64,000 bases of DNA from Bacteroidota bacterium. Lineage in GTDB: Bacteria; Bacteroidota; Bacteroidia; Chitinophagales; Chitinophagaceae. This document shows, in pieces, positions 1 to 64,000 of the stretch (position 1 is its first letter; every line of letters starts with the position of its first letter). The notes below the pieces were generated by a model, which saw only the letters and a program-made list of their open reading frames with translations, had not been told where the DNA came from and searched no databases. Location: positions 62,001 to 126,000 of the forward strand of contig SYIK01000001.1 of assembly GCA_005798905.1 (NCBI GenBank), written 5' to 3'. A program made the translations under genes and the position numbers.

Positions 1-604
1 TTATTACATCGGTTATACACTTTGCAGCAGTCGCTAAAACATTGTCTGCTTTTGCAAATGCATCGCGCATTTTTAAATCACCAAATTGATGACGAAGTTT
101 ATCATTACTTATCACCAACAAAGTATCTACATATTGTTTCAAAATTTTTATTCCTTCTTCTGCTTGTTGAATTCGTTTTTTACCTTCGTAAGCAAATGGA
201 GTTGTAACAATTCCAACAGTAAGAATTCCCAAGTCTTTACAAATTTTTGAAATTATTGGCGCACCTCCAGTTCCAGTGCCACCGCCCATTCCGGCGGTAA
301 CAAAAGCCATTTTTGTATTTACTTCTAAAATGCGACGAATTTCTTCTAACGACTCTTCGGTTGCTTGCCTTCCAATATTTGGATTGGCTCCAGCACCAAG
401 CCCTTGGGTAAGATGTGGACCCAATTGAATTTTGTTTGGCACATCACTTTTTGCAATTGCTTGCGCATCGGTATTGCAAATAATAAAATCTACTCCATCT
501 ATTTTTTGGCTATACATGTGGTTAACAGCATTGCTGCCACCACCGCCAACTCCGATCACTTTAATAATAGATGATTTTTCTTTTGGAAGGTCAAAATAAA
601 TCAT
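1..604 (-). CDS. ftsZ: Cell division protein FtsZ (partial, N-terminal ~201 residues)
   Basis: Tubulin-like GTPase that polymerises into the cytokinetic Z-ring. The gene enters the window at its 5' end and runs off the left edge, so only the GTP-binding N-terminal domain is visible. The ATG at 604-602 gives a protein starting MIYFDLPKEK. The glycine-rich GGGGSNAVNH loop lies near residues 20-29 and the tubulin signature GGGTGTGG at about 107-114. It is the last gene of the minus-strand dcw cluster, 48 bp after ftsA. The short acidic N-terminus before the GTPase core is usual. The C-terminal FtsA-binding peptide is outside the window. Confidence 0.97.
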   Translation of the reverse strand, partial: MIYFDLPKEKSSIIKVIGVGGGGSNAVNHMYSQKIDGVDFIICNTDAQAIAKSDVPNKIQLGPHLTQGLGAGANPNIGRQATEESLEEIRRILEVNTKMAFVTAGMGGGTGTGGAPIISKICKDLGILTVGIVTTPFAYEGKKRIQQAEEGIKILKQYVDTLLVISNDKLRHQFGDLKMRDAFAKADNVLATAAKCITDVI

Positions 605-652
605 AGTAATTGAATTTAACTTTTGTTAGTAAAATGTATGTTAGGGTTTGTT

Positions 653-2071
653 TTATAAATGTGCATCTCCTTCTTCTTTAAATAGGTCAACTAATCGATC
701 TTTAAATTTGTCCCAAAATCCGGTTAAGGATTTTCGTTTTTTGATTTCTTCTTCATCAATTTCGTTTTCGGATTTTTCAACATCTGTACCATTGATTACT
801 TGTTTTAAACCATTTGGAACAGCAACTCGCTTAAATCCTTTTTCGAATTGTTTGCGATTGTGTTCGAAGTCATCACAACCTTTTAATATCAATCCAATGC
901 AAGTAGAATAAGTTGGTTTAGTTAGTTCCTCGATATGACCGGTTGCAAGATGTTCATTTGGAAATCCGATGCGTGCATTTAATCCAGTTTCAAATTCGGT
1001 GAGTTGAATGATATGTTTCAATTGCGAACCACCGCCTGTTAAAATAATTCCACCATTCAATGCTTTATTATCCAAACCAACTTGCTTTAAATGATACGTT
1101 ACAAAACCAAGTATTTCACTCATTCTTGCTTGAATAATATTGGCAAGACTTTTGACACTTATTTCTTTTGCTGGCATGCCGCGCAAACCGGGAATTGTAA
1201 TAAATGTATTTGCTTTTGTTTCATCGGCTAATGCAGACCCAAACTGCGTTTTCATTTTTTCTGCTTGCGTTTTTAATACACCCAATCCAACTTTGATATC
1301 GTTTGTAATATTTTCACCGGCATACGGAATTACTGCAGTGTGTTTTAAAATTCCTTCGTAAAAAACCGCTAAATCCGTAGTGCCACCGCCAATATCAACG
1401 ATTGCAACTCCTGCTTCAAAATCTTCTTGTCCCATTACTGCTGCTGAAGATGCAAGTGGTTGCAACACTAAATCTTTTGCATGTAGCCCAGCTCGTTCCA
1501 CACTGCGATTGATATTTCTAATTGCATTTTTATCACCAGTGATGATATGAAAATTAGCACCAATCTTTACGCCTCCGTGTCCAATTGGATTCGGAATATT
1601 TTGATAATTATCTACTGTAAATTCTTGCGCAATTACATCAATAATTTGATCCCCAGCTGGAATATATGTTTTGTATTGATCTGCTAAAAGTTCATCAATT
1701 TCATCTTGTACAATTTCAATATCTGTATTTTTTCTTACTTTATCTCCACGTGTTTGCAAACTTTTAATATGATGACCGGCAATGCCAACATACACTTCGT
1801 TAATTTCCAAATTAGGATTTGAAGCATAACAATCTCTCAATGCACTTGAAATTGCACGAATAGTTTCATCAATATTTAGTACTTGACCGTGGCGCACCCC
1901 ATTGCTATTCGATCGGCCAAAACCAAGAATTTCTAACTTTCCAAATTCATTTTTTCTGCCGGCAATTACAGCAATTTTTGTTGTACCAATATCTAACCCA
2001 ATAATTATTGGCTGCTCCGTAGCTGCAGCTGGTACTGCTTTCATTCCAGTATCCATTTGTGTGTTGCTCAT
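653..2071 (-). CDS. ftsA: Cell division protein FtsA
   Basis: Actin-like ATPase that tethers FtsZ to the membrane and recruits later divisome proteins. It has 472 residues. The phosphate-1 motif GLDIGTTK is at about 25-32 and the phosphate-2 motif DIGGGTTDLAVF at about 225; the region between contains the SHS2/1C subdomain that marks FtsA among actin-fold proteins. The C-terminus is a charged linker followed by an amphipathic helix (GFWDKFKDRLVDLFK) that would serve as membrane anchor. It sits between ftsQ (34 bp upstream) and ftsZ (48 bp downstream), the conserved order. Confidence 0.96.
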   Translation of the reverse strand: MSNTQMDTGMKAVPAAATEQPIIIGLDIGTTKIAVIAGRKNEFGKLEILGFGRSNSNGVRHGQVLNIDETIRAISSALRDCYASNPNLEINEVYVGIAGHHIKSLQTRGDKVRKNTDIEIVQDEIDELLADQYKTYIPAGDQIIDVIAQEFTVDNYQNIPNPIGHGGVKIGANFHIITGDKNAIRNINRSVERAGLHAKDLVLQPLASSAAVMGQEDFEAGVAIVDIGGGTTDLAVFYEGILKHTAVIPYAGENITNDIKVGLGVLKTQAEKMKTQFGSALADETKANTFITIPGLRGMPAKEISVKSLANIIQARMSEILGFVTYHLKQVGLDNKALNGGIILTGGGSQLKHIIQLTEFETGLNARIGFPNEHLATGHIEELTKPTYSTCIGLILKGCDDFEHNRKQFEKGFKRVAVPNGLKQVINGTDVEKSENEIDEEEIKKRKSLTGFWDKFKDRLVDLFKEEGDAHL

Positions 2072-2105
2072 TTTATGATTGTTTTAGTTGTTTAGAATTT
2101 AATCG

Positions 2106-3002
2106 TTATTGAGTTATTATTTGAGAATTTAATTTTTCCGAAACTGAAATAGTGTCGCCCCGCATCTGCATCATCATTTGTTCAATATGATTTCTCCATT
2201 GCAATGAATCAACAACACCATTTGTTACTCCGCGCTTAGTTCCTATAATTTGATTTGCAAGTTGCACGTCAACCAACTTATAAATATCAAATCCGGTTTT
2301 GGCTAACACTTGTTGATAAAATGCAAAAAGCTTTTCAAATTTTTTATCCAAATTTTCTGCATTACCAAATTTCACAATATGATTTCCAATCGTAGGAACC
2401 ATTACAAAATTTCCACTTGAATCAATGTCAATTTGCGAAATCTGATTCATCCAAAAATTATTACCGTTAATAAAATTGGCAATTTTTTTTATCCCAACTA
2501 AACTTAAACTATCTTTAGTTGAAAGCAGTTTCGCATTCGTAAAACCAGTAAAAACAGGAATTTTCACATTCATATTTTCGGAAAGTTGCATTGTTTTTAA
2601 ACTACTATCAATATAATAGGAATCTCCATTCATTGTAAAAATTCTTGCAATTGGCACACGCTCCACAATGGAAACATGTAACATATTTTGATTATCAACC
2701 CATATTTCGGCGTTTTGCACCCAATTGTTTTTTTCTAAGGAATCTTCCAATTGATGCAATTTTATTAATGCAATTTTCTTTCCATTTATACCACGGCCAT
2801 TAATACTAAAAATAATGCTCTCCACTTGTTTTCTATCAATAAAAAAATTATTCTGTTCGCTGTTTAATGTAATTTCAAAACCGCTGCACAATTCTTTCGT
2901 TTGTTTACTTACAGCTGCAACAAGTAGCGTAACAATACTTCCGCCAATTGAAATCCATAGCCCAATGAACAATACTTTTTTTATGATAAATTTTATACTC
3001 AT
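2106..3002 (-). CDS. ftsQ: Cell division protein FtsQ/DivIB
   Basis: Bitopic membrane protein of the divisome, 298 residues. One N-terminal transmembrane segment (about residues 9-31, VLFIGLWISIGGSIVTLL) is followed by a periplasmic POTRA-like and beta domain. Sequence conservation in this family is low, so the call rests on topology, size and its place between murC and ftsA. Its ATG overlaps the murC stop by 4 bp (ATGA), implying translational coupling. The C-terminal tail is Met- and Gln-rich, as is common for the poorly conserved end. Confidence 0.88.
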   Translation of the reverse strand: MSIKFIIKKVLFIGLWISIGGSIVTLLVAAVSKQTKELCSGFEITLNSEQNNFFIDRKQVESIIFSINGRGINGKKIALIKLHQLEDSLEKNNWVQNAEIWVDNQNMLHVSIVERVPIARIFTMNGDSYYIDSSLKTMQLSENMNVKIPVFTGFTNAKLLSTKDSLSLVGIKKIANFINGNNFWMNQISQIDIDSSGNFVMVPTIGNHIVKFGNAENLDKKFEKLFAFYQQVLAKTGFDIYKLVDVQLANQIIGTKRGVTNGVVDSLQWRNHIEQMMMQMRGDTISVSEKLNSQIITQ

Positions 3003-4423
3003 TTTCTTTTTTCTAAAATTTGTTTTATCGGAGATACAAGCAAATCAATATCTCCGGCTCCGGCAGTGATAATTACATTTCCAAAATTTTTATTTATTTT
3101 TTCCAAAAAATCACTCTCCAACCAATTGATAATTTCTGTTTGCGTCATAATTTTTTTATTCGGATTCGTCATTGCATTTAATATCAATTCGCTACTCACG
3201 CCTTCCATTAGTAATTCTCTTGCCGGATAAATTGGCAGCAAAATAATTTCATCTGCCAAATCCAAAACAGCAGCAAACTCAGCTGCAAAATCTTTCGTGC
3301 GACTAAAAAGATGTGGTTGAAAAATCACTGTACATTTTCTTTGGCTAAACAAAGTTTTTGCGCCATTTATCAATGCCTTCAACTCTTCGGGATGATGCGC
3401 ATAATCATCAATTTGAATCACTTCTTGCGAATCAACAATATATTCAAACCTTCTTTTTACACCTCTAAATGTTTCAACCCCTTTTCGAATTTCATTGTCA
3501 TTTATTCCCAAATAATTTGCTACCGTAATTGCAGCTACAATATTTTCTATATTATGCAGCCCACCCATTTTTAAAACAAATTTTTCGACAACTTGATTTT
3601 TTAGAACAACATCAAATTGATATCCACCATTTTCCAATTTGATATTTGTTGCATATACATCTGCTTCTTTATTTTGCGCAGAATAACTTAAATGATTTGA
3701 AGCATTTAAATCACTTTCTCTTTTTAATCCAAACTTGCGAACGAGCAATCCGCCAACTTTTAAATTGCTGCTAAAATCGATAAATGCTTTTTCAACTTCT
3801 TTTTCCGTTCCATAAATATCCAAATGATCAGCATCCATCGAAGAAATAACAGCTACATCAGGAAAAAGTTTCAAAAAACTACGATCATATTCATCAGCTT
3901 CAATCACACAAACATTCTTTTCACTGCTCCAAAAATTTGTACCATAGTTTACAGAAATCCCACCTAAAAATGCATTACAACCATAACCAGAATTTTTCAA
4001 CAAATGAGCAATCATTGTACTAATCGTTGTTTTTCCATGCGTTCCGGCAACACAAATATTAAATGAATTTTCAGTAATCATTTTTAACACATCACTTCTT
4101 TTTACAACTTTGTATCCATTTTGTAAATAATAGTTGAGTTCGATATTTTGCTGAGAAACAGCTGGGGTAAAAACAACCAATTGCACATTTTTTGGAATTA
4201 AATCAATATTTTCTTCATAATGAATTTTAATTCCACTTTCTTCCAAACTTGTTGTCAATGCAGATTTTGTACGATCATAACCTTCCACATTAACACCTCT
4301 TGAATGAAAATATCGTGCAATGGCACTCATGCCAATTCCACCGATACCCAGAAAATAAATATTCTGAATAGCTTTCAATTCTGCACCATCAATAACACTA
4401 ATATCGTTTCTTTTAATTTCCAT
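2999..4423 (-). CDS. murC: UDP-N-acetylmuramate--L-alanine ligase MurC
   Basis: ATP-dependent ligase adding L-alanine to UDP-MurNAc, the first amino acid of the peptidoglycan stem peptide; cytoplasmic. It has 474 residues. The N-terminal Rossmann motif GIGGIGMSAIA is at about 26-36, the Mur ligase P-loop GTHGKTT at 127-133, and IDDYAHHPEE in the central domain is typical of MurC. The start ATG shares one base with the murG stop (TAATG) and the end overlaps ftsQ by 4 bp, so murG, murC and ftsQ are tightly coupled. Confidence 0.97.
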   Translation of the reverse strand: MEIKRNDISVIDGAELKAIQNIYFLGIGGIGMSAIARYFHSRGVNVEGYDRTKSALTTSLEESGIKIHYEENIDLIPKNVQLVVFTPAVSQQNIELNYYLQNGYKVVKRSDVLKMITENSFNICVAGTHGKTTISTMIAHLLKNSGYGCNAFLGGISVNYGTNFWSSEKNVCVIEADEYDRSFLKLFPDVAVISSMDADHLDIYGTEKEVEKAFIDFSSNLKVGGLLVRKFGLKRESDLNASNHLSYSAQNKEADVYATNIKLENGGYQFDVVLKNQVVEKFVLKMGGLHNIENIVAAITVANYLGINDNEIRKGVETFRGVKRRFEYIVDSQEVIQIDDYAHHPEELKALINGAKTLFSQRKCTVIFQPHLFSRTKDFAAEFAAVLDLADEIILLPIYPARELLMEGVSSELILNAMTNPNKKIMTQTEIINWLESDFLEKINKNFGNVIITAGAGDIDLLVSPIKQILEKRK

Positions 4424-5511
4424 TAAATTAATTTCAAAATTTCATTTGCAATTCTTACATCCGCATCAACAACAGCCAGTTCTCCAATATTTTTCATTAA
4501 CTCCAATTGTTTGTTTTCATTTTTTACCAATGCAATAATCTTTGGTACCATTTCATTCATCGCTTCACTGTCCTTTATAAGTATTGCTGCATTTTTATTA
4601 ACCAGGTTCAATGCATTCATTGTTTGATGATCTTCAGCTGCAAACGGAAATGGAACTAACAAAACTGGTTTTTTTACTACACACAATTCTGAAATTGAAA
4701 TTGCACCAGCTCTTGATACTACTATGTCTGCTGCAGAATATGCATATTCCATTTCAGAAATAAAATCGTTCACCCAAATACCTTTTTTCCCAACCGCGCT
4801 TGTTTTTGCTGTCTGCAAATAATTTTTTCCTGTTTGCCAAATCAATTGTATTTGTTCATTTTCAAACTCACTCAAATTTTTACCAATTGCTTCATTTATT
4901 GATTTCGCTCCTAAACTTCCTCCAATTACAAGTACTATTTTTTTATTTTCATCTAACGAAAAATATTTTATTGCTTCAATTCTACTTATAGATTTTTGAA
5001 CGATTGAGTAACGTACTGGGTTGCCAGTTAGTTTAATTTTTTCAGCCGGAAAAAATTTATCCATCCCATCATAAGCTACACAAATTGCAACCGCATCTTT
5101 TCCCAAAAGCATATTTGTTTTTCCTGCAAATGAATTTTGCTCTGATAATAAAGTTGGAACATTTTTTTGCTGCGCCAATTTCAACATGGTAAAACTTGCA
5201 TAGCCACCAAAACCCACGACCACATTGGGGCAAAAGCTTTTCATTATTCTTTTTGCTTGAAAATAACTTTTGATAAGTTTGAATGGTAAGCTTACGTTTT
5301 TTATCAAAGAACTTCTATTGAAACCTATAATATCCAAGCCAATAATTGTAAACCCAGCTTGCGGTACTTTTTCCATTTCCATTTTATTTTTTGCACCTAC
5401 AAACAGAATCTCAATTGTTTCATTTATTCTTTTTAACGCATGAGCAATAGCAATAGCCGGGAAAATATGTCCTCCCGTTCCACCTGCTGCTATTATTATT
5501 TTTATGCTCAT
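4423..5511 (-). CDS. murG: UDP-GlcNAc:undecaprenyl-pyrophosphoryl-MurNAc-pentapeptide GlcNAc transferase MurG
   Basis: Peripheral membrane GT-B glycosyltransferase converting lipid I to lipid II. It has 362 residues, the usual length. The N-terminal glycine-rich loop GGTGGHIFPA is at about 10-19, a second glycine loop GGSLGAKSIN lies mid-protein, and the donor-site motif SRAGAISISEL in the C-terminal domain matches the family. It is separated by 1 bp from the ftsW stop and overlaps murC by 1 bp, inside the dcw operon. Confidence 0.97.
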   Translation of the reverse strand: MSIKIIIAAGGTGGHIFPAIAIAHALKRINETIEILFVGAKNKMEMEKVPQAGFTIIGLDIIGFNRSSLIKNVSLPFKLIKSYFQAKRIMKSFCPNVVVGFGGYASFTMLKLAQQKNVPTLLSEQNSFAGKTNMLLGKDAVAICVAYDGMDKFFPAEKIKLTGNPVRYSIVQKSISRIEAIKYFSLDENKKIVLVIGGSLGAKSINEAIGKNLSEFENEQIQLIWQTGKNYLQTAKTSAVGKKGIWVNDFISEMEYAYSAADIVVSRAGAISISELCVVKKPVLLVPFPFAAEDHQTMNALNLVNKNAAILIKDSEAMNEMVPKIIALVKNENKQLELMKNIGELAVVDADVRIANEILKLI

Positions 5512-5512
5512 A

Positions 5513-6745
5513 TTAATTAATTTGTTTCCCTTCTAATTGTTCAACATTTCTTGCAACACTCAAAATAATTCCAATAGAAAAACAAGTAAATAAAAAACTA
5601 CTTCCACCCATACTTACCAACGGCAGTGTAACTCCTGTTACAGGAAATAAATTTACACTCACTGCCATATTCGCTACTGCTTGTATTACTAACGTAAAAC
5701 TCAATCCCAGTGCGAGAAATGCACCAAATGCATAAGGACATCGTTTAAATATTCTAATACATCTCCACAAAAAAATTAAATAAATAAACACAATAAATGC
5801 GCCACCAATCATACCATATTCTTCAATTATAATTGGGTAAATAAAATCGTTATAAGCTTGTGGTAAAAAATTTCGTTGCGTACTATTTCCAGGACCGGCA
5901 CCCAACAAACCGCCTTTTGCTATTGCAATTTTTGCTTGTTCTACTTGATAAGCACTTTCATTATTTGACTTTTTACTTCCATATATAAACCCTTCCACAC
6001 GACCGATCCATGTTGCAACTCTACCCGTTAAAACCGATGAAGATTTTTTCTCAACTTGCAATTCATTATCACTCGAATTATGTTTTGTAATTGCAGAAAC
6101 AATCAGAAATATGAGTGGAATTATCGCAATTCCAACTGTCCATAAAATGTGTTTCATATTTGCACGACCAATAAAAAATAGTAACATACAACTCGATCCC
6201 AACAGCAATGCCGTAGAAAGATTTGCTGGTGCAATTAAAACACATACTAACAAAACAGGAATAATGAGCGGAAGATATCCTTCTTTAAAATTTTTGATAA
6301 CCGCCTGCTTCTTACTCAACATTCTTGCCAAATACATAAACAATGCTAATTTGGCAAGATCAGAAGTTTGCAATGTCATATTTATAATTGGAAGTTTTAT
6401 CCATCTACTTCCTTCATTCATTCGAACACCAAAAAATAAAGTATAAAATAAAAGTGGAATTGAAATAATAAACAATACGCGTGCAACTTTCGACCACATT
6501 GTATAATTTACTAAGTGCGCAAAATATATAACTGTTATTCCAATTATTATAAATATAATTTGCTTAAATAAATAAATCTCTGTATTCCCTTTATACATTT
6601 TATAAGCGAGTGATCCCGTTGCACTATACACAACCAACATGGAAACTAAAGCCAATATGATGACAAGCGCCCAAATAACTTTGTCGCCTTTCGTTCGCTG
6701 ACTTAGATTTGATAATTGTGCTTGTATGTTTAAACTTTCGGTCAT
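5513..6745 (-). CDS. ftsW: SEDS-family peptidoglycan polymerase FtsW
   Basis: Multi-pass SEDS glycosyltransferase that polymerises lipid II at the septum with its partner FtsI. It has 410 residues and about ten hydrophobic segments. SEDS landmarks are visible: GSRWI after the fourth segment, the AKGGLLGAGPGNS loop and the PLVSMGGSS element near the C-terminus. Position between murD and murG marks it as FtsW rather than RodA. The large periplasmic loop (about residues 215-280) is serine- and lysine-rich. Confidence 0.95.
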   Translation of the reverse strand: MTESLNIQAQLSNLSQRTKGDKVIWALVIILALVSMLVVYSATGSLAYKMYKGNTEIYLFKQIIFIIIGITVIYFAHLVNYTMWSKVARVLFIISIPLLFYTLFFGVRMNEGSRWIKLPIINMTLQTSDLAKLALFMYLARMLSKKQAVIKNFKEGYLPLIIPVLLVCVLIAPANLSTALLLGSSCMLLFFIGRANMKHILWTVGIAIIPLIFLIVSAITKHNSSDNELQVEKKSSSVLTGRVATWIGRVEGFIYGSKKSNNESAYQVEQAKIAIAKGGLLGAGPGNSTQRNFLPQAYNDFIYPIIIEEYGMIGGAFIVFIYLIFLWRCIRIFKRCPYAFGAFLALGLSFTLVIQAVANMAVSVNLFPVTGVTLPLVSMGGSSFLFTCFSIGIILSVARNVEQLEGKQIN

Positions 6746-6748
6746 TTT

Positions 6749-8089
6749 TTATAAATCTCTTACTGCTTTTTTAAATTGATTCCCACGATCTTCATAATTT
6801 TTAAACAAATCAAAACTTGCGCAAGCAGGACTCAGTAGTACTACATCTCCTTTTTGTGCTAATTGAAATGATTTTACAACTGCATCGTTTGCACTTGCTG
6901 CATCAATAATTGTTGCAGTACAATTTGCAAATGCTTCGTGAATTTTTTGATTATTCAATCCAAGACAAATAATCGCTTTTACTTTTTCTTTAATCAATTC
7001 AGCGAGTAAAGTATAATCATTCCCTTTGTCAATTCCACCAAGAATTAACACCGTTGGTTTTTCCATACTTTCAAGTGCATACCAAGTACTATTCACGTTT
7101 GTAGCTTTGCTGTCATTTACAAATTCAACACCACGTACCATTGCTACTTTTTCCATTCGGTGTTCCAAATTTTGAAATGAGGTTACAGCTTCTCGAATCT
7201 TTTCTTTTCTAAGATCGAGTGAAGCAGCTGCAACACAAGAAGCCATGGTGTTGTATTGATTGTGCTTCCCTTTCAAAGCAAAATCAAAAACACTCATTGC
7301 TGTGTATTCATTTCCTGTTCTTACATACATTTCACCGTCTTTGATGAATGCACCGTTTGTTGTTTCTTTTTTCATACTAATTGGTAAGAGGTTAGCTACT
7401 ATTTTAAATTGATTGATATATTTTATTGTTATTGCATCATCCAAGCAATAAATAAATGAATCCTCTTTTGTTTGATTCATTGCTATTCTGAATTTGCTTT
7501 GGATATATTTTTCGAAATTATATTCGTAACGATCGAGATGATCTTCTGTAATGTTGGTGAGAATTGCCACATTGGGTTTGAATGTTTTTATATCATCCAA
7601 TTGAAAACTGCTTACTTCAATTATATATAAATCGAATGGCTCTTGCGCAACTTGTCGAGCAAAGGAAGTGCCGATATTGCCGACCAATACGCAATTCATT
7701 CCTGCGGATTTACAAATATGATACGTCAATGCTGCCGTTGTCGTTTTGCCATTGCTGCCGGTTATTGCAATTATTTTACTGTTGTTTATAAATCGATATG
7801 CAAATTCAATTTCACTGATGATGGTAATATTATTTGCTCTTAATTTTTGCACCAATTCATTTTTTTCAGAAATACCTGGGCTTTTAACAATTTCATCGGC
7901 AGATAAAACTTTAGTTTCATTATGTCCCAATTCTTCAAATTCTATTTCTGCTAGTTGCAATTCGTTTCGAAAATCATCTTTCAAAGAACTTCCATCAGAA
8001 ACAAAAACATCGAACCCTTTTTGTTTTGCCAACAATGCAGCACCCACTCCACTTTCGCCGCCACCAAGTATTACTATTCTACTACTCAT
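6749..8089 (-). CDS. murD: UDP-N-acetylmuramoyl-L-alanine--D-glutamate ligase MurD
   Basis: Cytoplasmic ATP-dependent ligase adding D-glutamate to UDP-MurNAc-L-Ala. It has 446 residues. The N-terminal nucleotide-binding motif GGGESGVGAA is at about 9-18, the Mur ligase P-loop GSNGKTT at 111-117, ITEDHLDRY at about 182, and NDSKATN at about 330, all MurD signatures. It is spaced 3 bp from ftsW and 6 bp from mraY. Confidence 0.97.
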   Translation of the reverse strand: MSSRIVILGGGESGVGAALLAKQKGFDVFVSDGSSLKDDFRNELQLAEIEFEELGHNETKVLSADEIVKSPGISEKNELVQKLRANNITIISEIEFAYRFINNSKIIAITGSNGKTTTAALTYHICKSAGMNCVLVGNIGTSFARQVAQEPFDLYIIEVSSFQLDDIKTFKPNVAILTNITEDHLDRYEYNFEKYIQSKFRIAMNQTKEDSFIYCLDDAITIKYINQFKIVANLLPISMKKETTNGAFIKDGEMYVRTGNEYTAMSVFDFALKGKHNQYNTMASCVAAASLDLRKEKIREAVTSFQNLEHRMEKVAMVRGVEFVNDSKATNVNSTWYALESMEKPTVLILGGIDKGNDYTLLAELIKEKVKAIICLGLNNQKIHEAFANCTATIIDAASANDAVVKSFQLAQKGDVVLLSPACASFDLFKNYEDRGNQFKKAVRDL

Positions 8090-8095
8090 AATTCA

Positions 8096-9373
8096 TTACC
8101 TCATTTTCAATGTTGCAATTGCTAATAAAACACACAAGATTGTTACAATCCAAAATCGAGTTACAATCTTTGATTCGTGATAACCCAATTTTTGAAAATG
8201 GTGATGCAATGGACTCATCAAAAAAATTCGTTTACCTTCTCCAAATCTTTTTTTCGTGTATTTGAAATATCCCACCTGCAACATCACACTAATATTTTCT
8301 ACTAAAAACACACCACAGAAAATTGGAATCAATAACTCTTTGTGAACGATGATTGCCAACGCAGCAATGATTCCTCCCAAGGTTAAGCTTCCGGTGTCGC
8401 CCATGAAAACCTGTGCCGGATAAGCATTGTACCACATGAACCCTACACAAGCTCCAATCATTGCAGCAATAAAAATTGACAACTCTGCTAAATGCGGGAT
8501 GTACATAATATTGAGATAATCCGCAAAAAGATAGCTACCACTTGCATAAGCAAAAATGCCAAGGCAAACGCCAATCAATGCAGAAGTTCCGGAAGCCAAT
8601 CCATCCAAACCGTCTGTAATATTTGCACCGTTTGATACAGCTGTAATTATAAAAATGATTACAAGTACATATAAAATCCATGAATATTCTCTCCAAGTTT
8701 TTGGTAATAATTTGGAATAATTAAACTCGTGATTTTTTACAAACGGAATAGTTGTTACTGGTTCTTTTGTTACAACAAATACTTTTTCTTTCCCGTTTAC
8801 CTTTCTTACAACTTGTGTAGCATCACTTGCATTGTACGTTCCTTGGTATTCGCGCCAAATTTTCACATCGTCGTTAAAATAAAGTGTTAATCCAACGAAA
8901 AGCCCAAGACCAACTTGTCCTAAAATTTTTACCCAGCCAGCTAGTCCATCAGCATTCCCTTTTTTATAATTTGCTCCTTGACTTTGCGCATTTCTTTTTG
9001 CTTTCAATTTAAAATAATCATCTAAAAAACCAATCATTCCAAGCCAAATCGTTGAAGCCAACATGATGATTATATAAATCGTGTCGATTCTTGCCAACAA
9101 TAATGTAGGGATTATTATTCCTAAAATAATTATGATACCACCCATTGTTGGCGTTCCTCTTTTTTGCGCTTCACCAACTAATCCTAAATCGCGAATTGAT
9201 TCGCCAATTAATTTTTTCTTTAATAAATTGATTAATCGCTTTCCATAAACTAATGTAATAAACAAAGAAAGCAACATCGATAATAACACTCGAAAAGTGA
9301 TAAAATTGAACAAATGACTACCTGGGAATTTTATTCCCTCTTGCTCAAACCATTGAAACAAATGATAAAGCAT
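8096..9373 (-). CDS. mraY: Phospho-N-acetylmuramoyl-pentapeptide transferase MraY
   Basis: Integral membrane enzyme making lipid I from UDP-MurNAc-pentapeptide and undecaprenyl phosphate. It has 425 residues, longer than the roughly 360 of the E. coli enzyme. Catalytic and conserved elements are present: DDYFK (118-122), TDGLDGLASG (253-262), GDTGSLTLGG, and HHHFQKLG near the C-terminus. The extra length is a hydrophilic stretch of about 65 residues (167-230) between two membrane segments. It has ten or so membrane segments and lies between murE and murD. Confidence 0.96.
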   Translation of the reverse strand: MLYHLFQWFEQEGIKFPGSHLFNFITFRVLLSMLLSLFITLVYGKRLINLLKKKLIGESIRDLGLVGEAQKRGTPTMGGIIIILGIIIPTLLLARIDTIYIIIMLASTIWLGMIGFLDDYFKLKAKRNAQSQGANYKKGNADGLAGWVKILGQVGLGLFVGLTLYFNDDVKIWREYQGTYNASDATQVVRKVNGKEKVFVVTKEPVTTIPFVKNHEFNYSKLLPKTWREYSWILYVLVIIFIITAVSNGANITDGLDGLASGTSALIGVCLGIFAYASGSYLFADYLNIMYIPHLAELSIFIAAMIGACVGFMWYNAYPAQVFMGDTGSLTLGGIIAALAIIVHKELLIPIFCGVFLVENISVMLQVGYFKYTKKRFGEGKRIFLMSPLHHHFQKLGYHESKIVTRFWIVTILCVLLAIATLKMR

Positions 9374-9400
9374 ATTAGTAGTTTATTTTTTTATTAACAA

Positions 9401-10864
9401 TCATTTTTCTAAAATTTCAAACATTTCTTTCACAACTTCCTTGTCGTCAAAATGAATTCTCACGCCATTTATTTCTTGATACTTTTCATGCCCTTTTCCT
9501 GCTATAAGTATCATGTCTCCTACTGATGTCAAACTAATCGCTGTTTTTATTGCTTCTTTTCTATCGACAATTGAAATAAATTTTTTCTTTGCAGTTCCCA
9601 TAATTCCCGCTTCCATTTCTTTAATAATTATTGCAGCATCTTCAGTTCTTGGATTATCACTTGTTAAAATCACTTTATCACTTTTCGAACAAGCTATTTC
9701 TGCCATCAACGGACGTTTGCTTTTATCACGATCGCCGCCACAACCAACAACAGTCAACACATTTTCATTGCTTTGTTTTAATTTATTAATTGTTACTAAC
9801 ACATTCAACAATGCATCGGGAGTATGTGCATAATCGACAATTGCAATTATTTTATCTTTTGGAGAAATTAAATATTCAAACCTTCCTTCGGCGCCGGTCA
9901 ACATGCTCAAACAGCGAAGCACTTCATTTTTTTCTTCGCCCAAACAAATTGCAGTTGCATATACAGCCAACAGATTATATCCATTGAATTCTCCTATCAT
10001 TCTAAAATGCACTTCTTGATCGTTCACCAACATTTGTAAACCTGCTCGACTATTTTCTAAAATTTTTCCTTTAAAATTTGCGGTTGATTTTAAACTATAA
10101 AGATATTTTTTAGCCAATGTGTTTTGAAGCAAAACTGCACCGCGCTTATCGTCTGCATTGCTTATTGCAAAAGCGTTTGACGATAACGAATCAAAAAACA
10201 TTTTTTTCACTCGGATATATTCTTCAAATGTTTTGTGATAATCTAAATGGTCGTGCGAAATATTGCTGAACACGGCTCCGGAAAATTTCAACCCCGAACT
10301 CCGATGCTGATGAATGGCATGCGAACTATTTTCCATAAACACATGCGTACAATTTTCTTGTACCATTTGTTGTAACAAATTATTCAAGCTAATTACATCA
10401 GGCGTTGTTTGTGTTGCAAGCAAACTTTGTTCTCCAATTCTGTTTTCCACAGTGCTTATCAATCCACATTTATAACCCAATGAAGTAAAAAGTTTGTACA
10501 ACAATGTGGCGATTGTCGTTTTTCCATTCGTTCCGGTAACTCCAATTAATTTAATTTTTTCGGATGGTTTTTGAAAAAAATTATGTGCAATAGTTGCAGC
10601 AGCCACAGCACTATTTTCTACTTGCACAAAAACAACTTCATTCGGTTTTACTTGTGGAATTACTTCGCAAACAATAATACTTGCTCCCGACTGTATTGCT
10701 TTTTCTATAAACAAATGTCCGTCAACAGCCACTCCTCGAACTGCAACAAATAAGCTGTTTGCAATTATTTTTCGCGAATCAATTTGTACAGAACTAACAA
10801 GTAGAGTTGATTCTCCCACTTGCATTTTTACTGAAACATTATTTAATAATCCCTTCAACAACAT
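9401..10864 (-). CDS. murE: UDP-N-acetylmuramoyl-tripeptide synthetase MurE (meso-DAP type)
   Basis: Cytoplasmic ligase adding the third stem-peptide residue. It has 487 residues. The P-loop GVTGTNGKTT is at about 108-117 and SHDHLDYH lies mid-protein. The substrate-selecting motif DNPRTED begins at about residue 403; DNPR is the established signature for meso-diaminopimelate rather than lysine, so this organism should have DAP-type peptidoglycan, agreeing with lysA at the right edge. It is 22 bp downstream of ftsI and 27 bp upstream of mraY. Confidence 0.96.
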   Translation of the reverse strand: MLLKGLLNNVSVKMQVGESTLLVSSVQIDSRKIIANSLFVAVRGVAVDGHLFIEKAIQSGASIIVCEVIPQVKPNEVVFVQVENSAVAAATIAHNFFQKPSEKIKLIGVTGTNGKTTIATLLYKLFTSLGYKCGLISTVENRIGEQSLLATQTTPDVISLNNLLQQMVQENCTHVFMENSSHAIHQHRSSGLKFSGAVFSNISHDHLDYHKTFEEYIRVKKMFFDSLSSNAFAISNADDKRGAVLLQNTLAKKYLYSLKSTANFKGKILENSRAGLQMLVNDQEVHFRMIGEFNGYNLLAVYATAICLGEEKNEVLRCLSMLTGAEGRFEYLISPKDKIIAIVDYAHTPDALLNVLVTINKLKQSNENVLTVVGCGGDRDKSKRPLMAEIACSKSDKVILTSDNPRTEDAAIIIKEMEAGIMGTAKKKFISIVDRKEAIKTAISLTSVGDMILIAGKGHEKYQEINGVRIHFDDKEVVKEMFEILEK

Positions 10865-10886
10865 CTGCTTGTTAATTTTTGTTAAT

Positions 10887-13019
10887 TCATCCTAAAACCA
10901 AATACACGACTGAACCTTTCGAAAAATTATTTCCTGCTGCAATGGATTGTTCAACCACTTTTCCAACTCCATTGCTTTTAACTTTTAATCCTAAATTTTC
11001 TAATAAGAATAATGCATCCTTTAATCCCAGTCCTTTTAGATTGGGCATATAAGTTGCGGCCATTATTTTATTTTTTATTACTGGATTGTAATTAGCGGGA
11101 AAAACATTACACCATTTCATTTGCATTGAAGAATCGACAAATGACATTTGCAGTGTATTAAATACATTTTTGATTTCTGAAGTATAGCCAGCATAATAAT
11201 ATTTCGAACTATCTTTTTTAAAATTCACAATATTTATTTTCTTTTTATCTACATAAGTTGCGTACAACTTTGTAGCAATTTCTTTAAATACTGGCGCTGC
11301 TAATTGTCCGCCATAATGCAGTGCTGCATGGGGTTTACTACGAATTACAACTATACAACTAAACTGCGGATCATTGGCTGGAAAATATCCTACAAACGAA
11401 GCGAGATATACGCCATCTTCGTATTTTACTTTCCCATCAGCTACATGCGCAGTACCTGTTTTACCAGCAACAGCAAATGGCATATCCTTAAACACATACT
11501 TTCCGGTTCCTTCAGTTGCTACCGCTTCCATACTTTCTTTTGCATATTTTATTGTAGAAGCTGAACCAATATTTTCCACCAATGTTGTAGGATTGAATTC
11601 TTTTTGTACAATTCCTTCTCTTTCAATTTTGTTTACCAAATAAGGTTTCATCATCTTTCCATTATTGGCAATTGCATTATAAAGTGAAAGTGTTTGCAAC
11701 GGACTTACTTGAATAGCATAACCAAAACTTACCGTTATCATATTCATAATTCCACCTCTGTTTTTTTCAAACGGTGCAAGTTGTGGTTTGGCAACATCTG
11801 AAAGATCAATTGGTGATTTTACATCCAAATAATATTGATGTAAATACGATTTAAACTTTTCTGGATTTGCGCCAAAATTTTTGTAGGCCAATTTACTCAT
11901 CCCAACATTTGAACTATGTGCGAAACATTCCTTTAATGATAAAATTGGTTTTGGTGAACGTTCTGCATCATTTACAATTCGTGGACCAACAGTCATTTTT
12001 CCTGCAGTTCCCACATCAACCATTTCATTTATTGAAGATTTATTTTCTTCCAAAACTGCCAACAGTGTTGCTAATTTTATTGTTGAACCCGGTTCAGAAA
12101 CTTGCAAAGCATAATTATTATCTTCCCAATAAGTTCCATCAGTTTGTCTTCCGAGATTTGCAATTGCTTTAATTTTTCCCGTCTTTGTTTCCATTACAAT
12201 TGCAGTGCCGTATTGCGATTCGCTTTCCAGCATCATTCGCATCAAAGCTGTACTTGCGAGGTCCTGCATATTTACATCTAATGTGGTAATTACATCTTTT
12301 CCATTTTCTGGTTCTATTTGATAACCATCAATAGGAACAGCAACTCCGCCTGCAATAAATCGAACTAAACGCTGACCTTTTTGTCCGGTAAGTAAACTGT
12401 CATAACTTTTTTCAAGTCCAACATTTTGTTTTTTTATTTTTCTCTTGTTGATAAGATATTCGCGAGACAATCCAATGGTGCGATTGGCCAACAATCCAAA
12501 TGGCATTAAGCGTTTGCTGTTCTCTTCCACAATCATTCCACTTTTATTTCTTCCCAATTTTGCAAGTGGAAACTCGCGCAATATTTTAAAATCTTGAAAC
12601 TCCAATTTTCGTTTCAATAAATAATAACGATCCCCATTTTTATAAGCTTGTTGTAATTCTTTTTTATAAGTTATTACGTCTTTATCTTTAAAATGATTGG
12701 CAAGAGAAATTGAAAAAGAATCAATGTTTTCTTTAAAACGCTTTCCGTTTTTCTCACGTAATCCATCGGCCATAAAATCAAAATAAATAGCGAATGTTGG
12801 AAGTGAAGTGCTAAGCATTTGTTTGTCTTCGCTATAAATTGTTCCGCGTCTTGCATCAATTTCTTCAATGCGCTGATGCAAGCTATCACTCATGCTTTTC
12901 CAATAATTCCCTTGAAAATTTTGAATGTAAACTACCCTGCCCAATACAAAGAAGCTGATTACAACAATGCCGATAAAACTCAGATACACTCTCCACAATA
13001 TGTCGCGTTTTACTTCCAC
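10887..13019 (-). CDS. ftsI: Division-specific penicillin-binding protein 2/3 (FtsI) with PASTA domain
   Basis: Septal class B transpeptidase that cross-links peptidoglycan, partner of FtsW. It has 710 residues: a short cytoplasmic N-terminus, a membrane anchor (about 11-30), a pedestal/dimerisation domain, then the transpeptidase domain with SxxK (STIK, 312-315), SSN (369-371) and KTGT (520-523). A C-terminal PASTA-like repeat covers about 650-710. The start is GTG at 13019; no nearby in-frame ATG gives the membrane anchor. It follows ftsL by 16 bp. The PASTA domain distinguishes it from the enterobacterial protein. Confidence 0.95.
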   Translation of the reverse strand: MEVKRDILWRVYLSFIGIVVISFFVLGRVVYIQNFQGNYWKSMSDSLHQRIEEIDARRGTIYSEDKQMLSTSLPTFAIYFDFMADGLREKNGKRFKENIDSFSISLANHFKDKDVITYKKELQQAYKNGDRYYLLKRKLEFQDFKILREFPLAKLGRNKSGMIVEENSKRLMPFGLLANRTIGLSREYLINKRKIKKQNVGLEKSYDSLLTGQKGQRLVRFIAGGVAVPIDGYQIEPENGKDVITTLDVNMQDLASTALMRMMLESESQYGTAIVMETKTGKIKAIANLGRQTDGTYWEDNNYALQVSEPGSTIKLATLLAVLEENKSSINEMVDVGTAGKMTVGPRIVNDAERSPKPILSLKECFAHSSNVGMSKLAYKNFGANPEKFKSYLHQYYLDVKSPIDLSDVAKPQLAPFEKNRGGIMNMITVSFGYAIQVSPLQTLSLYNAIANNGKMMKPYLVNKIEREGIVQKEFNPTTLVENIGSASTIKYAKESMEAVATEGTGKYVFKDMPFAVAGKTGTAHVADGKVKYEDGVYLASFVGYFPANDPQFSCIVVIRSKPHAALHYGGQLAAPVFKEIATKLYATYVDKKKINIVNFKKDSSKYYYAGYTSEIKNVFNTLQMSFVDSSMQMKWCNVFPANYNPVIKNKIMAATYMPNLKGLGLKDALFLLENLGLKVKSNGVGKVVEQSIAAGNNFSKGSVVYLVLG

Positions 13020-13035
13020 TTTTTCTTATTTCATT

Positions 13036-13359
13036 TTATTTATCACTTAAAACAATTGGTGATTCTTTTAACTCTTTCAACCCTAATGGACCAACAGCTT
13101 TCATCAACTCACTTTGTTTACTTCGAAACATCATTTCACTTTTTACAATTTTATACTCATACTGCAACTCTTTAACTTCTTTAGCAGTTTTATTGATATT
13201 TCGAATTGTCTTATCAGCATAATGACCATTATAGATATACAAAACCGCCAACACAGTTAGAAATAAAAAAAATGGAAGTTGCCGAACCATTGTGTGATAA
13301 CTCAACCATTTTTTCCAATTTCCTTTTGAATCCTGTTCTTCTAAATTTTCTTTTGCCAT
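13036..13359 (-). CDS. ftsL: FtsL-like division protein
   Basis: Small bitopic protein of 107 residues from the ATG at 13359 (an earlier in-frame TTG at 13377 lies directly against rsmH and is less likely). One transmembrane segment (about residues 28-46, PFFLFLTVLAVLYIYNG) is followed by a heptad-rich helix. This is the topology of FtsL, which works with FtsQ and FtsB to activate FtsWI. Sequence identity in the family is too low to decide by eye; the position between rsmH and ftsI is the main support. Confidence 0.82.
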   Translation of the reverse strand: MAKENLEEQDSKGNWKKWLSYHTMVRQLPFFLFLTVLAVLYIYNGHYADKTIRNINKTAKEVKELQYEYKIVKSEMMFRSKQSELMKAVGPLGLKELKESPIVLSDK

Positions 13360-13377
13360 TTCTATTATCTTAATCAA

Positions 13378-14286
13378 TCAAATTTTTTCTGCAATGCGCA
13401 GCTTCGCACTTCGTGATCTTGAATTTTCCATCTTTTCTTTTTCAGTAGCTTCAATTGGTTTTTTTGTAATCGCTTTTAAAACATTCATTTTTTTTGTCAT
13501 CACAAAAGGATTGTCTTCAATTTCTTCAAATGTTCCGCGACGAAAAAAATTTTTCACCAACCGATCTTCCAAAGAATGAAATGTTATAAAAGCAACTCTG
13601 CCATTTGATTTTAGCAAATCCGGAATTTGTTGTAGCAGTTCTTTCAAGGCACCCATTTCATCATTTACTTCTATTCGCAATGCCTGAAAAACTTGCGCGA
13701 AATATTTTTTAGGATTTCCTTTTACAACTCCTCGCAGTGCGTTTTTAAAAGCTTCAGTTGTTTTCATTGAACTGGTTTCTCTAACTTCAACAATTGTTTT
13801 AGCTAATGTTTTTGCATTGGTTACTTCACCGAACTGTTCAAAAATTTTGTGTAGTTGTAATTCAGAATAAGTAGCAACTACATCAAAAGCTGTGAGCGTT
13901 TGCCGCTGATCCATACGCATATCCAAATCGGCTTCAAAGCGAGTAGAGAAGCCTCTTTCAGCTTTATCGAATTGATGGCTACTTACACCCAAATCTGCTA
14001 AAACACCGTCCACTTCGCTTATGTTATGAAGTTTTAAAAAGCGTTGGAGGTAACGGAAATTTTGAGGGATGAAAATTATTCTTGAATCGGTTGGTAAATT
14101 TTTAATTGCATCTTCATCTTGATCAAATGCAATTAATCTTCCATTCTCATCTAATTTTTCTAAAATAGATCTTGCATGGCCTCCGCCTCCAAAAGTACAA
14201 TCAACATAAATCCCATTTGCTCGAATACCAAGACCAGTTATCACTTCGCGATGCAAAACCGGTATGTGATAATTTTGGTCTTTCAT
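13378..14286 (-). CDS. rsmH: 16S rRNA (cytosine(1402)-N(4))-methyltransferase RsmH
   Basis: SAM-dependent methyltransferase of 16S rRNA C1402 (MraW). It has 302 residues. The SAM-binding motif VDCTFGGGGHA is at about 28-38, GVLADLGVSSHQFD at about 95, RLVKNFFR near 230, and the basic C-terminus NSRSRSAKLRIAEK is a family hallmark. It is the second gene of the dcw cluster, 18 bp downstream of mraZ. Confidence 0.97.
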   Translation of the reverse strand: MKDQNYHIPVLHREVITGLGIRANGIYVDCTFGGGGHARSILEKLDENGRLIAFDQDEDAIKNLPTDSRIIFIPQNFRYLQRFLKLHNISEVDGVLADLGVSSHQFDKAERGFSTRFEADLDMRMDQRQTLTAFDVVATYSELQLHKIFEQFGEVTNAKTLAKTIVEVRETSSMKTTEAFKNALRGVVKGNPKKYFAQVFQALRIEVNDEMGALKELLQQIPDLLKSNGRVAFITFHSLEDRLVKNFFRRGTFEEIEDNPFVMTKKMNVLKAITKKPIEATEKEKMENSRSRSAKLRIAEKI

Positions 14287-14304
14287 GATTGATTTAAAAA
14301 ATGA

Positions 14305-14766
14305 TCAATCTTTTTTGTTTACATGTCCCATCACATCATTTGCCAAATTGCTGAAATCTTCTGCTGATAATGAGTCAAAGAGCTGATGGTACTTACTACT
14401 ATCCCATATTTCAATTTTATTTACTGCAGCCACCAATACAATATCTTTTTTCAAACCCGCATGTTCTTTCAAATTCGGTGGTACCAAAATCCGCGCAGCA
14501 ACGTCGGGCTCAACTATTGTAGCCCCATTTAAAAAATATCTTCTAAACTCTCTTACTTTTGGATCAAAATCATTCAACTTGTTTATATCGTCAAAAAGTG
14601 GTTCCCAAGTTTTAAGTGGATATAATGTCAAACATTTTTCAAAACCTCGATTTATCACAAAACGAACTTCAGTCCCTTCTGGCAATTGCTTCTTTATTCC
14701 AGCTGGTAACAGAAAGCGACCTTTCGCATCCATTGTAGCTTCATATTCCCCTAAGAATCCTATCAT
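14305..14766 (-). CDS. mraZ: Transcriptional regulator MraZ
   Basis: DNA-binding protein made of two SpoVT/AbrB-like half-domains, 153 residues; a known repressor of the dcw operon in other bacteria. The first half carries EATMDAKGRFLLPAG (about 8-22) and the second AARILVPPNLKEHA (about 90-103). It is the first gene of the cluster, with a candidate promoter 37 bp upstream, so autoregulation of the whole operon is the likely arrangement. No clear tandem MraZ repeats were recognised upstream. Confidence 0.95.
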   Translation of the reverse strand: MIGFLGEYEATMDAKGRFLLPAGIKKQLPEGTEVRFVINRGFEKCLTLYPLKTWEPLFDDINKLNDFDPKVREFRRYFLNGATIVEPDVAARILVPPNLKEHAGLKKDIVLVAAVNKIEIWDSSKYHQLFDSLSAEDFSNLANDVMGHVNKKD

Positions 14767-14802
14767 TTTCAGCTATTTGGCTTTGTTTAAAAAATATTAA
14801 CA

Positions 14803-14835
14803 CAAAATAACACTTTTTCCCACTTTATAACCAAA
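14803..14835 (-). promoter_or_regulatory. Candidate promoter of the dcw cluster
   Basis: On the minus strand, TTTG (14835-14832), a 21-bp spacer, then TTATTTTG (14810-14803) resembles the Bacteroidota TTTG / TAnnTTTG promoter with one mismatch in the -7 element. It lies 37 bp before the mraZ start. No intervening gene competes for it. Confidence 0.4.
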
Positions 14836-14970
14836 TTTTGACTCTTTTAATTTTTCCACAAAATAAAAGCCATTGAAAAGCTTACCAATAAAGGAATACA
14901 GCTAAAAAAGCCACCAAGTTTTAAAATATTTGTGGATTACTTTGAATTTTTGTTAATAACCACACTTGAT

Positions 14971-15003
14971 TTTGCATTTTTGTGCAGCCGATTGATACTT
15001 TTA
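14971..15003 (+). promoter_or_regulatory. Candidate promoter of queA
   Basis: TTTG (14971-14974), 21 bp, then TACTTTTA (14996-15003), one mismatch from TAnnTTTG, ending 34 bp before the queA ATG. The 271-bp divergent mraZ/queA interval (14767-15037) otherwise holds no gene. Confidence 0.33.
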
Positions 15004-15037
15004 CAACTTATCAAAATGTGACTTTTGGTCTCAAAAA

Positions 15038-16270
15038 ATGAATCCAAAAAATCTTTCCATTAACGATTTCAATTACGAACTTCCCAATAACAGAATTGCA
15101 AAATATCCATTGGAAAATCGCGATTCTTCCAAATTATTAGTTTATGAATCTGGAAACATTACAGAAGATATTTATCAAAACATTGTAAATCATATCCCCA
15201 ATAATTCGCTTTTAATTTTTAACGATACCAAAGTAATTGAGGCAAGACTTTTATTTCAAAAATCAACAGGTGGAATTATTGAAATTTTTTGTTTGCAACC
15301 ACATCAGCAAGAGTTAGAAATTATTAATGCACTTCAACAACGACAGAAAGTAAAATGGGAATGTATTATTGGTGGAATTTCAAAATGGAAGCAAGATCAA
15401 ATTCTACAAAAATCAATATTCATTAATGAAAAGGAAATCATTCTTTCAGCAACTTTTATTAAAAAAATAAATGAAAATTTTATTATTGAATTGGCTTGGA
15501 ATGATTACCAGTTCTGCTTTGCAGAAATTCTTCATTTTTTTGGAGCCATTCCATTACCGCCCTATTTAAAAAGAAAATCAGAAAAAATTGACAGCGAAAC
15601 CTATCAAACTGTTTATGCAAAAAACGATGGATCTGTTGCTTCGCCAACTGCAGGGTTACATTTTACTTCGGCAATTTTTAGTTCGTTGAGTAATAAAAAC
15701 ATCAATAAAGATTTTGTAACACTTCATGTTGGTGCCGGAACTTTCAAACCTGTGAAATGCGATAAAATGGAAGATCATGAAATGCATGCTGAGTTATTCA
15801 TTGTTTCCATTGCTACTATTGAAAATATTTTAAACAATTTAGAAAATAATATTGTTGCTGTTGGTACAACTTCTTTGAGAACGATTGAAAGTATTTATTG
15901 GATTGGTTTAAAAATATTTTTAAACCAACCACCTTTTAATTTACTTACGCAATGGGAAATATATGAATTGGAAGAAAAAAAACTACCAATGCAATTCGTT
16001 TTAAAATCGTTAATTGATTGGATGAAAGTAAATAATCTTTCGAAACTTGTAGCTCAAACGCAAATTATTATTGCTCCAGGGTATCATCCAAAAATTGTTC
16101 GCGGGTTGATTACAAATTTTCATCAACCAAAATCTACGCTACTATTACTTATTGCTGCATTAATTGGAAAAAATTGGAAAAAAAATTACGAATATGCCTT
16201 GCAAAACGATTTTCGTTTTCTAAGTTATGGCGATGGAAATCTTTTATGGTTCAACAAGTATAAATCCTAA
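15038..16270 (+). CDS. queA: tRNA preQ1(34) S-adenosylmethionine ribosyltransferase-isomerase QueA
   Basis: Converts preQ1 at the wobble position of GUN-anticodon tRNAs to epoxyqueuosine, using SAM as ribosyl donor. It has 410 residues, longer than the approximately 350 of E. coli. Family signatures are present: LLIFNDTKVIEARL near residue 57, SPTAGLHFT near 205, LHVGAGTFKPV near 230, and the C-terminal GLITNFHQPKSTLLLL. The next enzyme, QueG, is encoded at 44763-45686. It is divergent from mraZ and convergent with the histidine kinase, 4 bp apart. Confidence 0.96.
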   Translation: MNPKNLSINDFNYELPNNRIAKYPLENRDSSKLLVYESGNITEDIYQNIVNHIPNNSLLIFNDTKVIEARLLFQKSTGGIIEIFCLQPHQQELEIINALQQRQKVKWECIIGGISKWKQDQILQKSIFINEKEIILSATFIKKINENFIIELAWNDYQFCFAEILHFFGAIPLPPYLKRKSEKIDSETYQTVYAKNDGSVASPTAGLHFTSAIFSSLSNKNINKDFVTLHVGAGTFKPVKCDKMEDHEMHAELFIVSIATIENILNNLENNIVAVGTTSLRTIESIYWIGLKIFLNQPPFNLLTQWEIYELEEKKLPMQFVLKSLIDWMKVNNLSKLVAQTQIIIAPGYHPKIVRGLITNFHQPKSTLLLLIAALIGKNWKKNYEYALQNDFRFLSYGDGNLLWFNKYKS

Positions 16271-16274
16271 AATT

Positions 16275-17639
16275 TTATTCAACCCGCATCAAATTATTCT
16301 TTACTTTTTTATTTGGAATTTCTAAAGTAAAAACACTTCCTTTTCCAAGTATGCTATCTACTTTTATATATCCACCGTGCGCAAGTATGATTGTTTTTAC
16401 ATAACTCAACCCCAACCCAAACCCTTTTACATTGTGAATGTTACCAGTGTGTGCACGATAAAATTTTTCGAAAACTTTTTTTACGTTTTCTCGATTCATT
16501 CCAATGCCATTGTCTTCAATTCTAATTACTAAATTATTTACTTTGTTTGAAGTAGTAATTTTTATTAATGGAGGTAAATTTTCTTTTGAATACTTAATGG
16601 CATTATCTAATAAATTGCTTAGCACTCCTTGAAAATGTATATCGTCTGCTTCTATTAAATCATTGGAGGCATTGAAATACAACTCTATTTTTCCTTTTTT
16701 ATGACTTAGTTGTAACGAAAATTTATCAGCTATTGACATTATTACCTGATGCCCTTGAATTGATCGAAGAGTTAACTCTACTTTTTTCTTTTCTAATAAT
16801 GCTGCTTTCAAAATAACTTCAACTTGACGATTCATTCGTTGGTTTTCTTCCCTAATTATTTCGCTGAAATATTTCATTTTTTCTTTATCGCCTAATACTT
16901 TTTCATTTTTTATTGAATCAACTGCTAATGAAATTGTTGCCAACGGTGTTTTAAATTCATGCGTCATATTATTAATAAAGTCATTCTTTATTTCACTCAG
17001 TTTTTTCTGACGTAACATAGTCATCACGGTAAGAAAAAATGCTGCAAAAATGATTGTTGTAAAAATGATTGCGGTAATAATTTGCCAAAAAAGTGATTTT
17101 AAAGTAACCGATTTAGTGTCTGCAACAACAATGATTAGCATTTCATTTGGAGCAAGACTTTCTGCCAAACTTCCTGCAGGTGAAACAATAGGATATTGAC
17201 TGTAAAAACTATTGAGCGTATCATTAAACAATCGTGCAAAATTTGGCGATTGTCGCTCCCAATATCCTATCATATCCCAAGACGTAGTTGATGCTAATGC
17301 AAATTCAAAGTGAGTATTGAGCAATCCATTAGAGATAAATGCTTTTTTTATTTTTTCGTACAATTGAGCAGAAGTAAGTCGACTGGCAACAGTTGTTGGT
17401 CGCAGCATTTCTAATGAAAAATCATTTTGTTTTAAAAAAGGACCTTTCCCCAAATGAACAATACTCCCTTTTATATCGTTCAATTCTTCGCCAACAACAT
17501 TTGTGGCATCAGTAACTTGGTGGCGCAGTTGTTCCTTTTTTACCAATGCCATGCTATTAATCCACGAAAACTGAATGAATATAATACCCAATAAAGACAA
17601 GGCAATTAAAATAATAATTATAGGAAAATTTTTGTTCAA
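16275..17639 (-). CDS. Sensor histidine kinase (orphan)
   Basis: Membrane histidine kinase of 454 residues. TM1 is about 5-27, a periplasmic sensor region without recognised domain follows, and TM2 is about 185-208. The HisKA H-box is FINNMTHEFKTPLATI (His near 232), then the N-box DNAIKYSKEN, G1 IEDNGIGM, and G2 KGFGLGLSYVK. No HAMP domain is obvious between TM2 and the H-box. No response regulator lies next to it, since both neighbours are on the other strand, so the partner must be elsewhere. A good TAnnTTTG element precedes it. Confidence 0.92.
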   Translation of the reverse strand: MNKNFPIIIILIALSLLGIIFIQFSWINSMALVKKEQLRHQVTDATNVVGEELNDIKGSIVHLGKGPFLKQNDFSLEMLRPTTVASRLTSAQLYEKIKKAFISNGLLNTHFEFALASTTSWDMIGYWERQSPNFARLFNDTLNSFYSQYPIVSPAGSLAESLAPNEMLIIVVADTKSVTLKSLFWQIITAIIFTTIIFAAFFLTVMTMLRQKKLSEIKNDFINNMTHEFKTPLATISLAVDSIKNEKVLGDKEKMKYFSEIIREENQRMNRQVEVILKAALLEKKKVELTLRSIQGHQVIMSIADKFSLQLSHKKGKIELYFNASNDLIEADDIHFQGVLSNLLDNAIKYSKENLPPLIKITTSNKVNNLVIRIEDNGIGMNRENVKKVFEKFYRAHTGNIHNVKGFGLGLSYVKTIILAHGGYIKVDSILGKGSVFTLEIPNKKVKNNLMRVE

Positions 17640-17668
17640 AATCTTATTTTTAAAACTTTCTAACTAAA

Positions 17669-17676
17669 CAAAGATA
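17669..17676 (-). promoter_or_regulatory. -7 promoter element of the histidine kinase gene
   Basis: TATCTTTG on the minus strand matches the Bacteroidota -7 consensus TAnnTTTG exactly, 29 bp before the start codon. No convincing -33 TTG was found at the expected distance. Confidence 0.5.
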
Positions 17677-17763
17677 ATGTCTGGTAGCTTTTTTAACGAT
17701 GAACTATTTTTTGCAAAATTTATTTTAACAGTTGTTTAAGTGTGCAAAAATGTATTCTCTTTT

Positions 17764-17794
17764 TTTGAAATTATAATTTTAAATCTTAGATTAG
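17764..17794 (+). promoter_or_regulatory. Candidate promoter of the YqgE gene
   Basis: TTTG (17764-17767), 19 bp, TAGATTAG (17787-17794; one mismatch from TAnnTTTG). It ends only 4 bp before the ATG at 17799, so a transcript from it would be nearly leaderless. Confidence 0.3.
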
Positions 17795-17798
17795 TTTT

Positions 17799-18350
17799 AT
17801 GATTGAACCCCAACAAGGTGTTTTATTAATTTCTGATCCTTTTCTGCTAGATTTAAATTTTAGCAGAACGGTTATTCTAATTTGCGAACATAACGAAGAA
17901 GGCACTATTGGTTTTGTGATAAATAGAAAATATGAAATTCCTATTTCACAGTTAATTCCAGAATTGAAAAATATATCAATCCCTTTATTTTATGGAGGAC
18001 CAGTTCAAATGGACGTGTTGCATTTTTTACACCAACATCCCGATAAAATACCTGGTGGAATAGAAATTGCAAATGGAATTTATTGGGGAGGTGATTTTGA
18101 AATACTTGTCAACTTAATTATAAAACAATTAATAGATACAAATTCAATTCGGCTTTTTATAGGATATAGCGGATGGAGTTCTGGACAATTGAATGAAGAA
18201 ATAAATGAAAAATCTTGGCTATGCTTAGAAAGTTCACAAGCATTAATTTTTCAAAAAAAACAAGATGACATTTGGAAAGAAGCACTAAAACAAATGGGGA
18301 AAAAATATGAATATTTGATAAATTCTCCGCTCGACCCGCAACTCAACTGA
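17799..18350 (+). CDS. YqgE/AlgH family protein (UPF0301)
   Basis: Cytoplasmic protein of 183 residues with no established biochemical activity. Family features are visible: the N-terminal QGVLLISDPFLLD with Arg-Thr-Val-Ile following, GTIGFVINRKYE near 36-47, FYGGPVQMD near 69, and the C-terminal GYSGWSSGQLNEE near 131. It stands alone between the divergent histidine kinase and the convergent atpDC operon. Confidence 0.92.
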   Translation: MIEPQQGVLLISDPFLLDLNFSRTVILICEHNEEGTIGFVINRKYEIPISQLIPELKNISIPLFYGGPVQMDVLHFLHQHPDKIPGGIEIANGIYWGGDFEILVNLIIKQLIDTNSIRLFIGYSGWSSGQLNEEINEKSWLCLESSQALIFQKKQDDIWKEALKQMGKKYEYLINSPLDPQLN

Positions 18351-18370
18351 TTTCAATTTTTAATAAATAA

Positions 18371-18628
18371 CTATTCTACTGCAACTGCGGCTTCAACCAA
18401 CACGATTACTTTATTATTTATCACTTCTACAAATCCACCTTGAATATCAAAACTTGCAATATGGTTTTGGGTATCTTTCAACACTTTCAATCGTCCTGCT
18501 TTTAAAGCTGCAACAATAGGGGCATGTTTTTCCAAAACTTCAAAACTTCCGCTAATGCCGGGCATTTGCACACCATACACATCGCCGCTGTAAAGTTTTT
18601 TTTCTGGAGTTAATATTTCTAAATTCAT
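18371..18628 (-). CDS. atpC: F1F0 ATP synthase epsilon subunit
   Basis: Central-stalk epsilon subunit, 85 residues. Only the N-terminal beta-sandwich is present (LEILTPEKKLYSG, then MPGISGSFEVLEKHAPIVAAL); the C-terminal helical hairpin of longer homologues is missing, as is common for short epsilon subunits. It is 26 bp downstream of atpD. The rest of the ATP synthase operon is not in the window; a detached atpD-atpC pair is known in Bacteroidota. Confidence 0.95.
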   Translation of the reverse strand: MNLEILTPEKKLYSGDVYGVQMPGISGSFEVLEKHAPIVAALKAGRLKVLKDTQNHIASFDIQGGFVEVINNKVIVLVEAAVAVE

Positions 18629-18654
18629 AATTATTCAATTTCCGATTCGTACAA

Positions 18655-20163
<1,509 letters not shown>

Positions 20164-20188
20164 TTAAAAGAGGGTTTATTTCAGGGCG

Positions 20189-20219
20189 CAAAGGTAAGGG
20201 TGAAAAAAGGATTTTTCAA
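20189..20219 (-). promoter_or_regulatory. Promoter of atpDC
   Basis: TTG (20219-20217), a 20-bp spacer, and a perfect -7 element TACCTTTG (20196-20189) followed by CGCC, on the minus strand, 34 bp before the atpD ATG. This is one of the best matches to the Bacteroidota housekeeping promoter in the window. Confidence 0.7.
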
Positions 20220-20248
20220 TAGAAAAAATTAGAAAAAAAATTGATAAA

Positions 20249-20270
20249 AATCAACCGCTATTTCCCCTTT
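20249..20270. repeat. Left copy of a 22-bp imperfect direct repeat flanking the accessory island
   Basis: AATCAACCGCTATTTCCCCT plus two more bases matches 21856-21877 at 20 of 22 positions. The right copy covers the 3' end of the MORN-like gene. The two copies enclose the toxin-antitoxin pair and the DUF1566 gene. Confidence 0.5.
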
Positions 20271-20310
20271 GTGCTGCTCATCCGAATAACTGTCAAATAA
20301 AATTCATTCG

Positions 20311-20619
20311 TCAAAATGAAACAGACAAATTGAGTTGTCCATCAAGTCCTTCACGAATTATTCGCATCAGGGTTGAAAGCCGGATATCGCTTGCATTATT
20401 TTCAATTCTTGAAATATAAGATTTTGTTGTGCCGCACTTTGACGCAAGTTGTTCTTGTGTTAATTGTTTTTTCTCTCTCATTTCTGAAATGAGAACACCG
20501 AGTTTGAACGCTTCGTATTCTTGTTCATACTTATCCCGTTTTGCAGTTCCTCGTTTGCCGTATTGACTTTCTAAATGACCTGCAAACGATGTTAAATTTT
20601 TATTTGATTTCTTTTTCAT
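20311..20619 (-). CDS. XRE-family antitoxin (HigA-like)
   Basis: Helix-turn-helix protein of 102 residues. The HTH lies at about 51-78 (LTQEQLASKCGTTKSYISRI), the standard XRE/Cro fold. It starts with ATGA overlapping the stop of the upstream toxin gene by 4 bp, the toxin-first order typical of higBA-type modules. It would neutralise the toxin and repress the shared promoter at 20959-20966. The exact antitoxin subfamily cannot be fixed by eye. Confidence 0.88.
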   Translation of the reverse strand: MKKKSNKNLTSFAGHLESQYGKRGTAKRDKYEQEYEAFKLGVLISEMREKKQLTQEQLASKCGTTKSYISRIENNASDIRLSTLMRIIREGLDGQLNLSVSF

Positions 20620-20954
20620 TGTGATATTGTTTTTTTTAATTTCTCTGCTAATTCAATTTCATTTTTTGGAGCTTTCTGCGACTTCTTCTGAAATCCGTTC
20701 AACAGAACAACAAGTTGCCCTTTGTCAAAGAAGCAAAACACCCTGAAGATGTTTGAACCTACTTCAACACGAATTTCATAAAGCGCATCAGAATTTTCAA
20801 CATGTTTAAAATACTTTGTCGGTACTCTTTCTAATTCCGAAATCAACTGCAATGTCCAGTTGAATTTCTTTTGCACCCCCTTAGTTTGTTCGTTAAAGAA
20901 GTCTAAGTAGTAATGCTTGTAGTAGAAAATTTGTCTTTCAAAGTTTTTACCCAC
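20616..20954 (-). CDS. RelE/HigB-type toxin (phage-derived Gp49-like family)
   Basis: Protein of 112 residues with the pattern of the Gp49/HigB-like RelE superfamily: aromatic N-terminal helix (YYKHYYLDFFNEQ), LYEIRVEVGSNIFRVFCFF in the central beta-sheet and GFQKKSQKAPKNEIELA toward the C-terminus. The members known are ribosome-dependent mRNA endonucleases. The only workable start is GTG at 20954, because no ATG precedes the conserved region. A perfect -7 element ends 4 bp before that GTG, so the mRNA may be leaderless. Confidence 0.87.
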   Translation of the reverse strand: MGKNFERQIFYYKHYYLDFFNEQTKGVQKKFNWTLQLISELERVPTKYFKHVENSDALYEIRVEVGSNIFRVFCFFDKGQLVVLLNGFQKKSQKAPKNEIELAEKLKKTISQ

Positions 20955-20958
20955 GCTG

Positions 20959-20966
20959 CAAAGTTA
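20959..20966 (-). promoter_or_regulatory. -7 promoter element of the toxin-antitoxin operon
   Basis: TAACTTTG on the minus strand matches TAnnTTTG exactly and ends 4 bp before the GTG start of the toxin gene. Transcription would begin at or within a few bases of the start codon. Confidence 0.5.
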
Positions 20967-21031
20967 GCTAATGAGATAACAATATGTATAATTTATTTTT
21001 ACTAAAAAGGCATTGCGAATCATAAAAATTC

Positions 21032-21046
21032 GTCCGCTTCGCGGAC
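21032..21046 (-). terminator. GC-rich hairpin downstream of the DUF1566 gene (terminator or DGR cruciform)
   Basis: Perfect 6-bp inverted repeat GTCCGC-TTC-GCGGAC, very GC-rich against an AT-rich background. It lies 26 bp after the stop codon of the DUF1566 gene and is followed on the minus strand by GAATTTTTA. It can act as an intrinsic terminator; DGR targets in other systems also carry a hairpin just after the variable region. Confidence 0.6.
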
Positions 21047-21072
21047 TTTTAAATAGTTAAATTGCTAAATTG

Positions 21073-21815
21073 TTAAAAAGCCCGAACTGCACGCACATAG
21101 CTTGCGTTGTCCTTGCCGTCGTAGTAGTTGGCTTTACCACTGGCGAAGTCGAAGTACCACGCGAAGTTATCGTAGTCCTCCGCACTACTCCAATAGGCGC
21201 CGCGGGTAAAACCACCAACAACGGTTTTTTTTAAGTACAATAAATTTAACTCGTGTTTGGATGGTAAATACCAGTCGCCATAGGTAATGCCGCTAACTGT
21301 AACTGAATAATCGGCACAAACTTTGGCGGCAAAATTTCCTGCCTGGTTATCTGCTATTTGTGTGGCTACTATTAATGCCGTATTCATTGCACCCGCATTC
21401 AATCCATCGCCAGTAGTACCAGTAAATCTATTAGTTCCATTATACCATTGTATACCCGATCCACTATTTTGGTCAGCCGTGGCTGCTATTAACCCGTGCT
21501 GCCCGTTGTCATATACATAAAACACAATACCGCCACCGTAGCTTTCTCCTATATAATGTACCGTAGAATACCAGGCTGTACCATTATAAACCTGAAAAGA
21601 TTTGATGGTAGTGTTATAAATAGTAAGCCCTTCTGCAGGTGTTATTAAATTTCTTTCTGAAGGGTCATCCGTGGTGGTAAAAATCCTTTTGTAGTGCTGC
21701 TCACATCCAACTGAGCAGATGCAGCGGGTGTTGCCTTGCCAATACCTACTTGGGCATTTACATTAATGCCGGTAAATAGCAAAAGAAGGAATAAGAATTG
21801 TGTTAACTGTTTCAT
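21073..21815 (-). pseudogene. Secreted DUF1566/Lcl-type protein with frameshift; candidate DGR target
   Basis: Two frames together encode a secreted protein of about 247 residues. The 5' part starts at ATG 21815 with a signal peptide (MKQLTQFLFLLLLFTGINVNA) and VGIGKATPAASAQLDVSS, then FLPPRMT, a common Bacteroidota surface-protein start. A single missing base in the CCC run at 21662-21664 (one more C restores MTPSERN) shifts the frame to a stop. The 3' part continues as PAEGLTIYNTT..., GGIVFYVYDNG, GDWYLPSKHELNLLY, and ends YVRAVRAF, the DUF1566/C-type-lectin-like fold. The longest ATG-started fragment is 21073-21525. It could be a true pseudogene, a phase variant or an assembly error. The 3' end has unusual codon use (see the variable region entry). 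Confidence 0.8.
21076..21195 (-). other. Candidate DGR variable region (VR)
   Basis: The final 35 codons before the stop, counted from the Glu codon at 21180, contain 18 codons ending in C; 14 of the 17 Asp/Asn/Tyr/Phe codons there are GAC/AAC/TAC/TTC. Elsewhere in this AT-rich window these residues mostly use T-ending codons. Runs of NNC codons at the 3' end of a DUF1566/C-type-lectin gene, ending VRAVRAF, are what adenine-directed mutagenic retrohoming from an AAC-rich template produces. No reverse transcriptase, accessory gene or template repeat is in the window, so diversification would be in trans. Confidence 0.62.
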
Positions 21816-21855
21816 AATAGAATGGTTTTAGTTGGTAGGTTTGAAGATACGGTGA

Positions 21856-21877
21856 AATCAATCGCTATTTCCCTTTT
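21856..21877. repeat. Right copy of the 22-bp imperfect direct repeat
   Basis: AATCAATCGCTATTTCCCTT plus two more bases, 20 of 22 identical to 20249-20270. It covers the last codons and stop of the MORN-like gene; the left copy read in the same direction would also encode Gly-Asn-Ser-Gly-stop. Confidence 0.5.
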
Positions 21878-22535
21878 TGATAGCTTTTTTATTCTCTTTC
21901 TTTTTCTCATAATCGAGAACTGCCGGTGGTTTTGGCAATGGTTTGGTTGTCACCGAATCTAATTTAATTTCCAAACTGTCTTTATTTATTTCTGATTGTT
22001 GTGCACCGTTTATTACTAATTTATCCAAATTGTATTTCTCAGTTTTTATAACAGTGCCGTAATCCGAATCAAAATATTTCCAAGTTCCATGTTTCAATGT
22101 AAAGCCGTCTAACTTTACTTGCACCCATTCTTTTATTTTAGTTGGATCTTGCAAATCATAAACCGGAACTAATTCGTACGGATCGTCCGGGTTAACGGCT
22201 TTCCAACTTTCTTCGCGAAGCGGTTGACCAAAATTTGTAAAATAAATGCACCGAGCATTTTTATTTCCCCATCGAAAATTTTCGACAGAAAGTAAATCTC
22301 CCATCAACGAATAGGTTTGCCAAGTTCCTTCCTTTTTATCTTCTACATAAACTCCTTGTTCTTCAAAGCCCGGTTCGCCTCGTAAAGCTTCTACCTTATT
22401 TACCCATCGTCCTTGTTTTTTTCCGCGTTCATCTATTCGGTTCAATGTGTCTCCTTTAATTCCAATGGTAAAACTTTTCCATTGCGAAAAACCGTTCATG
22501 GAAATCAATAAGAATAAAAGAAAAATATAGCGCAT
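21858..22535 (-). CDS. Secreted MORN-repeat-like protein of unknown function
   Basis: 225 residues from ATG 22535, which places a signal peptide (MRYIFLLFLLISMNGFSQ) at the N-terminus; an upstream in-frame ATG at 22577 would bury it. The body has toxin-antitoxin/MORN-like repeats (RGKKQGRWVNK, DKKEGTWQTYS, FTLKHGTWKYF) typical of exported Bacteroidota proteins whose role is unknown. The C-terminus is Lys/Pro-rich. It is divergent from the BNR-repeat gene, 48 bp away. Confidence 0.8.
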   Translation of the reverse strand: MRYIFLLFLLISMNGFSQWKSFTIGIKGDTLNRIDERGKKQGRWVNKVEALRGEPGFEEQGVYVEDKKEGTWQTYSLMGDLLSVENFRWGNKNARCIYFTNFGQPLREESWKAVNPDDPYELVPVYDLQDPTKIKEWVQVKLDGFTLKHGTWKYFDSDYGTVIKTEKYNLDKLVINGAQQSEINKDSLEIKLDSVTTKPLPKPPAVLDYEKKKENKKAIKKGNSD

Positions 22536-22583
22536 TGTTTGTAGGTTTGAAGAAGCTGCATTAAAAAATAAACTCAATATTTT

Positions 22584-25175
22584 ATGATTTCGAAATTACT
22601 ACAATCCGTTTTTGTTTTATTAATTTCTTTCGTTTCGCTTATTAGCTATGCGCAAGTAAAAGCTACAATGGCTGACGAAAGAGTGAAAACAATTGCACAA
22701 CGCGAAGCCTTAGAAAAAAATTCTTTGTTAAATGATATTTCATTTAGAAACATCGGACCCGTTTCTATGAGTGGACGTGTTACAGATATTGAAGCAAATC
22801 CAGAAGACCCAACTGAATTTTATGTTTCTTATGCAAGTGGTGGTTTGTGGCATACAAAAAATAATGGATTATCCTTTACTTCAATTTTCGACTCGGAAGC
22901 AATTCTCACCATTGGCGACATTGCTATAAACTGGGACAAGCGAATTATTTGGGTGGGAACGGGAGAAGTAAATAGTAGTCGTTCTTCTTATTCTGGATTG
23001 GGTGTTTATAAAAGTTCAAACAACGGAAAAACATGGGAATGGCTTGGGCTTCCAGAATCGCATCATGTCGGAAAAATTCAATTGCACCCATCCAACGAAA
23101 ACATTGCTTGGGTTGGCGTTTTAGGTCATCTTTATTCTGCAAATGCCGAGCGCGGTGTTTATAAAACAATTGACGGCGGTAAAACTTGGAAACAAACTTT
23201 GTTTGTGGACGATAATACCGGTGTGGTTGAAATGGACATCAATCCAAAAAATGCAAATGAACTTTATGCAGCTACTTGGCATCGCACAAGAACTGCTTGG
23301 AACTTTGTTGGAAGTGGAAAAACAAGTGGAATTTATAAAAGCAACGATGGTGGCGAAACCTGGCAATTGCTCACCATCGAAGGTTCGGGATTTCCAACAG
23401 GAGCTGGGGTTGGAAGAATTGGATTAGCGGTTTTTCCAAAAAATCCACAATTGATTTTTGCAATTCTCGATAACCAAAATCCAAAATTAGATACAAGCAA
23501 AAAAACATTTTCGGGGTATACAATTGAAGGTTTTAAATCTATTACAAAAGAACAATTTTCATTACTAGATGATAAAAAATTAGACAGTTTTTTATTGCAA
23601 AACAGAATGCAACAAAATGCAAAAACATTAAAAGAAGCGGTAGCAACTGAAAAATACAAACCTTCTGTATTGCACGATTTCCTTTTCGTAAACACAGGTT
23701 TTGAATCCACCCCTATTGGTTGCGAAATTTATCGTTCAGAAAATGGCGGAAAAACTTGGGTGAAAACAAATGAAAAAGAAGTTCCTATTTTCTTTACTTA
23801 CGGATATTATTTTTCGAAAATTTATATATCGCCAACAAACGAAAACAAGTTAATCGCTCTTGGATTTTCGTCCATGCTTTCTACCGACGGTGGAAAAACT
23901 TGGAAAAATATGGATAAGAATAATGTGCATGCAGATCATCACGCCATTTGGATAAATCCTAAAAAAGATTCGCATTTTATAAATGGAAATGATGGTGGAA
24001 TTAATATTTCTTACGACGATGGAGAAGTTTGGTTTAAAGCCAACACGCCGTCTGTTGGTCAGTTTTATGCAATTACAACCGATAATGCAAAACCTTACAA
24101 TGTTTACGGAGGACTACAAGACAATGGTGTTTGGTACATTTCATCACAAGCAGGTCGCAATCCTTTTGCAGGTTCCGGACTTGGACAATCGGTTAATTCT
24201 GAAATAAATATTGGCGGTGGAGATGGAATGCAAGTACAGTTGGATAGCCGCGACAATACAACAGCATATTACGGATCGCAGTTTGGAAATTATTCCAAAA
24301 CAAACAGAATTACAAAAGAAGGAACCAAAAGAATTACACCACGGCACGAGTTGGGAGAATTTCCATTTCGTTACAACTGGCAAGCTCCAATACAAATAAG
24401 CAGCCACAATCAAGACATCATTTATTTTGGTAGTAATCATTTTCATCGTTCCATGAACAAAGGCGACAAAATGGAAACCATGAGTAAAGATTTATCAAAT
24501 GGAAGTGGTGGTGGAAATGTACCTTATGGAACATTAACTGCTCTTTCAGAATCGCCGTTAAAGTTTGGATTAATTTATATAGGAACTGATGATGGTAATA
24601 TTTATGTAACAAAAGATGGTGGAAACGAATGGAAACAATTAAATAAATCCGAAACAAATTCTTCCGTATCTAAAAAACAAAAAACTACAATTGTTGATAC
24701 ACGATTATCAACACAAAAATTATGGGTTAGCCGAATCATAGCTTCACAACACAAAGAAGCAAGAGTTTATGCAACATTGAATGGTTACCGATTTGATAAT
24801 TTTTCGGCTTTAGTTTTTGTAAGTGACGATTATGGAAACTCTTGGAAACAATTAGGAAACAATTTACCTGCCGAGCCGGTAAATGTAATTAGAGAAGATC
24901 CAAAAAATGATAGCATTTTGTATGTTGGAACCGATGGCGGTTTATATGTAAGTTTTGATGCGGGTAATACATTTATGATGTGGAATGCGGGTTTACCAAA
25001 ATCAGTGCCTATTCACGATATCGCTATTCAAGCAAGAGAAAACGAAATTGTATTAGGCACACACGGACGCAGTATTTACATTGCCAAATTGGATGATGTA
25101 CAACAACTGAAAAAAAATCCGGATTGGATGAAAAACAAAAAAGAGAAAGATAAAAAAACTATTGCTACTGAATAA
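22584..25175 (+). CDS. Secreted BNR/sortilin-type beta-propeller protein (VPS10-like)
   Basis: 863 residues with an N-terminal signal peptide (about 1-23). Many Asp-box/BNR motifs of the form S.DGG.TW recur along the chain (NNGKTWEWL, IDGGKTWKQ, NDGGETWQL, ENGGKTWVK, TDGGKTWKN, DYGNSWKQL), the pattern of the sortilin/VPS10 propellers often annotated as glycosyl hydrolase. No C-terminal sorting domain is seen; the end is Lys-rich. The catalytic role, if any, is unknown. Its 3' end overlaps aroQ by 11 bp on the opposite strand. Confidence 0.85.
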   Translation: MISKLLQSVFVLLISFVSLISYAQVKATMADERVKTIAQREALEKNSLLNDISFRNIGPVSMSGRVTDIEANPEDPTEFYVSYASGGLWHTKNNGLSFTSIFDSEAILTIGDIAINWDKRIIWVGTGEVNSSRSSYSGLGVYKSSNNGKTWEWLGLPESHHVGKIQLHPSNENIAWVGVLGHLYSANAERGVYKTIDGGKTWKQTLFVDDNTGVVEMDINPKNANELYAATWHRTRTAWNFVGSGKTSGIYKSNDGGETWQLLTIEGSGFPTGAGVGRIGLAVFPKNPQLIFAILDNQNPKLDTSKKTFSGYTIEGFKSITKEQFSLLDDKKLDSFLLQNRMQQNAKTLKEAVATEKYKPSVLHDFLFVNTGFESTPIGCEIYRSENGGKTWVKTNEKEVPIFFTYGYYFSKIYISPTNENKLIALGFSSMLSTDGGKTWKNMDKNNVHADHHAIWINPKKDSHFINGNDGGINISYDDGEVWFKANTPSVGQFYAITTDNAKPYNVYGGLQDNGVWYISSQAGRNPFAGSGLGQSVNSEINIGGGDGMQVQLDSRDNTTAYYGSQFGNYSKTNRITKEGTKRITPRHELGEFPFRYNWQAPIQISSHNQDIIYFGSNHFHRSMNKGDKMETMSKDLSNGSGGGNVPYGTLTALSESPLKFGLIYIGTDDGNIYVTKDGGNEWKQLNKSETNSSVSKKQKTTIVDTRLSTQKLWVSRIIASQHKEARVYATLNGYRFDNFSALVFVSDDYGNSWKQLGNNLPAEPVNVIREDPKNDSILYVGTDGGLYVSFDAGNTFMMWNAGLPKSVPIHDIAIQARENEIVLGTHGRSIYIAKLDDVQQLKKNPDWMKNKKEKDKKTIATE

Positions 25176-25188
25176 AATATTCAACAGC
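25164..25188. terminator. Hairpin across the convergent 3' ends of the BNR gene and aroQ
   Basis: GCTACTGAATA-AAA-TATTCAACAGC, 9 of 11 positions pairing. It spans both stop codons. No U-tract follows on either strand, so it would be a weak terminator or an mRNA 3'-end stabiliser. Confidence 0.35.
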
Positions 25189-25581
25189 TAATTCGTACCC
25201 TTTCAATCCCAAGCCAACAATGCTTCCCGCAGCTTTGTTGCTGATGAAGGATATTTTTCTGTAATCTTCTCGTGAATGTATGTTGGAAATATGCACTTCC
25301 ACAACGGGAGTTTTTATTGCGGCAACTGCATCGCCAATAGCAACCGAAGTATGCGTATAACCACCGGGATTAAAAATAATTCCATCCACAGAAAATCCTA
25401 CTCTTTGCAATTCATTTATTAATTCACCTTCTACATTACTTTGAAAATAAATAAAGTCAACAGTTGGAAATTTTGTTTTCAATTCTTTAAAAAAATCTTC
25501 AAAGGATTTTTCGCCATAAATTGCCGTTTCTCTTTTGCCGAGAAGGTTCAAATTTGGTCCGTTGATAATGGCAATTTTCAT
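25165..25581 (-). CDS. aroQ: 3-dehydroquinate dehydratase, type II
   Basis: Shikimate-pathway enzyme dehydrating 3-dehydroquinate; small dodecameric type II form. It has 138 residues. NGPNLNLLGKRE lies at about 7-18, the catalytic Tyr in ETAIYGEKSF, FNPGGYTHTS near 71-80 and VEVHISNIHSRE near 93-105 with the active-site His. It is 20 bp downstream of carA and probably co-transcribed. Confidence 0.96.
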   Translation of the reverse strand: MKIAIINGPNLNLLGKRETAIYGEKSFEDFFKELKTKFPTVDFIYFQSNVEGELINELQRVGFSVDGIIFNPGGYTHTSVAIGDAVAAIKTPVVEVHISNIHSREDYRKISFISNKAAGSIVGLGLKGYELAVEYFIQ

Positions 25582-25601
25582 GAAAACTATTTAATAAAAA
25601 A

Positions 25602-26726
25602 TTATGCAACTCCTCCGTTGCTATTTGTTTTATTAATTAAACTAATAAATTCATCAAACAAATAACGGCTATCCTGTGGGCCCGGCGTACTTTCCGGATG
25701 ATATTGTACAGAAAATGCCGGTTTGTTTTTTAGTTTAATCCCTTCTACCGATTCATCATTGAGATTAATATGCGTTATTTCAATATTGCTATTTTTTTTC
25801 ACCGAATCGGTATCCACTCCAAATCCATGATTTTGCGAAGTGATTTCGCACTTACCTGTTTTTAAATTTTTTACTGGATGATTTAATCCGCGATGCCCAT
25901 GATGCAATTTAAAAGTAGCAACGTCGTTGGCTAATGCTAATAATTGATGACCAAGACAGATTCCAAAAGTTGGTTTGTTTTCTTTTAAAATTTCTTTCAC
26001 GGTTTCAATTGCATAGCCCATTGCCGCTGGGTCGCCGGGACCGTTGGAAATAAAATATCCTCCAGGATTAAATTCATTTATTTTATGAACTGGTGTTGTT
26101 GCAGGAAATACTTTCACAAAAGCTCCGCGACTTGTCATGCATTGTAAAATATTTTGTTTGCACCCAAAATCCAATACGGCAATTTTAACTTTTGAATTTG
26201 AATCGCCCAACTCATATTCCTTTTGTGTGCTTACTTTAGATGCGAGTTCCAACCCTGCCATCGAAGGAACTTTTGCCAATATTTTTTTCAATTCATTTAC
26301 ATCTAAAATATCAGAAGAAATAATACAGTTCATTGAACCTTGCTGTCGAACATGCGTTACTAAGGCTCGCGTATCGACACCTTCGATACAAACAATATTG
26401 TTTTTTTTCAAATATTCATCAAGCGATCCTTCAGCTTGATTTCGTGAATAATTCGCTTCCAAATTCCTTCCAATCAACCCTTGAATTTTCACCGAATCGG
26501 ATTGTGCTTCGTCGGATTTAACTCCATAGTTTCCAATATGCACACTATTCATTATTAGAATTTGTCCAAAATAGCTTGGATCTGTAAAAACCTCCTGATA
26601 ACCAGTCATTCCCGTATTAAAACATATTTCACCGGAAGCTGTTCCAATTTTTCCAAATGCGAATCCGTTGCATACAGTTCCATCCTCTAATAAAAGAAGT
26701 GCGGGGGTTTGTTTATCTAAATTCAA
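25602..26726 (-). CDS. carA: Carbamoyl-phosphate synthase small subunit
   Basis: Glutaminase subunit supplying ammonia for carbamoyl phosphate (pyrimidine and arginine synthesis). It has 374 residues: an N-terminal CPSase domain (LLEDGTVCNGFAFG, NTGMTGYQEVFTDPSY) and a C-terminal class I glutamine amidotransferase with nucleophile Cys in FGICLGHQLLA and the His/Glu pair in YHPESTPGP. The start appears to be TTG at 26726: an in-frame stop lies just upstream and no ATG precedes the conserved LLEDGT. carB is not in the window. Confidence 0.95.
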   Translation of the reverse strand: MNLDKQTPALLLLEDGTVCNGFAFGKIGTASGEICFNTGMTGYQEVFTDPSYFGQILIMNSVHIGNYGVKSDEAQSDSVKIQGLIGRNLEANYSRNQAEGSLDEYLKKNNIVCIEGVDTRALVTHVRQQGSMNCIISSDILDVNELKKILAKVPSMAGLELASKVSTQKEYELGDSNSKVKIAVLDFGCKQNILQCMTSRGAFVKVFPATTPVHKINEFNPGGYFISNGPGDPAAMGYAIETVKEILKENKPTFGICLGHQLLALANDVATFKLHHGHRGLNHPVKNLKTGKCEITSQNHGFGVDTDSVKKNSNIEITHINLNDESVEGIKLKNKPAFSVQYHPESTPGPQDSRYLFDEFISLINKTNSNGGVA

Positions 26727-26754
26727 AAGGGATTATTTTAAAGCTGTTGAGTTA

Positions 26755-26762
26755 CAAAATTA
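26755..26762 (-). promoter_or_regulatory. -7 promoter element of carA-aroQ
   Basis: TAATTTTG on the minus strand fits TAnnTTTG exactly, 28 bp before the TTG start. The rest of the 320-bp gap (26727-27046) holds no gene; its right end has the candidate ilv promoter. Confidence 0.45.
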
Positions 26763-26998
26763 GGGGAGGAAAGTGAAAACTATTTACTTCAATATAAAAG
26801 TTAACTATTTTGCTAATTATCAAAGAAAAACAAACCCGAGTTATAAAAAATCTAATTTAATAACAAAGGGTTTATAATAAATAAATTTGGATGGAGAGTT
26901 TTTAGCAAAAGAGCAAGATTGTTATTTTATTAAATGAATTTTAAATTATTCAATTCTCTTCTTTAACAATACAATTTAAAACAATTACTTTTATTTAA

Positions 26999-27026
26999 TT
27001 GACTGTTTTTAGCTTTCTTAATATTG
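26999..27026 (+). promoter_or_regulatory. Candidate promoter of the ilv operon
   Basis: TTG (26999-27001), 17 bp, TAATATTG (27019-27026; one mismatch from TAnnTTTG), 20 bp before the ilvD ATG. The leader would be too short for a peptide attenuator or T-box, and none was seen. Confidence 0.33.
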
Positions 27027-27046
27027 GTGTATAAAAATCAATCAAA

Positions 27047-28729
27047 ATGAATGAATTAAATAAATATTCTAAAACTGTTACGCAGGATGAAACGCAACCA
27101 GCTGCACAGGCAATGCTTTACGGAATTGGTTTAACAGAAAACGATTTTAAAAAAGCGCAGGTCGGCATTTGCAGTATGGGTTACGATGGAAATACCTGCA
27201 ACATGCATCTAAACGATTTAGCAAAAATTGTAAAACAAGGTGTTTGGCAAAACGATTTAGTTGGATTAATTTTTAATACAATCGGTATTAGCGATGGAAT
27301 TAGTAATGGAACTGATGGAATGCGTTATTCGCTTGCAAGCCGAGAAATTATTGCTGATAGCATTGAAGCCGTAGTTGGCGGATTTTATTATGATGGAATC
27401 ATCGCAGTCCCTGGGTGCGATAAAAATATGCCCGGCTCAATAATTGCAATGGCCAGATTAAATCGTCCTTCAATTATGGTTTATGGCGGAACAATTGCAC
27501 CAGGTTGTTACGATGGAAAAGATTTAAATATTGTTAGTGCATTTGAAGCGTTGGGCGAAAAAATTTCTGGAAAAATTTCAGAGGAAGATTTTAAAGGTGT
27601 AATTCAAAACTCTTGCCCCGGCGCAGGTGCTTGTGGTGGAATGTATACTGCAAACACAATGGCATCGGCTATTGAAGCTTTGGGAATGAGCCTCCCCTTT
27701 TCTTCATCAAATCCTGCATTAAGTGATGACAAAAAAAATGAATGCGTAAATGCCGGAAAATTTATAAAAATTCTTTTAGAAAAAAATATTCTTCCATCTG
27801 ATATTATGACTCGTGATGCATTTGAAAATGCAATTACACTTGTAATGGCATTTGGTGGTAGCACAAATGCGGTTATTCATTTAATTGCAATGGCAAAAGC
27901 AATTGGTGTAAAAATTTCAATTGCTGATTTTCAAACTATAAGCGATAGAGTTCCTGTTTTAGCTGATTTTAAACCATCAGGAAAATATTTAATGCAGGAT
28001 TTACACAATGTTGGTGGAACACCTGCAGTAATGAAATATCTTTTACAAAAAGGATTTTTAAATGGAAATTGTTTAACTGTAACTGGCAAAACAATTGAAG
28101 AAAATTTATGCGATGTAAAAGAACTTGATTTTAATGCTCAGAAAATTATTTTACCAATTGAGTTGCCAATTAAAAAAACGGGACACATTCAAATTCTTTA
28201 CGGAAATCTTGCAGATAAAGGAGCTGTTGCAAAAATATCCGGGAAAGAAGGTGAAAAATTTACTGGTCCAGCAAGAGTTTTTGATGGTGAACAAAAATTA
28301 ATCGAAGGCATTTCAGTTGGAAGAGTTAAACCGGGCGATGTGGTAGTTATAAAAAATGAAGGCCCAATTGGTGCGCCAGGAATGCCCGAAATGCTTAAAC
28401 CTACTTCAGCAATAATTGGTGCAGGATTAGGAAAATCTGTTGCACTTATTACTGATGGAAGATTTAGTGGTGGCACACATGGTTTTGTTGTTGGACATAT
28501 AACGCCAGAGGCCCATGTTGGCGGATTACTTGCATTTGTAAAAGATGATGATATAATTGAAATTGATATTGAAAAAAAATCAATAAATTTGAAAGTTAGT
28601 GATGAAGAGATAATTAAAAGAAAACAAAATTGGAATTTTCCTGAATTGAAAGTTAAAAAAGGAGTATTGTTTAAATATGCATTAAGTGTAAAGGATGCTT
28701 CAGAGGGATGTACAACAGATGAAAAATAA
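27047..28729 (+). CDS. ilvD: Dihydroxy-acid dehydratase
   Basis: Fe-S enzyme dehydrating dihydroxyisovalerate and dihydroxymethylvalerate, third step of valine/isoleucine synthesis. It has 560 residues. The cluster-binding Cys residues are in GCDKNMPG (about 122-129) and [13 protein letters not shown] (about 193-205), with [19 protein letters not shown] at about 80. It is the first gene of the ilvDBNCA operon and its 3' end overlaps ilvB by 11 bp. Confidence 0.97.
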
Positions 28730-30434
28730 TTTTGAAAATATTTCCGGCAGCCAAGCTGTACTTAAAGCATTAGTTGCTGAAGGAGTAAAAACAATTTTTG
28801 GTTACCCTGGTGGCGCAATAATGCCAATTTATGATGCATTGTACGATTATCAAAAAATAATAAATCATGTTTTGGTAAGACATGAGCAAGGTGCAATCCA
28901 TGCTGCACAAGGTTTTGCAAGAGTAAGCGGAAAAACAGGAGTTGTTTTTGCAACCAGTGGGCCTGGTGCAACAAATTTAATTACAGGGTTAGCCGATGCA
29001 TTAATTGATTCAACTCCGATTGTTTGCATTACAGGGCAAGTGTTTGCGCATTTACTTGGTACTGACGCGTTTCAGGAAGCAGATGTTTTAAATATTACAA
29101 CTCCAGTTACAAAATGGAATTATCAAATTACAGATGCAAATGAAATTCCGTTTATTTTATCTAAAGCATTTTTTATTGCAAAGAGTGGAAGACCTGGCCC
29201 AGTTGTAATTGATATTACAAAAAATGCACAATTACAATTTTTTGATTTTGAAGGTTATAAAATTTGTGAACATATCCGTAGTTATCTTCCAAAACCAAAT
29301 ATCAGAAAAGAATTTATTGAAGAAGCTGCAAAATTAATTAATGCATCCAAACAGCCTTTTGTTGTTTTTGGACAAGGAGTAATTTTAGGAAATGCCGAAA
29401 AAGAATTTTTGCATTTTATCGAAAAAAGTGGAATCCCTGCTGCATGGACTATTTTGGGAATGGGGGCAATCCCCACAAATCATAAACTTGCAATGGGAAT
29501 GCTTGGCATGCATGGGAATTATGCACCCAATGTTTTAACAAATAAATGCGATGTTTTAATTGCCATTGGAATGCGCTTTGATGATAGAGTTACCGGCAGA
29601 TTAGATAAATATGCAAAACAAGCAAAAATTATACATTTAGATATTGACCCTGCAGAGATTGATAAAAATGTTAAAAGTGATGTTCCTGTTTGGGGCGATT
29701 GTAAAATTACTCTCCCCCTGTTAACTGAATTAATTAAAAAGAAATCATATCCAGATTGGTATAAACAGTTTGATGATTGTAGAAAATTAGAAGAAGCTAA
29801 ATGCATTCAACCTGATATTAATCCAACGGGAAAAATATTAACAATGGGAGAAGTTGTAAATACAATTAATGAATTAACTAAGGGAGAGGCAATAATTGTA
29901 ACCGATGTTGGCCAACATCAGATGGTAGCTTGCAGATATGCAAAATTGAATAACACAAGAAGCAACATTACAAGCGGTGGACTTGGAACAATGGGATTTG
30001 CACTTCCTGCAGCAATTGGTGCAAAATTTGGCGCCCCAAAAAAAGAAGTAATTGCATTAATTGGTGATGGAGGAATTCAAATGACGATACAAGAACTTGG
30101 AACAATAATGCAATCAAAACCAAATATTAAAATTATTATTTTGAACAATAATTTTTTGGGAATGGTTCGGCAGTGGCAGGAATTATTTCATCAGAAAAGA
30201 TATTCGTTTGTAAATATTGAAAGCCCAAATTATGTTCAAGTTGCAAAAGGATATGGAATTGCTGGAGCAAAAATTTCTAAACGAAGCGAATTAAAGCCAG
30301 CAATAAAAAAAATATTAGCCAGTAAAAAAAGTTATTTGCTCGAAGTAATGGTTAGAAAGGAAAATAATGTTTTCCCAATGGTGCCACAAGGAAAAGGTGT
30401 TTCAGAAATTGTACTTTCAAAAAAGGAAATATAA
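28719..30434 (+). CDS. ilvB: Acetolactate synthase large (catalytic) subunit
   Basis: ThDP/FAD enzyme condensing pyruvate with pyruvate or 2-oxobutyrate. 571 residues from ATG 28719; an upstream in-frame ATG at 28695 would add eight residues and deepen the ilvD overlap. A purine-rich CAGAGGGA sits about 10 bp upstream of 28719. The catalytic Glu is in [13 protein letters not shown], the FAD region has [10 protein letters not shown], and the ThDP motif is GDGGIQMT...[12 protein letters not shown]. Followed directly by the regulatory subunit. Confidence 0.96.
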
Positions 30435-31025
30435 ATGTCAAAACAAGAATATACAATTACAATTTATACGGAAAATCATATTGGGTTATTAACAAGAATT
30501 GCCACAATTTTTTCCAGAAGAAAAATAAACATTGAAAGTTTTAATACGTCTCCAAGTGAAATAGAAAGTGTGTTTCGTTTTACAATTGTAATTAATACCA
30601 CCGAAGAATTTGTAAAAAAACTTTGCCGTCAAATAGAAAGACAAGTGGAAGTTTTAAGAGCTTACTACAATACAAACGAAGAAATTATTTGGCAAGAAAT
30701 GGCGCTTTATAAAGTCCCAACAAAAATAATTGCAGAGACAGTAAAAGTTGAAAGACTTTTAAGAGAGTATGGTGCAAAAGTCGTTGTAATTCGTACCGAT
30801 TTTACAATATTTGAAGTTACAGGACATAGAGAAGAAACCGAAAAATTTATTAAAGTTTTAGAGCAATACAATTTAATTGAGTTTGTAAGAAGTGCTCGGA
30901 TTGCAATTATAAAAGCAAGTGAAGGATTTCATAAAAAACTAAAAGAATTTGAAAGTAGTGAACATGGTGAAAAACAATTTGAAAATAAATTTTTGACAAG
31001 CAAAGAGAAAATATTTACAATGTAA
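30435..31025 (+). CDS. ilvN: Acetolactate synthase small (regulatory) subunit
   Basis: ACT-domain subunit giving valine feedback control to the large subunit. It has 196 residues. The N-terminal ACT domain is TITIYTENHIGLLTRIATIF (about 7-26) with RRKINIESFN following; the second, divergent ACT-like domain is at about 90-165. The ATG abuts the ilvB stop without a gap. The family also uses the symbol ilvH. Confidence 0.95.
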   Translation: MSKQEYTITIYTENHIGLLTRIATIFSRRKINIESFNTSPSEIESVFRFTIVINTTEEFVKKLCRQIERQVEVLRAYYNTNEEIIWQEMALYKVPTKIIAETVKVERLLREYGAKVVVIRTDFTIFEVTGHREETEKFIKVLEQYNLIEFVRSARIAIIKASEGFHKKLKEFESSEHGEKQFENKFLTSKEKIFTM

Positions 31026-31049
31026 TTAATCAACAATAGGATAAAAATT

Positions 31050-32099
31050 ATGGCACAATTAAATTTTGGCGGCACCACAGAAAATGTAGTTACTCGCGAA
31101 GAGTTTCCACTAAAAAAAGCACAAGAAGTTTTAAAAGATGAAACCGTTGCAATAATTGGATATGGAGTTCAAGGTCCGGGACAAGCATTAAACCAAAAAG
31201 AAAATGGAATTAATGTAATTGTTGGACAAAGAAAAAATAGTAAATCGTGGGATAAAGCCGTGCATGATGGATTTATTCCCGGCGAAACATTATTTGAAAT
31301 TGAAGAGGCTCTAGAAAAAGGAACGATCATCTGTTACCTTTTAAGCGATGCTGCACAATTAAAACTTTGGCCAACTGTAAAAAAATATTTAACAAAAGGT
31401 AAAGCATTATATTTTTCTCATGGCTTTGGAATTACATTTAATGAACAGACTGGAATAATTCCTCCAAGCGATGTGGATGTTTTTTTAGTTGCACCAAAAG
31501 GAAGTGGAACATCTTTGCGAAGAATGTTTTTACAAGGGAGAGGATTAAATAGTTCGTATGCAATTTTTCAGGATGCAACAGGCAATGCATTTAATAGAGT
31601 AATTGCATTAGGCATTGCAATTGGCAGTGGCTATTTATTTGAAACAACTTTTAAAAAAGAAGTTTTCTCAGATTTAACTGGCGAAAGAGGAACTTTGATG
31701 GGAGCAATACAAGGAATTTTTGCAGCACAATATCAAGTTTTAAGAGAAAAAGGACACACGCCAAGTGAAGCATTCAACGAAACAGTTGAGGAATTAACTC
31801 AATCCTTAATGCCACTTGTTGCAGAAAATGGAATGGATTGGATGTATGCGAATTGTTCCACCACTGCACAGCGCGGTGCGCTTGATTGGTGGAAAAAATT
31901 TAGAGATGCAACTTTGCCCGTCTTTAATGAACTTTATTTGAGTGTTGCCAGTGGAAAAGAATCGCAAAGATCCATCGATTCCAATTCGCAAACTGATTAC
32001 CGTAAAAAACTTGAAGCTGAATTAACAGAATTAAGAGAAAGTGAAATGTGGCAATCTGGTAAAACAGTCAGATCGTTAAGACCAGAGAATCAGAAATAA
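31050..32099 (+). CDS. ilvC: Ketol-acid reductoisomerase
   Basis: NAD(P)H- and Mg-dependent isomerase/reductase, second step of branched-chain synthesis. It has 349 residues, class I size. The Rossmann loop is IIGYGVQGPGQALN (about 35-48), the phosphate-binding loop has GQRKNSKSW, and the C-terminal knot domain has DLTGERGTLMGA and NCSTTAQRGALDW. It lies 24 bp after ilvN in the operon. Confidence 0.96.
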   Translation: MAQLNFGGTTENVVTREEFPLKKAQEVLKDETVAIIGYGVQGPGQALNQKENGINVIVGQRKNSKSWDKAVHDGFIPGETLFEIEEALEKGTIICYLLSDAAQLKLWPTVKKYLTKGKALYFSHGFGITFNEQTGIIPPSDVDVFLVAPKGSGTSLRRMFLQGRGLNSSYAIFQDATGNAFNRVIALGIAIGSGYLFETTFKKEVFSDLTGERGTLMGAIQGIFAAQYQVLREKGHTPSEAFNETVEELTQSLMPLVAENGMDWMYANCSTTAQRGALDWWKKFRDATLPVFNELYLSVASGKESQRSIDSNSQTDYRKKLEAELTELRESEMWQSGKTVRSLRPENQK

Positions 32100-33389
32100 A
32101 TGAATAAACAAAAATTAATAATAAAAGATTTTTTTAACCAAGAAAAATTAAAAATATCAGCGCTAGATTTTAAAAAAGCAAGCGGTAGAATTAAAAAAAT
32201 AGTATTAAAAACTCCATTGCAATACAACAGGCATTTATCAAAAAAATATGAGTGCAAAATATTTTTAAAACGAGAAGATTTGCAAATTGTTCGTAGTTAC
32301 AAAGTTCGTGGTGCGTTTAATATGATAAGCAGTTTGCCAAAAAATAAATTATCAAAAGGAGTGGTTTGTGCAAGCGCTGGCAACCATGCACAAGGCTTTG
32401 CGTATTCTTGCAAAAAATTAAATATCTCTGGAGTTGTATTTATGCCTGTAACAACTCCACAACAAAAAATTAAAAAGACAAAATTTTTTGGCGAAGACAA
32501 TATTAAAATAAAACTTGTTGGCGATACTTTTGATGATTGCGCTGAAATTGCAAAAAAATTTTCTATTGAAAGTGGAATGATTTTTATTCCTCCGTTTGAT
32601 GATTTAAAAATAATTGAAGGCCAAGGAACAATTGGACTCGAAATTTTAGAAGATCAACAAAAAATTGATTATTTATTTATTCCAATTGGTGGTGGTGGTT
32701 TATGCGCAGGGGTAGGATATATTTTTAAATCAAAATCACCAAAAACAAAATTAATTGGCCTCGAGCCACTTGGTGCTCCATCAATGTTTGAGGCATTAAA
32801 AAACAAATCTCCAATTACACTTGACTCAATTGATAGGTTTGTTGATGGCGCTGCTGTAAAACGAGTGGGAGATTTAACATTTAAAATTTGTAAAAATATT
32901 TTGGATGAAATGTATTTAATTCCCGAGGGAAAAATTTGTTCTACTATTTTAAAATTATATAACGAGGAGGCAATTGTTGTTGAACCTGCTGGCGCATTAT
33001 CAATTTCAGCTTTGGATTTTTATAAAGATGAAATTAAAGGAAAAAATATTGTTTGCATTATTAGTGGAAGCAATAACGATATTGATAGAATGCAGGAAAT
33101 CAAGGAAAGAAGCCTACAATATGAAGGATTGAAGCATTATTTTTTAATTAATTTTGCACAAAGGCCGGGCGCATTAAAGGAATTTGTAAATAATATTTTA
33201 GGCCCAACAGATGATATTACAAGATTTGAATACATGCAAAAAAATAATAAAGAAGCTGGCCCGGCGTTAGTTGGGATTGAGCTTCAAAGCAAAGATGACT
33301 ACAAAAAGCTTTTACAAAATTTAGATAAATATCAAGTTGGTTTTACAGAGATAAATAAAAATAATACGCTGTATGGCTATTTGATTTAA
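32100..33389 (+). CDS. ilvA: Threonine ammonia-lyase (threonine deaminase)
   Basis: PLP enzyme converting threonine to 2-oxobutyrate, the entry to isoleucine. It has 429 residues. The PLP lysine is K68 in SYKVRGAFN, the substrate loop is SAGNHAQGFAY (about 92), and the phosphate-binding glycine loop is IPIGGGGLCAG. A single C-terminal regulatory ACT-like domain (about 340-429, FLINFAQRPGALKEFVNNIL) makes this the short form. The ATG abuts the ilvC stop; last gene of the operon. Confidence 0.95.
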   Translation: MNKQKLIIKDFFNQEKLKISALDFKKASGRIKKIVLKTPLQYNRHLSKKYECKIFLKREDLQIVRSYKVRGAFNMISSLPKNKLSKGVVCASAGNHAQGFAYSCKKLNISGVVFMPVTTPQQKIKKTKFFGEDNIKIKLVGDTFDDCAEIAKKFSIESGMIFIPPFDDLKIIEGQGTIGLEILEDQQKIDYLFIPIGGGGLCAGVGYIFKSKSPKTKLIGLEPLGAPSMFEALKNKSPITLDSIDRFVDGAAVKRVGDLTFKICKNILDEMYLIPEGKICSTILKLYNEEAIVVEPAGALSISALDFYKDEIKGKNIVCIISGSNNDIDRMQEIKERSLQYEGLKHYFLINFAQRPGALKEFVNNILGPTDDITRFEYMQKNNKEAGPALVGIELQSKDDYKKLLQNLDKYQVGFTEINKNNTLYGYLI

Positions 33390-33442
33390 AATTTTATTTA
33401 TTAATTGATGCCCCTGATGTATTGTGGTATAAAATAAAAGAC

Positions 33443-33463
33443 CTCATTGATTTTTTCAATGAG
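33443..33463 (+). terminator. Candidate terminator of the ilv operon
   Basis: Perfect 8-bp stem CTCATTGA / TCAATGAG with a 5-nt T loop, 53 bp after ilvA, followed by ATTTCATTCT. The trailing U-run is poor, so confidence is moderate. The rest of 33464-33637 holds only a direct repeat AGTTAACTC (33573-33581 and 33606-33614). Confidence 0.45.
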
Positions 33464-33637
33464 ATTTCATTCTGTAGCCAATAATTTTCTATATTCTAAC
33501 CAATTATGGGCTGATTTGAAACGAATTTACGAATTAACTAAAGTTATAGATACTTATTTTTTTATAAAAAAAGTTAACTCAATTCGAAAAGCCATAAAAA
33601 TTTTAAGTTAACTCTTTGAAGTCAAGTATACTTAATA

Positions 33638-34234
33638 TCAAGATCGTGCAAATGCTATTAATAGTTTGTAATTCCCCCTGTCCGCAGCTTTTATTCCATC
33701 CGAATATTTTTTTCTGACATCACTAATTTGTTCAAAATTTCCAACTCCCCATGAAAAAACAGATTGTTTGAAAATTTTCTCAATGATAATATCTGCCATC
33801 AGTCGGCTGTGTCTTCCATTTCCATTCGGGAAACAATGAATGCTGATTAAACGGTGCTTGAATCGAACTGTTAATTCATCTGGTTCATACACATTGTTTG
33901 TAATCCAAAAATTTGCATCGTCAAGAAGTGATTTTAATTCAATTGGAATTTGCCACTTATCCACTCCGAGATTTTTATTTGTCTTTCGGAAACCACCAGC
34001 CCAAGCCCAAACATTTCCATACATTTTTTTATGCACTGCTTTAAGAAATTTTTCTGAAAAAACTTCTTCCTGTTTGAATGAGCGTTTTAATGTCCATTGC
34101 ACTGCCTGTTCAATATTTTGCTGTTCAAATTCATCCAATTCCCCACGGGTAGCAATGGAATGAATTAACAATCCTTCTTTTTCATCTTCATCTAATGGCG
34201 TTTGCCCATCAATATAATCCAATTCTAATCCCAT
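33638..34234 (-). CDS. Mobile mystery protein B (Fic/DOC family)
   Basis: 198-residue Fic-fold protein. The Fic active-site loop is HCFPNGNGR (His near 134), fitting HxFxxGNGR with Cys in place of the usual Pro; N-terminal TPLDEDEKEGL and the central VWAWAGGFRKTNKNLG are typical of the family known as mobile mystery protein B. Canonical Fic proteins transfer AMP to target proteins; the target here is unknown. Its start overlaps the end of the HTH partner by 10 bp, so the two are translationally coupled like a toxin-antitoxin module. Confidence 0.88.
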   Translation of the reverse strand: MGLELDYIDGQTPLDEDEKEGLLIHSIATRGELDEFEQQNIEQAVQWTLKRSFKQEEVFSEKFLKAVHKKMYGNVWAWAGGFRKTNKNLGVDKWQIPIELKSLLDDANFWITNNVYEPDELTVRFKHRLISIHCFPNGNGRHSRLMADIIIEKIFKQSVFSWGVGNFEQISDVRKKYSDGIKAADRGNYKLLIAFARS

Positions 34235-34683
34235 AAAATTTTAGGCATTTCGTTTTTGATTGCATTTGCCCTTTCCTGAATGGCTTTCACAATACGTTGA
34301 TTGGAATTTTGCTGATTTTCTAATTTCATTGTATTTGATGTTCGCATTACAATTTTCCTTGCAAGATCTTTTGCTTTGCGGTCAATGAGAGCATCCAAAG
34401 TACCATCATTGGGTACGAGACCATAAACCAATTGCATGTCCATTGCTTTTGCAACATGTTTCAAAGATTTGAGAGTTATGGAGCCGTCTTTCTCTCTTTT
34501 TTCTATTTCCTGTATACTTTGCTTTGTTATTGAAAGTTTATTGCCTAACTGCTGCATAGACATTCCCAATGCATTGCGAATGGCTTTTATCCAGCCCGTA
34601 GGTGGAATAGCCACTTGCTTTACGGGGACGAAGGAAAGCATTTTCTGGTTTAATTGCTGTATAAGCAAGGTTGTTTTATTCAT
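34225..34683 (-). CDS. Mobile mystery protein A (HTH regulator paired with B)
   Basis: 152-residue protein with an XRE-type helix-turn-helix at about 32-60 (IRNALGMSMQQLGNKLSITK, then QSIQEIEKREKDGSI). It always occurs next to protein B in mobile regions and is assumed to regulate or neutralise it. The first gene of the pair, with an exact TAnnTTTG promoter overlapped by an inverted repeat upstream, which suggests autorepression. Confidence 0.87.
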   Translation of the reverse strand: MNKTTLLIQQLNQKMLSFVPVKQVAIPPTGWIKAIRNALGMSMQQLGNKLSITKQSIQEIEKREKDGSITLKSLKHVAKAMDMQLVYGLVPNDGTLDALIDRKAKDLARKIVMRTSNTMKLENQQNSNQRIVKAIQERANAIKNEMPKILWD

Positions 34684-34694
34684 TTTATAAGGCT

Positions 34695-34729
34695 ATTGCC
34701 TGACTATTTATAATCAAATGTAAGGCAAT
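34695..34729 (-). promoter_or_regulatory. Inverted-repeat operator candidate of the mobile mystery A/B pair
   Basis: Arms ATTGCCT (34695-34701) and AGGCAAT (34723-34729), 21 bp apart. On the minus strand the first arm lies directly upstream of the -7 box and the second downstream of the expected start site, so a bound repressor would block the promoter. The HTH protein of the same operon is the obvious ligand. Confidence 0.5.
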
Positions 34730-34746
34730 GCACTGACAAATACAAA
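34715..34746 (-). promoter_or_regulatory. Promoter of the mobile mystery A/B pair
   Basis: TTTG (34746-34743), 20-bp spacer, TACATTTG (34722-34715) on the minus strand: full match to the Bacteroidota consensus, 31 bp before the ATG at 34683. Confidence 0.62.
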
Positions 34747-35132
34747 TTAAATGTAAAATTTTATTTTCCGAATAACACCAGTAAGCCAAAATAAAAAAGC
34801 AGTGATAGAGTTGCTGATTTTAGAAAAAAGAGTAGCCAAAAAGCTATAAGTATAAAACTGAAAGTAATTAAACTTTTATCTCAATATCAATTTTGATTAA
34901 AAAACTTTTTTTTCAAAGTCGGGACCTTGGTGTTTACTTCATGGCTTAACTTAGTCTATAGTTTTATTTAGGAAGTCCACACAGCGATTTGGAAAATAAA
35001 AAAAATTTGAGTAGAACATTATTTCCAGAGGGTGTTTTGTATGACCCAATTAATCACAATTATCTAACCAAAAAAGTGAATTCTTGTTTTTATCTTATAA
35101 ACTCAATATCAATAAGTTATAATGAAAGTAAA
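34747..35132. other. Long non-coding interval beside tRNA-Met
   Basis: No credible gene: the only plus-strand open frame (34989-35213) reads through the tRNA gene. Composition is AT-rich without repeats or IS ends that I could recognise. It separates the mobile pair from the tRNA and could be decayed accessory sequence. Confidence 0.5.
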
Positions 35133-35169
35133 AATGGGACAAAACAATCTAAAATTGATTTATCCCATT
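35130..35169 (-). terminator. Candidate terminator of tRNA-Met
   Basis: Minus-strand arms AATGGGA (35169-35163 side) and TCCCATT (35139-35133), 7 bp perfect, with an inner AATC/GATT stem, followed by a short T run. It begins a few bases after the tRNA 3' end. Confidence 0.5.
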
Positions 35170-35172
35170 CTG

Positions 35173-35246
35173 TAGCGGGATCGGGAGTTGAACCCGAGAC
35201 CTTTGGGTTATGAATCCAACGCTCTAACCACCTGAGCTATCCCGCC
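35173..35246 (-). tRNA. tRNA-Met (anticodon CAU)
   Basis: 74-nt cloverleaf on the minus strand: acceptor GGCGGGA/TCCCGCT (one G-U), D stem GCTC/GAGC, anticodon loop TTCATAA, T stem TCGGG/CCCGA with TTCAACT loop, discriminator A. The CCA end is not encoded. The anticodon stem has one A-C mismatch at its loop end. CAU could also be initiator Met or lysidine Ile2; the paired first acceptor base argues against initiator, and elongator Met is the best guess. Confidence 0.93.
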
Positions 35247-35262
35247 ATTAATAAATGGGCAG

Positions 35263-35270
35263 CAAAAGTA
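35263..35270 (-). promoter_or_regulatory. -7 promoter element of tRNA-Met
   Basis: TACTTTTG on the minus strand, exact TAnnTTTG, 16 bp before the tRNA 5' end. Confidence 0.5.
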
Positions 35271-35339
35271 AAGATTTTGCCATGAAAGCTAAAATCATAT
35301 TTTCATTTTTAGATTAACTTTCATTTATTAAAACTTCTC

Positions 35340-35347
35340 TACTTTTG
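35340..35347 (+). promoter_or_regulatory. -7 promoter element of the DUF4399 gene
   Basis: TACTTTTG, exact TAnnTTTG, 28 bp before the ATG at 35376. No clear -33 TTG. Confidence 0.45.
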
Positions 35348-35375
35348 GTTCCTAAATTTTAATAACCTTTCAAAA

Positions 35376-35873
35376 ATGAAATATATAAACAAAAATTTTA
35401 CTCTTATTGCAACAATTTCTTTTAGCTTATTTGCTTGCAATAACGAACCAAAAAATACTGCTTCTCAGTCGCATGATTCGGTACATTCAACCGATAAATT
35501 TGAAATGCCCCCAATGCCGGAAATTGCAATTAATTCTAAAGTGTTTATCAAAAATTTAAAAAATGGCCAGCAAGTACGTTCTCCATTATTTATTGAAATG
35601 GGCGTTTCGGAATTGAGTGTCGATACAGCAAACGGCGTATTGAAACCCGCTTCTGGTCATCATCATATATTAATTGATATGGATTCCGTTGCAACAGAAA
35701 CAGTTATTCCAAAAGATTCTTTACATATTCATTTTGGGAATGCGCAGACTTCGGCTACATTAAACTTAAAACCAGGAACACATAAATTAACTTTGCAATT
35801 CGCAGATGCGCTTCATCGTTCTTACGGTTCTAAATTAACTAATAGTGTGATCCTATTTGTAAAAGAGCAATAA
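35376..35873 (+). CDS. DUF4399 lipoprotein
   Basis: 165 residues. A lipoprotein signal peptide ends in SFSLFACNN, with Cys near residue 21 as lipidation site. The body fits DUF4399: FIKNLKNGQQVRSPLFIEMGV, then a His-rich SGHHHILID and a C-terminal FADALHRSYGSKL. The conserved histidines suggest metal or ligand binding, but no function is established. The end of the coding sequence forms one arm of a long inverted repeat shared with gcvP. Confidence 0.85.
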   Translation: MKYINKNFTLIATISFSLFACNNEPKNTASQSHDSVHSTDKFEMPPMPEIAINSKVFIKNLKNGQQVRSPLFIEMGVSELSVDTANGVLKPASGHHHILIDMDSVATETVIPKDSLHIHFGNAQTSATLNLKPGTHKLTLQFADALHRSYGSKLTNSVILFVKEQ

Positions 35874-35896
35874 TTTTATTCTTTTACAAATAGGAT
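35850..35896. terminator. 17-bp perfect inverted repeat spanning two convergent gene ends
   Basis: ATCCTATTTGTAAAAGA (35850-35866) and its exact reverse complement (35880-35896) with a 13-nt loop. Each arm encodes the C-terminal residues of one gene (DUF4399 and GcvP). It lacks a T-tract on either side, so it is not a standard intrinsic terminator, but would form a strong hairpin at the end of both mRNAs. Confidence 0.6.
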
Positions 35897-38748
35897 TCAA
35901 TTGGCGTACAAGTACAAATTAAGTTTCGATCGCCATGTGTATTATTTACCCTGGCAACAGATGGCCAAAATTTGTTTTGTGCAACATAAGGCAATGGAAA
36001 TGCAGCCTGTCTTCTACTATAACTGAAATTCCAATCATCTTTACAAACCATTAATTGTGTATGTGGCGCATTTTTTAATGGATTATTTTTTTTATCCATT
36101 TTCCCCTCTTCTATTTCACTTATTTCTTTTCGAATACTAAGTAATGCATCACAAAAACGATCTAATTCTGCTTTGTCTTCGCTTTCAGTTGGCTCAATCA
36201 TAATAGTTCCTGGTACCGGAAAACTCAACGTGGGTGCATGAAAGCCGTAGTCCATCAATCTTTTGGCTACATCTTCTGCTTCTACTTCTGCTGATTTTTT
36301 AAATGGACGCAAATCAACAATAAATTCATGCGCACATTTTCCATTTTGATTTGTATAGAGAATTTCAAATTTACTTTCTAATCTTTTGCGCATGTAATTC
36401 GCATTTAATATTGCAAATTCTGTTGCTGCTTTTACACCTTCGGCACCCAACAATCGAATGTATCCATAAGAAATAAGTAAAATGGATGCACTTCCAAATG
36501 GTGCTGCACTTACCGCTCCTGCACCAGTTTTCATTTTCTTTTCGTCAATATGATTGGGTAAAAATGGAGCCAAATGTTTTTTAACACAAATCGGGCCCAT
36601 GCCTGGACCTCCACCACCATGCGGAATTGCAAATGTTTTATGTAAATTCAAATGACAAACATCGGCACCAATTAATCCTGGCGATGTCAATCCCACTTGC
36701 GCATTCATATTTGCACCATCCATATACACTTGTCCGCCGTGTTGGTGAATAATTGTTGTAATCTCTTTTACTGTTTCTTCGTAAACGCCATAAGTACTTG
36801 GATAAGTAATCATGATTCCCGAAAGATTTTCAGCATGTTCCATTGCTTTTGCTTTCAAATCTTCTAAATCAATATACCCATTTTCCAATGCTTTTACCAC
36901 TACTACTTTCATTCCAACCATTACTGCCGATGCCGGATTTGTGCCATGTGCGCTGATGGGAATCAACATAATGTTTCGATGTGCTTCTCCATTTGATTCG
37001 TGAAATGCACGAATTGTTAAAAGTCCCGCATATTCGCCCTGCGCACCACTATTTGGTTGCAAACTACATGCATCGAATGAAGTGATATTACATAGATAAT
37101 CGGATAATTCATCAATAATTTGCTGGTAACCTTGCGTTTGATTTGTTGGCGCAAACGGATGAATGTTGCTCCATTCCGGCCAACTAAGCGGCATCATTTC
37201 TGTTGCTGCATTTAATTTCATGGTACAACTTCCCAAACTAATCATGGAAGTATTGAGCGATAAATCTTTGTTCTCCAAAAATTTTATGTAACGCATCATT
37301 TGGCTTTCGCTGTGATGTGTATTAAATATCGGATTGGTAAGAAATAAACTTCTTCGAATTAATTTTTCCGGAATATGTTCGAGTTCAACGTCTTGGTTTA
37401 TGTCAAATGAAACGGGGCTTATATCGTCTTCAAAACAATTTATTAGGTTAAATAAATCTTCCGGCATCGTTGTTTCACCAATAGAAATCCCAATATGTTT
37501 TTCATCAAAATAGCGAAGATTAATTTGTTGATAAATTGCCTTTTCTTTTATCGAATTGACACTTTCTACTTTAACCGTAATTGTATCAAAAAAAGAATTC
37601 GACTCAATTTCAAACCCTCTTGCTTCAATAGCTTCAGCAACTGTTTGAGTTAAAATTGCAATTCGGTTTGCAATATTTTTTAACCCGGTTGCCCCGTGAA
37701 AAATAGCATACATTGCAGCCATATTTGCAAGTAAAGCTTGAGCAGTACAAATATTGGATGTTGCTTTTTCGCGTTTTATATGCTGCTCTCTTGTTTGCAA
37801 TGCCATTCGCAACGCACGATTTCCATTTGCATCGATGCTGACACCAATAATGCGGCCGGGAATGTTTCTTTTAAATTCATCTTTTACCGCAAAAAAAGCA
37901 GCATGTGGTCCACCAAAACCAAATGGAACGCCAAATCGCTGTGCCGATCCGATTGCGCAATCTGCGTCCATTTCTCCAGGTGGTTTTAAAAGTGTAAGTG
38001 CTAATAAATCTGTTGCCATTGCTACATACGCACCACAACTATGAACCTTTGAAATAAATTCTTCATAGTTTTCAATCGAACCTTTATCGTTCGGATATTG
38101 AACTAATGCACCGAAATAAGTTTCATCGAGAACACAGGTTTTGTAATTGCCGTACACAACTTCAATTCCAATAGGTACTGCTCTTGTAAGTACAACTTCT
38201 TTTGTTTGTGGAAATGTTGTTTCATCTACAAAAAATTTTGTACGAGTTGTATTTTCTTTATTGGCATTGTTGAAAAACATCGTCATTGCTTCGGCAGCCG
38301 CTGTTGCTTCATCCAATAGCGAAGCATTTGCAATTGGTAACCCGGTGAGATCGCAAACAACTGTTTGAAAATTTAATAAACTTTCCAATCTACCTTGAGA
38401 AATTTCTGCCTGATACGGTGTGTATTGCGTGTACCAACCTGGCGATTCAAAAATATTTCTAAGAATAACCGAAGGTGTAATAGTATCGTAGTAACCTTGA
38501 CCGATATAATTTTTAAAAACTTTGTTTTTTAGTGAAATTTCTTTTAAATGTGCCAAGTAAGCAAATTCGCTCATAGCAGTAGGTAGTGCTAATGCTTGAT
38601 TAGATTGTATGACTTCGGGAACTGTTTTATTAATTAAATTAGAAAAACTTGATTCACCAATCGTTTTTAGCATTTCACTTGTTTCCAACTCGTTTGGTCC
38701 AATATGGCGCGAAGAAAATTCGTTTTCCTGTTTATCGAAGAGGTGCAT
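35884..38748 (-). CDS. gcvP: Glycine dehydrogenase (decarboxylating), P protein
   Basis: PLP-dependent P protein of the glycine cleavage system, transferring the aminomethyl group to the H-protein lipoate. It has 954 residues, the fused single-chain form. The N-terminal half begins SSRHIGPNE, and the PLP lysine lies in [18 protein letters not shown] in the C-terminal half. Other P-protein landmarks are [13 protein letters not shown] and [15 protein letters not shown]. gcvT and gcvH are not nearby. The promoter gives only about 14 nt of leader, so no glycine riboswitch is possible. Confidence 0.97.
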
Positions 38749-38767
38749 ATTTTATATTTTGGATTCG

Positions 38768-38775
38768 CAAAGTTA
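38768..38775 (-). promoter_or_regulatory. -7 promoter element of gcvP
   Basis: TAACTTTG followed by CG on the minus strand, exact TAnnTTTG, 19 bp before the gcvP ATG. Confidence 0.5.
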
Positions 38776-38840
38776 ATGTTGTGGACCACAAAATTGAAGC
38801 CAATTATTTAACTGTGGAAAAGAGGTTGTTTCTTTGCAAC

Positions 38841-39329
38841 ATGGCCGAGAATATGTTAAATGATTGGGAAAAAAAATCGGAAGAGCACAATAAAAAATAC
38901 AAGCAATTATTACACCGCACCGATAAAAATAGAGTGCTGAAAGTATTGCCGGAATTTCATGAAGAAGCATTTGAAAAAATCGAATGTTTGCAATGTGCCA
39001 ATTGTTGCAAAAATTATTCTCCTCGATTTAAAACCCCAGATGTAAAAAGAATCAGCAAACATTTGAAAATGCGAGAAAGTATTTTTATTGAAAAATACTT
39101 GTTAGTGGATGAAGACGGCGATTTTGTTGCAAACAAAAAACCTTGCCCATTTTTAGGAACAGATAATTATTGCAGTATTTATGAAGAAAGACCTTCGGAT
39201 TGCCGACGTTTCCCCTATACAAACGAAGATGTTTTTATAAAAAGAAAAGAACTGACTCTAAAAAATTCTACTTTCTGCCCTATCACATATTTTGTGCTGG
39301 AAAAATTATTGGAAAAAATTCCGCATTGA
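38841..39329 (+). CDS. YkgJ-family cysteine cluster protein
   Basis: 162 residues from ATG 38841; an open frame continues upstream to 38649 but would overlap the gcvP start and its promoter. The metal-binding cysteine cluster is CLQCANCC (about 46-53), with later CPFLGTDNYCSIYEERPSDCRRFP. Such UPF0153/YkgJ proteins bind zinc or an Fe-S cluster; their role is not established. It is convergent with the MFS gene, 4 bp apart. Confidence 0.87.
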   Translation: MAENMLNDWEKKSEEHNKKYKQLLHRTDKNRVLKVLPEFHEEAFEKIECLQCANCCKNYSPRFKTPDVKRISKHLKMRESIFIEKYLLVDEDGDFVANKKPCPFLGTDNYCSIYEERPSDCRRFPYTNEDVFIKRKELTLKNSTFCPITYFVLEKLLEKIPH

Positions 39330-39333
39330 TTTT

Positions 39334-40569
39334 TTAATACTCAAACTTTCGAAGTGTTGGAGCTTTTATCCAAGTTACTGCAGCGACAACTAAAGTCATA
39401 CAGCCTCCAAATATTACAGATGGAACCGTTCCCATCATTGAAGCAGCAACGCCACTTTCGAATTGACCTAACTCGTTACTACTATTTATAAAAATTGAAT
39501 TAACAGATGAAACTCTTCCTCGCATTTCGTCTGGGACAAATAACTGTACTAATGTTCCGCGAATCAAAACACTTATCCCATCAAGCAATCCACTGATAAA
39601 CAATGCTCCAAAACTGAGCCAATAATTTTTAGAAAAAGCAAACACAATCATACAAATTCCAAAACCAACAACTGAATAAAGTAGAATTTTCCCTTGTCGT
39701 TTTTTTAATGGTCGATAAGTAATCCAAGCAATTGCAATAAAATTTCCGATATAGGTAGCAGCAATCAGCCAACCCAATCCTTGTGGACCTGTGTGTAAAA
39801 TATCTTTTGCAAAAACAGGTAAAAGTGCTACCACACCGCCAAATAAAATAGCAAACATATCCAAACTCATTGCACCTAATAATACTTTTTGTTTATAAAC
39901 AAATCGCAGACCCTCTTTTACACCATCCCAAGTTTTTGTATTCGTTGTTTGCCAAACAATTGGTTTTGATTTTATAAATTGAAATAAAATAAATGCAATA
40001 AAAACTGAGCTACAAACTACTGTAAAAGCAATGCTGATATTGGTATAACCCAACAACATACCTGCAGCAGCAGGCCCAGCTACAGCAGCTATTAGCCACG
40101 ACATACTATGCATTGAAACTGCTTTCACTAATGTTTCTGTTGGCACTAATTGAGCAACAAAAGCATTAATAGCTGAACCACTAAATGCACGAACTGCACC
40201 TGTTGCAAATACAAAAATATAAATACAGTATTCAATAATTTTTGTAGTTGCAATTGATGCAAACCAAGTTGAAGTAATTCCCAACAAACCTACCATCAAT
40301 AAAAAATAAATACTAAAACAAATAGTGAGTAATTTTTTTTTATCGCTTTTATCCACCATAACCCCAGCAGGTAATGCAACAGCAATTGCAGGAATGACTT
40401 CACTCAAACCAAGAATACCTAATGCTAATTTACTACCTGTAATTTCATACAATTTCCAACCGAGCAAAACAGGTGTCATGCGCAATCCTGCAATAAAAAA
40501 AATACGAGCAAAAATGAAAAAAGTAAATTCTTTGTTGATGATTGTATAAAATGACTTATTGAATGTCAC
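39334..40569 (-). CDS. MFS transporter (enterobactin-exporter-like family)
   Basis: Major facilitator with about twelve membrane segments, 411 residues. The loop motif GVMVDKSDKKKL after TM2 is the MFS signature, and FVPDEMRGRVSSVNSIF in the second half marks the EntS-like subgroup. The substrate cannot be inferred. The start is GTG at 40569, 7 bp after the deoxynucleoside kinase stop, so it is the last gene of folK-dNK-MFS. Confidence 0.88.
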   Translation of the reverse strand: MTFNKSFYTIINKEFTFFIFARIFFIAGLRMTPVLLGWKLYEITGSKLALGILGLSEVIPAIAVALPAGVMVDKSDKKKLLTICFSIYFLLMVGLLGITSTWFASIATTKIIEYCIYIFVFATGAVRAFSGSAINAFVAQLVPTETLVKAVSMHSMSWLIAAVAGPAAAGMLLGYTNISIAFTVVCSSVFIAFILFQFIKSKPIVWQTTNTKTWDGVKEGLRFVYKQKVLLGAMSLDMFAILFGGVVALLPVFAKDILHTGPQGLGWLIAATYIGNFIAIAWITYRPLKKRQGKILLYSVVGFGICMIVFAFSKNYWLSFGALFISGLLDGISVLIRGTLVQLFVPDEMRGRVSSVNSIFINSSNELGQFESGVAASMMGTVPSVIFGGCMTLVVAAVTWIKAPTLRKFEY

Positions 40570-40576
40570 ACATTAA

Positions 40577-41212
40577 TTATTGAGGTAAAGTTAAATAATG
40601 CTGTCCTTCATCATATTCATTTTCCAATGCATCTATAACTGCTTGAAAATGCTTTTCGTTACCCAAAAAATCGGCATTGGAACAGTCAACGATTAGTGTT
40701 TTTATATTACTTTGTTTGATATAATTCAAGTATGAATCTTGAATATTTTCCAAATACGAATTTTGAATATTTTGTTCGTAAACTCTTTCTCTTTTTTTGA
40801 TATTTTCTTGCAATCGGTTAATTGGTGTGTGTAAATAAATTAATAAATCGGGTTGCAACAATTGCTGATGAATAATATCAAACAAGCGTTGATATAATCG
40901 AAATTCATCCTCCGCTAAATTTATTTTTGCAAATAATAGACACTTCGTAAAAAGATAATCTGTAACAGTGACTGATTGAAAAAGATCTTGCTGTTGAATA
41001 AGATCTTTCAACTGTTTGAATCGTTCCGCCATAAAAAACAATTCCAATGAAAAAGCGTATTGCTGCGGATTCTCGTAAAATTTTGGCAAAAAAGGATTGT
41101 CTGCAAATTCTTCTAAAACTAATCTTGCATTATAATGACGCGAAAGAAGATGCGATAAAGTAGTTTTTCCCGCTCCTATATTTCCTTCAATAGTAATAAA
41201 ATGATATTTCAT
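40577..41212 (-). CDS. Deoxynucleoside kinase
   Basis: Nucleoside salvage kinase of 211 residues. The P-loop is EGNIGAGKTTLS (about 9-20), LVLEEFADNPFLPKFY gives the substrate-site Glu, and the lid arginines are in KKRERVYEQN. It belongs to the dGK/dCK/dAK family; the exact base preference is not visible. An AGGAG lies about 8 bp before the ATG, unusual in this window. Between folK (76 bp upstream) and the MFS gene. Confidence 0.92.
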   Translation of the reverse strand: MKYHFITIEGNIGAGKTTLSHLLSRHYNARLVLEEFADNPFLPKFYENPQQYAFSLELFFMAERFKQLKDLIQQQDLFQSVTVTDYLFTKCLLFAKINLAEDEFRLYQRLFDIIHQQLLQPDLLIYLHTPINRLQENIKKRERVYEQNIQNSYLENIQDSYLNYIKQSNIKTLIVDCSNADFLGNEKHFQAVIDALENEYDEGQHYLTLPQ

Positions 41213-41288
41213 GTTGACAACTCCTATTCAATTTTACAATGAGAAGTGCAAAATAAGTGAAATGTAATTGTGATTGAATTTGAATTTT

Positions 41289-41786
41289 TCAGCTGTGGAT
41301 AATTGGCGAATATGTTTTTACTTTCATTTCATCTTTACATCCATTTAAAAGTTGGATTACAGTTTTGTTCAAAATTGAATGGAATAGCAAAGGTGCAATT
41401 TCGGCAAGAGGTGTTAGAACAAATTTTCTATTCTGAAGTTCGGGATGAGGTAATTGCAGCATTTCTGTTTCTAAAATTTCATCATTGAAAAATAAAATAT
41501 CAATATCAATTAAACGAGGCCCCATTTTTTCTACACGCAACCGCCCCATTGTAGTTTCAATTTTTAAAACAGTTTTAATAAGCTCGCTTGAAGTTAGGCT
41601 GGTCGCAAGTTTTAAAGCTTGATTTAAAAACAAAGGTTGATTGATTGTTCCCCAAGGTTCCGTTTCATAAATTAAAGAAGATTGAAGAATTTTTCCACAT
41701 TCCAAACCTATCAACTCTTTTGAAATCTTTAAATTCTCTTCTCGATTTCCAAGATTTGAACCCAATAATAAATAAGCTCTATTCAT
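41289..41786 (-). CDS. folK: 2-amino-4-hydroxy-6-hydroxymethyldihydropteridine diphosphokinase
   Basis: HPPK of folate synthesis, transferring pyrophosphate from ATP to the pterin. 165 residues from ATG 41786; the longer frame begins with TTG at 41810. LLLGSNLGNREENL starts the protein, followed by YETEPWG, and the catalytic signature is GPRLIDIDILFFND (about 98-111). HPELQNRKFVLTPLAEIAP completes the family pattern. folP and folB are not adjacent. Confidence 0.95.
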   Translation of the reverse strand: MNRAYLLLGSNLGNREENLKISKELIGLECGKILQSSLIYETEPWGTINQPLFLNQALKLATSLTSSELIKTVLKIETTMGRLRVEKMGPRLIDIDILFFNDEILETEMLQLPHPELQNRKFVLTPLAEIAPLLFHSILNKTVIQLLNGCKDEMKVKTYSPIIHS

Positions 41787-41885
41787 TTTACCGTTCCTAT
41801 TTTGCAACAAATATCTTTATTTTTCAAAAACAAAAAACGAAAGCAGTGCAACTATTGTTCTCAATTTTTTTAAACTAATTGTTGA

Positions 41886-41893
41886 TACATTTG
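41886..41893 (+). promoter_or_regulatory. -7 promoter element of the ABC permease gene
   Basis: TACATTTG, exact TAnnTTTG, 15 bp before the ATG at 41909. Confidence 0.45.
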
Positions 41894-41908
41894 CTCGGTT
41901 AATTTTAT

Positions 41909-43015
41909 ATGACAAAAAACTACAGCCAATCCAAAGCAATGTTGGCACTTGCAAAATTCAGTTTGAAAGCAATCTTTCGAAGTCCTTCAGCTGTTATTTT
42001 CAGTTTTATTTTTCCGCTAATTTTCATTCTTGTTTTTGGTTTTATTGGTGGTTCTGGGCCCGTAGTAAAAATTGGATTTACAAAAAATTCCGATACTTCA
42101 AAATTGAATCTTATTTACCAAGGATTGGTTAATAGAAAAAGTATTCGCGTTGTTTCCGCAGCCGAAAAAGAGTTGCAAGATAAATTATTGAAAGGGCGCA
42201 TCACAGCGATTATTGATATTCAGAACCAACCGAGCGATTCATTTACAAAGTATAATATTATCATTCAATCTTCCACGGCTTCTTTTGATAAAATTGGAAT
42301 ACTTCAAGCGGTGATTAACGATGTAGTGCTTGGAGTCAACAAATTAAAACTTCCTCATTTGCTTTCTTATGCTTCCGTACAAAATTTACCGCCGATAGAA
42401 GGACGAATTTATCGAACGATAGATTTCATACTTCCCGGACAACTTGGTTTTTCACTTCTCAGCGCAGGAGTTTTTGGAGTTGCATTTATCTTTTTTAACC
42501 TTCGTCAAACACTTGTATTAAAACGATTTTTTGCAACACCCATCAGCAAACCATCGCTGGTATTTGGAATTGGGATCAGCAGAATTTTATTCGGATTGAT
42601 TACTTCTGTAGTTATTTTATCCATCGGTTGGCTTGCATTTGATTTTACAATGATAAATGGTTGGCTTACTTTTTTCGAACTTTTATTTCTAAGTTTAATT
42701 GGATTAATTGTTTTTATGGGATTTGGATTTATTGTAAGTGGATTAGCAAAAAACGAATCCGTAATTCCTCCATTTGTAAATTTGATTACACTTCCTCAAT
42801 TTTTATTGGGCGGCACATTTTTTACAACAGATGCATTTCCCCCGTGGTTAAAATCTATTGCCGACATACTTCCACTCACCCACTTAAACGATGCGATGCG
42901 CAATGTGGCATTCGAAGGCGCACATCTTTCAGCTTGCTATAAACAAATTGGAATTTTAGGAATTTGGGGAATCGTTGTTTATATAATTTCGATAAAAGTA
43001 TTTCGTTGGGAATAA
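41909..43015 (+). CDS. ABC-2 type transporter permease
   Basis: 368-residue membrane protein with the ABC-2 permease layout: TM1 at about 26-47, an extracytoplasmic loop of about 120 residues, then five TMs, with the LPGQLGFSLLSAG and NESVIPPFVNLITLPQFLLGGTFF segments typical of this superfamily. Substrate unknown. No ATP-binding partner is encoded next to it; downstream is an SRPBCC protein 38 bp away, possibly co-transcribed. Confidence 0.9.
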   Translation: MTKNYSQSKAMLALAKFSLKAIFRSPSAVIFSFIFPLIFILVFGFIGGSGPVVKIGFTKNSDTSKLNLIYQGLVNRKSIRVVSAAEKELQDKLLKGRITAIIDIQNQPSDSFTKYNIIIQSSTASFDKIGILQAVINDVVLGVNKLKLPHLLSYASVQNLPPIEGRIYRTIDFILPGQLGFSLLSAGVFGVAFIFFNLRQTLVLKRFFATPISKPSLVFGIGISRILFGLITSVVILSIGWLAFDFTMINGWLTFFELLFLSLIGLIVFMGFGFIVSGLAKNESVIPPFVNLITLPQFLLGGTFFTTDAFPPWLKSIADILPLTHLNDAMRNVAFEGAHLSACYKQIGILGIWGIVVYIISIKVFRWE

Positions 43016-43053
43016 TTTTCGACTAACTTTTTTTATTACCTATTTAATTTGAA

Positions 43054-43566
43054 ATGAAATTTCTAAAATTGGCTTTGTTGAGTTTTATTGTTTTCTCTCT
43101 TTTGATAACTGCTATTTCCTTTTTCATCCCGTCGAAAATTCGCCTATCAAAAGTTGTAGAAATTAATTGTGCAGATTCGTTGTTAATGAAAGAAATTAGT
43201 AATCCCGAAAATTGGAAAAACTGGCTTCCCGGAATCGAGACTGCTCATTACAATTACGATAATGGAAAAGTAAATGGATATATTTTAAATGAATCCAAAC
43301 AGCAATTTCTTTTATTAAAAATTGTGAGAACAAACGAAGTAGTTTCGAAATTCGAATTAGGTAAAAAATCAATTATTTCCGGTTGGAAAATTATTCCTGT
43401 CAATAAAACCAACGCCACCGGAATTCAATGGTATATGAACTTTGAGCTTGGTTGGTTGCCTTGGGAAAAATTCATTTCACTTTTTTACGAAAACATTTAC
43501 GGTACACAAATGCAAAACGGACTTGGCAAATTAAAATTATTATTGGAGACTAATTCGGGAAACTAA
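43054..43566 (+). CDS. SRPBCC-family (polyketide cyclase-like) membrane-anchored protein
   Basis: 170 residues. An N-terminal hydrophobic anchor (about 5-24) is followed by a START-like SRPBCC pattern: a first strand with VVEINCADSLLMKEI, then NPENWKNWLPGIE, and a late strand WYMNFELGWLPWEKF leading into the C-terminal helix. Ligand and function unknown. The 3' end overlaps anmK by 17 bp on the opposite strand. Confidence 0.75.
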   Translation: MKFLKLALLSFIVFSLLITAISFFIPSKIRLSKVVEINCADSLLMKEISNPENWKNWLPGIETAHYNYDNGKVNGYILNESKQQFLLLKIVRTNEVVSKFELGKKSIISGWKIIPVNKTNATGIQWYMNFELGWLPWEKFISLFYENIYGTQMQNGLGKLKLLLETNSGN

Positions 43567-44752
43567 TTTTTCCAAAACTCACATTCGGAATTTGTGTTAA
43601 TCCTTCACCAATTTCAATTCCATTTCCGCAAACACATTCGTTGGCAAGCAAAGCAAACAACACGGCTTCTTTTGCATCCGCATTTACAAATAAATCGTTT
43701 GTTGATTTAATATTACAATTTGGAAGTTGAGATTTTATATTCTCAATCAACAAAGAATTGTGAACGCCGCCGCCACTGATATAAATAGTAAAATTTGAGT
43801 TTGATGAATTTATTTGATTGATTGCATCTGCAATGCAATCTGCAGTAAATCGATTGAGTGTTGCCATCACATCTTCTTTTGAGATAGAAATTGTTTCACT
43901 TTTCTGTTGTGCTTCTTTTAAGTAATTGAGATTAAATAATTCGGGACCGATGGTTTTGGGAAATGTTTTTTCAAAAAATGAATTTTGTTTTAGTGCAATT
44001 AATAATTCAGCATTAATTTTCCCTTGCTTTGCAATTGTTGCGTCTTTATCAAAATCAATTCCTGTAAAATATTGCTGAACGAATGCATTCATCAATGTAT
44101 TTCCCGGACCAACATCGGTACTAATAATTTTTTTAGCATCTCCATTTCCTGGCAAAAAAGTAAAATTGCTAATGCCGCCAATATTCAACATTATTCGATC
44201 TTCTCCCAACTTTGAAAAAAGTAAATAATCTCCGTAAGCTGCAAGTGGAGCGCCTTCGCCGCCGGATGCAATATGCTTTTGCCGAAAATCCGAAATAGTA
44301 ATTATACCGGTTTTAAATGCAATATGATCGCCATCGCCAATTTGAAAAGTTGCATTCGAAAACTTTTCTTGTTGGTGCATAAATTTTGGAGCATGATAAA
44401 TTGTTTGCCCGTGACTGGCAATTAAATCAATTTCATTTTTATTACAATTCCACTTTTTTAAACATTCGTTTACCATTGCTGCATGCTGCAGTGCAACATA
44501 AGAATTCAACAAACAAATTTTTTCTAAATCAACATCTCTACGAGAAAAAATTGTTTTTATTTCTTGTCTAAAATTTTCTTCGTAAGAAATCGTTTCAAAT
44601 TGAAGCAATTCTATTTTCGTATTTCTACCACTGCCAATTATTTTGCAAAGCACAATATCCAAACCATCGAGCGAAGTACCACTCATTAAACCAACAATTG
44701 TTCTCTCGGATTTTGATGCAAGTTGAAATAATTTTTCAATATTTTTATTCAT
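43550..44752 (-). CDS. anmK: Anhydro-N-acetylmuramic acid kinase
   Basis: Peptidoglycan-recycling kinase converting 1,6-anhydro-MurNAc to MurNAc-6-phosphate. 400 residues from ATG 44752, since the frame before it starts with TTG and overlaps queG. The N-terminal ATP motif is GLMSGTSLDGLD, LIASHGQTIYH lies near 120, LNIGGISNFTFLP near 190, DVGPGNTLMNAF near 213, and ISGGGVHNSLL near 325. It is 10 bp downstream of queG. Confidence 0.96.
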   Translation of the reverse strand: MNKNIEKLFQLASKSERTIVGLMSGTSLDGLDIVLCKIIGSGRNTKIELLQFETISYEENFRQEIKTIFSRRDVDLEKICLLNSYVALQHAAMVNECLKKWNCNKNEIDLIASHGQTIYHAPKFMHQQEKFSNATFQIGDGDHIAFKTGIITISDFRQKHIASGGEGAPLAAYGDYLLFSKLGEDRIMLNIGGISNFTFLPGNGDAKKIISTDVGPGNTLMNAFVQQYFTGIDFDKDATIAKQGKINAELLIALKQNSFFEKTFPKTIGPELFNLNYLKEAQQKSETISISKEDVMATLNRFTADCIADAINQINSSNSNFTIYISGGGVHNSLLIENIKSQLPNCNIKSTNDLFVNADAKEAVLFALLANECVCGNGIEIGEGLTQIPNVSFGKISFPN

Positions 44753-44762
44753 ACCGTGTTTA

Positions 44763-45686
44763 TTATCCTTCAATAAATTTTAAATTTCTTTTTATCCCCT
44801 GAAATTTACTTCGATTTAATGCAGAATTTTTAAATATTTTTTTGAATGACTCTTCACTCATTTCATTCCATTCTTGTGTTGTCAGATTTAAAATTTCCGG
44901 AATTGGCTTAAAATTGATACCCTGCGTGGCTTTGCTAAACCGATTCCACGGACAAATGTCTTGACAAATATCACAACCAAACATCCAGTTCTCAAATTTT
45001 CCTTTCATATTTTCCGGAATTAACGCATCTTTTAATTCGATGGTGAAATAAGAAATGCACTTACTTCCGTCAATTATTTTATCCGGTAAAATGGCTTCTG
45101 TGGGGCAACTATCAATACATCGCGTACAAGTTCCGCAATAATTTTTAACAAATTCATTGTCGTACGAAAGTTCAAGATCGACAATTAGCGTGGCAATAAA
45201 GAAAAAAGACCCACTTTGTTTATTAATTAAATTTCCATTTTTTCCAACCCATCCCAATCCACTTTTTTGCGCCCAAGTTCTTTCCAAAACCGGCGCACTA
45301 TCTATAAATCCGCGACCGTTTATTTCTCCAATATTCAATTTTATCAAAGCCATCAACTCTTTTAGTTTTGATTTTACGACTTCGTGATAATCTTGCCCAA
45401 ATGCATATTTGGCAACTTTGGGAACGTATGCATTTTGTTTTTCCTTTGGGTAATAATTAAGTAAAAGTGTAATCACCGACTTTGCGCCGGGCACTAATTT
45501 GCGAGGATCAACTCTTAAATCGAAATGATTTTCCATATAATGCATTGTTCCATGCATTCCTTTGTTGAGCCAGGTTTCCAGCAGTCGGGCATCTTCATTT
45601 AAATAAGATGCTTTTGCAATTCCGCAATAATCAAATCCTAAATTTTGGGCAAATAATTTTATTTGCTCCGTTGATTGATTTTTCAT
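44763..45686 (-). CDS. queG: Epoxyqueuosine reductase QueG
   Basis: Cobalamin-dependent reductase making queuosine from epoxyqueuosine in tRNA, the step after QueA. 307 residues from ATG 45686 (an in-frame TTG at 45698 is less likely). Two 4Fe-4S clusters are supported by CGTCTRCIDSCP (about 180-191) and CDICQDICPWN (about 238-248). The active-site region has SVITLLLNYYP and KSGLGWVGKNG. It precedes anmK and is likely co-transcribed. Confidence 0.96.
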   Translation of the reverse strand: MKNQSTEQIKLFAQNLGFDYCGIAKASYLNEDARLLETWLNKGMHGTMHYMENHFDLRVDPRKLVPGAKSVITLLLNYYPKEKQNAYVPKVAKYAFGQDYHEVVKSKLKELMALIKLNIGEINGRGFIDSAPVLERTWAQKSGLGWVGKNGNLINKQSGSFFFIATLIVDLELSYDNEFVKNYCGTCTRCIDSCPTEAILPDKIIDGSKCISYFTIELKDALIPENMKGKFENWMFGCDICQDICPWNRFSKATQGINFKPIPEILNLTTQEWNEMSEESFKKIFKNSALNRSKFQGIKRNLKFIEG

Positions 45687-45761
45687 TTTCAAATACAAAA
45701 TTGAAGAATAAACTTGTTCAAATCTTTAAAATATAGAACTGTTCTCATAATAAATATTTAA

Positions 45762-45769
45762 TACTTTTG
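45762..45769 (+). promoter_or_regulatory. -7 promoter element of the amidohydrolase gene
   Basis: TACTTTTG, exact TAnnTTTG, 17 bp before the ATG at 45787. Confidence 0.45.
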
Positions 45770-45786
45770 AAACTCAACATTTTACA

Positions 45787-47490
45787 ATGAAATACTTTAT
45801 TTTGTTTTTTAGCACACTATTACTAATTGCTTGTTCAGAAACAAAAAATCCGAAAGCAGATTTGGTGCTTAAAAATGCACAAGTCAACACTATAAATATT
45901 TCCCAACCCAATGCAGAAGCGATTGCAGTAAAAGAAGGTAAAATTATTTTTGTGGGATCAAACGAAGCCGTTATAAATTTTATTGGCGGAAAAACGGAAG
46001 TGATTGATTGTGCAAATCAGTTTTTGATGCCGGGTTTTATTGAAGGGCACGGACATATTCACGGTTTGGGATCTTCATTGGTAAATCTAAATTTACAATC
46101 TGTAAAAAACTGGGGTGAAATAGTTTCGATGATAGAAGAAGCAGTAAAAAAAGCCAAGCCCGGCGACTGGATTATTGGAAGAGGTTGGCATCAGGAAAAA
46201 TGGAATCCCGCTCCCACCGTTAATTACATGGGTTATCCTTATCACGAAACTTTGGATAAAGTATCGCCAAATAATCCTGTCGTTTTAGAACATGCAAGTG
46301 GACATAGTATTTACGTAAATGCAAATGCGTTGTCTCTTGCAAAAATTTCTTCAACAACAATTAATCCAATTGGTGGTGAAATTTTGCGTGATGGGAAAAA
46401 TGAAATTGTTGGCGTTTTGGGAGAAACAGCGCAAGATTTGGTGAATGTTGTTTATGAAAAATATTTACAACAACAAAGCGAAGCTGACCAGAAAAAAAAT
46501 TGGCAACAAAGTATTCAACTTGCCGAAGCCGAGTGTTTAAAAAATGGTGTTACGAGTTTTCAAGATGCTGGTTCGTCTTTTCGTCAAGTAGAATGGATGA
46601 AAGAATTAGCTAATCAAAATAAATTAAACCTTCGACATTGGTTGATGGTTTTGGCGGACAATTCTTTATTACAAAAAAATATTAACGCCTTCACTACAAC
46701 CAAAACACAAAATGATTTTCTTTCTGTAAAAGCAGTAAAAGTTTGGTTGGATGGCGCTTTGGGTTCGCACGGTGCTTGGTTGTTGGAGCCATACACCGAT
46801 CGTAAAAACAATTATGGACAAAATACTTTTAATATCGACACATTAAAACAAATCGCCGATTTCTGTTGGAAAAATGATTTACAACTTTGTGTTCATGCTA
46901 TTGGCGATAGAGCCAATCGGGAAACTGTATCTATTTATGAAGCACAAATAAAAAATAATAAAAACAAAGACCATCGTTGGCGAATTGAACATGCACAACA
47001 TGTAAATCCATTAGAAATTTCGCGATTCAAAGAATGGGATATTATTGCATCCATGCAAGGAATTCATTGCACAAGCGATGCATCATTTGTGCCAAAAAGG
47101 TTGGGCGAAAAAAGATCGGAAGAAGGTGCTTATGTGTGGCAATCTTTTTTAAAAGCAGGTGTAGTTGTTGCAAACGGAACCGATGTGCCTGTAGAAAATA
47201 TGGATCCAATTGCAAATTTTTATGCAACAATTACAAGAAAATTAAAAAATGGAACAACTTTTTATCCCGATCAAAAAATGACAAGAGAACAAGCACTTTA
47301 TTCCTACACTTTAGCAAATGCTTTTGCTGCTTTTGAAGATAAAATAAAAGGAAGTATTGAAGTTGGAAAATTTGCCGACATGGTTCTTTTGTCAAAAAAT
47401 TTAATGACTTGCCAAGACGAAGAAATTAAAAACACCAAAGTGATGCTAACTATTGTTGGCGGAAAAGTGAAATATAAAAATTCAAATTAA
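45787..47490 (+). CDS. Amidohydrolase family lipoprotein (YtcJ-like)
   Basis: 567 residues. A lipoprotein signal peptide ends in LLLIACSETK (Cys near 16), so the enzyme should face the periplasm. The metal-dependent hydrolase fold of the YtcJ/amidohydrolase 3 type is shown by PGFIEGHGHIHGLG (HxH near 89-91), LCVHAIGDRANRE (about 366-378) and RIEHAQHVNP. The C-terminal domain carries GSIEVGKFADMVLLSKN. The substrate is unknown; family members are often misannotated as exoenzyme regulators. Confidence 0.9.
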   Translation: MKYFILFFSTLLLIACSETKNPKADLVLKNAQVNTINISQPNAEAIAVKEGKIIFVGSNEAVINFIGGKTEVIDCANQFLMPGFIEGHGHIHGLGSSLVNLNLQSVKNWGEIVSMIEEAVKKAKPGDWIIGRGWHQEKWNPAPTVNYMGYPYHETLDKVSPNNPVVLEHASGHSIYVNANALSLAKISSTTINPIGGEILRDGKNEIVGVLGETAQDLVNVVYEKYLQQQSEADQKKNWQQSIQLAEAECLKNGVTSFQDAGSSFRQVEWMKELANQNKLNLRHWLMVLADNSLLQKNINAFTTTKTQNDFLSVKAVKVWLDGALGSHGAWLLEPYTDRKNNYGQNTFNIDTLKQIADFCWKNDLQLCVHAIGDRANRETVSIYEAQIKNNKNKDHRWRIEHAQHVNPLEISRFKEWDIIASMQGIHCTSDASFVPKRLGEKRSEEGAYVWQSFLKAGVVVANGTDVPVENMDPIANFYATITRKLKNGTTFYPDQKMTREQALYSYTLANAFAAFEDKIKGSIEVGKFADMVLLSKNLMTCQDEEIKNTKVMLTIVGGKVKYKNSN

Positions 47491-47529
47491 GAATATTTAT
47501 TCTGCAATTGTAGCAGTAAAGTATTGACG

Positions 47530-47562
47530 AAACTGTTGTTGAGTCAGGTTTTAACAGTTTTT
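47530..47562 (+). terminator. Candidate terminator after the amidohydrolase gene
   Basis: Stem AAACTGTT / AACAGTTT with a 15-nt loop, 39 bp after the stop, followed by TTAATG. The stem is AT-rich and the T-run short. Confidence 0.4.
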
Positions 47563-47633
47563 AATGACATAGTTTCTGAACTTTGGCCTTGGATTGTGGT
47601 TTGTGAAGGTTGGTTAGTAAATAACAGCATTTT

Positions 47634-50237
47634 ATGAATCTTAGTAATTTCACAAACAAAGCCGCAGAAACACTTCAACTTGCACAGCAAATTGCATTTA
47701 ACGCAAAGAATCCAACAGTTGAAACTGAACATATTCTTAAAGCATTATTAGAACTACAAGATTCTCCAATCGGTTTTTTGTTAAAAAAAAATAATGTAAC
47801 CATCAATTTAGTTGAAACTAAATTGGATGAACTCATACATAAATTACCTAAAACAACAAACGATGCAGCTCAATCAATTGGGCGCGAAGCAAACAATGTG
47901 ATACTAAGAGCTGGCGCTACTTTAACACAATTTCAAGATGAATTTGTAACGCCCGAACATTTGCTTCTAGCTATTCTTCAAGGGAAAGAAAATTCTGCAA
48001 GTTTATTAAAAAATGCTGGGCTTTCTGAAAATGGATTACTAAAATCAATTAAAGAATTAAGAAAAGGAGAAACAATAAATTCTCAAACACAAAATCAAGA
48101 ATACAATGCGTTGAATAAATACGCAAAAAATTTAAATGAACTGGCAAGGCAAGGCAAACTAGACCCTGTTATCGGCCGCGATGAAGAAATCAGAAGAACA
48201 CTTCATATACTTTCAAGACGTACCAAAAACAATCCCATACTTGTTGGTGAACCGGGTGTTGGTAAAACAGCAATTGCGGAAGGTATTGCCCATCGTATTG
48301 TTAATGGCGATGTGCCGGAAAATCTGAAAACAAAAACCATCTATGCGTTGGATATGGGGTTATTGATTGCTGGAGCAAAATATAAAGGTGAATTTGAAGA
48401 ACGATTAAAAGCAGTAGTGAAAGAAGTAAGCAATAGCGATGGAGAAATTATTTTATTCATTGATGAAATTCATACATTGGTTGGAGCCGGTGGTGGGGAA
48501 GGAGCAATGGATGCTGCCAATATTTTAAAGCCTGCACTGGCAAAAGGAGATTTGCGTGCTGTTGGAGCAACAACATTAAATGAATATCAAAAATATTTTG
48601 AAAAAGACAAGGCCCTGGAAAGACGATTTCAAAAAATTATCATAAACGAACCATCGGTTGACGATGCGATTTCCATCCTTCGCGGTTTGAAAGATCGTTA
48701 CGAAAGCTACCACCATGTGCGTATAAAAGACGAGGCAATTATTGCCGCAGTAACACTTTCGTATCGTTATATTTCCGATCGGTTTTTACCCGATAAAGCC
48801 ATTGATTTAATTGATGAAAGTGCGGCCAAACTTAGATTGGAAATGAATTCGATGCCAGAAGAACTGGATACTTTGGAGCGACAAATTCGTCAATTGGAAA
48901 TTGAACGAGAAGCAATTAAAAGAGAAAATGACGCGACAAAGTTGAAAGAATTGAATACTGAAATTGCAAACTTCTCTGTTGAAAGAGACACACTAAAATC
49001 AAAATGGAAAAGTGAAAAAGAACTGGTTGAAAAAGTGCAACAAGCAAAAGCAACAATCGAATCCTTTAAACAACAAGCCGAAAGAGCAGAACGAGAAGGT
49101 GATTATGGAAAAGTGGCAGAGATTCGTTATGGGAAAATAAAAGAACAAGAAAAAATAATTACAGATTTCAGTTCAATACTTATTTCCAGCAACGAAAAGC
49201 GTTTGTTAAAAGAAGAAGTGGATGCAGAAGATATTGCAGAAACAATAGCAAAAGCAACAGGAATTCCTGTATCTAAAATGTTACAATCTGATAAAGAAAA
49301 ATTATTGAATCTTGAAAGTCAACTTCGCAAAAGAGTAGTTGGTCAGGAAGTTGCAATAACTGCTGTTGCCGATGCAATTAGAAGAAGCCGAGCAGGATTA
49401 CAAGACCCCAAAAAACCAATCGGTTCGTTTATTTTTATTGGCACAACTGGAGTTGGCAAAACTGAATTAGCAAAAGCGCTTGCAGCATATTTATTTGATG
49501 ATGAAAGTATGATGACACGAATTGATATGAGTGAATATCAAGAAAAACATACGGTATCAAGACTAGTTGGCGCACCTCCAGGTTATATTGGTTACGATGA
49601 GGGCGGTCAATTAACAGAATCTGTTCGAAGAAAACCGTACAGTGTAGTGTTACTCGATGAAATAGAAAAAGCACATCCTGATGTTTGGAATGTAATGCTA
49701 CAAGTATTGGATGATGGAATATTGACTGATAATAAAGGCAGACAAGTAAATTTTAAAAACACAATTATTATTATGACAAGCAATATTGGAAGTCATTTAA
49801 TACAAGAAACTTTTGAAAGAGTAAACGAAACAAATGTAGACGAACTAGTAGAAAAAGCAAACACTGAAGTAATGGGGTTGCTTCGTCAAACCATTCAACC
49901 AGAATTTCTAAACCGGGTTGATGAAATAATTATGTTCCGCCCGTTGCTACTTAAAGAAATAAATGAAATAGTTAAAATTCATTTAGAAAATTTAAAAAAA
50001 TTAGTTGCAGAAACAGGTATTCAATTAGAATTCAGCAATTATACATTAGACTATTTGGCCGAACAAGGCTTTGACCCACAATTTGGCGCAAGACCTCTTA
50101 AGCGTTTGATTCAAAAAGAGATAGTGAACAAACTTAGCAAGTGGATTTTGGAAGATATCATAAATAAAAACCAGCCAATCATTGTGGATGTTTTTGACAA
50201 AGCTGTTGTTTTTAGAAATGACCCAGACAAAAAATAA
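47634..50237 (+). CDS. clpB: ATP-dependent disaggregase chaperone ClpB
   Basis: Hexameric Hsp100 that resolubilises aggregates with DnaK. It has 867 residues: Clp-N domain (about 1-145), D1 AAA with Walker A GEPGVGKT (205-212) and Walker [11 protein letters not shown], the ClpB-specific coiled-coil middle domain (about 410-530), D2 AAA with GTTGVGKTE (about 605-613) and [13 protein letters not shown], and the D2 small domain with [11 protein letters not shown]. The middle domain and lack of a ClpP loop exclude ClpA/C. No CIRCE or other heat-shock operator was recognised upstream. Confidence 0.97.
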
Positions 50238-50274
50238 ATACTAAATAATTTAATTTTCTATTTTATTTAAGTAT
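50238..50274 (+). terminator. Candidate AT-rich hairpin after clpB
   Basis: ATACTAAATAA pairs with TTATTTAAGTAT apart from one bulged base, starting right after the clpB stop. It is entirely AT-rich without a clean U-tract. Confidence 0.28.
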
Positions 50275-50441
50275 ATATTGGCACTTAATAAAGGATTCTA
50301 ATTTGAAAAAATAAAACTATTAACTTCGCCCGCTTGGGAATAGACCCATTTCAATTAATACTTGCAAGCTAATTGCTTAAATTATCGGAATGACTACTTT
50401 CAAATTAAATAGTAATATTGAATTTTAAAATTTAAATAAAT

Positions 50442-51005
50442 ATGCCCCTAGCAAAAGAAGTTATTGAAATTATTGTACCTAAAGATGTATTTGTAGGAGT
50501 AGCTTCTGCCCCTATAACATTGGTGGAATTTGGCGAATATGAAAACGAAGATTGTGCCAAAGCCAATGAAGTTGTAAAACAATTATTGGAAAAATATAAA
50601 GGAAAAATAAAATTCAACTTCCGTCATTTTCCACTAACACTCGTACACCAACGAAGTATGAAAGCAAGTGAAGCAGCAATTGCTGCTGCTCAAACTGGTA
50701 AATTCTGGGAAATGCACAATGTGTTATTTAATAATCGAAGAAATTTAGGGACTGTAAGTTTGAAAATTCATAGTATTGAAGCAGGAGTAAAAGACAAAAA
50801 TTTTCTAGATGCCTTAGTAAATGGAATTTATGGGGCCAAAGTTCAAGACGATTTAAAAGAGGGAATTTCAAGAGGTGTAAAAGAAATACCTGCTTTCTTC
50901 ATTGGCAAAGATCAAATTAAAGGGAAACCAACATTGGCAAATCTAAGTGCGGCTATTGATGAAGCATTAAAAAAAGAAAAGAAAAAACCTACTAAAAAGA
51001 AATAA
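50442..51005 (+). CDS. DsbA/thioredoxin-fold protein lacking a CxxC motif
   Basis: 187 residues with the thioredoxin-4/DsbA pattern: ITLVEFGEYENEDCAKANEV where DsbA has its CxxC, then INFxxRHFPL-like FNFRHFPLTLVHQRSMKASEAAIAAA, FWEMHNVLF, and a cis-Pro region GVKEIPAFFIGKDQIKG. Only one cysteine of the usual pair remains (C-A-K-A), so disulfide exchange by the normal route is not expected. No signal peptide, so cytoplasmic. The Lys-rich tail (KKEKKKPTKKK) could bind nucleic acid or acidic partners. A 204-bp gene-free gap precedes it. Confidence 0.85.
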   Translation: MPLAKEVIEIIVPKDVFVGVASAPITLVEFGEYENEDCAKANEVVKQLLEKYKGKIKFNFRHFPLTLVHQRSMKASEAAIAAAQTGKFWEMHNVLFNNRRNLGTVSLKIHSIEAGVKDKNFLDALVNGIYGAKVQDDLKEGISRGVKEIPAFFIGKDQIKGKPTLANLSAAIDEALKKEKKKPTKKK

Positions 51006-51010
51006 AATAA

Positions 51011-51034
51011 AAAGGGAACCAATTGGTTCCCTTT
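51011..51034. terminator. Bidirectional intrinsic terminator
   Basis: AAAGGGAACC-AATT-GGTTCCCTTT, a 10-bp perfect stem with A-run on the left and T-run on the right, between the convergent thioredoxin-fold gene and the RRM gene. Works on both strands. Confidence 0.9.
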
Positions 51035-51047
51035 TTTGATAAATCAA

Positions 51048-51341
51048 TTACCAGCGACTTCCACTACCTGCGAAAGAGCGACGGTCGTTACTCTTTTCTT
51101 CACGAGGCTTTGCCACATTCACTCTGATTGCGCGACCATCAACGGTTGCACCATCAAGTTCAGCTATTGCTTTTTGGGCAGCAGCGTCGTCTGCCATTTC
51201 AACAAATCCAAAACCACGGCTGCGGCCAGTTAATTTGTCGGTAATAACTTTAGCAGAAGATACTTCTCCGTATTCTGCAAAATAACTACTTAAGTCTTCG
51301 TCTTGTACAGCGAAGCTTAGGTTTGAAACATAAATGTTCAT
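51048..51341 (-). CDS. RRM-domain RNA-binding protein
   Basis: 97 residues, a single RNA recognition motif: RNP2 IYVSNLSF (about 3-10) and RNP1 RGFGFVEM (about 42-49), followed by a short Arg/Ser/Gly-rich tail (EEKSNDRRSFAGSGSRW). Glycine-rich RRM proteins of this size are common in Bacteroidota, where they are abundant RNA-binding proteins; the targets are unknown. A leader of about 125 nt lies between the promoter and the ATG, which would suit post-transcriptional autoregulation. Confidence 0.95.
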   Translation of the reverse strand: MNIYVSNLSFAVQDEDLSSYFAEYGEVSSAKVITDKLTGRSRGFGFVEMADDAAAQKAIAELDGATVDGRAIRVNVAKPREEKSNDRRSFAGSGSRW

Positions 51342-51405
51342 TCTTTTTCTTTTAAAAAATTAAAATTGTCTGAGCAACACGCCATGTAAAAGAAGAAACT
51401 CTATT

Positions 51406-51428
51406 TAGCAGAAAATGCTTAGCAGAAA
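51406..51428 (-). repeat. Tandem TAGCAGAAAA motif in the RRM leader
   Basis: TAGCAGAAAA occurs twice about 12 bp apart on the plus strand (TTTTCTGCTA in the mRNA). It lies within the 5' leader of the RRM gene and could be a binding site for the protein or part of a leader structure. Confidence 0.4.
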
Positions 51429-51472
51429 AAATCGTTCACTTACCAAGAACTGAGAAACTCAAAATTGCGGCG

Positions 51473-51480
51473 CAAAGGTA
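51473..51480 (-). promoter_or_regulatory. -7 promoter element of the RRM gene
   Basis: TACCTTTG followed by CGCC on the minus strand, identical to the atpD -7 box and its downstream bases, about 132 bp before the ATG. The remaining sequence to 51593 holds no gene. Confidence 0.6.
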
Positions 51481-51593
51481 ATGCGATTCAGCATGAAAAC
51501 GAGTTTTATTTTAAAGCGAATTTAATATTGAATTTATTAATCCCTGTAACTATCTAATAAATAACAAAATAGGTTGAAAACTTTTTTTTAAAA

Positions 51594-52043
51594 TTAAATA
51601 AGTTGCTTTACCCATTTCATGAAAAGAATATCCAATGTCAGCATTTTTATAGAAATGAATAAAAGCAGCGCTCCGAATATTTTTTTTAACATTGCTGTTT
51701 CAATTGAAATGGCAATTTTACTTCCAAAATAACTTCCGATAATAAAGCCAATTGCTAAAATTCCAATCACCTTCAAATCAATAGGCGTTCCCATTTTTTG
51801 GCATTGTTGATAATAGTACAACGATGCAATAATCACAACAGGTAATGTAAGTACTCCCAAGGAAGTTCCTTGTGCCTGATGCTGCGAATAATTTAGAAAA
51901 TAAACAAGTGCTGGAACCATAATAATACCGCCACCAACACCTACTAATCCGCTAAGAATTCCTGCTGCAAGGCCAATGATAATTACTATTAAAATAAATT
52001 GTACTGTCATTTTTGTTGGATTTTTTTGTTGTTGAAAAATCAT
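51594..52043 (-). CDS. Half-size sulfite exporter TauE/SafE (TSUP) family protein
   Basis: 149 residues with about four membrane segments; full-length TSUP proteins are near 250 residues with eight. AGILSGLVGVGGGIIMVPALV (about 26-46) is the conserved N-terminal TSUP half. Half-size members are common in Bacteroidota and presumably dimerise. An internal ATG at 52010 (MTVQFILIV) is an equally possible start, since the first eleven residues are polar. It is 10 bp downstream of ppa. Substrate unknown. Confidence 0.82.
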   Translation of the reverse strand: MIFQQQKNPTKMTVQFILIVIIIGLAAGILSGLVGVGGGIIMVPALVYFLNYSQHQAQGTSLGVLTLPVVIIASLYYYQQCQKMGTPIDLKVIGILAIGFIIGSYFGSKIAISIETAMLKKIFGALLLFISIKMLTLDILFMKWVKQLI

Positions 52044-52053
52044 AATTACAAGA

Positions 52054-52605
52054 TTATTTAGTTACTTTTTTTAACTGAATATTGTATCGTTTAATTGCTT
52101 CTTGAATAATAGCATGTGCTAATAACTTGTTTTGAAAATTATCAATTGAAACTTTTTTATTTTCCAAAACTTTGTATTGTTCAAAATAATTTTTCAATTC
52201 AGCCATAAAATGTGCCGGCAATTCTTCGGTGCTTTTTATGTGATTCACCGAAGGATCTTTGGTTGCAACTGCAATAATTTTATCGTCCATCACGCCCGAA
52301 TCAATCATTTGCATATTGCCAATTACTGTAGCTTCTACCAAGCAAAGTGGCTGAATAGATTGTGAACATAAAACTAAAATATCAAGCGGATCACCGTCCT
52401 GACCAAGTGTTTGCGGTATAAATCCATAATTAATTGGATAATGAAAAGAGGAATAAATAACTCGATCTAACTTCAACAAACCGGTGGTTTTATCAACTTC
52501 ATATTTAGCACGGCTTCCTTGCGGAATTTCAATGATTGCATTCACCATTTCGGGAGCAGAACTTCCGCATTGAGCTCCATGCCAGGGATGTTGTATGTAA
52601 GCCAT
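52054..52605 (-). CDS. ppa: Inorganic pyrophosphatase (family I)
   Basis: Hydrolyses pyrophosphate released by biosynthesis; cytoplasmic. It has 183 residues. [18 protein letters not shown] (about 26-43), [20 protein letters not shown] with the metal-binding Asp triplet (about 59-78), and [16 protein letters not shown] (about 98-113) are diagnostic of the family. It sits 6 bp after the lipoprotein gene and before the TSUP gene. Confidence 0.96.
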
Positions 52606-52611
52606 GTTTAT

Positions 52612-53049
52612 CTAACGATGTTGAATGGTATCAGAATCAGGATTGAAAAGGTATTTTAAATCAACCAACCACTGTCCATCGGTTTTCAATAATTTTAAAG
52701 TATCTCTGTTTTTTTTGTACGAATTTGAATAAATAATAAATGTAGTTGAATCATTTATCGGCGTTAATTCGTGAACAATAATGGATGATTGTTTATATTT
52801 ATTTTTTTCGGCTGCATTTAATTTTGTGTGCATTTTTTCAAACTCCGCGTAGTATTGAAAATTAGCAGAATCACTAATCATTAATTTTTTACCTATTTCG
52901 TAATCTCCGTCTAGTGCTGCTCTTATAAAATTTCTTGCTGCATCTAAATCGCTTTCGGATGTAATTTCAAGTGCTTGTTTTTCATTGGCACTTTTACAAC
53001 TCCACAAAAACAATAAAAAAAATGCGGCACAATGTAATCGTATTTTCAT
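52612..53049 (-). CDS. Small lipoprotein of unknown function
   Basis: 145 residues. The signal peptide ends in FFLLFLWSCKS with Cys near residue 18 as the lipid-attachment site. The rest resembles the small NTF2-like/DUF4878 type (ARNFIRAALDGDYEIGKKLM and a C-terminal DGQWLVDLKYLFN), but the match is by pattern only. It sits 20 bp after phoH and 6 bp before ppa, so probably expressed with them. Confidence 0.72.
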   Translation of the reverse strand: MKIRLHCAAFFLLFLWSCKSANEKQALEITSESDLDAARNFIRAALDGDYEIGKKLMISDSANFQYYAEFEKMHTKLNAAEKNKYKQSSIIVHELTPINDSTTFIIYSNSYKKNRDTLKLLKTDGQWLVDLKYLFNPDSDTIQHR

Positions 53050-53069
53050 TTCTGCAAAATAAGAAATCT

Positions 53070-54065
53070 TTATCTACGATGAGAAGTATTTTGATTTTCG
53101 TTATTATCTTCTTCCTTAGTCTCTTTTTCGTATGCCCGAATTATTTGTTTTACTAGTCGATGTCTTACCACATCTTCTTCATCCAACTCAACATGTGCAA
53201 TACCTTCAATCCCTTGAAGAATTTTTGAAGCTTTTATCAATCCGCTTCGTTGATGACGTGGCAAATCAATTTGTGTAATATCACCTGTGATTATTGCTTT
53301 TGCATTTGCACCAATTCTTGTTAAAAACATTTTTAATTGCAAATCGGTTGTGTTTTGCGCTTCATCGAGAATGATAAAAGCGTTGTCGAGTGTTCGGCCA
53401 CGCATATATGCCAACGGAGCAATTTCGATTGTTCTCGTTGTCATATAATATCCCAATTTATCCGCAGGAATCATATCATCCAACGCATCATATAATGGAC
53501 GGAGATACGGATCAATCTTTTCTTTTAAATCTCCAGGTAAAAATCCAAGACTTTCACCAGCTTCCACCGCTGGTCTTGTAAGAATAATTTTCTTTACTGC
53601 TTTATTTTTTAATGCTCGAACGGCTAAAGCAACAGCCGTGTAAGTTTTACCTGTACCTGCTGGGCCAATCGCAAAAACAATATCATTTTTATCCGCTAAT
53701 TGAACCATTAACTTTTGATTAATAGTTCTTGCCCGAACAGATTTCCCATTTGGACCAAACACTAAAACCTCGTTAGGGTGTTTTTCAATAAAATTGTCAA
53801 CTACTTCTGCATCATCTCCTCCCAAAATCTGATTAAAATAACTTTCATTCATGTTTCCGTTTCGCTCCAAGTATTGAACCAACTGTTCAATCTTTTCTTT
53901 TGCGGGTTGTATTTGTTCCGGTGCTCCACTAAGTTTGAGCTGTTTGCCGCGCGAAAGAATTTTAATGAGTGGGAATTTTTTTTTCAGTATGTCGAGTTTC
54001 GCATTGTTGATTCCGAGAAACTCAATAGGATTAACTGATTCGAGGGTTATTATTGTATCTGTCAA
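53070..54065 (-). CDS. PhoH-like ATPase
   Basis: 331 residues. An N-terminal KH-like segment (about 30-70) is followed by the PhoH ATPase domain with Walker [12 protein letters not shown] (134-144), the [18 protein letters not shown] region and Walker [14 protein letters not shown]. It is the ybeZ/phoH type associated with ribosome maturation and RNA metabolism in other bacteria. The only start that keeps the conserved N-terminus is TTG at 54065. The C-terminus is Glu/Asn-rich. Confidence 0.92.
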
Positions 54066-54190
54066 TTCAAATATTTTTTAATGAATAAATAGATTCAAGT
54101 TTCTAAACTAAAATAACACTTAATAAAATCAACTACCTAATAATTTTTATTCACAGATGTTGAAACAAAAAATAAAATATTTCAAAAAAA

Positions 54191-54841
54191 TTAGTTGAGT
54201 TGTTTAAGTTGCTGAATAGTTTTAATTGGATCAGATGATTTGAAAACTGTATTTCCTGCAACCAATACATCAGCACCGGCTGCTAGAATTTCGGAAGCGT
54301 TTTCCATTGTAACTCCTCCATCAACTTCAATCAACACATTTAATTTTTTTTCATCAATCATCTTTTTTAATGCAATAATTTTATTGGTTGTTTCCGGAAT
54401 ATAAAGTTGCCCGCCAAAACCAGGATGTACGCCCATCATGCAAACCAAGTCAATATTTTCCAATACTTCACTTAATGCCGAAACGGGAGTTTCTGGATTG
54501 ATAGCAACGCCAACTTTCATTCCGAGTGATTTTATTTGTTCGATATTTTTATTTATTTGTGTACAAACTTCTACATGAATTGTAAGAATATCAGCACCGG
54601 CTTTTTTAAATGCTTCGGCATATTTTCCGGGCTCTTGAATCATTAAATGCACATCGCAAATTTTGGAAGTTGCCTTTCTAAAAAAAGAAACCAACATTGG
54701 CCCAAAACTTATGTTTGGCACAAAATGACCATCCATCACATCTAAATGATACCAATCGGCAACACTTTCATTCAACATGTTGCAATCTTTTTCAAGATTT
54801 AAAAAATTTGCGGAAAGTAATGAAGGTGCAATAATGGGCAT
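54191..54841 (-). CDS. rpe: Ribulose-phosphate 3-epimerase
   Basis: Interconverts ribulose-5-P and xylulose-5-P. 216 residues, TIM barrel. APSLLSANFLNLEKD (about 5-19), YHLDVMDGHFVPNISFG (about 32-48), LVCMMGVHPGFGGQ (about 131-144) and LIEVDGGVTMENA (about 169-181) carry the metal and phosphate-binding residues. Monocistronic, 125 bp from phoH. Confidence 0.96.
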   Translation of the reverse strand: MPIIAPSLLSANFLNLEKDCNMLNESVADWYHLDVMDGHFVPNISFGPMLVSFFRKATSKICDVHLMIQEPGKYAEAFKKAGADILTIHVEVCTQINKNIEQIKSLGMKVGVAINPETPVSALSEVLENIDLVCMMGVHPGFGGQLYIPETTNKIIALKKMIDEKKLNVLIEVDGGVTMENASEILAAGADVLVAGNTVFKSSDPIKTIQQLKQLN

Positions 54842-54974
54842 GTTAAGATATTTTACGCAAGATAACTTTATTTCAATTTATCATTACTCAATAATTTATA
54901 TACAGCTAATTTATAAAAGCATTCCCTTTTTAAATGATTTGACAAAACGCTGACATTTACAGTTTTAAAAAAAA

Positions 54975-54982
54975 TAGCTTTG
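54975..54982 (+). promoter_or_regulatory. -7 promoter element of the TolB-like gene
   Basis: TAGCTTTG, exact TAnnTTTG, 13 bp before the ATG at 54996. Confidence 0.5.
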
Positions 54983-54995
54983 CAAAAAAAATCAC

Positions 54996-56102
54996 ATGCT
55001 AAGAACAACTACTTTTTCAATTGCTATTATGTTTTTGTTTCTTTATACTAGCTCTTTTTCAAAAAATGTTACAAATGCAACAAATCCAGTTGTTTCTGGC
55101 GATTCACTTCTTTATCCCGGAGAAAATCATTTCAAAAATATTCAGCAATTAACCTTTGGAGGGGACAATGCCGAAGCCTATTTTAGTTTTGATGGTCGCT
55201 GGATTATTTTTCAAAGAACCAGTTTAAAAGATGGAATTCCCTGTGACCAAATGTATATTGGGAAAGTGCCGAAAGCTGGTGAAAAATTTGAATACCATTT
55301 AGTAAGTACTGGAAAAGGAAGAACAACTTGCGGTGCTTTTTTAAAAAATAACAATCAATTGGTTTATGCATCAACGCATTTGAATGATGCTGCATGCCCG
55401 CCTGTTCCTGATAGAAAAAAATATGGCAATCGGTACATCTGGCCGCTTTATGATAGTTACGATATTTTTTTAGCTGATTTTAACGGAAAAATTATTAAGC
55501 AACTTACAAGCAGTAAAGGTTACGATGCCGAAGCAACAATTTCTCCCGACGGAAAGAAAATGATTTATACCAGTACAAAAGATGGTGACATTGATTTATA
55601 CATCATGAATTTAAAATCTGGAAAAGAAAAAAAAATCACCTCTCAATTGGGTTATGATGGTGGCGCATGGTTTAGCCCTGATGGAAAAAAAATCATTTGG
55701 CGTGCGAGCCGCCCAACAACGGAAGCGGAAATAAAAGAATACAAAGAACTACTAACGGAAAATCTTGTAGCACCTACCAATATGGAAATTTGGGTTGCCG
55801 ATGCGGATGGTTCTAATGCAAAAGCAGTAACCAATTTTGGACAAGCAAATTGGGCACCTACTTTTATGCCGGATAGTAAAAGAATAATTTTTGCAAGCAA
55901 TCACGAATACAAACGCGGTTTCCCTTTCAACCTTTATACTATTGACGAAGATGGAAAAAATCTTACCAAGATAAGTCGTGATAACGGATTTGACGCATTC
56001 CCAACTTTTAGTGTTGATGGAAAGAAAATTCTTTTTTCGAGCAATAGAAATAATGGTGGCACTCGTGACACAAATATATTTTTAGCAGATTGGGTTGAAT
56101 AA
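54996..56102 (+). CDS. Secreted TolB-like PD40 beta-propeller protein
   Basis: 368 residues with a signal peptide (about 1-23). At least five PD40/WD40-like repeats are visible: AYFSFDGRWIIFQR, EATISPDGKKMIYTS, GAWFSPDGKKIIWRA, PTFMPDSKRIIFAS and PTFSVDGKKILFSS. This is the TolB C-terminal propeller fold without the TolB N-terminal domain. Likely periplasmic; no catalytic domain such as a peptidase is attached. Function unknown. Confidence 0.87.
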   Translation: MLRTTTFSIAIMFLFLYTSSFSKNVTNATNPVVSGDSLLYPGENHFKNIQQLTFGGDNAEAYFSFDGRWIIFQRTSLKDGIPCDQMYIGKVPKAGEKFEYHLVSTGKGRTTCGAFLKNNNQLVYASTHLNDAACPPVPDRKKYGNRYIWPLYDSYDIFLADFNGKIIKQLTSSKGYDAEATISPDGKKMIYTSTKDGDIDLYIMNLKSGKEKKITSQLGYDGGAWFSPDGKKIIWRASRPTTEAEIKEYKELLTENLVAPTNMEIWVADADGSNAKAVTNFGQANWAPTFMPDSKRIIFASNHEYKRGFPFNLYTIDEDGKNLTKISRDNGFDAFPTFSVDGKKILFSSNRNNGGTRDTNIFLADWVE

Positions 56103-56184
56103 AGTTCGCATTTTTAGACTCTAACATCGATAGAATTTCAGATTCAATTTTATTGCTTATTTTCAATCCTTAATTATATTTTAT

Positions 56185-56643
56185 ATGGAAACAGGATTGC
56201 TTCATTTGCATAGTTTACTAAGATGGATTGTTTTAGTTTTACTTGTAGTTGCCATTTTCAGACACTTAACTGCAGGCAATAGAATTTTTAATGCAACCGA
56301 TAAAAAACTGGGATTGTTTTTACTTATTTGCTGCGACTTGATGTTGGCCATTGGTTTTTATCAGTGGTTCACTGGTCCGTTGGGATTAAAAAATATAAAC
56401 TTGTTGGGAATGAAAGAAGTGATGAGCGATTCGATTTACCGATTTTTTGCTGCCGAACATTTTGCAGGAATGTTTATTGCAATTGTGTTGGTTCATGTAG
56501 GAAGAAGTTTTGCTAAAAAATCTACCCCTGATACAGTAAAACACCAACGTACGCTGGTGTTCTTTTTACTTTCTTTACTTATAATTTTGGTTTCAACCCC
56601 ATGGCCTTTTCGCGAAGTGGGATTTGGCAGAGGTTGGTTTTAA
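56185..56643 (+). CDS. Four-TM integral membrane protein of unknown function
   Basis: 152 residues with four hydrophobic segments (about 12-28, 44-63, 93-110, 124-140). Conserved-looking histidines lie near TM1 (LHLHSLLRW), and in AAEHFAGMFIAIVLVHVGRS of TM3; this resembles small cytochrome b-like or copper-resistance-D-like proteins, but haem binding is only a guess. The following 187 bp (56644-56830) holds no gene. Confidence 0.7.
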   Translation: METGLLHLHSLLRWIVLVLLVVAIFRHLTAGNRIFNATDKKLGLFLLICCDLMLAIGFYQWFTGPLGLKNINLLGMKEVMSDSIYRFFAAEHFAGMFIAIVLVHVGRSFAKKSTPDTVKHQRTLVFFLLSLLIILVSTPWPFREVGFGRGWF

Positions 56644-56830
56644 ATTGAAAAAATTGGTATGACTTTTAATCTGAATTTTACATATTGGATTGATAAAAGA
56701 AAATGCTCGCTCGGATGACCTGGTCGGACGGGGAAATTTTACTTCCTAATGGTTTCTCTTGAATCGGCTAATTAGCATTTCTTTTTCAAAAAAATATTCA
56801 ACACAATTTTTTTAACTCATAATTATTTGT

Positions 56831-57988
56831 ATGCCTCATTATTACCAACTTGGAACAATACCTCACAAACGCCATACTCAATTTCGTAAACCAGATGGCG
56901 GTTTATATAGCGAACAATTATTTTCCACCGAAGGCTTTTCTGAAGATTACTCCTTATTATATCATGTTCATCCTCCTACTCAAATTATAAAAACAGAACC
57001 GCAAACGGATGTTTCTCCAAAAATTGCAGAAGAAAAAATGCTGAAACATCGTTGTTTTGAAGGGTTTAATATTAATCCGGAAAAAGATTTTTTGAAAAGC
57101 AGAAAAGCAGTTTTGGTAAATGCAGACTGTCATATTGTGTTGGCTTCGCCACAAGAAAGTATGAAGGATTATTTTTATAAAAACACCGATGCCGATGAAA
57201 TGATTTTTATACACGAAGGCAGCGGAGTTGTAAAAACACAATACGGCAAACTCCCTTTTTCTTACGGCGATTATATTATTTTACCTCGAGGAACCATTTA
57301 TCAAATTGAATTTAACGATTCAAAAAATAAATTATTTATCGTAGAATCGTTTACTCCGTTGCGTTTTCCAAAAAGATATTTAAGCAAGTTTGGTCAATTG
57401 ATGGAACACGCTCCTTATTGCGAACGCGATATTCGAACGCCGCAAGATTTGGAAACGCATGATGAAAAAGGAGATTTTATTATTAAAGCAAAGAAAAAAG
57501 GAATGCTTTATGGTTTGCATTATGGCACGCATCCTTTTGATGTAGTTGGATGGGACGGATGTTGTTATCCATATGTTTTTTCCATTCACGACTTTGAACC
57601 AATAACAGGCAGGGTGCATCAACCACCACCGGTTCATCAAACATTTGAAACCAATGTGTTTGTAGTTTGTTCTTTTGTGCCAAGATTGTACGATTATCAT
57701 CCGCAAGCAATACCTGCACCTTACAATCATAGTAATATTGATAGCGATGAAGTTATTTATTATGTGGATGGCGATTTTATGAGCCGTAAAAATGTAACTC
57801 GTGGAATGATTACGCTTCATCCGGCTGGTATTCCACACGGACCACACCCCGGAACTGTGGCAAAAAGTATTGGTGCAAAAGAAACAAAAGAACTTGCGGT
57901 AATGGTGGATACTTTTCGTCCGTTAATGTTAACTGAAGAAGCTTTGAATATTGAAAATTCAAACTATGTGATGAGTTGGGCCGAATAA
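56831..57988 (+). CDS. hmgA: Homogentisate 1,2-dioxygenase
   Basis: Non-haem iron enzyme opening the homogentisate ring in tyrosine/phenylalanine degradation. 385 residues, cupin fold, shorter than the approximately 440 of mammals. The family C-terminal block is clear: HPFDVVGWDGCCYPYVFSI, FEPITGRVHQPPPVHQTFE, NHSNIDSDEVIYYVDG with His/Glu iron ligands and HPAGIPHGPHPG with the last His ligand. No other homogentisate-pathway gene is in the window. Confidence 0.93.
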   Translation: MPHYYQLGTIPHKRHTQFRKPDGGLYSEQLFSTEGFSEDYSLLYHVHPPTQIIKTEPQTDVSPKIAEEKMLKHRCFEGFNINPEKDFLKSRKAVLVNADCHIVLASPQESMKDYFYKNTDADEMIFIHEGSGVVKTQYGKLPFSYGDYIILPRGTIYQIEFNDSKNKLFIVESFTPLRFPKRYLSKFGQLMEHAPYCERDIRTPQDLETHDEKGDFIIKAKKKGMLYGLHYGTHPFDVVGWDGCCYPYVFSIHDFEPITGRVHQPPPVHQTFETNVFVVCSFVPRLYDYHPQAIPAPYNHSNIDSDEVIYYVDGDFMSRKNVTRGMITLHPAGIPHGPHPGTVAKSIGAKETKELAVMVDTFRPLMLTEEALNIENSNYVMSWAE

Positions 57989-58054
57989 AATTCTTTGAAT
58001 TATGGAATTGATTAAATTTTTCCTTAAATTGAGGGTGCAAAAATTGAATTCTTT

Positions 58055-58450
58055 ATGTTAAAAATTAGTCAACTCCACTCCGGTGATATTGTATTGGTAA
58101 GCGATGAAGGTTTATTGCGCGAAGGAAGCGTTCTTAAAACCGACCGCGATGAAAATCTTGTATTAGTAAATAATGGCATTCAAGATTTTTGGTATCAACC
58201 ACAGGATATTTACCCCGTAGCGCTCAACGAATCGCAGCTTTTAGAATTTGGTTTTGAAAAAGAAAAACTTGCCAATTCTGTAAAATATAAAAAAGGAGCT
58301 TTTCGATTATTAACTCCTTTGGCTGGCAATTTCAACAAATTGGAACTTTGGTACAGAGAAGATCGCCGAAATTTTGATGTCTCAATTGCTGCTCATGAGT
58401 TACAAAGTTTATATTGTGCAATGACCAAAGTGCCGCTTTTACGAAATTAA
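58055..58450 (+). CDS. Hypothetical protein, conserved-looking
   Basis: 131 residues; not recognised. No signal peptide or membrane segment. The first half (LHSGDIVLVSDEGLLREGSV, then LKTDRDENLVLVNN) looks like a small beta-barrel with SH3-like character, and the second half is an alpha/beta region ending SIAAHELQSLYCAMTKVPL. 66 bp after hmgA and 111 bp before infA, both on the same strand. Codon use matches its neighbours, so it is probably a real gene. Confidence 0.65.
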   Translation: MLKISQLHSGDIVLVSDEGLLREGSVLKTDRDENLVLVNNGIQDFWYQPQDIYPVALNESQLLEFGFEKEKLANSVKYKKGAFRLLTPLAGNFNKLELWYREDRRNFDVSIAAHELQSLYCAMTKVPLLRN

Positions 58451-58537
58451 TCAACTCTCTTTTAGGTAGATTTCTGGCTCTATTTTTACTAATAATAAAA
58501 AAAAAGTCAGATTTTTCGTTTTTCACACCGATACTCT

Positions 58538-58545
58538 TATCTTTG
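58538..58545 (+). promoter_or_regulatory. -7 promoter element of the infA-rplQ operon
   Basis: TATCTTTG followed by CGCTCC, exact TAnnTTTG, 16 bp before the infA ATG. Its context (TTTGCGC) matches that of the atpD and RRM promoters. A -33 TTG is not obvious. Confidence 0.62.
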
Positions 58546-58561
58546 CGCTCCTAAAAATCGT

Positions 58562-58780
58562 ATGTCTAAACAAGCATTGATTAAACAAGATGGAAGAATA
58601 GCAGAAGCCTTATCCAATGCGATGTTCAAGGTAAAACTAGAAAACGGACACGAAATTTTGGCAACAATTTCTGGTAAAATGAGGATGCATTACATTCGAA
58701 TTTTACCTGGAGATAAAGTAGGGGTTGAAATGAGCCCTTATGATTTAACAAGAGGAAGAATTATATTTCGATATAAATAA
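58562..58780 (+). CDS. infA: Translation initiation factor IF-1
   Basis: 72-residue OB-fold protein binding the ribosomal A site during initiation. [41 protein letters not shown] follows the family from end to end, as does YDLTRGRI near the C-terminus. The normal Met-Ser-Lys start is present. First gene of the alpha-type operon here; secY, which usually precedes it, is absent. Confidence 0.97.
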
Positions 58781-58814
58781 CCAGCAGTAAACTGCGCGAA
58801 CAAAAAGAAAAGAA

Positions 58815-58931
58815 ATGAAAGTTAGAGCATCTATTAAAAAAAGAAGTACGGACTGTAAGATTGTTCGTCGTAAAGGGAAATTATACATCATAAATAAAAA
58901 AAACCCACGCTTCAAACAGCGTCAGGGTTAA
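58815..58931 (+). CDS. rpmJ: 50S ribosomal protein L36
   Basis: 38 residues: [10 protein letters not shown], then the zinc-site residues, [17 protein letters not shown]. Of the four zinc ligands of the C+ form, only the first Cys (STDC) is seen, so this is a reduced or C-minus type. It lies between infA and rpsM, the conserved place. Confidence 0.95.
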
Positions 58932-58968
58932 GATTAAACTAATAAAATTAATAAGCTAAAATAAAAAT

Positions 58969-59349
58969 ATGGCTCGTATAGCTGGTGTAGATTTACCAAA
59001 AAATAAAAGAGGAGAAATAGGACTTACGTATATATTTGGCATTGGTCCATCTACTGCAAAGTATATTCTTGATAAAAACAATATCAGTCGTGATAAAAAA
59101 GTAAGCGATTGGAATGACGAAGATTTGAACGCCATTCGTACTACAATTAATGATGAATTGAAAGTAGAAGGTGTATTGCGTAGTGAAGTACAAATGAGCA
59201 TTAAGCGTTTGTTGGATATTGCTTGTTACCGTGGATTGCGCCATCGTAAAGGATTGCCAGTTCGTGGTCAAAGAACAAAAACCAACAGTCGTACAAGAAA
59301 AGGAAAACGTAAAACGGTTGCAGGTAAAAAGAAAGCACCGAAAAAATAA
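58969..59349 (+). CDS. rpsM: 30S ribosomal protein S13
   Basis: 126 residues. [25 protein letters not shown] at the start and [20 protein letters not shown] toward the C-terminus, with a basic tail ([16 protein letters not shown]), are diagnostic. Binds the head of 16S rRNA. Followed by a 112-bp structured spacer before rpsK. Confidence 0.97.
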
Positions 59350-59367
59350 TTGTTAACGAAGCATTTT

Positions 59368-59432
59368 TTTGAATTAATACTAGATCTGAACGCTTCACAG
59401 GGAGGGTTAATTCAAACGCCTAAAAAGCGGAA
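59368..59432 (+). promoter_or_regulatory. Candidate pseudoknot leader upstream of rpsK
   Basis: Stem 1 pairs TTTGAATTAA (59368-59377) with TTAATTCAAA (59407-59416); stem 2 pairs CGCTT (59391-59395), inside the loop of stem 1, with AAGCG (59425-59429) beyond it, giving an interleaved a-b-a'-b' order. The 3' strand lies in AAAAAGCGGAA (59422-59432), a motif repeated before rpsD. It ends about 30 bp before the rpsK ATG. Confidence 0.5.
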
Positions 59433-59461
59433 CAAATTTTTAAAGAGTACCTCAAAAAATT

Positions 59462-59875
59462 ATGGCAAAAGCACAACAACAACAACCCGTAAGCGCTAAA
59501 GCAGCAGCAAAGAAAAGAGTAGTAAAAGTAGACGCCTTCGGAGATGCACACATTTCAGCAACTTTCAACAACATCATTATTAGTTTAACCAACAAAACTG
59601 GTCAGGTTATTTCATGGAGCAGTGCTGGTAAAATGGGTTTTAAAGGTTCCAAAAAAAATACACCATATGCTGCGCAAATGGCTGCAGGTGAAGCTGGCAA
59701 AAAAGCATTTGATGCTGGTTTAAAAAAAGTTGATGTATATGTAAAAGGACCCGGTGCTGGTCGCGAAAGTGCAATCAGAGCTATTTCTCAATCAGGAATT
59801 GAAGTAGTAATGATTAAGGACATTACACCCATGCCACACAATGGTTGTCGTCCACCAAAGAAAAGAAGAGTTTAA
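59462..59875 (+). CDS. rpsK: 30S ribosomal protein S11
   Basis: 137 residues. A Gln/Ala-rich N-terminus ([17 protein letters not shown]) precedes the S11 core: [23 protein letters not shown], then [20 protein letters not shown], and the C-terminal [17 protein letters not shown]. Platform protein of the 30S subunit. Flanked on both sides by long structured spacers, unlike the other gene junctions in this operon. Confidence 0.97.
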
Positions 59876-59938
59876 TAGTAGTTAATAACTACACAACATA
59901 TTTGATAAAGCCAATTTTGTCATTTACAAAAAAGGTGT

Positions 59939-59992
59939 CTAATCGATTTTTACCGCTTTTAATGATTAGCCACCGGTATTAAAAAAGCGGAA
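59939..59992 (+). promoter_or_regulatory. Candidate S4-binding pseudoknot upstream of rpsD
   Basis: Stem 1 pairs CTAATC (59939-59944) with GATTAG (59964-59969); stem 2 pairs CCGCTTTT (59953-59960) with AAAAGCGG (59983-59990), an H-type pseudoknot order. An alternative hairpin TACCG (59951-59955)/CGGTA (59974-59978) shares bases with stem 2, so the element could switch. It ends 16 bp before the rpsD ATG, over the ribosome landing site. S4 controls such pseudoknots in E. coli. Confidence 0.55.
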
Positions 59993-60005
59993 ATGAATAA
60001 AAACT

Positions 60006-60611
60006 ATGGCACGTTACACTGGTCCAAAGACCAAAATTTCCCGCATTTTCGGTGAGCCTATCTTAGGAAATGGCAAATGGTTGACTAAAAATAGCAACCC
60101 TCCAGGACAACATGGCGAAAAAAGAAAGCGTAAAACTTTAGGTGAATACGCTTTACAACTTCGTGAAAAACAAAAAGCAAAATTCACCTATGGTGTATTG
60201 GAGAAACAGTTCCGCAAAACTTTTGAAGAAGCTGCAAGAAGAAAAGGGATAACTGGAGAAAACCTTATTAAACTATTGGAAGCTCGTTTGGATAATACAG
60301 TTTTCCGTTTAGGAATTGCTCCGAGCCGTCCAGCTGCGCGCCAATTAGTAAGTCACAAGCATATCACAGTAAATGGTGAGGTTGCAAATATTCCATCTTA
60401 TCAGTTAAAAGCTGGTGACATTATTTCTATTAAAGAAAGTAGTAAAGAAAAATCATCCATTATAAGCCAGATAGGAACAAAGAATCCAAAATTTAGTTGG
60501 CTTGAATGGAATGAAGTTTCAAAAAAAGGAACATTTATTACTTACCCTGAAAGAGAAAATATTCCAGAAAATATCAAAGAACAACTAATTGTGGAATTGT
60601 ATAGTAAGTAA
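60006..60611 (+). CDS. rpsD: 30S ribosomal protein S4
   Basis: 201 residues, the primary 16S rRNA binder and, in other bacteria, translational repressor of its own operon. [18 protein letters not shown] starts the protein, [19 protein letters not shown] introduces the S4 RNA-binding domain (about 93-155), and the C-terminal part ends IVELYSK. No N-terminal zinc cysteines (C-minus type). Preceded by a candidate pseudoknot. Confidence 0.97.
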
Positions 60612-60670
60612 TTGTAAAATTTTGAAACGAAAGAAACCCCTTTAAAAAAATAATAAATAAAAATTTGAAT

Positions 60671-61672
60671 ATGGCAATTTTAAACTTTCAAAAACCAGAC
60701 AAGATAATCTTACAAAAGGCTTCGCAATTTGAAGCACAATTTGAATTTCGTCCATTGGAACCTGGTTACGCAGTTACAATTGGTAACGCATTGCGTAGAG
60801 TATTGCTTAGCAGTTTGGAAGGTTATGCAATTATAGGTGTACAAATTAGTGGTGTTAATCATGAATTTTCAACATTGAAAGGAATTACTGAAGATGTTGT
60901 TGAAATTCTTTTAAACCTTAAACAAGTAAGATTTAATAAGATTGTTGACCATGAAGTTTCTCAAGAGAAAATTTCTTTACATATTAAAAACCGTACCGAG
61001 TTTACTGCGGCATTGATTGGAGAAGGTTCTCAGAATTTTCAAATCATGAATCCTGATTTGCTTATTTGCACATTGGATTCTTCTGCTAAATTGGAAATTG
61101 AATTAACCATTGGAAAAGGACGTGGTTATGTTCCTGCAGAAGATAACAAACCAAAAGAAGCACCACTTGGCTACATTCCAATCGACTCTATTTTTACTCC
61201 AATTAAAAATGTAAAATATAGTGTTGAAAATACAAGGGTTGAACAACGCACCGACTATGAAAAATTAGTAATGGACGTAAGTACCGATGGTACCATTCAC
61301 CCGGAAGAAGCAGTAAAACAAGCAAGCCGAATTTTGATTCAACATTTGATGATCATCACCGATGAAAACATCACATTCGATAGCAAAGAAGATAAGAAAG
61401 AAGATTTAGTTGACGAACAAACATTGCAATTACGCAAAACATTAAAAACACCATTAGAAGATTTGGATCTTTCTGTTCGTGCATTTAATTGTTTAAAAGC
61501 TGCAAAAATTAATAGCTTAAGCGAATTGGTTCAATACGAACAAGAAGATCTGATGAAGTTCCGCAACTTTGGACAAAAATCACTTTCAGAAATAGAACAA
61601 GTACTTAACGAAAGAGGTTTACGTTTTGGAATTGATTTGGAAAAATTAGGTATCGATAAAGAAGATTTTTAA
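60671..61672 (+). CDS. rpoA: DNA-directed RNA polymerase alpha subunit
   Basis: 333 residues from ATG 60671; a TTG two codons earlier is not needed. The N-terminal dimerisation domain has EFRPLEPGYAVTIGNALRRVLLSSL (about 26-50, split by the usual strand), and the C-terminal domain (about 255-333) carries LSVRAFNCLKAAKI and RNFGQKSLSEIEQVL, which contact UP elements and activators. 59 bp after rpsD. Confidence 0.98.
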   Translation: MAILNFQKPDKIILQKASQFEAQFEFRPLEPGYAVTIGNALRRVLLSSLEGYAIIGVQISGVNHEFSTLKGITEDVVEILLNLKQVRFNKIVDHEVSQEKISLHIKNRTEFTAALIGEGSQNFQIMNPDLLICTLDSSAKLEIELTIGKGRGYVPAEDNKPKEAPLGYIPIDSIFTPIKNVKYSVENTRVEQRTDYEKLVMDVSTDGTIHPEEAVKQASRILIQHLMIITDENITFDSKEDKKEDLVDEQTLQLRKTLKTPLEDLDLSVRAFNCLKAAKINSLSELVQYEQEDLMKFRNFGQKSLSEIEQVLNERGLRFGIDLEKLGIDKEDF

Positions 61673-61691
61673 TTCAAACTATTATTAATAA

Positions 61692-61718
61692 GACTACAAT
61701 TCCTGACACGGTGTAGTC
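61692..61718 (+). promoter_or_regulatory. Hairpin in the rpoA-rplQ spacer
   Basis: GACTACA (61692-61698) pairs with TGTAGTC (61712-61718) over a 13-nt loop, 16 bp before the rplQ ATG. It could act as a local translation control element or RNA processing site. Confidence 0.45.
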
Positions 61719-61734
61719 AATAAAAATTTAAGTC

Positions 61735-62217
61735 ATGCGTCACGGAGATAAAATAAAAAATTTAAGTAGAACAAAATCGCACAGAGATGCGTTATTGAGC
61801 AATCTTACCATTGCATTAATTACCAACAAGCGTATTGTAACTACAGTTGCAAAAGCAAAAGCATTGCGTGTTTATGCAGAGCCTTTGTTTACAAAAGCAA
61901 AACAAAATACTACGCATCAGCGTAGAATTGTATTCAGCCATTTACAAGATAAAGCGGCGATTACAGAATTATTTAGCACCATTGCTGAAAAGATTGCTGG
62001 TCGTCCTGGTGGCTATACTCGAATCATCAAATTGGGTGCTCGCTTAGGCGATAATGCTGAAATGGCAATGATTGAATTGGTTGACTTCAATGAAATTTAC
62101 GGAAAAGGTAAAGGCGAAGTAAAAGATACTGCAAAGAAAACTCGTCGTAGCCGTAGTAAACAAACAACTACTGACGAAACTGTGGAGCCTACAACTGAAG
62201 AAAACAAAGCCGAATAA
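61735..62217 (+). CDS. rplQ: 50S ribosomal protein L17
   Basis: 160 residues, longer than the E. coli protein (127) by an acidic/basic C-terminal extension ([23 protein letters not shown]). The core has [24 protein letters not shown] at the start and [23 protein letters not shown]. Last gene of the operon, followed by an intrinsic terminator. Confidence 0.96.
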
Positions 62218-62237
62218 AAATTAATCTTCTTTTAATG

Positions 62238-62270
62238 AAAAACTCTCCCGTAAAACAGGAGAGTTTTTTT
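62238..62270 (+). terminator. Intrinsic terminator of the ribosomal-protein operon
   Basis: AACTCTCC (62241-62248) pairs with GGAGAGTT (62258-62265), extended by flanking A's and T's, followed by a seven-T run. Located 21 bp after rplQ. Confidence 0.92.
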
Positions 62271-62285
62271 ATTGACTTGTAACTA

Positions 62286-62768
62286 TTATTTTGCTTTAAA
62301 CGACCATGTAAAAGAAAATACAGCTACAATATCTCCATTCAAATTTTTACCAATACATTTTGCAGTTACCGTTTTTGCTTCTTTTGTAGCAATCGCTTCA
62401 TTAATAGTTTGTTTAATTGTATTCCCATCTTCACATCTAAAAATTGTTTTAGCGATTGCCTTTTTGAAAAATTCACTTTCAGATTTTACAACCAACATCG
62501 ACACCGCAGGATTTTTTTTATACAAATGTGCCATGGCTAATGCGCCGGTACTTAACTCAGCTGCCATACCAAGACAAGCAAAATAAGTAGAGCGAAATGG
62601 ATTTTGAGAAAACCATTTATACGGAATTGAAACTTCGCAATATTCTTCTTCCAAACTTATTACACGAACTCCCGAAAAAAAAGCACTGGGAAGTTTTGTA
62701 AATAAAAACATCCCAAACTTTAATGGAGATTCTACTAATTTTTTAAAAGTTTGAAAAGAAGATGACAT
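62286..62768 (-). CDS. DUF4442 hotdog-fold protein (putative thioesterase)
   Basis: 160 residues matching the DUF4442 pattern: KLPSAFFSGVRVISLEEEYCEVSIPYKW, NPFRSTYFACLGMAAELSTG, and a C-terminal strand FSFTWSFKAK. Members have a hotdog fold related to acyl-CoA thioesterases, but no activity is established. 21 bp downstream of lysA on the same strand, so probably co-transcribed. Confidence 0.85.
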   Translation of the reverse strand: MSSSFQTFKKLVESPLKFGMFLFTKLPSAFFSGVRVISLEEEYCEVSIPYKWFSQNPFRSTYFACLGMAAELSTGALAMAHLYKKNPAVSMLVVKSESEFFKKAIAKTIFRCEDGNTIKQTINEAIATKEAKTVTAKCIGKNLNGDIVAVFSFTWSFKAK

Positions 62769-62789
62769 TCAATTAATTTTTACACAACT

Positions 62790-63998
62790 CTAAATTAACT
62801 CTATTTGTCCATTCAATAAATCATCGAACTGCTGTCTTTTTCTAATAAGATATGCTTCCTCATTTTTTATCAAAACCTCGGCAGGTTTTGTTCTTGCATT
62901 ATAATTAGATGACATTTCAAAACAATAAGCTCCTGCATTGTGAAAAACCAATAAATCATTTTCGCGTACTTTGGGAAGCAAACGATTTTCTGCAAAATTG
63001 TCGGTCTCACAAATATTACCAACTACATTATAAAGTATTTTTTCTCCTGTAGGATTAGAAATATTTTCAATTTCATGATAAGCTCCATAAAACATGGGGC
63101 GAATAAAATGGTTTAAACCCGTATCCACTCCAACAAACTGAATCTGCTCTGATTTTTTCAACACGTTTACTTTCGTTATTAAATAACCTGCTTCGCTTAC
63201 TAAAAATTTTCCAGGTTCAAACCAAACTTGGAATAAACGTCCTGTTTTTTGAGAAAATTTTTCTAATTCATCTCTTAGTTTTTTCCCCAATTTTTCGATA
63301 TCCGTTCCTTCCTCTCCTATTTTATATGGAACTTTAAACCCTCCTCCTAAATCTAAAAATTTAAGTTCGGGGAAAAACTGGGCGGCTTCAAACAAAAGCT
63401 TAATTCCTTCAGCAAAAATTTCTACATCTTTTATTTCACTTCCAGTATGGATATGTAGTCCGTGAATGACAAGTCCTGTTTTATTTTTTAATTGTACTAA
63501 CTCCTGTAATTGACTTAATGGAATTCCAAACTTACTTTCTGCATGCCCTGTAGATATTTTTAAATTTCCACCCGCCATAATATTGGGACGCAATCGAACG
63601 CCTACAGGATAACTATCTCCAAAAAAATTTCCAAATTTTTCTAAATTAGAAAGACTGTCAATATTGATATGAACATTCAATTCTTTTGCTTCAATAATTT
63701 CATCGAATGAAATATTATTGGATGTATATAAAATTTGTTGCGCAGCAAAACCCGCTCTAAAAGCCAATCTCACTTCATTGATTGAACTACAATCAACATT
63801 GCAACCCATTTGATGAATGATGCGAAGTATATTGATATTAGTAAGTGCCTTTGCTGCGTAGAAAAATTTTACATCTACATTTGAAAATGAATGCAACAAT
63901 TTTTGATATTGTTCCTTTATTTTTTCTGCATTGTAAACATAAAGTGGAGTTCCAAATTTATTGGCCAATGCGATAACTTGTTCTTTGGGGATTTGCAT
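62790..63998 (-). CDS. lysA: Diaminopimelate decarboxylase
   Basis: PLP enzyme decarboxylating meso-diaminopimelate to lysine. 402 residues; the start ATG is at 63998, two bases from the window edge, and MQIPKEQVIALANKFGTPLYVYN fits the family N-terminus, so the gene looks complete. The PLP lysine is in VKFFYAAKALTN, GLHIHTGSEI lies near 180, FLDLGGGFKVPY near 215, EPGKFLVSEAGYL near 265 and NAGAYCFEMSSNYN near 353. Together with the DNPR motif in MurE it supports DAP-type peptidoglycan. Confidence 0.96.
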   Translation of the reverse strand: MQIPKEQVIALANKFGTPLYVYNAEKIKEQYQKLLHSFSNVDVKFFYAAKALTNINILRIIHQMGCNVDCSSINEVRLAFRAGFAAQQILYTSNNISFDEIIEAKELNVHINIDSLSNLEKFGNFFGDSYPVGVRLRPNIMAGGNLKISTGHAESKFGIPLSQLQELVQLKNKTGLVIHGLHIHTGSEIKDVEIFAEGIKLLFEAAQFFPELKFLDLGGGFKVPYKIGEEGTDIEKLGKKLRDELEKFSQKTGRLFQVWFEPGKFLVSEAGYLITKVNVLKKSEQIQFVGVDTGLNHFIRPMFYGAYHEIENISNPTGEKILYNVVGNICETDNFAENRLLPKVRENDLLVFHNAGAYCFEMSSNYNARTKPAEVLIKNEEAYLIRKRQQFDDLLNGQIELI

Positions 63999-64000
63999 GA

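Follow-up and report, generated by a model that had tools for sequence, protein, structure and literature searches.

A probable relic variable region of a lost diversity-generating retroelement in a Chitinophagaceae genome

The domain formerly called DUF1566, now Lcl_C, is the most common target domain of diversity-generating retroelements (DGRs) according to PMC6642488, and the published DUF1566 targets described there were found beside a template repeat (TR) and a reverse transcriptase (RT). In BPP-1 a hairpin past the variable repeat (VR) is required for efficient homing, and the hairpins of the phage DGRs in that paper have stems of 7-10 bp and 4-nt GRNA loops (PMC3240598). Incomplete or degraded DGR loci, in which a target has a damaged or missing RT alongside, are described in PMC3521204 and PMC10907252. 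The literature already covers targets of the DUF1566 kind, hairpins past the VR, remote targets and damaged DGRs (PMC6642488, PMC3240598, PMC3521204, PMC10907252). The locus that we describe here has, like the BPP-1 type of target, a GC-rich hairpin shortly past its VR. Unlike the published DUF1566 targets, it has neither TR nor RT beside it, and unlike the degraded loci, whose genomes are described as carrying another RT, it lies in a genome in which we found none. Our literature search, which was limited and is weak evidence of absence, returned no published case of genome-wide RT loss with VR footprints, a hairpin leader and a stub of the avd gene.

The window, by which we mean the whole stretch of 64,000 nucleotides that was analysed, spans positions 62,001 to 126,000 of contig SYIK01000001.1 (G000:C8:62001-126000 in our numbering), in an assembly of 1,856,540 bases and 19 contigs that is rated 99.68% complete. 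The features of the locus are as follows:

21076 to 21195, minus strand: variable repeat, NNC-rich codons surrounding a fixed AlaTrp, with the C-terminal end YVRAVRAF (codon counts, aligned copies)
21073 to 21660, minus strand: 3' portion of the target gene, a frame of 195 codons and a stop that encodes the Lcl_C (DUF1566) domain, on the 3' side of a frameshift (Pfam match, structure model)
21645 to 21815, minus strand: 5' portion of the target gene, a frame of 56 codons that begins with the ATG at 21815, encodes the signal peptide and runs into a stop, on the 5' side of the frameshift (three-frame translation)
21018 to 21072, minus strand: leader past the VR, with homologues between target and avd in three DGR cassettes, L143, L144 and L145 (DNA alignment)
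21032 to 21046, minus strand: hairpin, 26 nt beyond the stop codon, with a 6-bp GC-rich stem and a GAA loop (hairpin scan, folding)

The domain encoded by the 3' part of the gene matches Pfam Lcl_C (PF07603, DUF1566) at 41.7 bits against a cut-off of 34.9, and its structure model (pLDDT 90.9) has a C-type-lectin fold on structure comparison. The C-terminal domain of Legionella pneumophila Lcl (PDB 8q4e) has the same fold (Z 16.4, rmsd 3.1, 128 residues, 34% identity) and C-type lectins match at Z of about 7 to 10; classical DGR variable protein structures are absent among the fold matches listed. Lcl recognises glycosaminoglycans, according to PMC11162425. The likeness of the window protein to it is one of predicted fold. 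The domain frame extends to 21076, with its stop codon at 21073-21075. Read from the ATG at 21815, translation halts at the stop in 21645-21647, and the conserved domain carries on in another frame, so that the window gene is frameshifted near 21650-21665 in the assembly. All the conserved residues of the domain are retained, which counts against a relic and suggests that the frameshift is either recent or an error; it may be a sequencing error. Directly downstream of the target gene, at 20311-20954 on the minus strand, a Gp49/HigB-like gene is followed by an HTH gene, likely a toxin-antitoxin pair. An Rfam scan of the window returned nothing beyond one tRNA.

An earlier note on this DNA had singled out the NNC-rich 3' end of the gene, and the enrichment is real. 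The last 36 codons contain 18 NNC and 8 NNT codons. Among the two-fold codons that we scored for a C or a T third base (Asn, Asp, Tyr, Phe and His), 14/17 end in C there, versus 10/39 in the remainder of the same open frame (Fisher p = 1.1e-4) and 619/3213 (19%) in 36 other window ORFs that do not overlap and have 200 codons or more (binomial P = 3.6e-8). Not one of 6877 sliding windows of 36 codons with at least 8 two-fold codons equals 14/17 or reaches 18 NNC codons (the maximum is 12), which rules out ordinary codon bias as the cause. Before its last 36 codons the gene is ordinary in composition, and the bias is limited to the 3' end; a bias running over the whole gene, named in the note as grounds for giving up its reading, is not what we find.

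The same pattern extends to homologous targets. In 93 aligned copies (90 named rows and 3 from this genome), variable columns have a set third base, mostly C and in a few T, the pattern that AAC and AAT codons in a template would give. The named rows come from 76 of 79 named loci, the other three having been left out by the row filter; some rows have a mis-cut VR start (L143, and others in which the last [WF][ST]S falls inside the VR) and were kept in the counts. Across the 90 named copies the third base varies less than both the first and the second in 15 of 19 highly variable VR columns versus 6 of 31 elsewhere, and the VR is richer in C than the rest of the gene in 69 of the 84 copies that have the six two-fold codons required. 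Divergence over all pairs at the first, second and third codon positions is 0.31, 0.26 and 0.50 upstream of the VR and 0.53, 0.52 and 0.55 within it; the VR has thus lost the usual third-base excess, and its even values are in themselves not decisive. (For the two further copies in this genome, B and C below, taken separately, the column filter left 0 usable pairs.) We also note that three MAGs named for different samples (L105, L110 and L112) have a nearly identical VR (TENTDNTAWFWHFGTGGHLFTGK), as if it were fixed.

Relatives of the target at E <= 1e-5 are present in 25 of 195 genomes of the host family, this one included. In one of these, Chitinophagaceae bacterium UBA4857 (genome G103), an RT adjoins the target on a 5814-base contig (L144, identical in its letters to L073 and to G103:C14) in the order target, avd, TR, RT, and the avd matches Pfam bAvd at 81 bits against a cut-off of 40. 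The window locus is like this cassette in having an Lcl_C target, a VR at the 3' end, a fixed AlaTrp, a VRAVRAF end and a leader and hairpin of the same build. It is unlike it in that avd, TR and RT are unbroken in UBA4857, whereas none of the three is whole in the window's genome. At 3 of the 79 named target loci (L143, L144 and L145, all on Bacteroidota contigs) there is an RT in the stretch examined; many of the named-locus contigs are short, so the absence of an RT at the others says little. Only the UBA4857 cassette is unbroken: the L143 RT matches over 221 of 396 residues only, and in L145 avd lies in two frames and stops interrupt the RT. The breakage of two cassettes out of three fits decay and leaves the odds of the readings discussed below unchanged.

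Over the best 80 bases, TR and VR differ at 20 adenines and no other base in L143, at 18 and none in L144 and at 18 and one in L145, with a few further non-adenine changes outside those 80 bases. The window VR mismatches the L143 TR at 17/41 adenines and 10/55 other bases, the L144 TR at 20/43 and 12/53, and the L145 TR at 20/42 and 13/54, an excess at adenines in every case (p 0.011-0.014). To judge indirectly, from codon bias, the pattern in homologous copies and relatives' TRs, the 3' end of the window gene carries the footprint of adenine-directed substitution. The 10 to 13 non-adenine differences count against a relic, and the window VR's own template is none of the three TRs. The identification of a DGR-type variable region in a DUF1566 target, made in the earlier note from the letters of the window, is borne out by the homologues beside avd, TR and RT, by the adenine-only mismatches in two of them and by the hairpin leader that they have in common.

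The variable-region feature extends downstream of the gene, where the earlier note had not recorded the DGR-type hairpin that we find past the stop codon and that is part of it (GTCCGC-GAA-GCGGAC, 21032-21046). In a search against the three cassettes only, the leader that contains it aligns with the target-avd stretches of L145 (E 1.3e-8), L144 (5.4e-7) and L143 (1.9e-6), and the homology ends shortly after the hairpin. Among 88 of the 90 targets (two were omitted for want of a stop after the match), 11 have a GC-core hairpin within 60 nt after the stop, versus 8 of 602 other ORFs (p = 2.6e-6), and GNA triloops number 8 in the targets and 0 in the other ORFs; this controlled comparison supersedes a looser rule, applied without control, that gave 29/90 targets. 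The median C fraction of the VR is 0.69 in hairpin-bearing targets (n=10) and 0.50 in hairpin-less ones (n=72). A hairpin stands downstream of the VR here as in BPP-1, with a stem and loop that differ from the phage consensus: given the 7-10 bp stems and GRNA loops of the phage elements in PMC3240598, the 6-bp stem and 3-nt GAA loop make it a variant. The z score of its folding energy is -2.8, and that of the 4-bp hairpin of L144 itself is -0.7, which is not unusually stable, so the case for the hairpin leans more on position and homology than on energy. This genome has 7 hairpin-like matches, versus 4 for the reversed pattern; only that of the window has 2 mismatches, the others having 3, and one of these, on contig C19, sits at the end of an ordinary gene.

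Searches of the window's genome for DGR machinery yielded neither an RT nor a TR. An RVT_1 profile search returned 0 matches (the same search was positive in 4 of 14 control genomes), and the UBA4857 RT as query returned 0 at E <= 10 (it finds its own genome at 8.8e-275). The window VR as a DNA query found itself, a paralogue (copy B) and seven short matches at E >= 0.5, and no TR; the UBA4857 TR found copy B alone, whereas in G103 it recovered its own TR at 100% and the VR at 85%. Neither the RT, nor the template repeat, nor the avd of a complete DGR cassette was found in this genome. The earlier note had held that the region acts in trans at present, and that the lack of an RT in the genome would speak against this; a genome-wide search has yielded neither RT nor template in a 99.68% complete assembly, subject to assembly gaps, and present action in trans is not supported. 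TR/VR-like repeats can drop into the gaps between 19 contigs, and this counts against a relic.

The UBA4857 RT matches 16 of 394 genomes, among which G103 is the only one of the 25 target-bearing family genomes, and an RVT_1 match of some kind (RT type not assigned) occurs in 6 of those 25. Two genomes with many target copies, G010 (8 copies) and G074 (5 copies; 90% complete), have no RVT_1 match; their matches to the UBA4857 TR below E 1e-5 are all on target copies, and their VRs include both C-rich and ordinary ones. In a genome of the same genus as the window's (G093, contigs C201 and C217) RVT_1 matches fall in frames of 974-1281 residues, which is long for a bacterial RT, and contamination is possible.

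The genome contains two further Lcl_C copies, both of which are without the leader. Copy B (C1:53303-53908) is intact, at 246 aa, and has C-ending two-fold codons at 11/14 in its VR part vs 10/38 elsewhere; it mismatches the L144 TR at 18/43 adenines and 6/53 other bases (p = 6e-4). Copy C, on contig C7, is frameshifted, so that frameshifts are present in 2 of the 3 Lcl_C copies; it has no C-bias (4/11 vs 6/14), which counts against a relic, and a weaker adenine excess against the TRs (p 0.025 to 0.12). We do not favour the window gene being a recent duplicate of copy B, since a 96/98 branch separates the two when the tree is built without the VR, although its bootstrap is not settled. With the two apart in that tree, the C-bias was either gained at least twice or retained from an old ancestor.

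A second target bears on the question of decay. The sole avd match in the genome is a stub of 35 residues (C18:41400-41504, 46% identity, E 1.2e-4), which is 66% identical to the start of the L143 Avd and which, taken alone, lies below every Pfam and NCBIfam cut-off, a point against a relic. It stands behind the genome's one PF09603 (FSMP) gene, an intact target of 277 aa with an N-terminus of the same kind as that of the window gene, and between the two is a hairpin with one mismatch. The FSMP-target leader is like the others by eye only, its DNA alignment to L143 (E 1.5e-6) spanning avd codons. Neither the remainder of avd nor an RT follows in the surrounding stretch examined, and the FSMP VR as a DNA query found itself and 12 short matches at E >= 0.07, and no template. 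Its C-bias is small (5/12 vs 17/43), which again counts against a relic. The shortened avd behind this second target suggests a formerly present DGR that later decayed.

Orphan targets are also found in other genomes. The leader homology breaks off some 35 to 290 bases past the stop in L146, L119, L155, L112, L158, L151, L116, L101, L156, L109 and L140. Altogether 14 orphan copies (12 named, 2 in this genome) were recognised by leader/avd homology, and 13 of them, all except L146, extend past the hairpin position; this figure is to be read knowing that the copies were recognised through that same stretch and that the stem is imperfect in several. In L140 (HGW-Bacteroidetes-6, 10570-10840) an avd frame of about 78 codons runs directly into the last RT residues (KFEMKTK), and the joint lies on the 9-base repeat AAATTTGAA, found at two places in L144, one within avd and the other at the end of the RT. 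The joint is thus, to judge by these letters, the apparent scar of a deletion between short repeats that would have removed the rest of avd, the TR and the RT, and L140 would exemplify the loss of a DGR core with its target left behind. We note that some 1835 bases beyond the stop of its target L152 has a 30-base piece that is 87% identical to the L145 RT tail (E 9e-5), perhaps another scar.

We also looked at viral loci. Within at most 6 kb on each side, a DGR RT accompanies this target at 0 of 80 of them, and DGR RTs related to that of UBA4857 occur on viral contigs at 6 loci. In three of these contigs (L217, L218 and L220) the RT is 35-59% identical to that of UBA4857 and the targets are of other kinds; their TR/VR mismatches at adenines and at other bases number 14 and 0 in L217, 7 and 0 in L220, and 14 and 1 in L218.

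We consider it likely that 21076-21195 is a relic variable region left after loss of the DGR core. On this reading 21076-21195 would be the VR of a former DGR target and 21018-21072 its post-VR hairpin leader. A DGR RT, in an ancestor or in the donor of the gene, would have copied an AAC/AAT-rich template, mutating adenines, and the mutated copy would have homed into the 3' end of the lectin-domain gene, giving codons that vary while their third base is set, in most cases to C. The TR and RT would later have been lost from the lineage, so that the region is now frozen and drifting. What we infer is that a DGR was once active, here or in a donor lineage, in what order its parts were lost, and that their absence is genuine and not due to a gap. 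It is very improbable that there was no DGR history at all and that fast-diverging loop positions merely coincide with C-rich codons arising from codon choice or local base composition. The same positions do vary without C-bias in some relatives, such as several of the G010 copies, and VR third positions are not less divergent over all pairs. Against this, each of the columns with most amino-acid variation has its own set third base, the third-base excess seen upstream is lost in the VR, the same target and leader occur in DGR cassettes, and composition is ordinary up to the last 36 codons.

A live remote target, in which an RT and TR that are hidden by an assembly gap, carried by an unbinned plasmid or phage, or present in some strains only still diversify the VR in trans, is unlikely. 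The well-preserved C-bias and hairpin of the window copy, its intact domain residues, the related RTs at 6 loci on viral contigs and the trans action on remote targets reported in PMC10907252 would all suit it; the genome, however, has yielded no RT, no TR and only a stub of avd at 99.68% completeness, the window gene is frameshifted, and the 80 viral loci with this target have no DGR RT within the stretch of at most 6 kb examined on each side. More doubtful still, in our view, is that the target, hairpin and avd stub of variable length form a spreading unit, whereby RT-less orphan cassettes across Bacteroidota would retain the hairpin and await the visit of a mobile element whose DGR rewrites them in trans, with the window locus as one docking site.

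The locus also cautions against taking a DGR-like variable region as evidence that a DGR is live. If the window locus is indeed a relic, then the VR codons persist, as does the post-VR hairpin, after the RT has gone, so that the loss of a DGR would be legible from genome sequence alone, and the gain and loss of targeted hypermutation could be counted across genomes.
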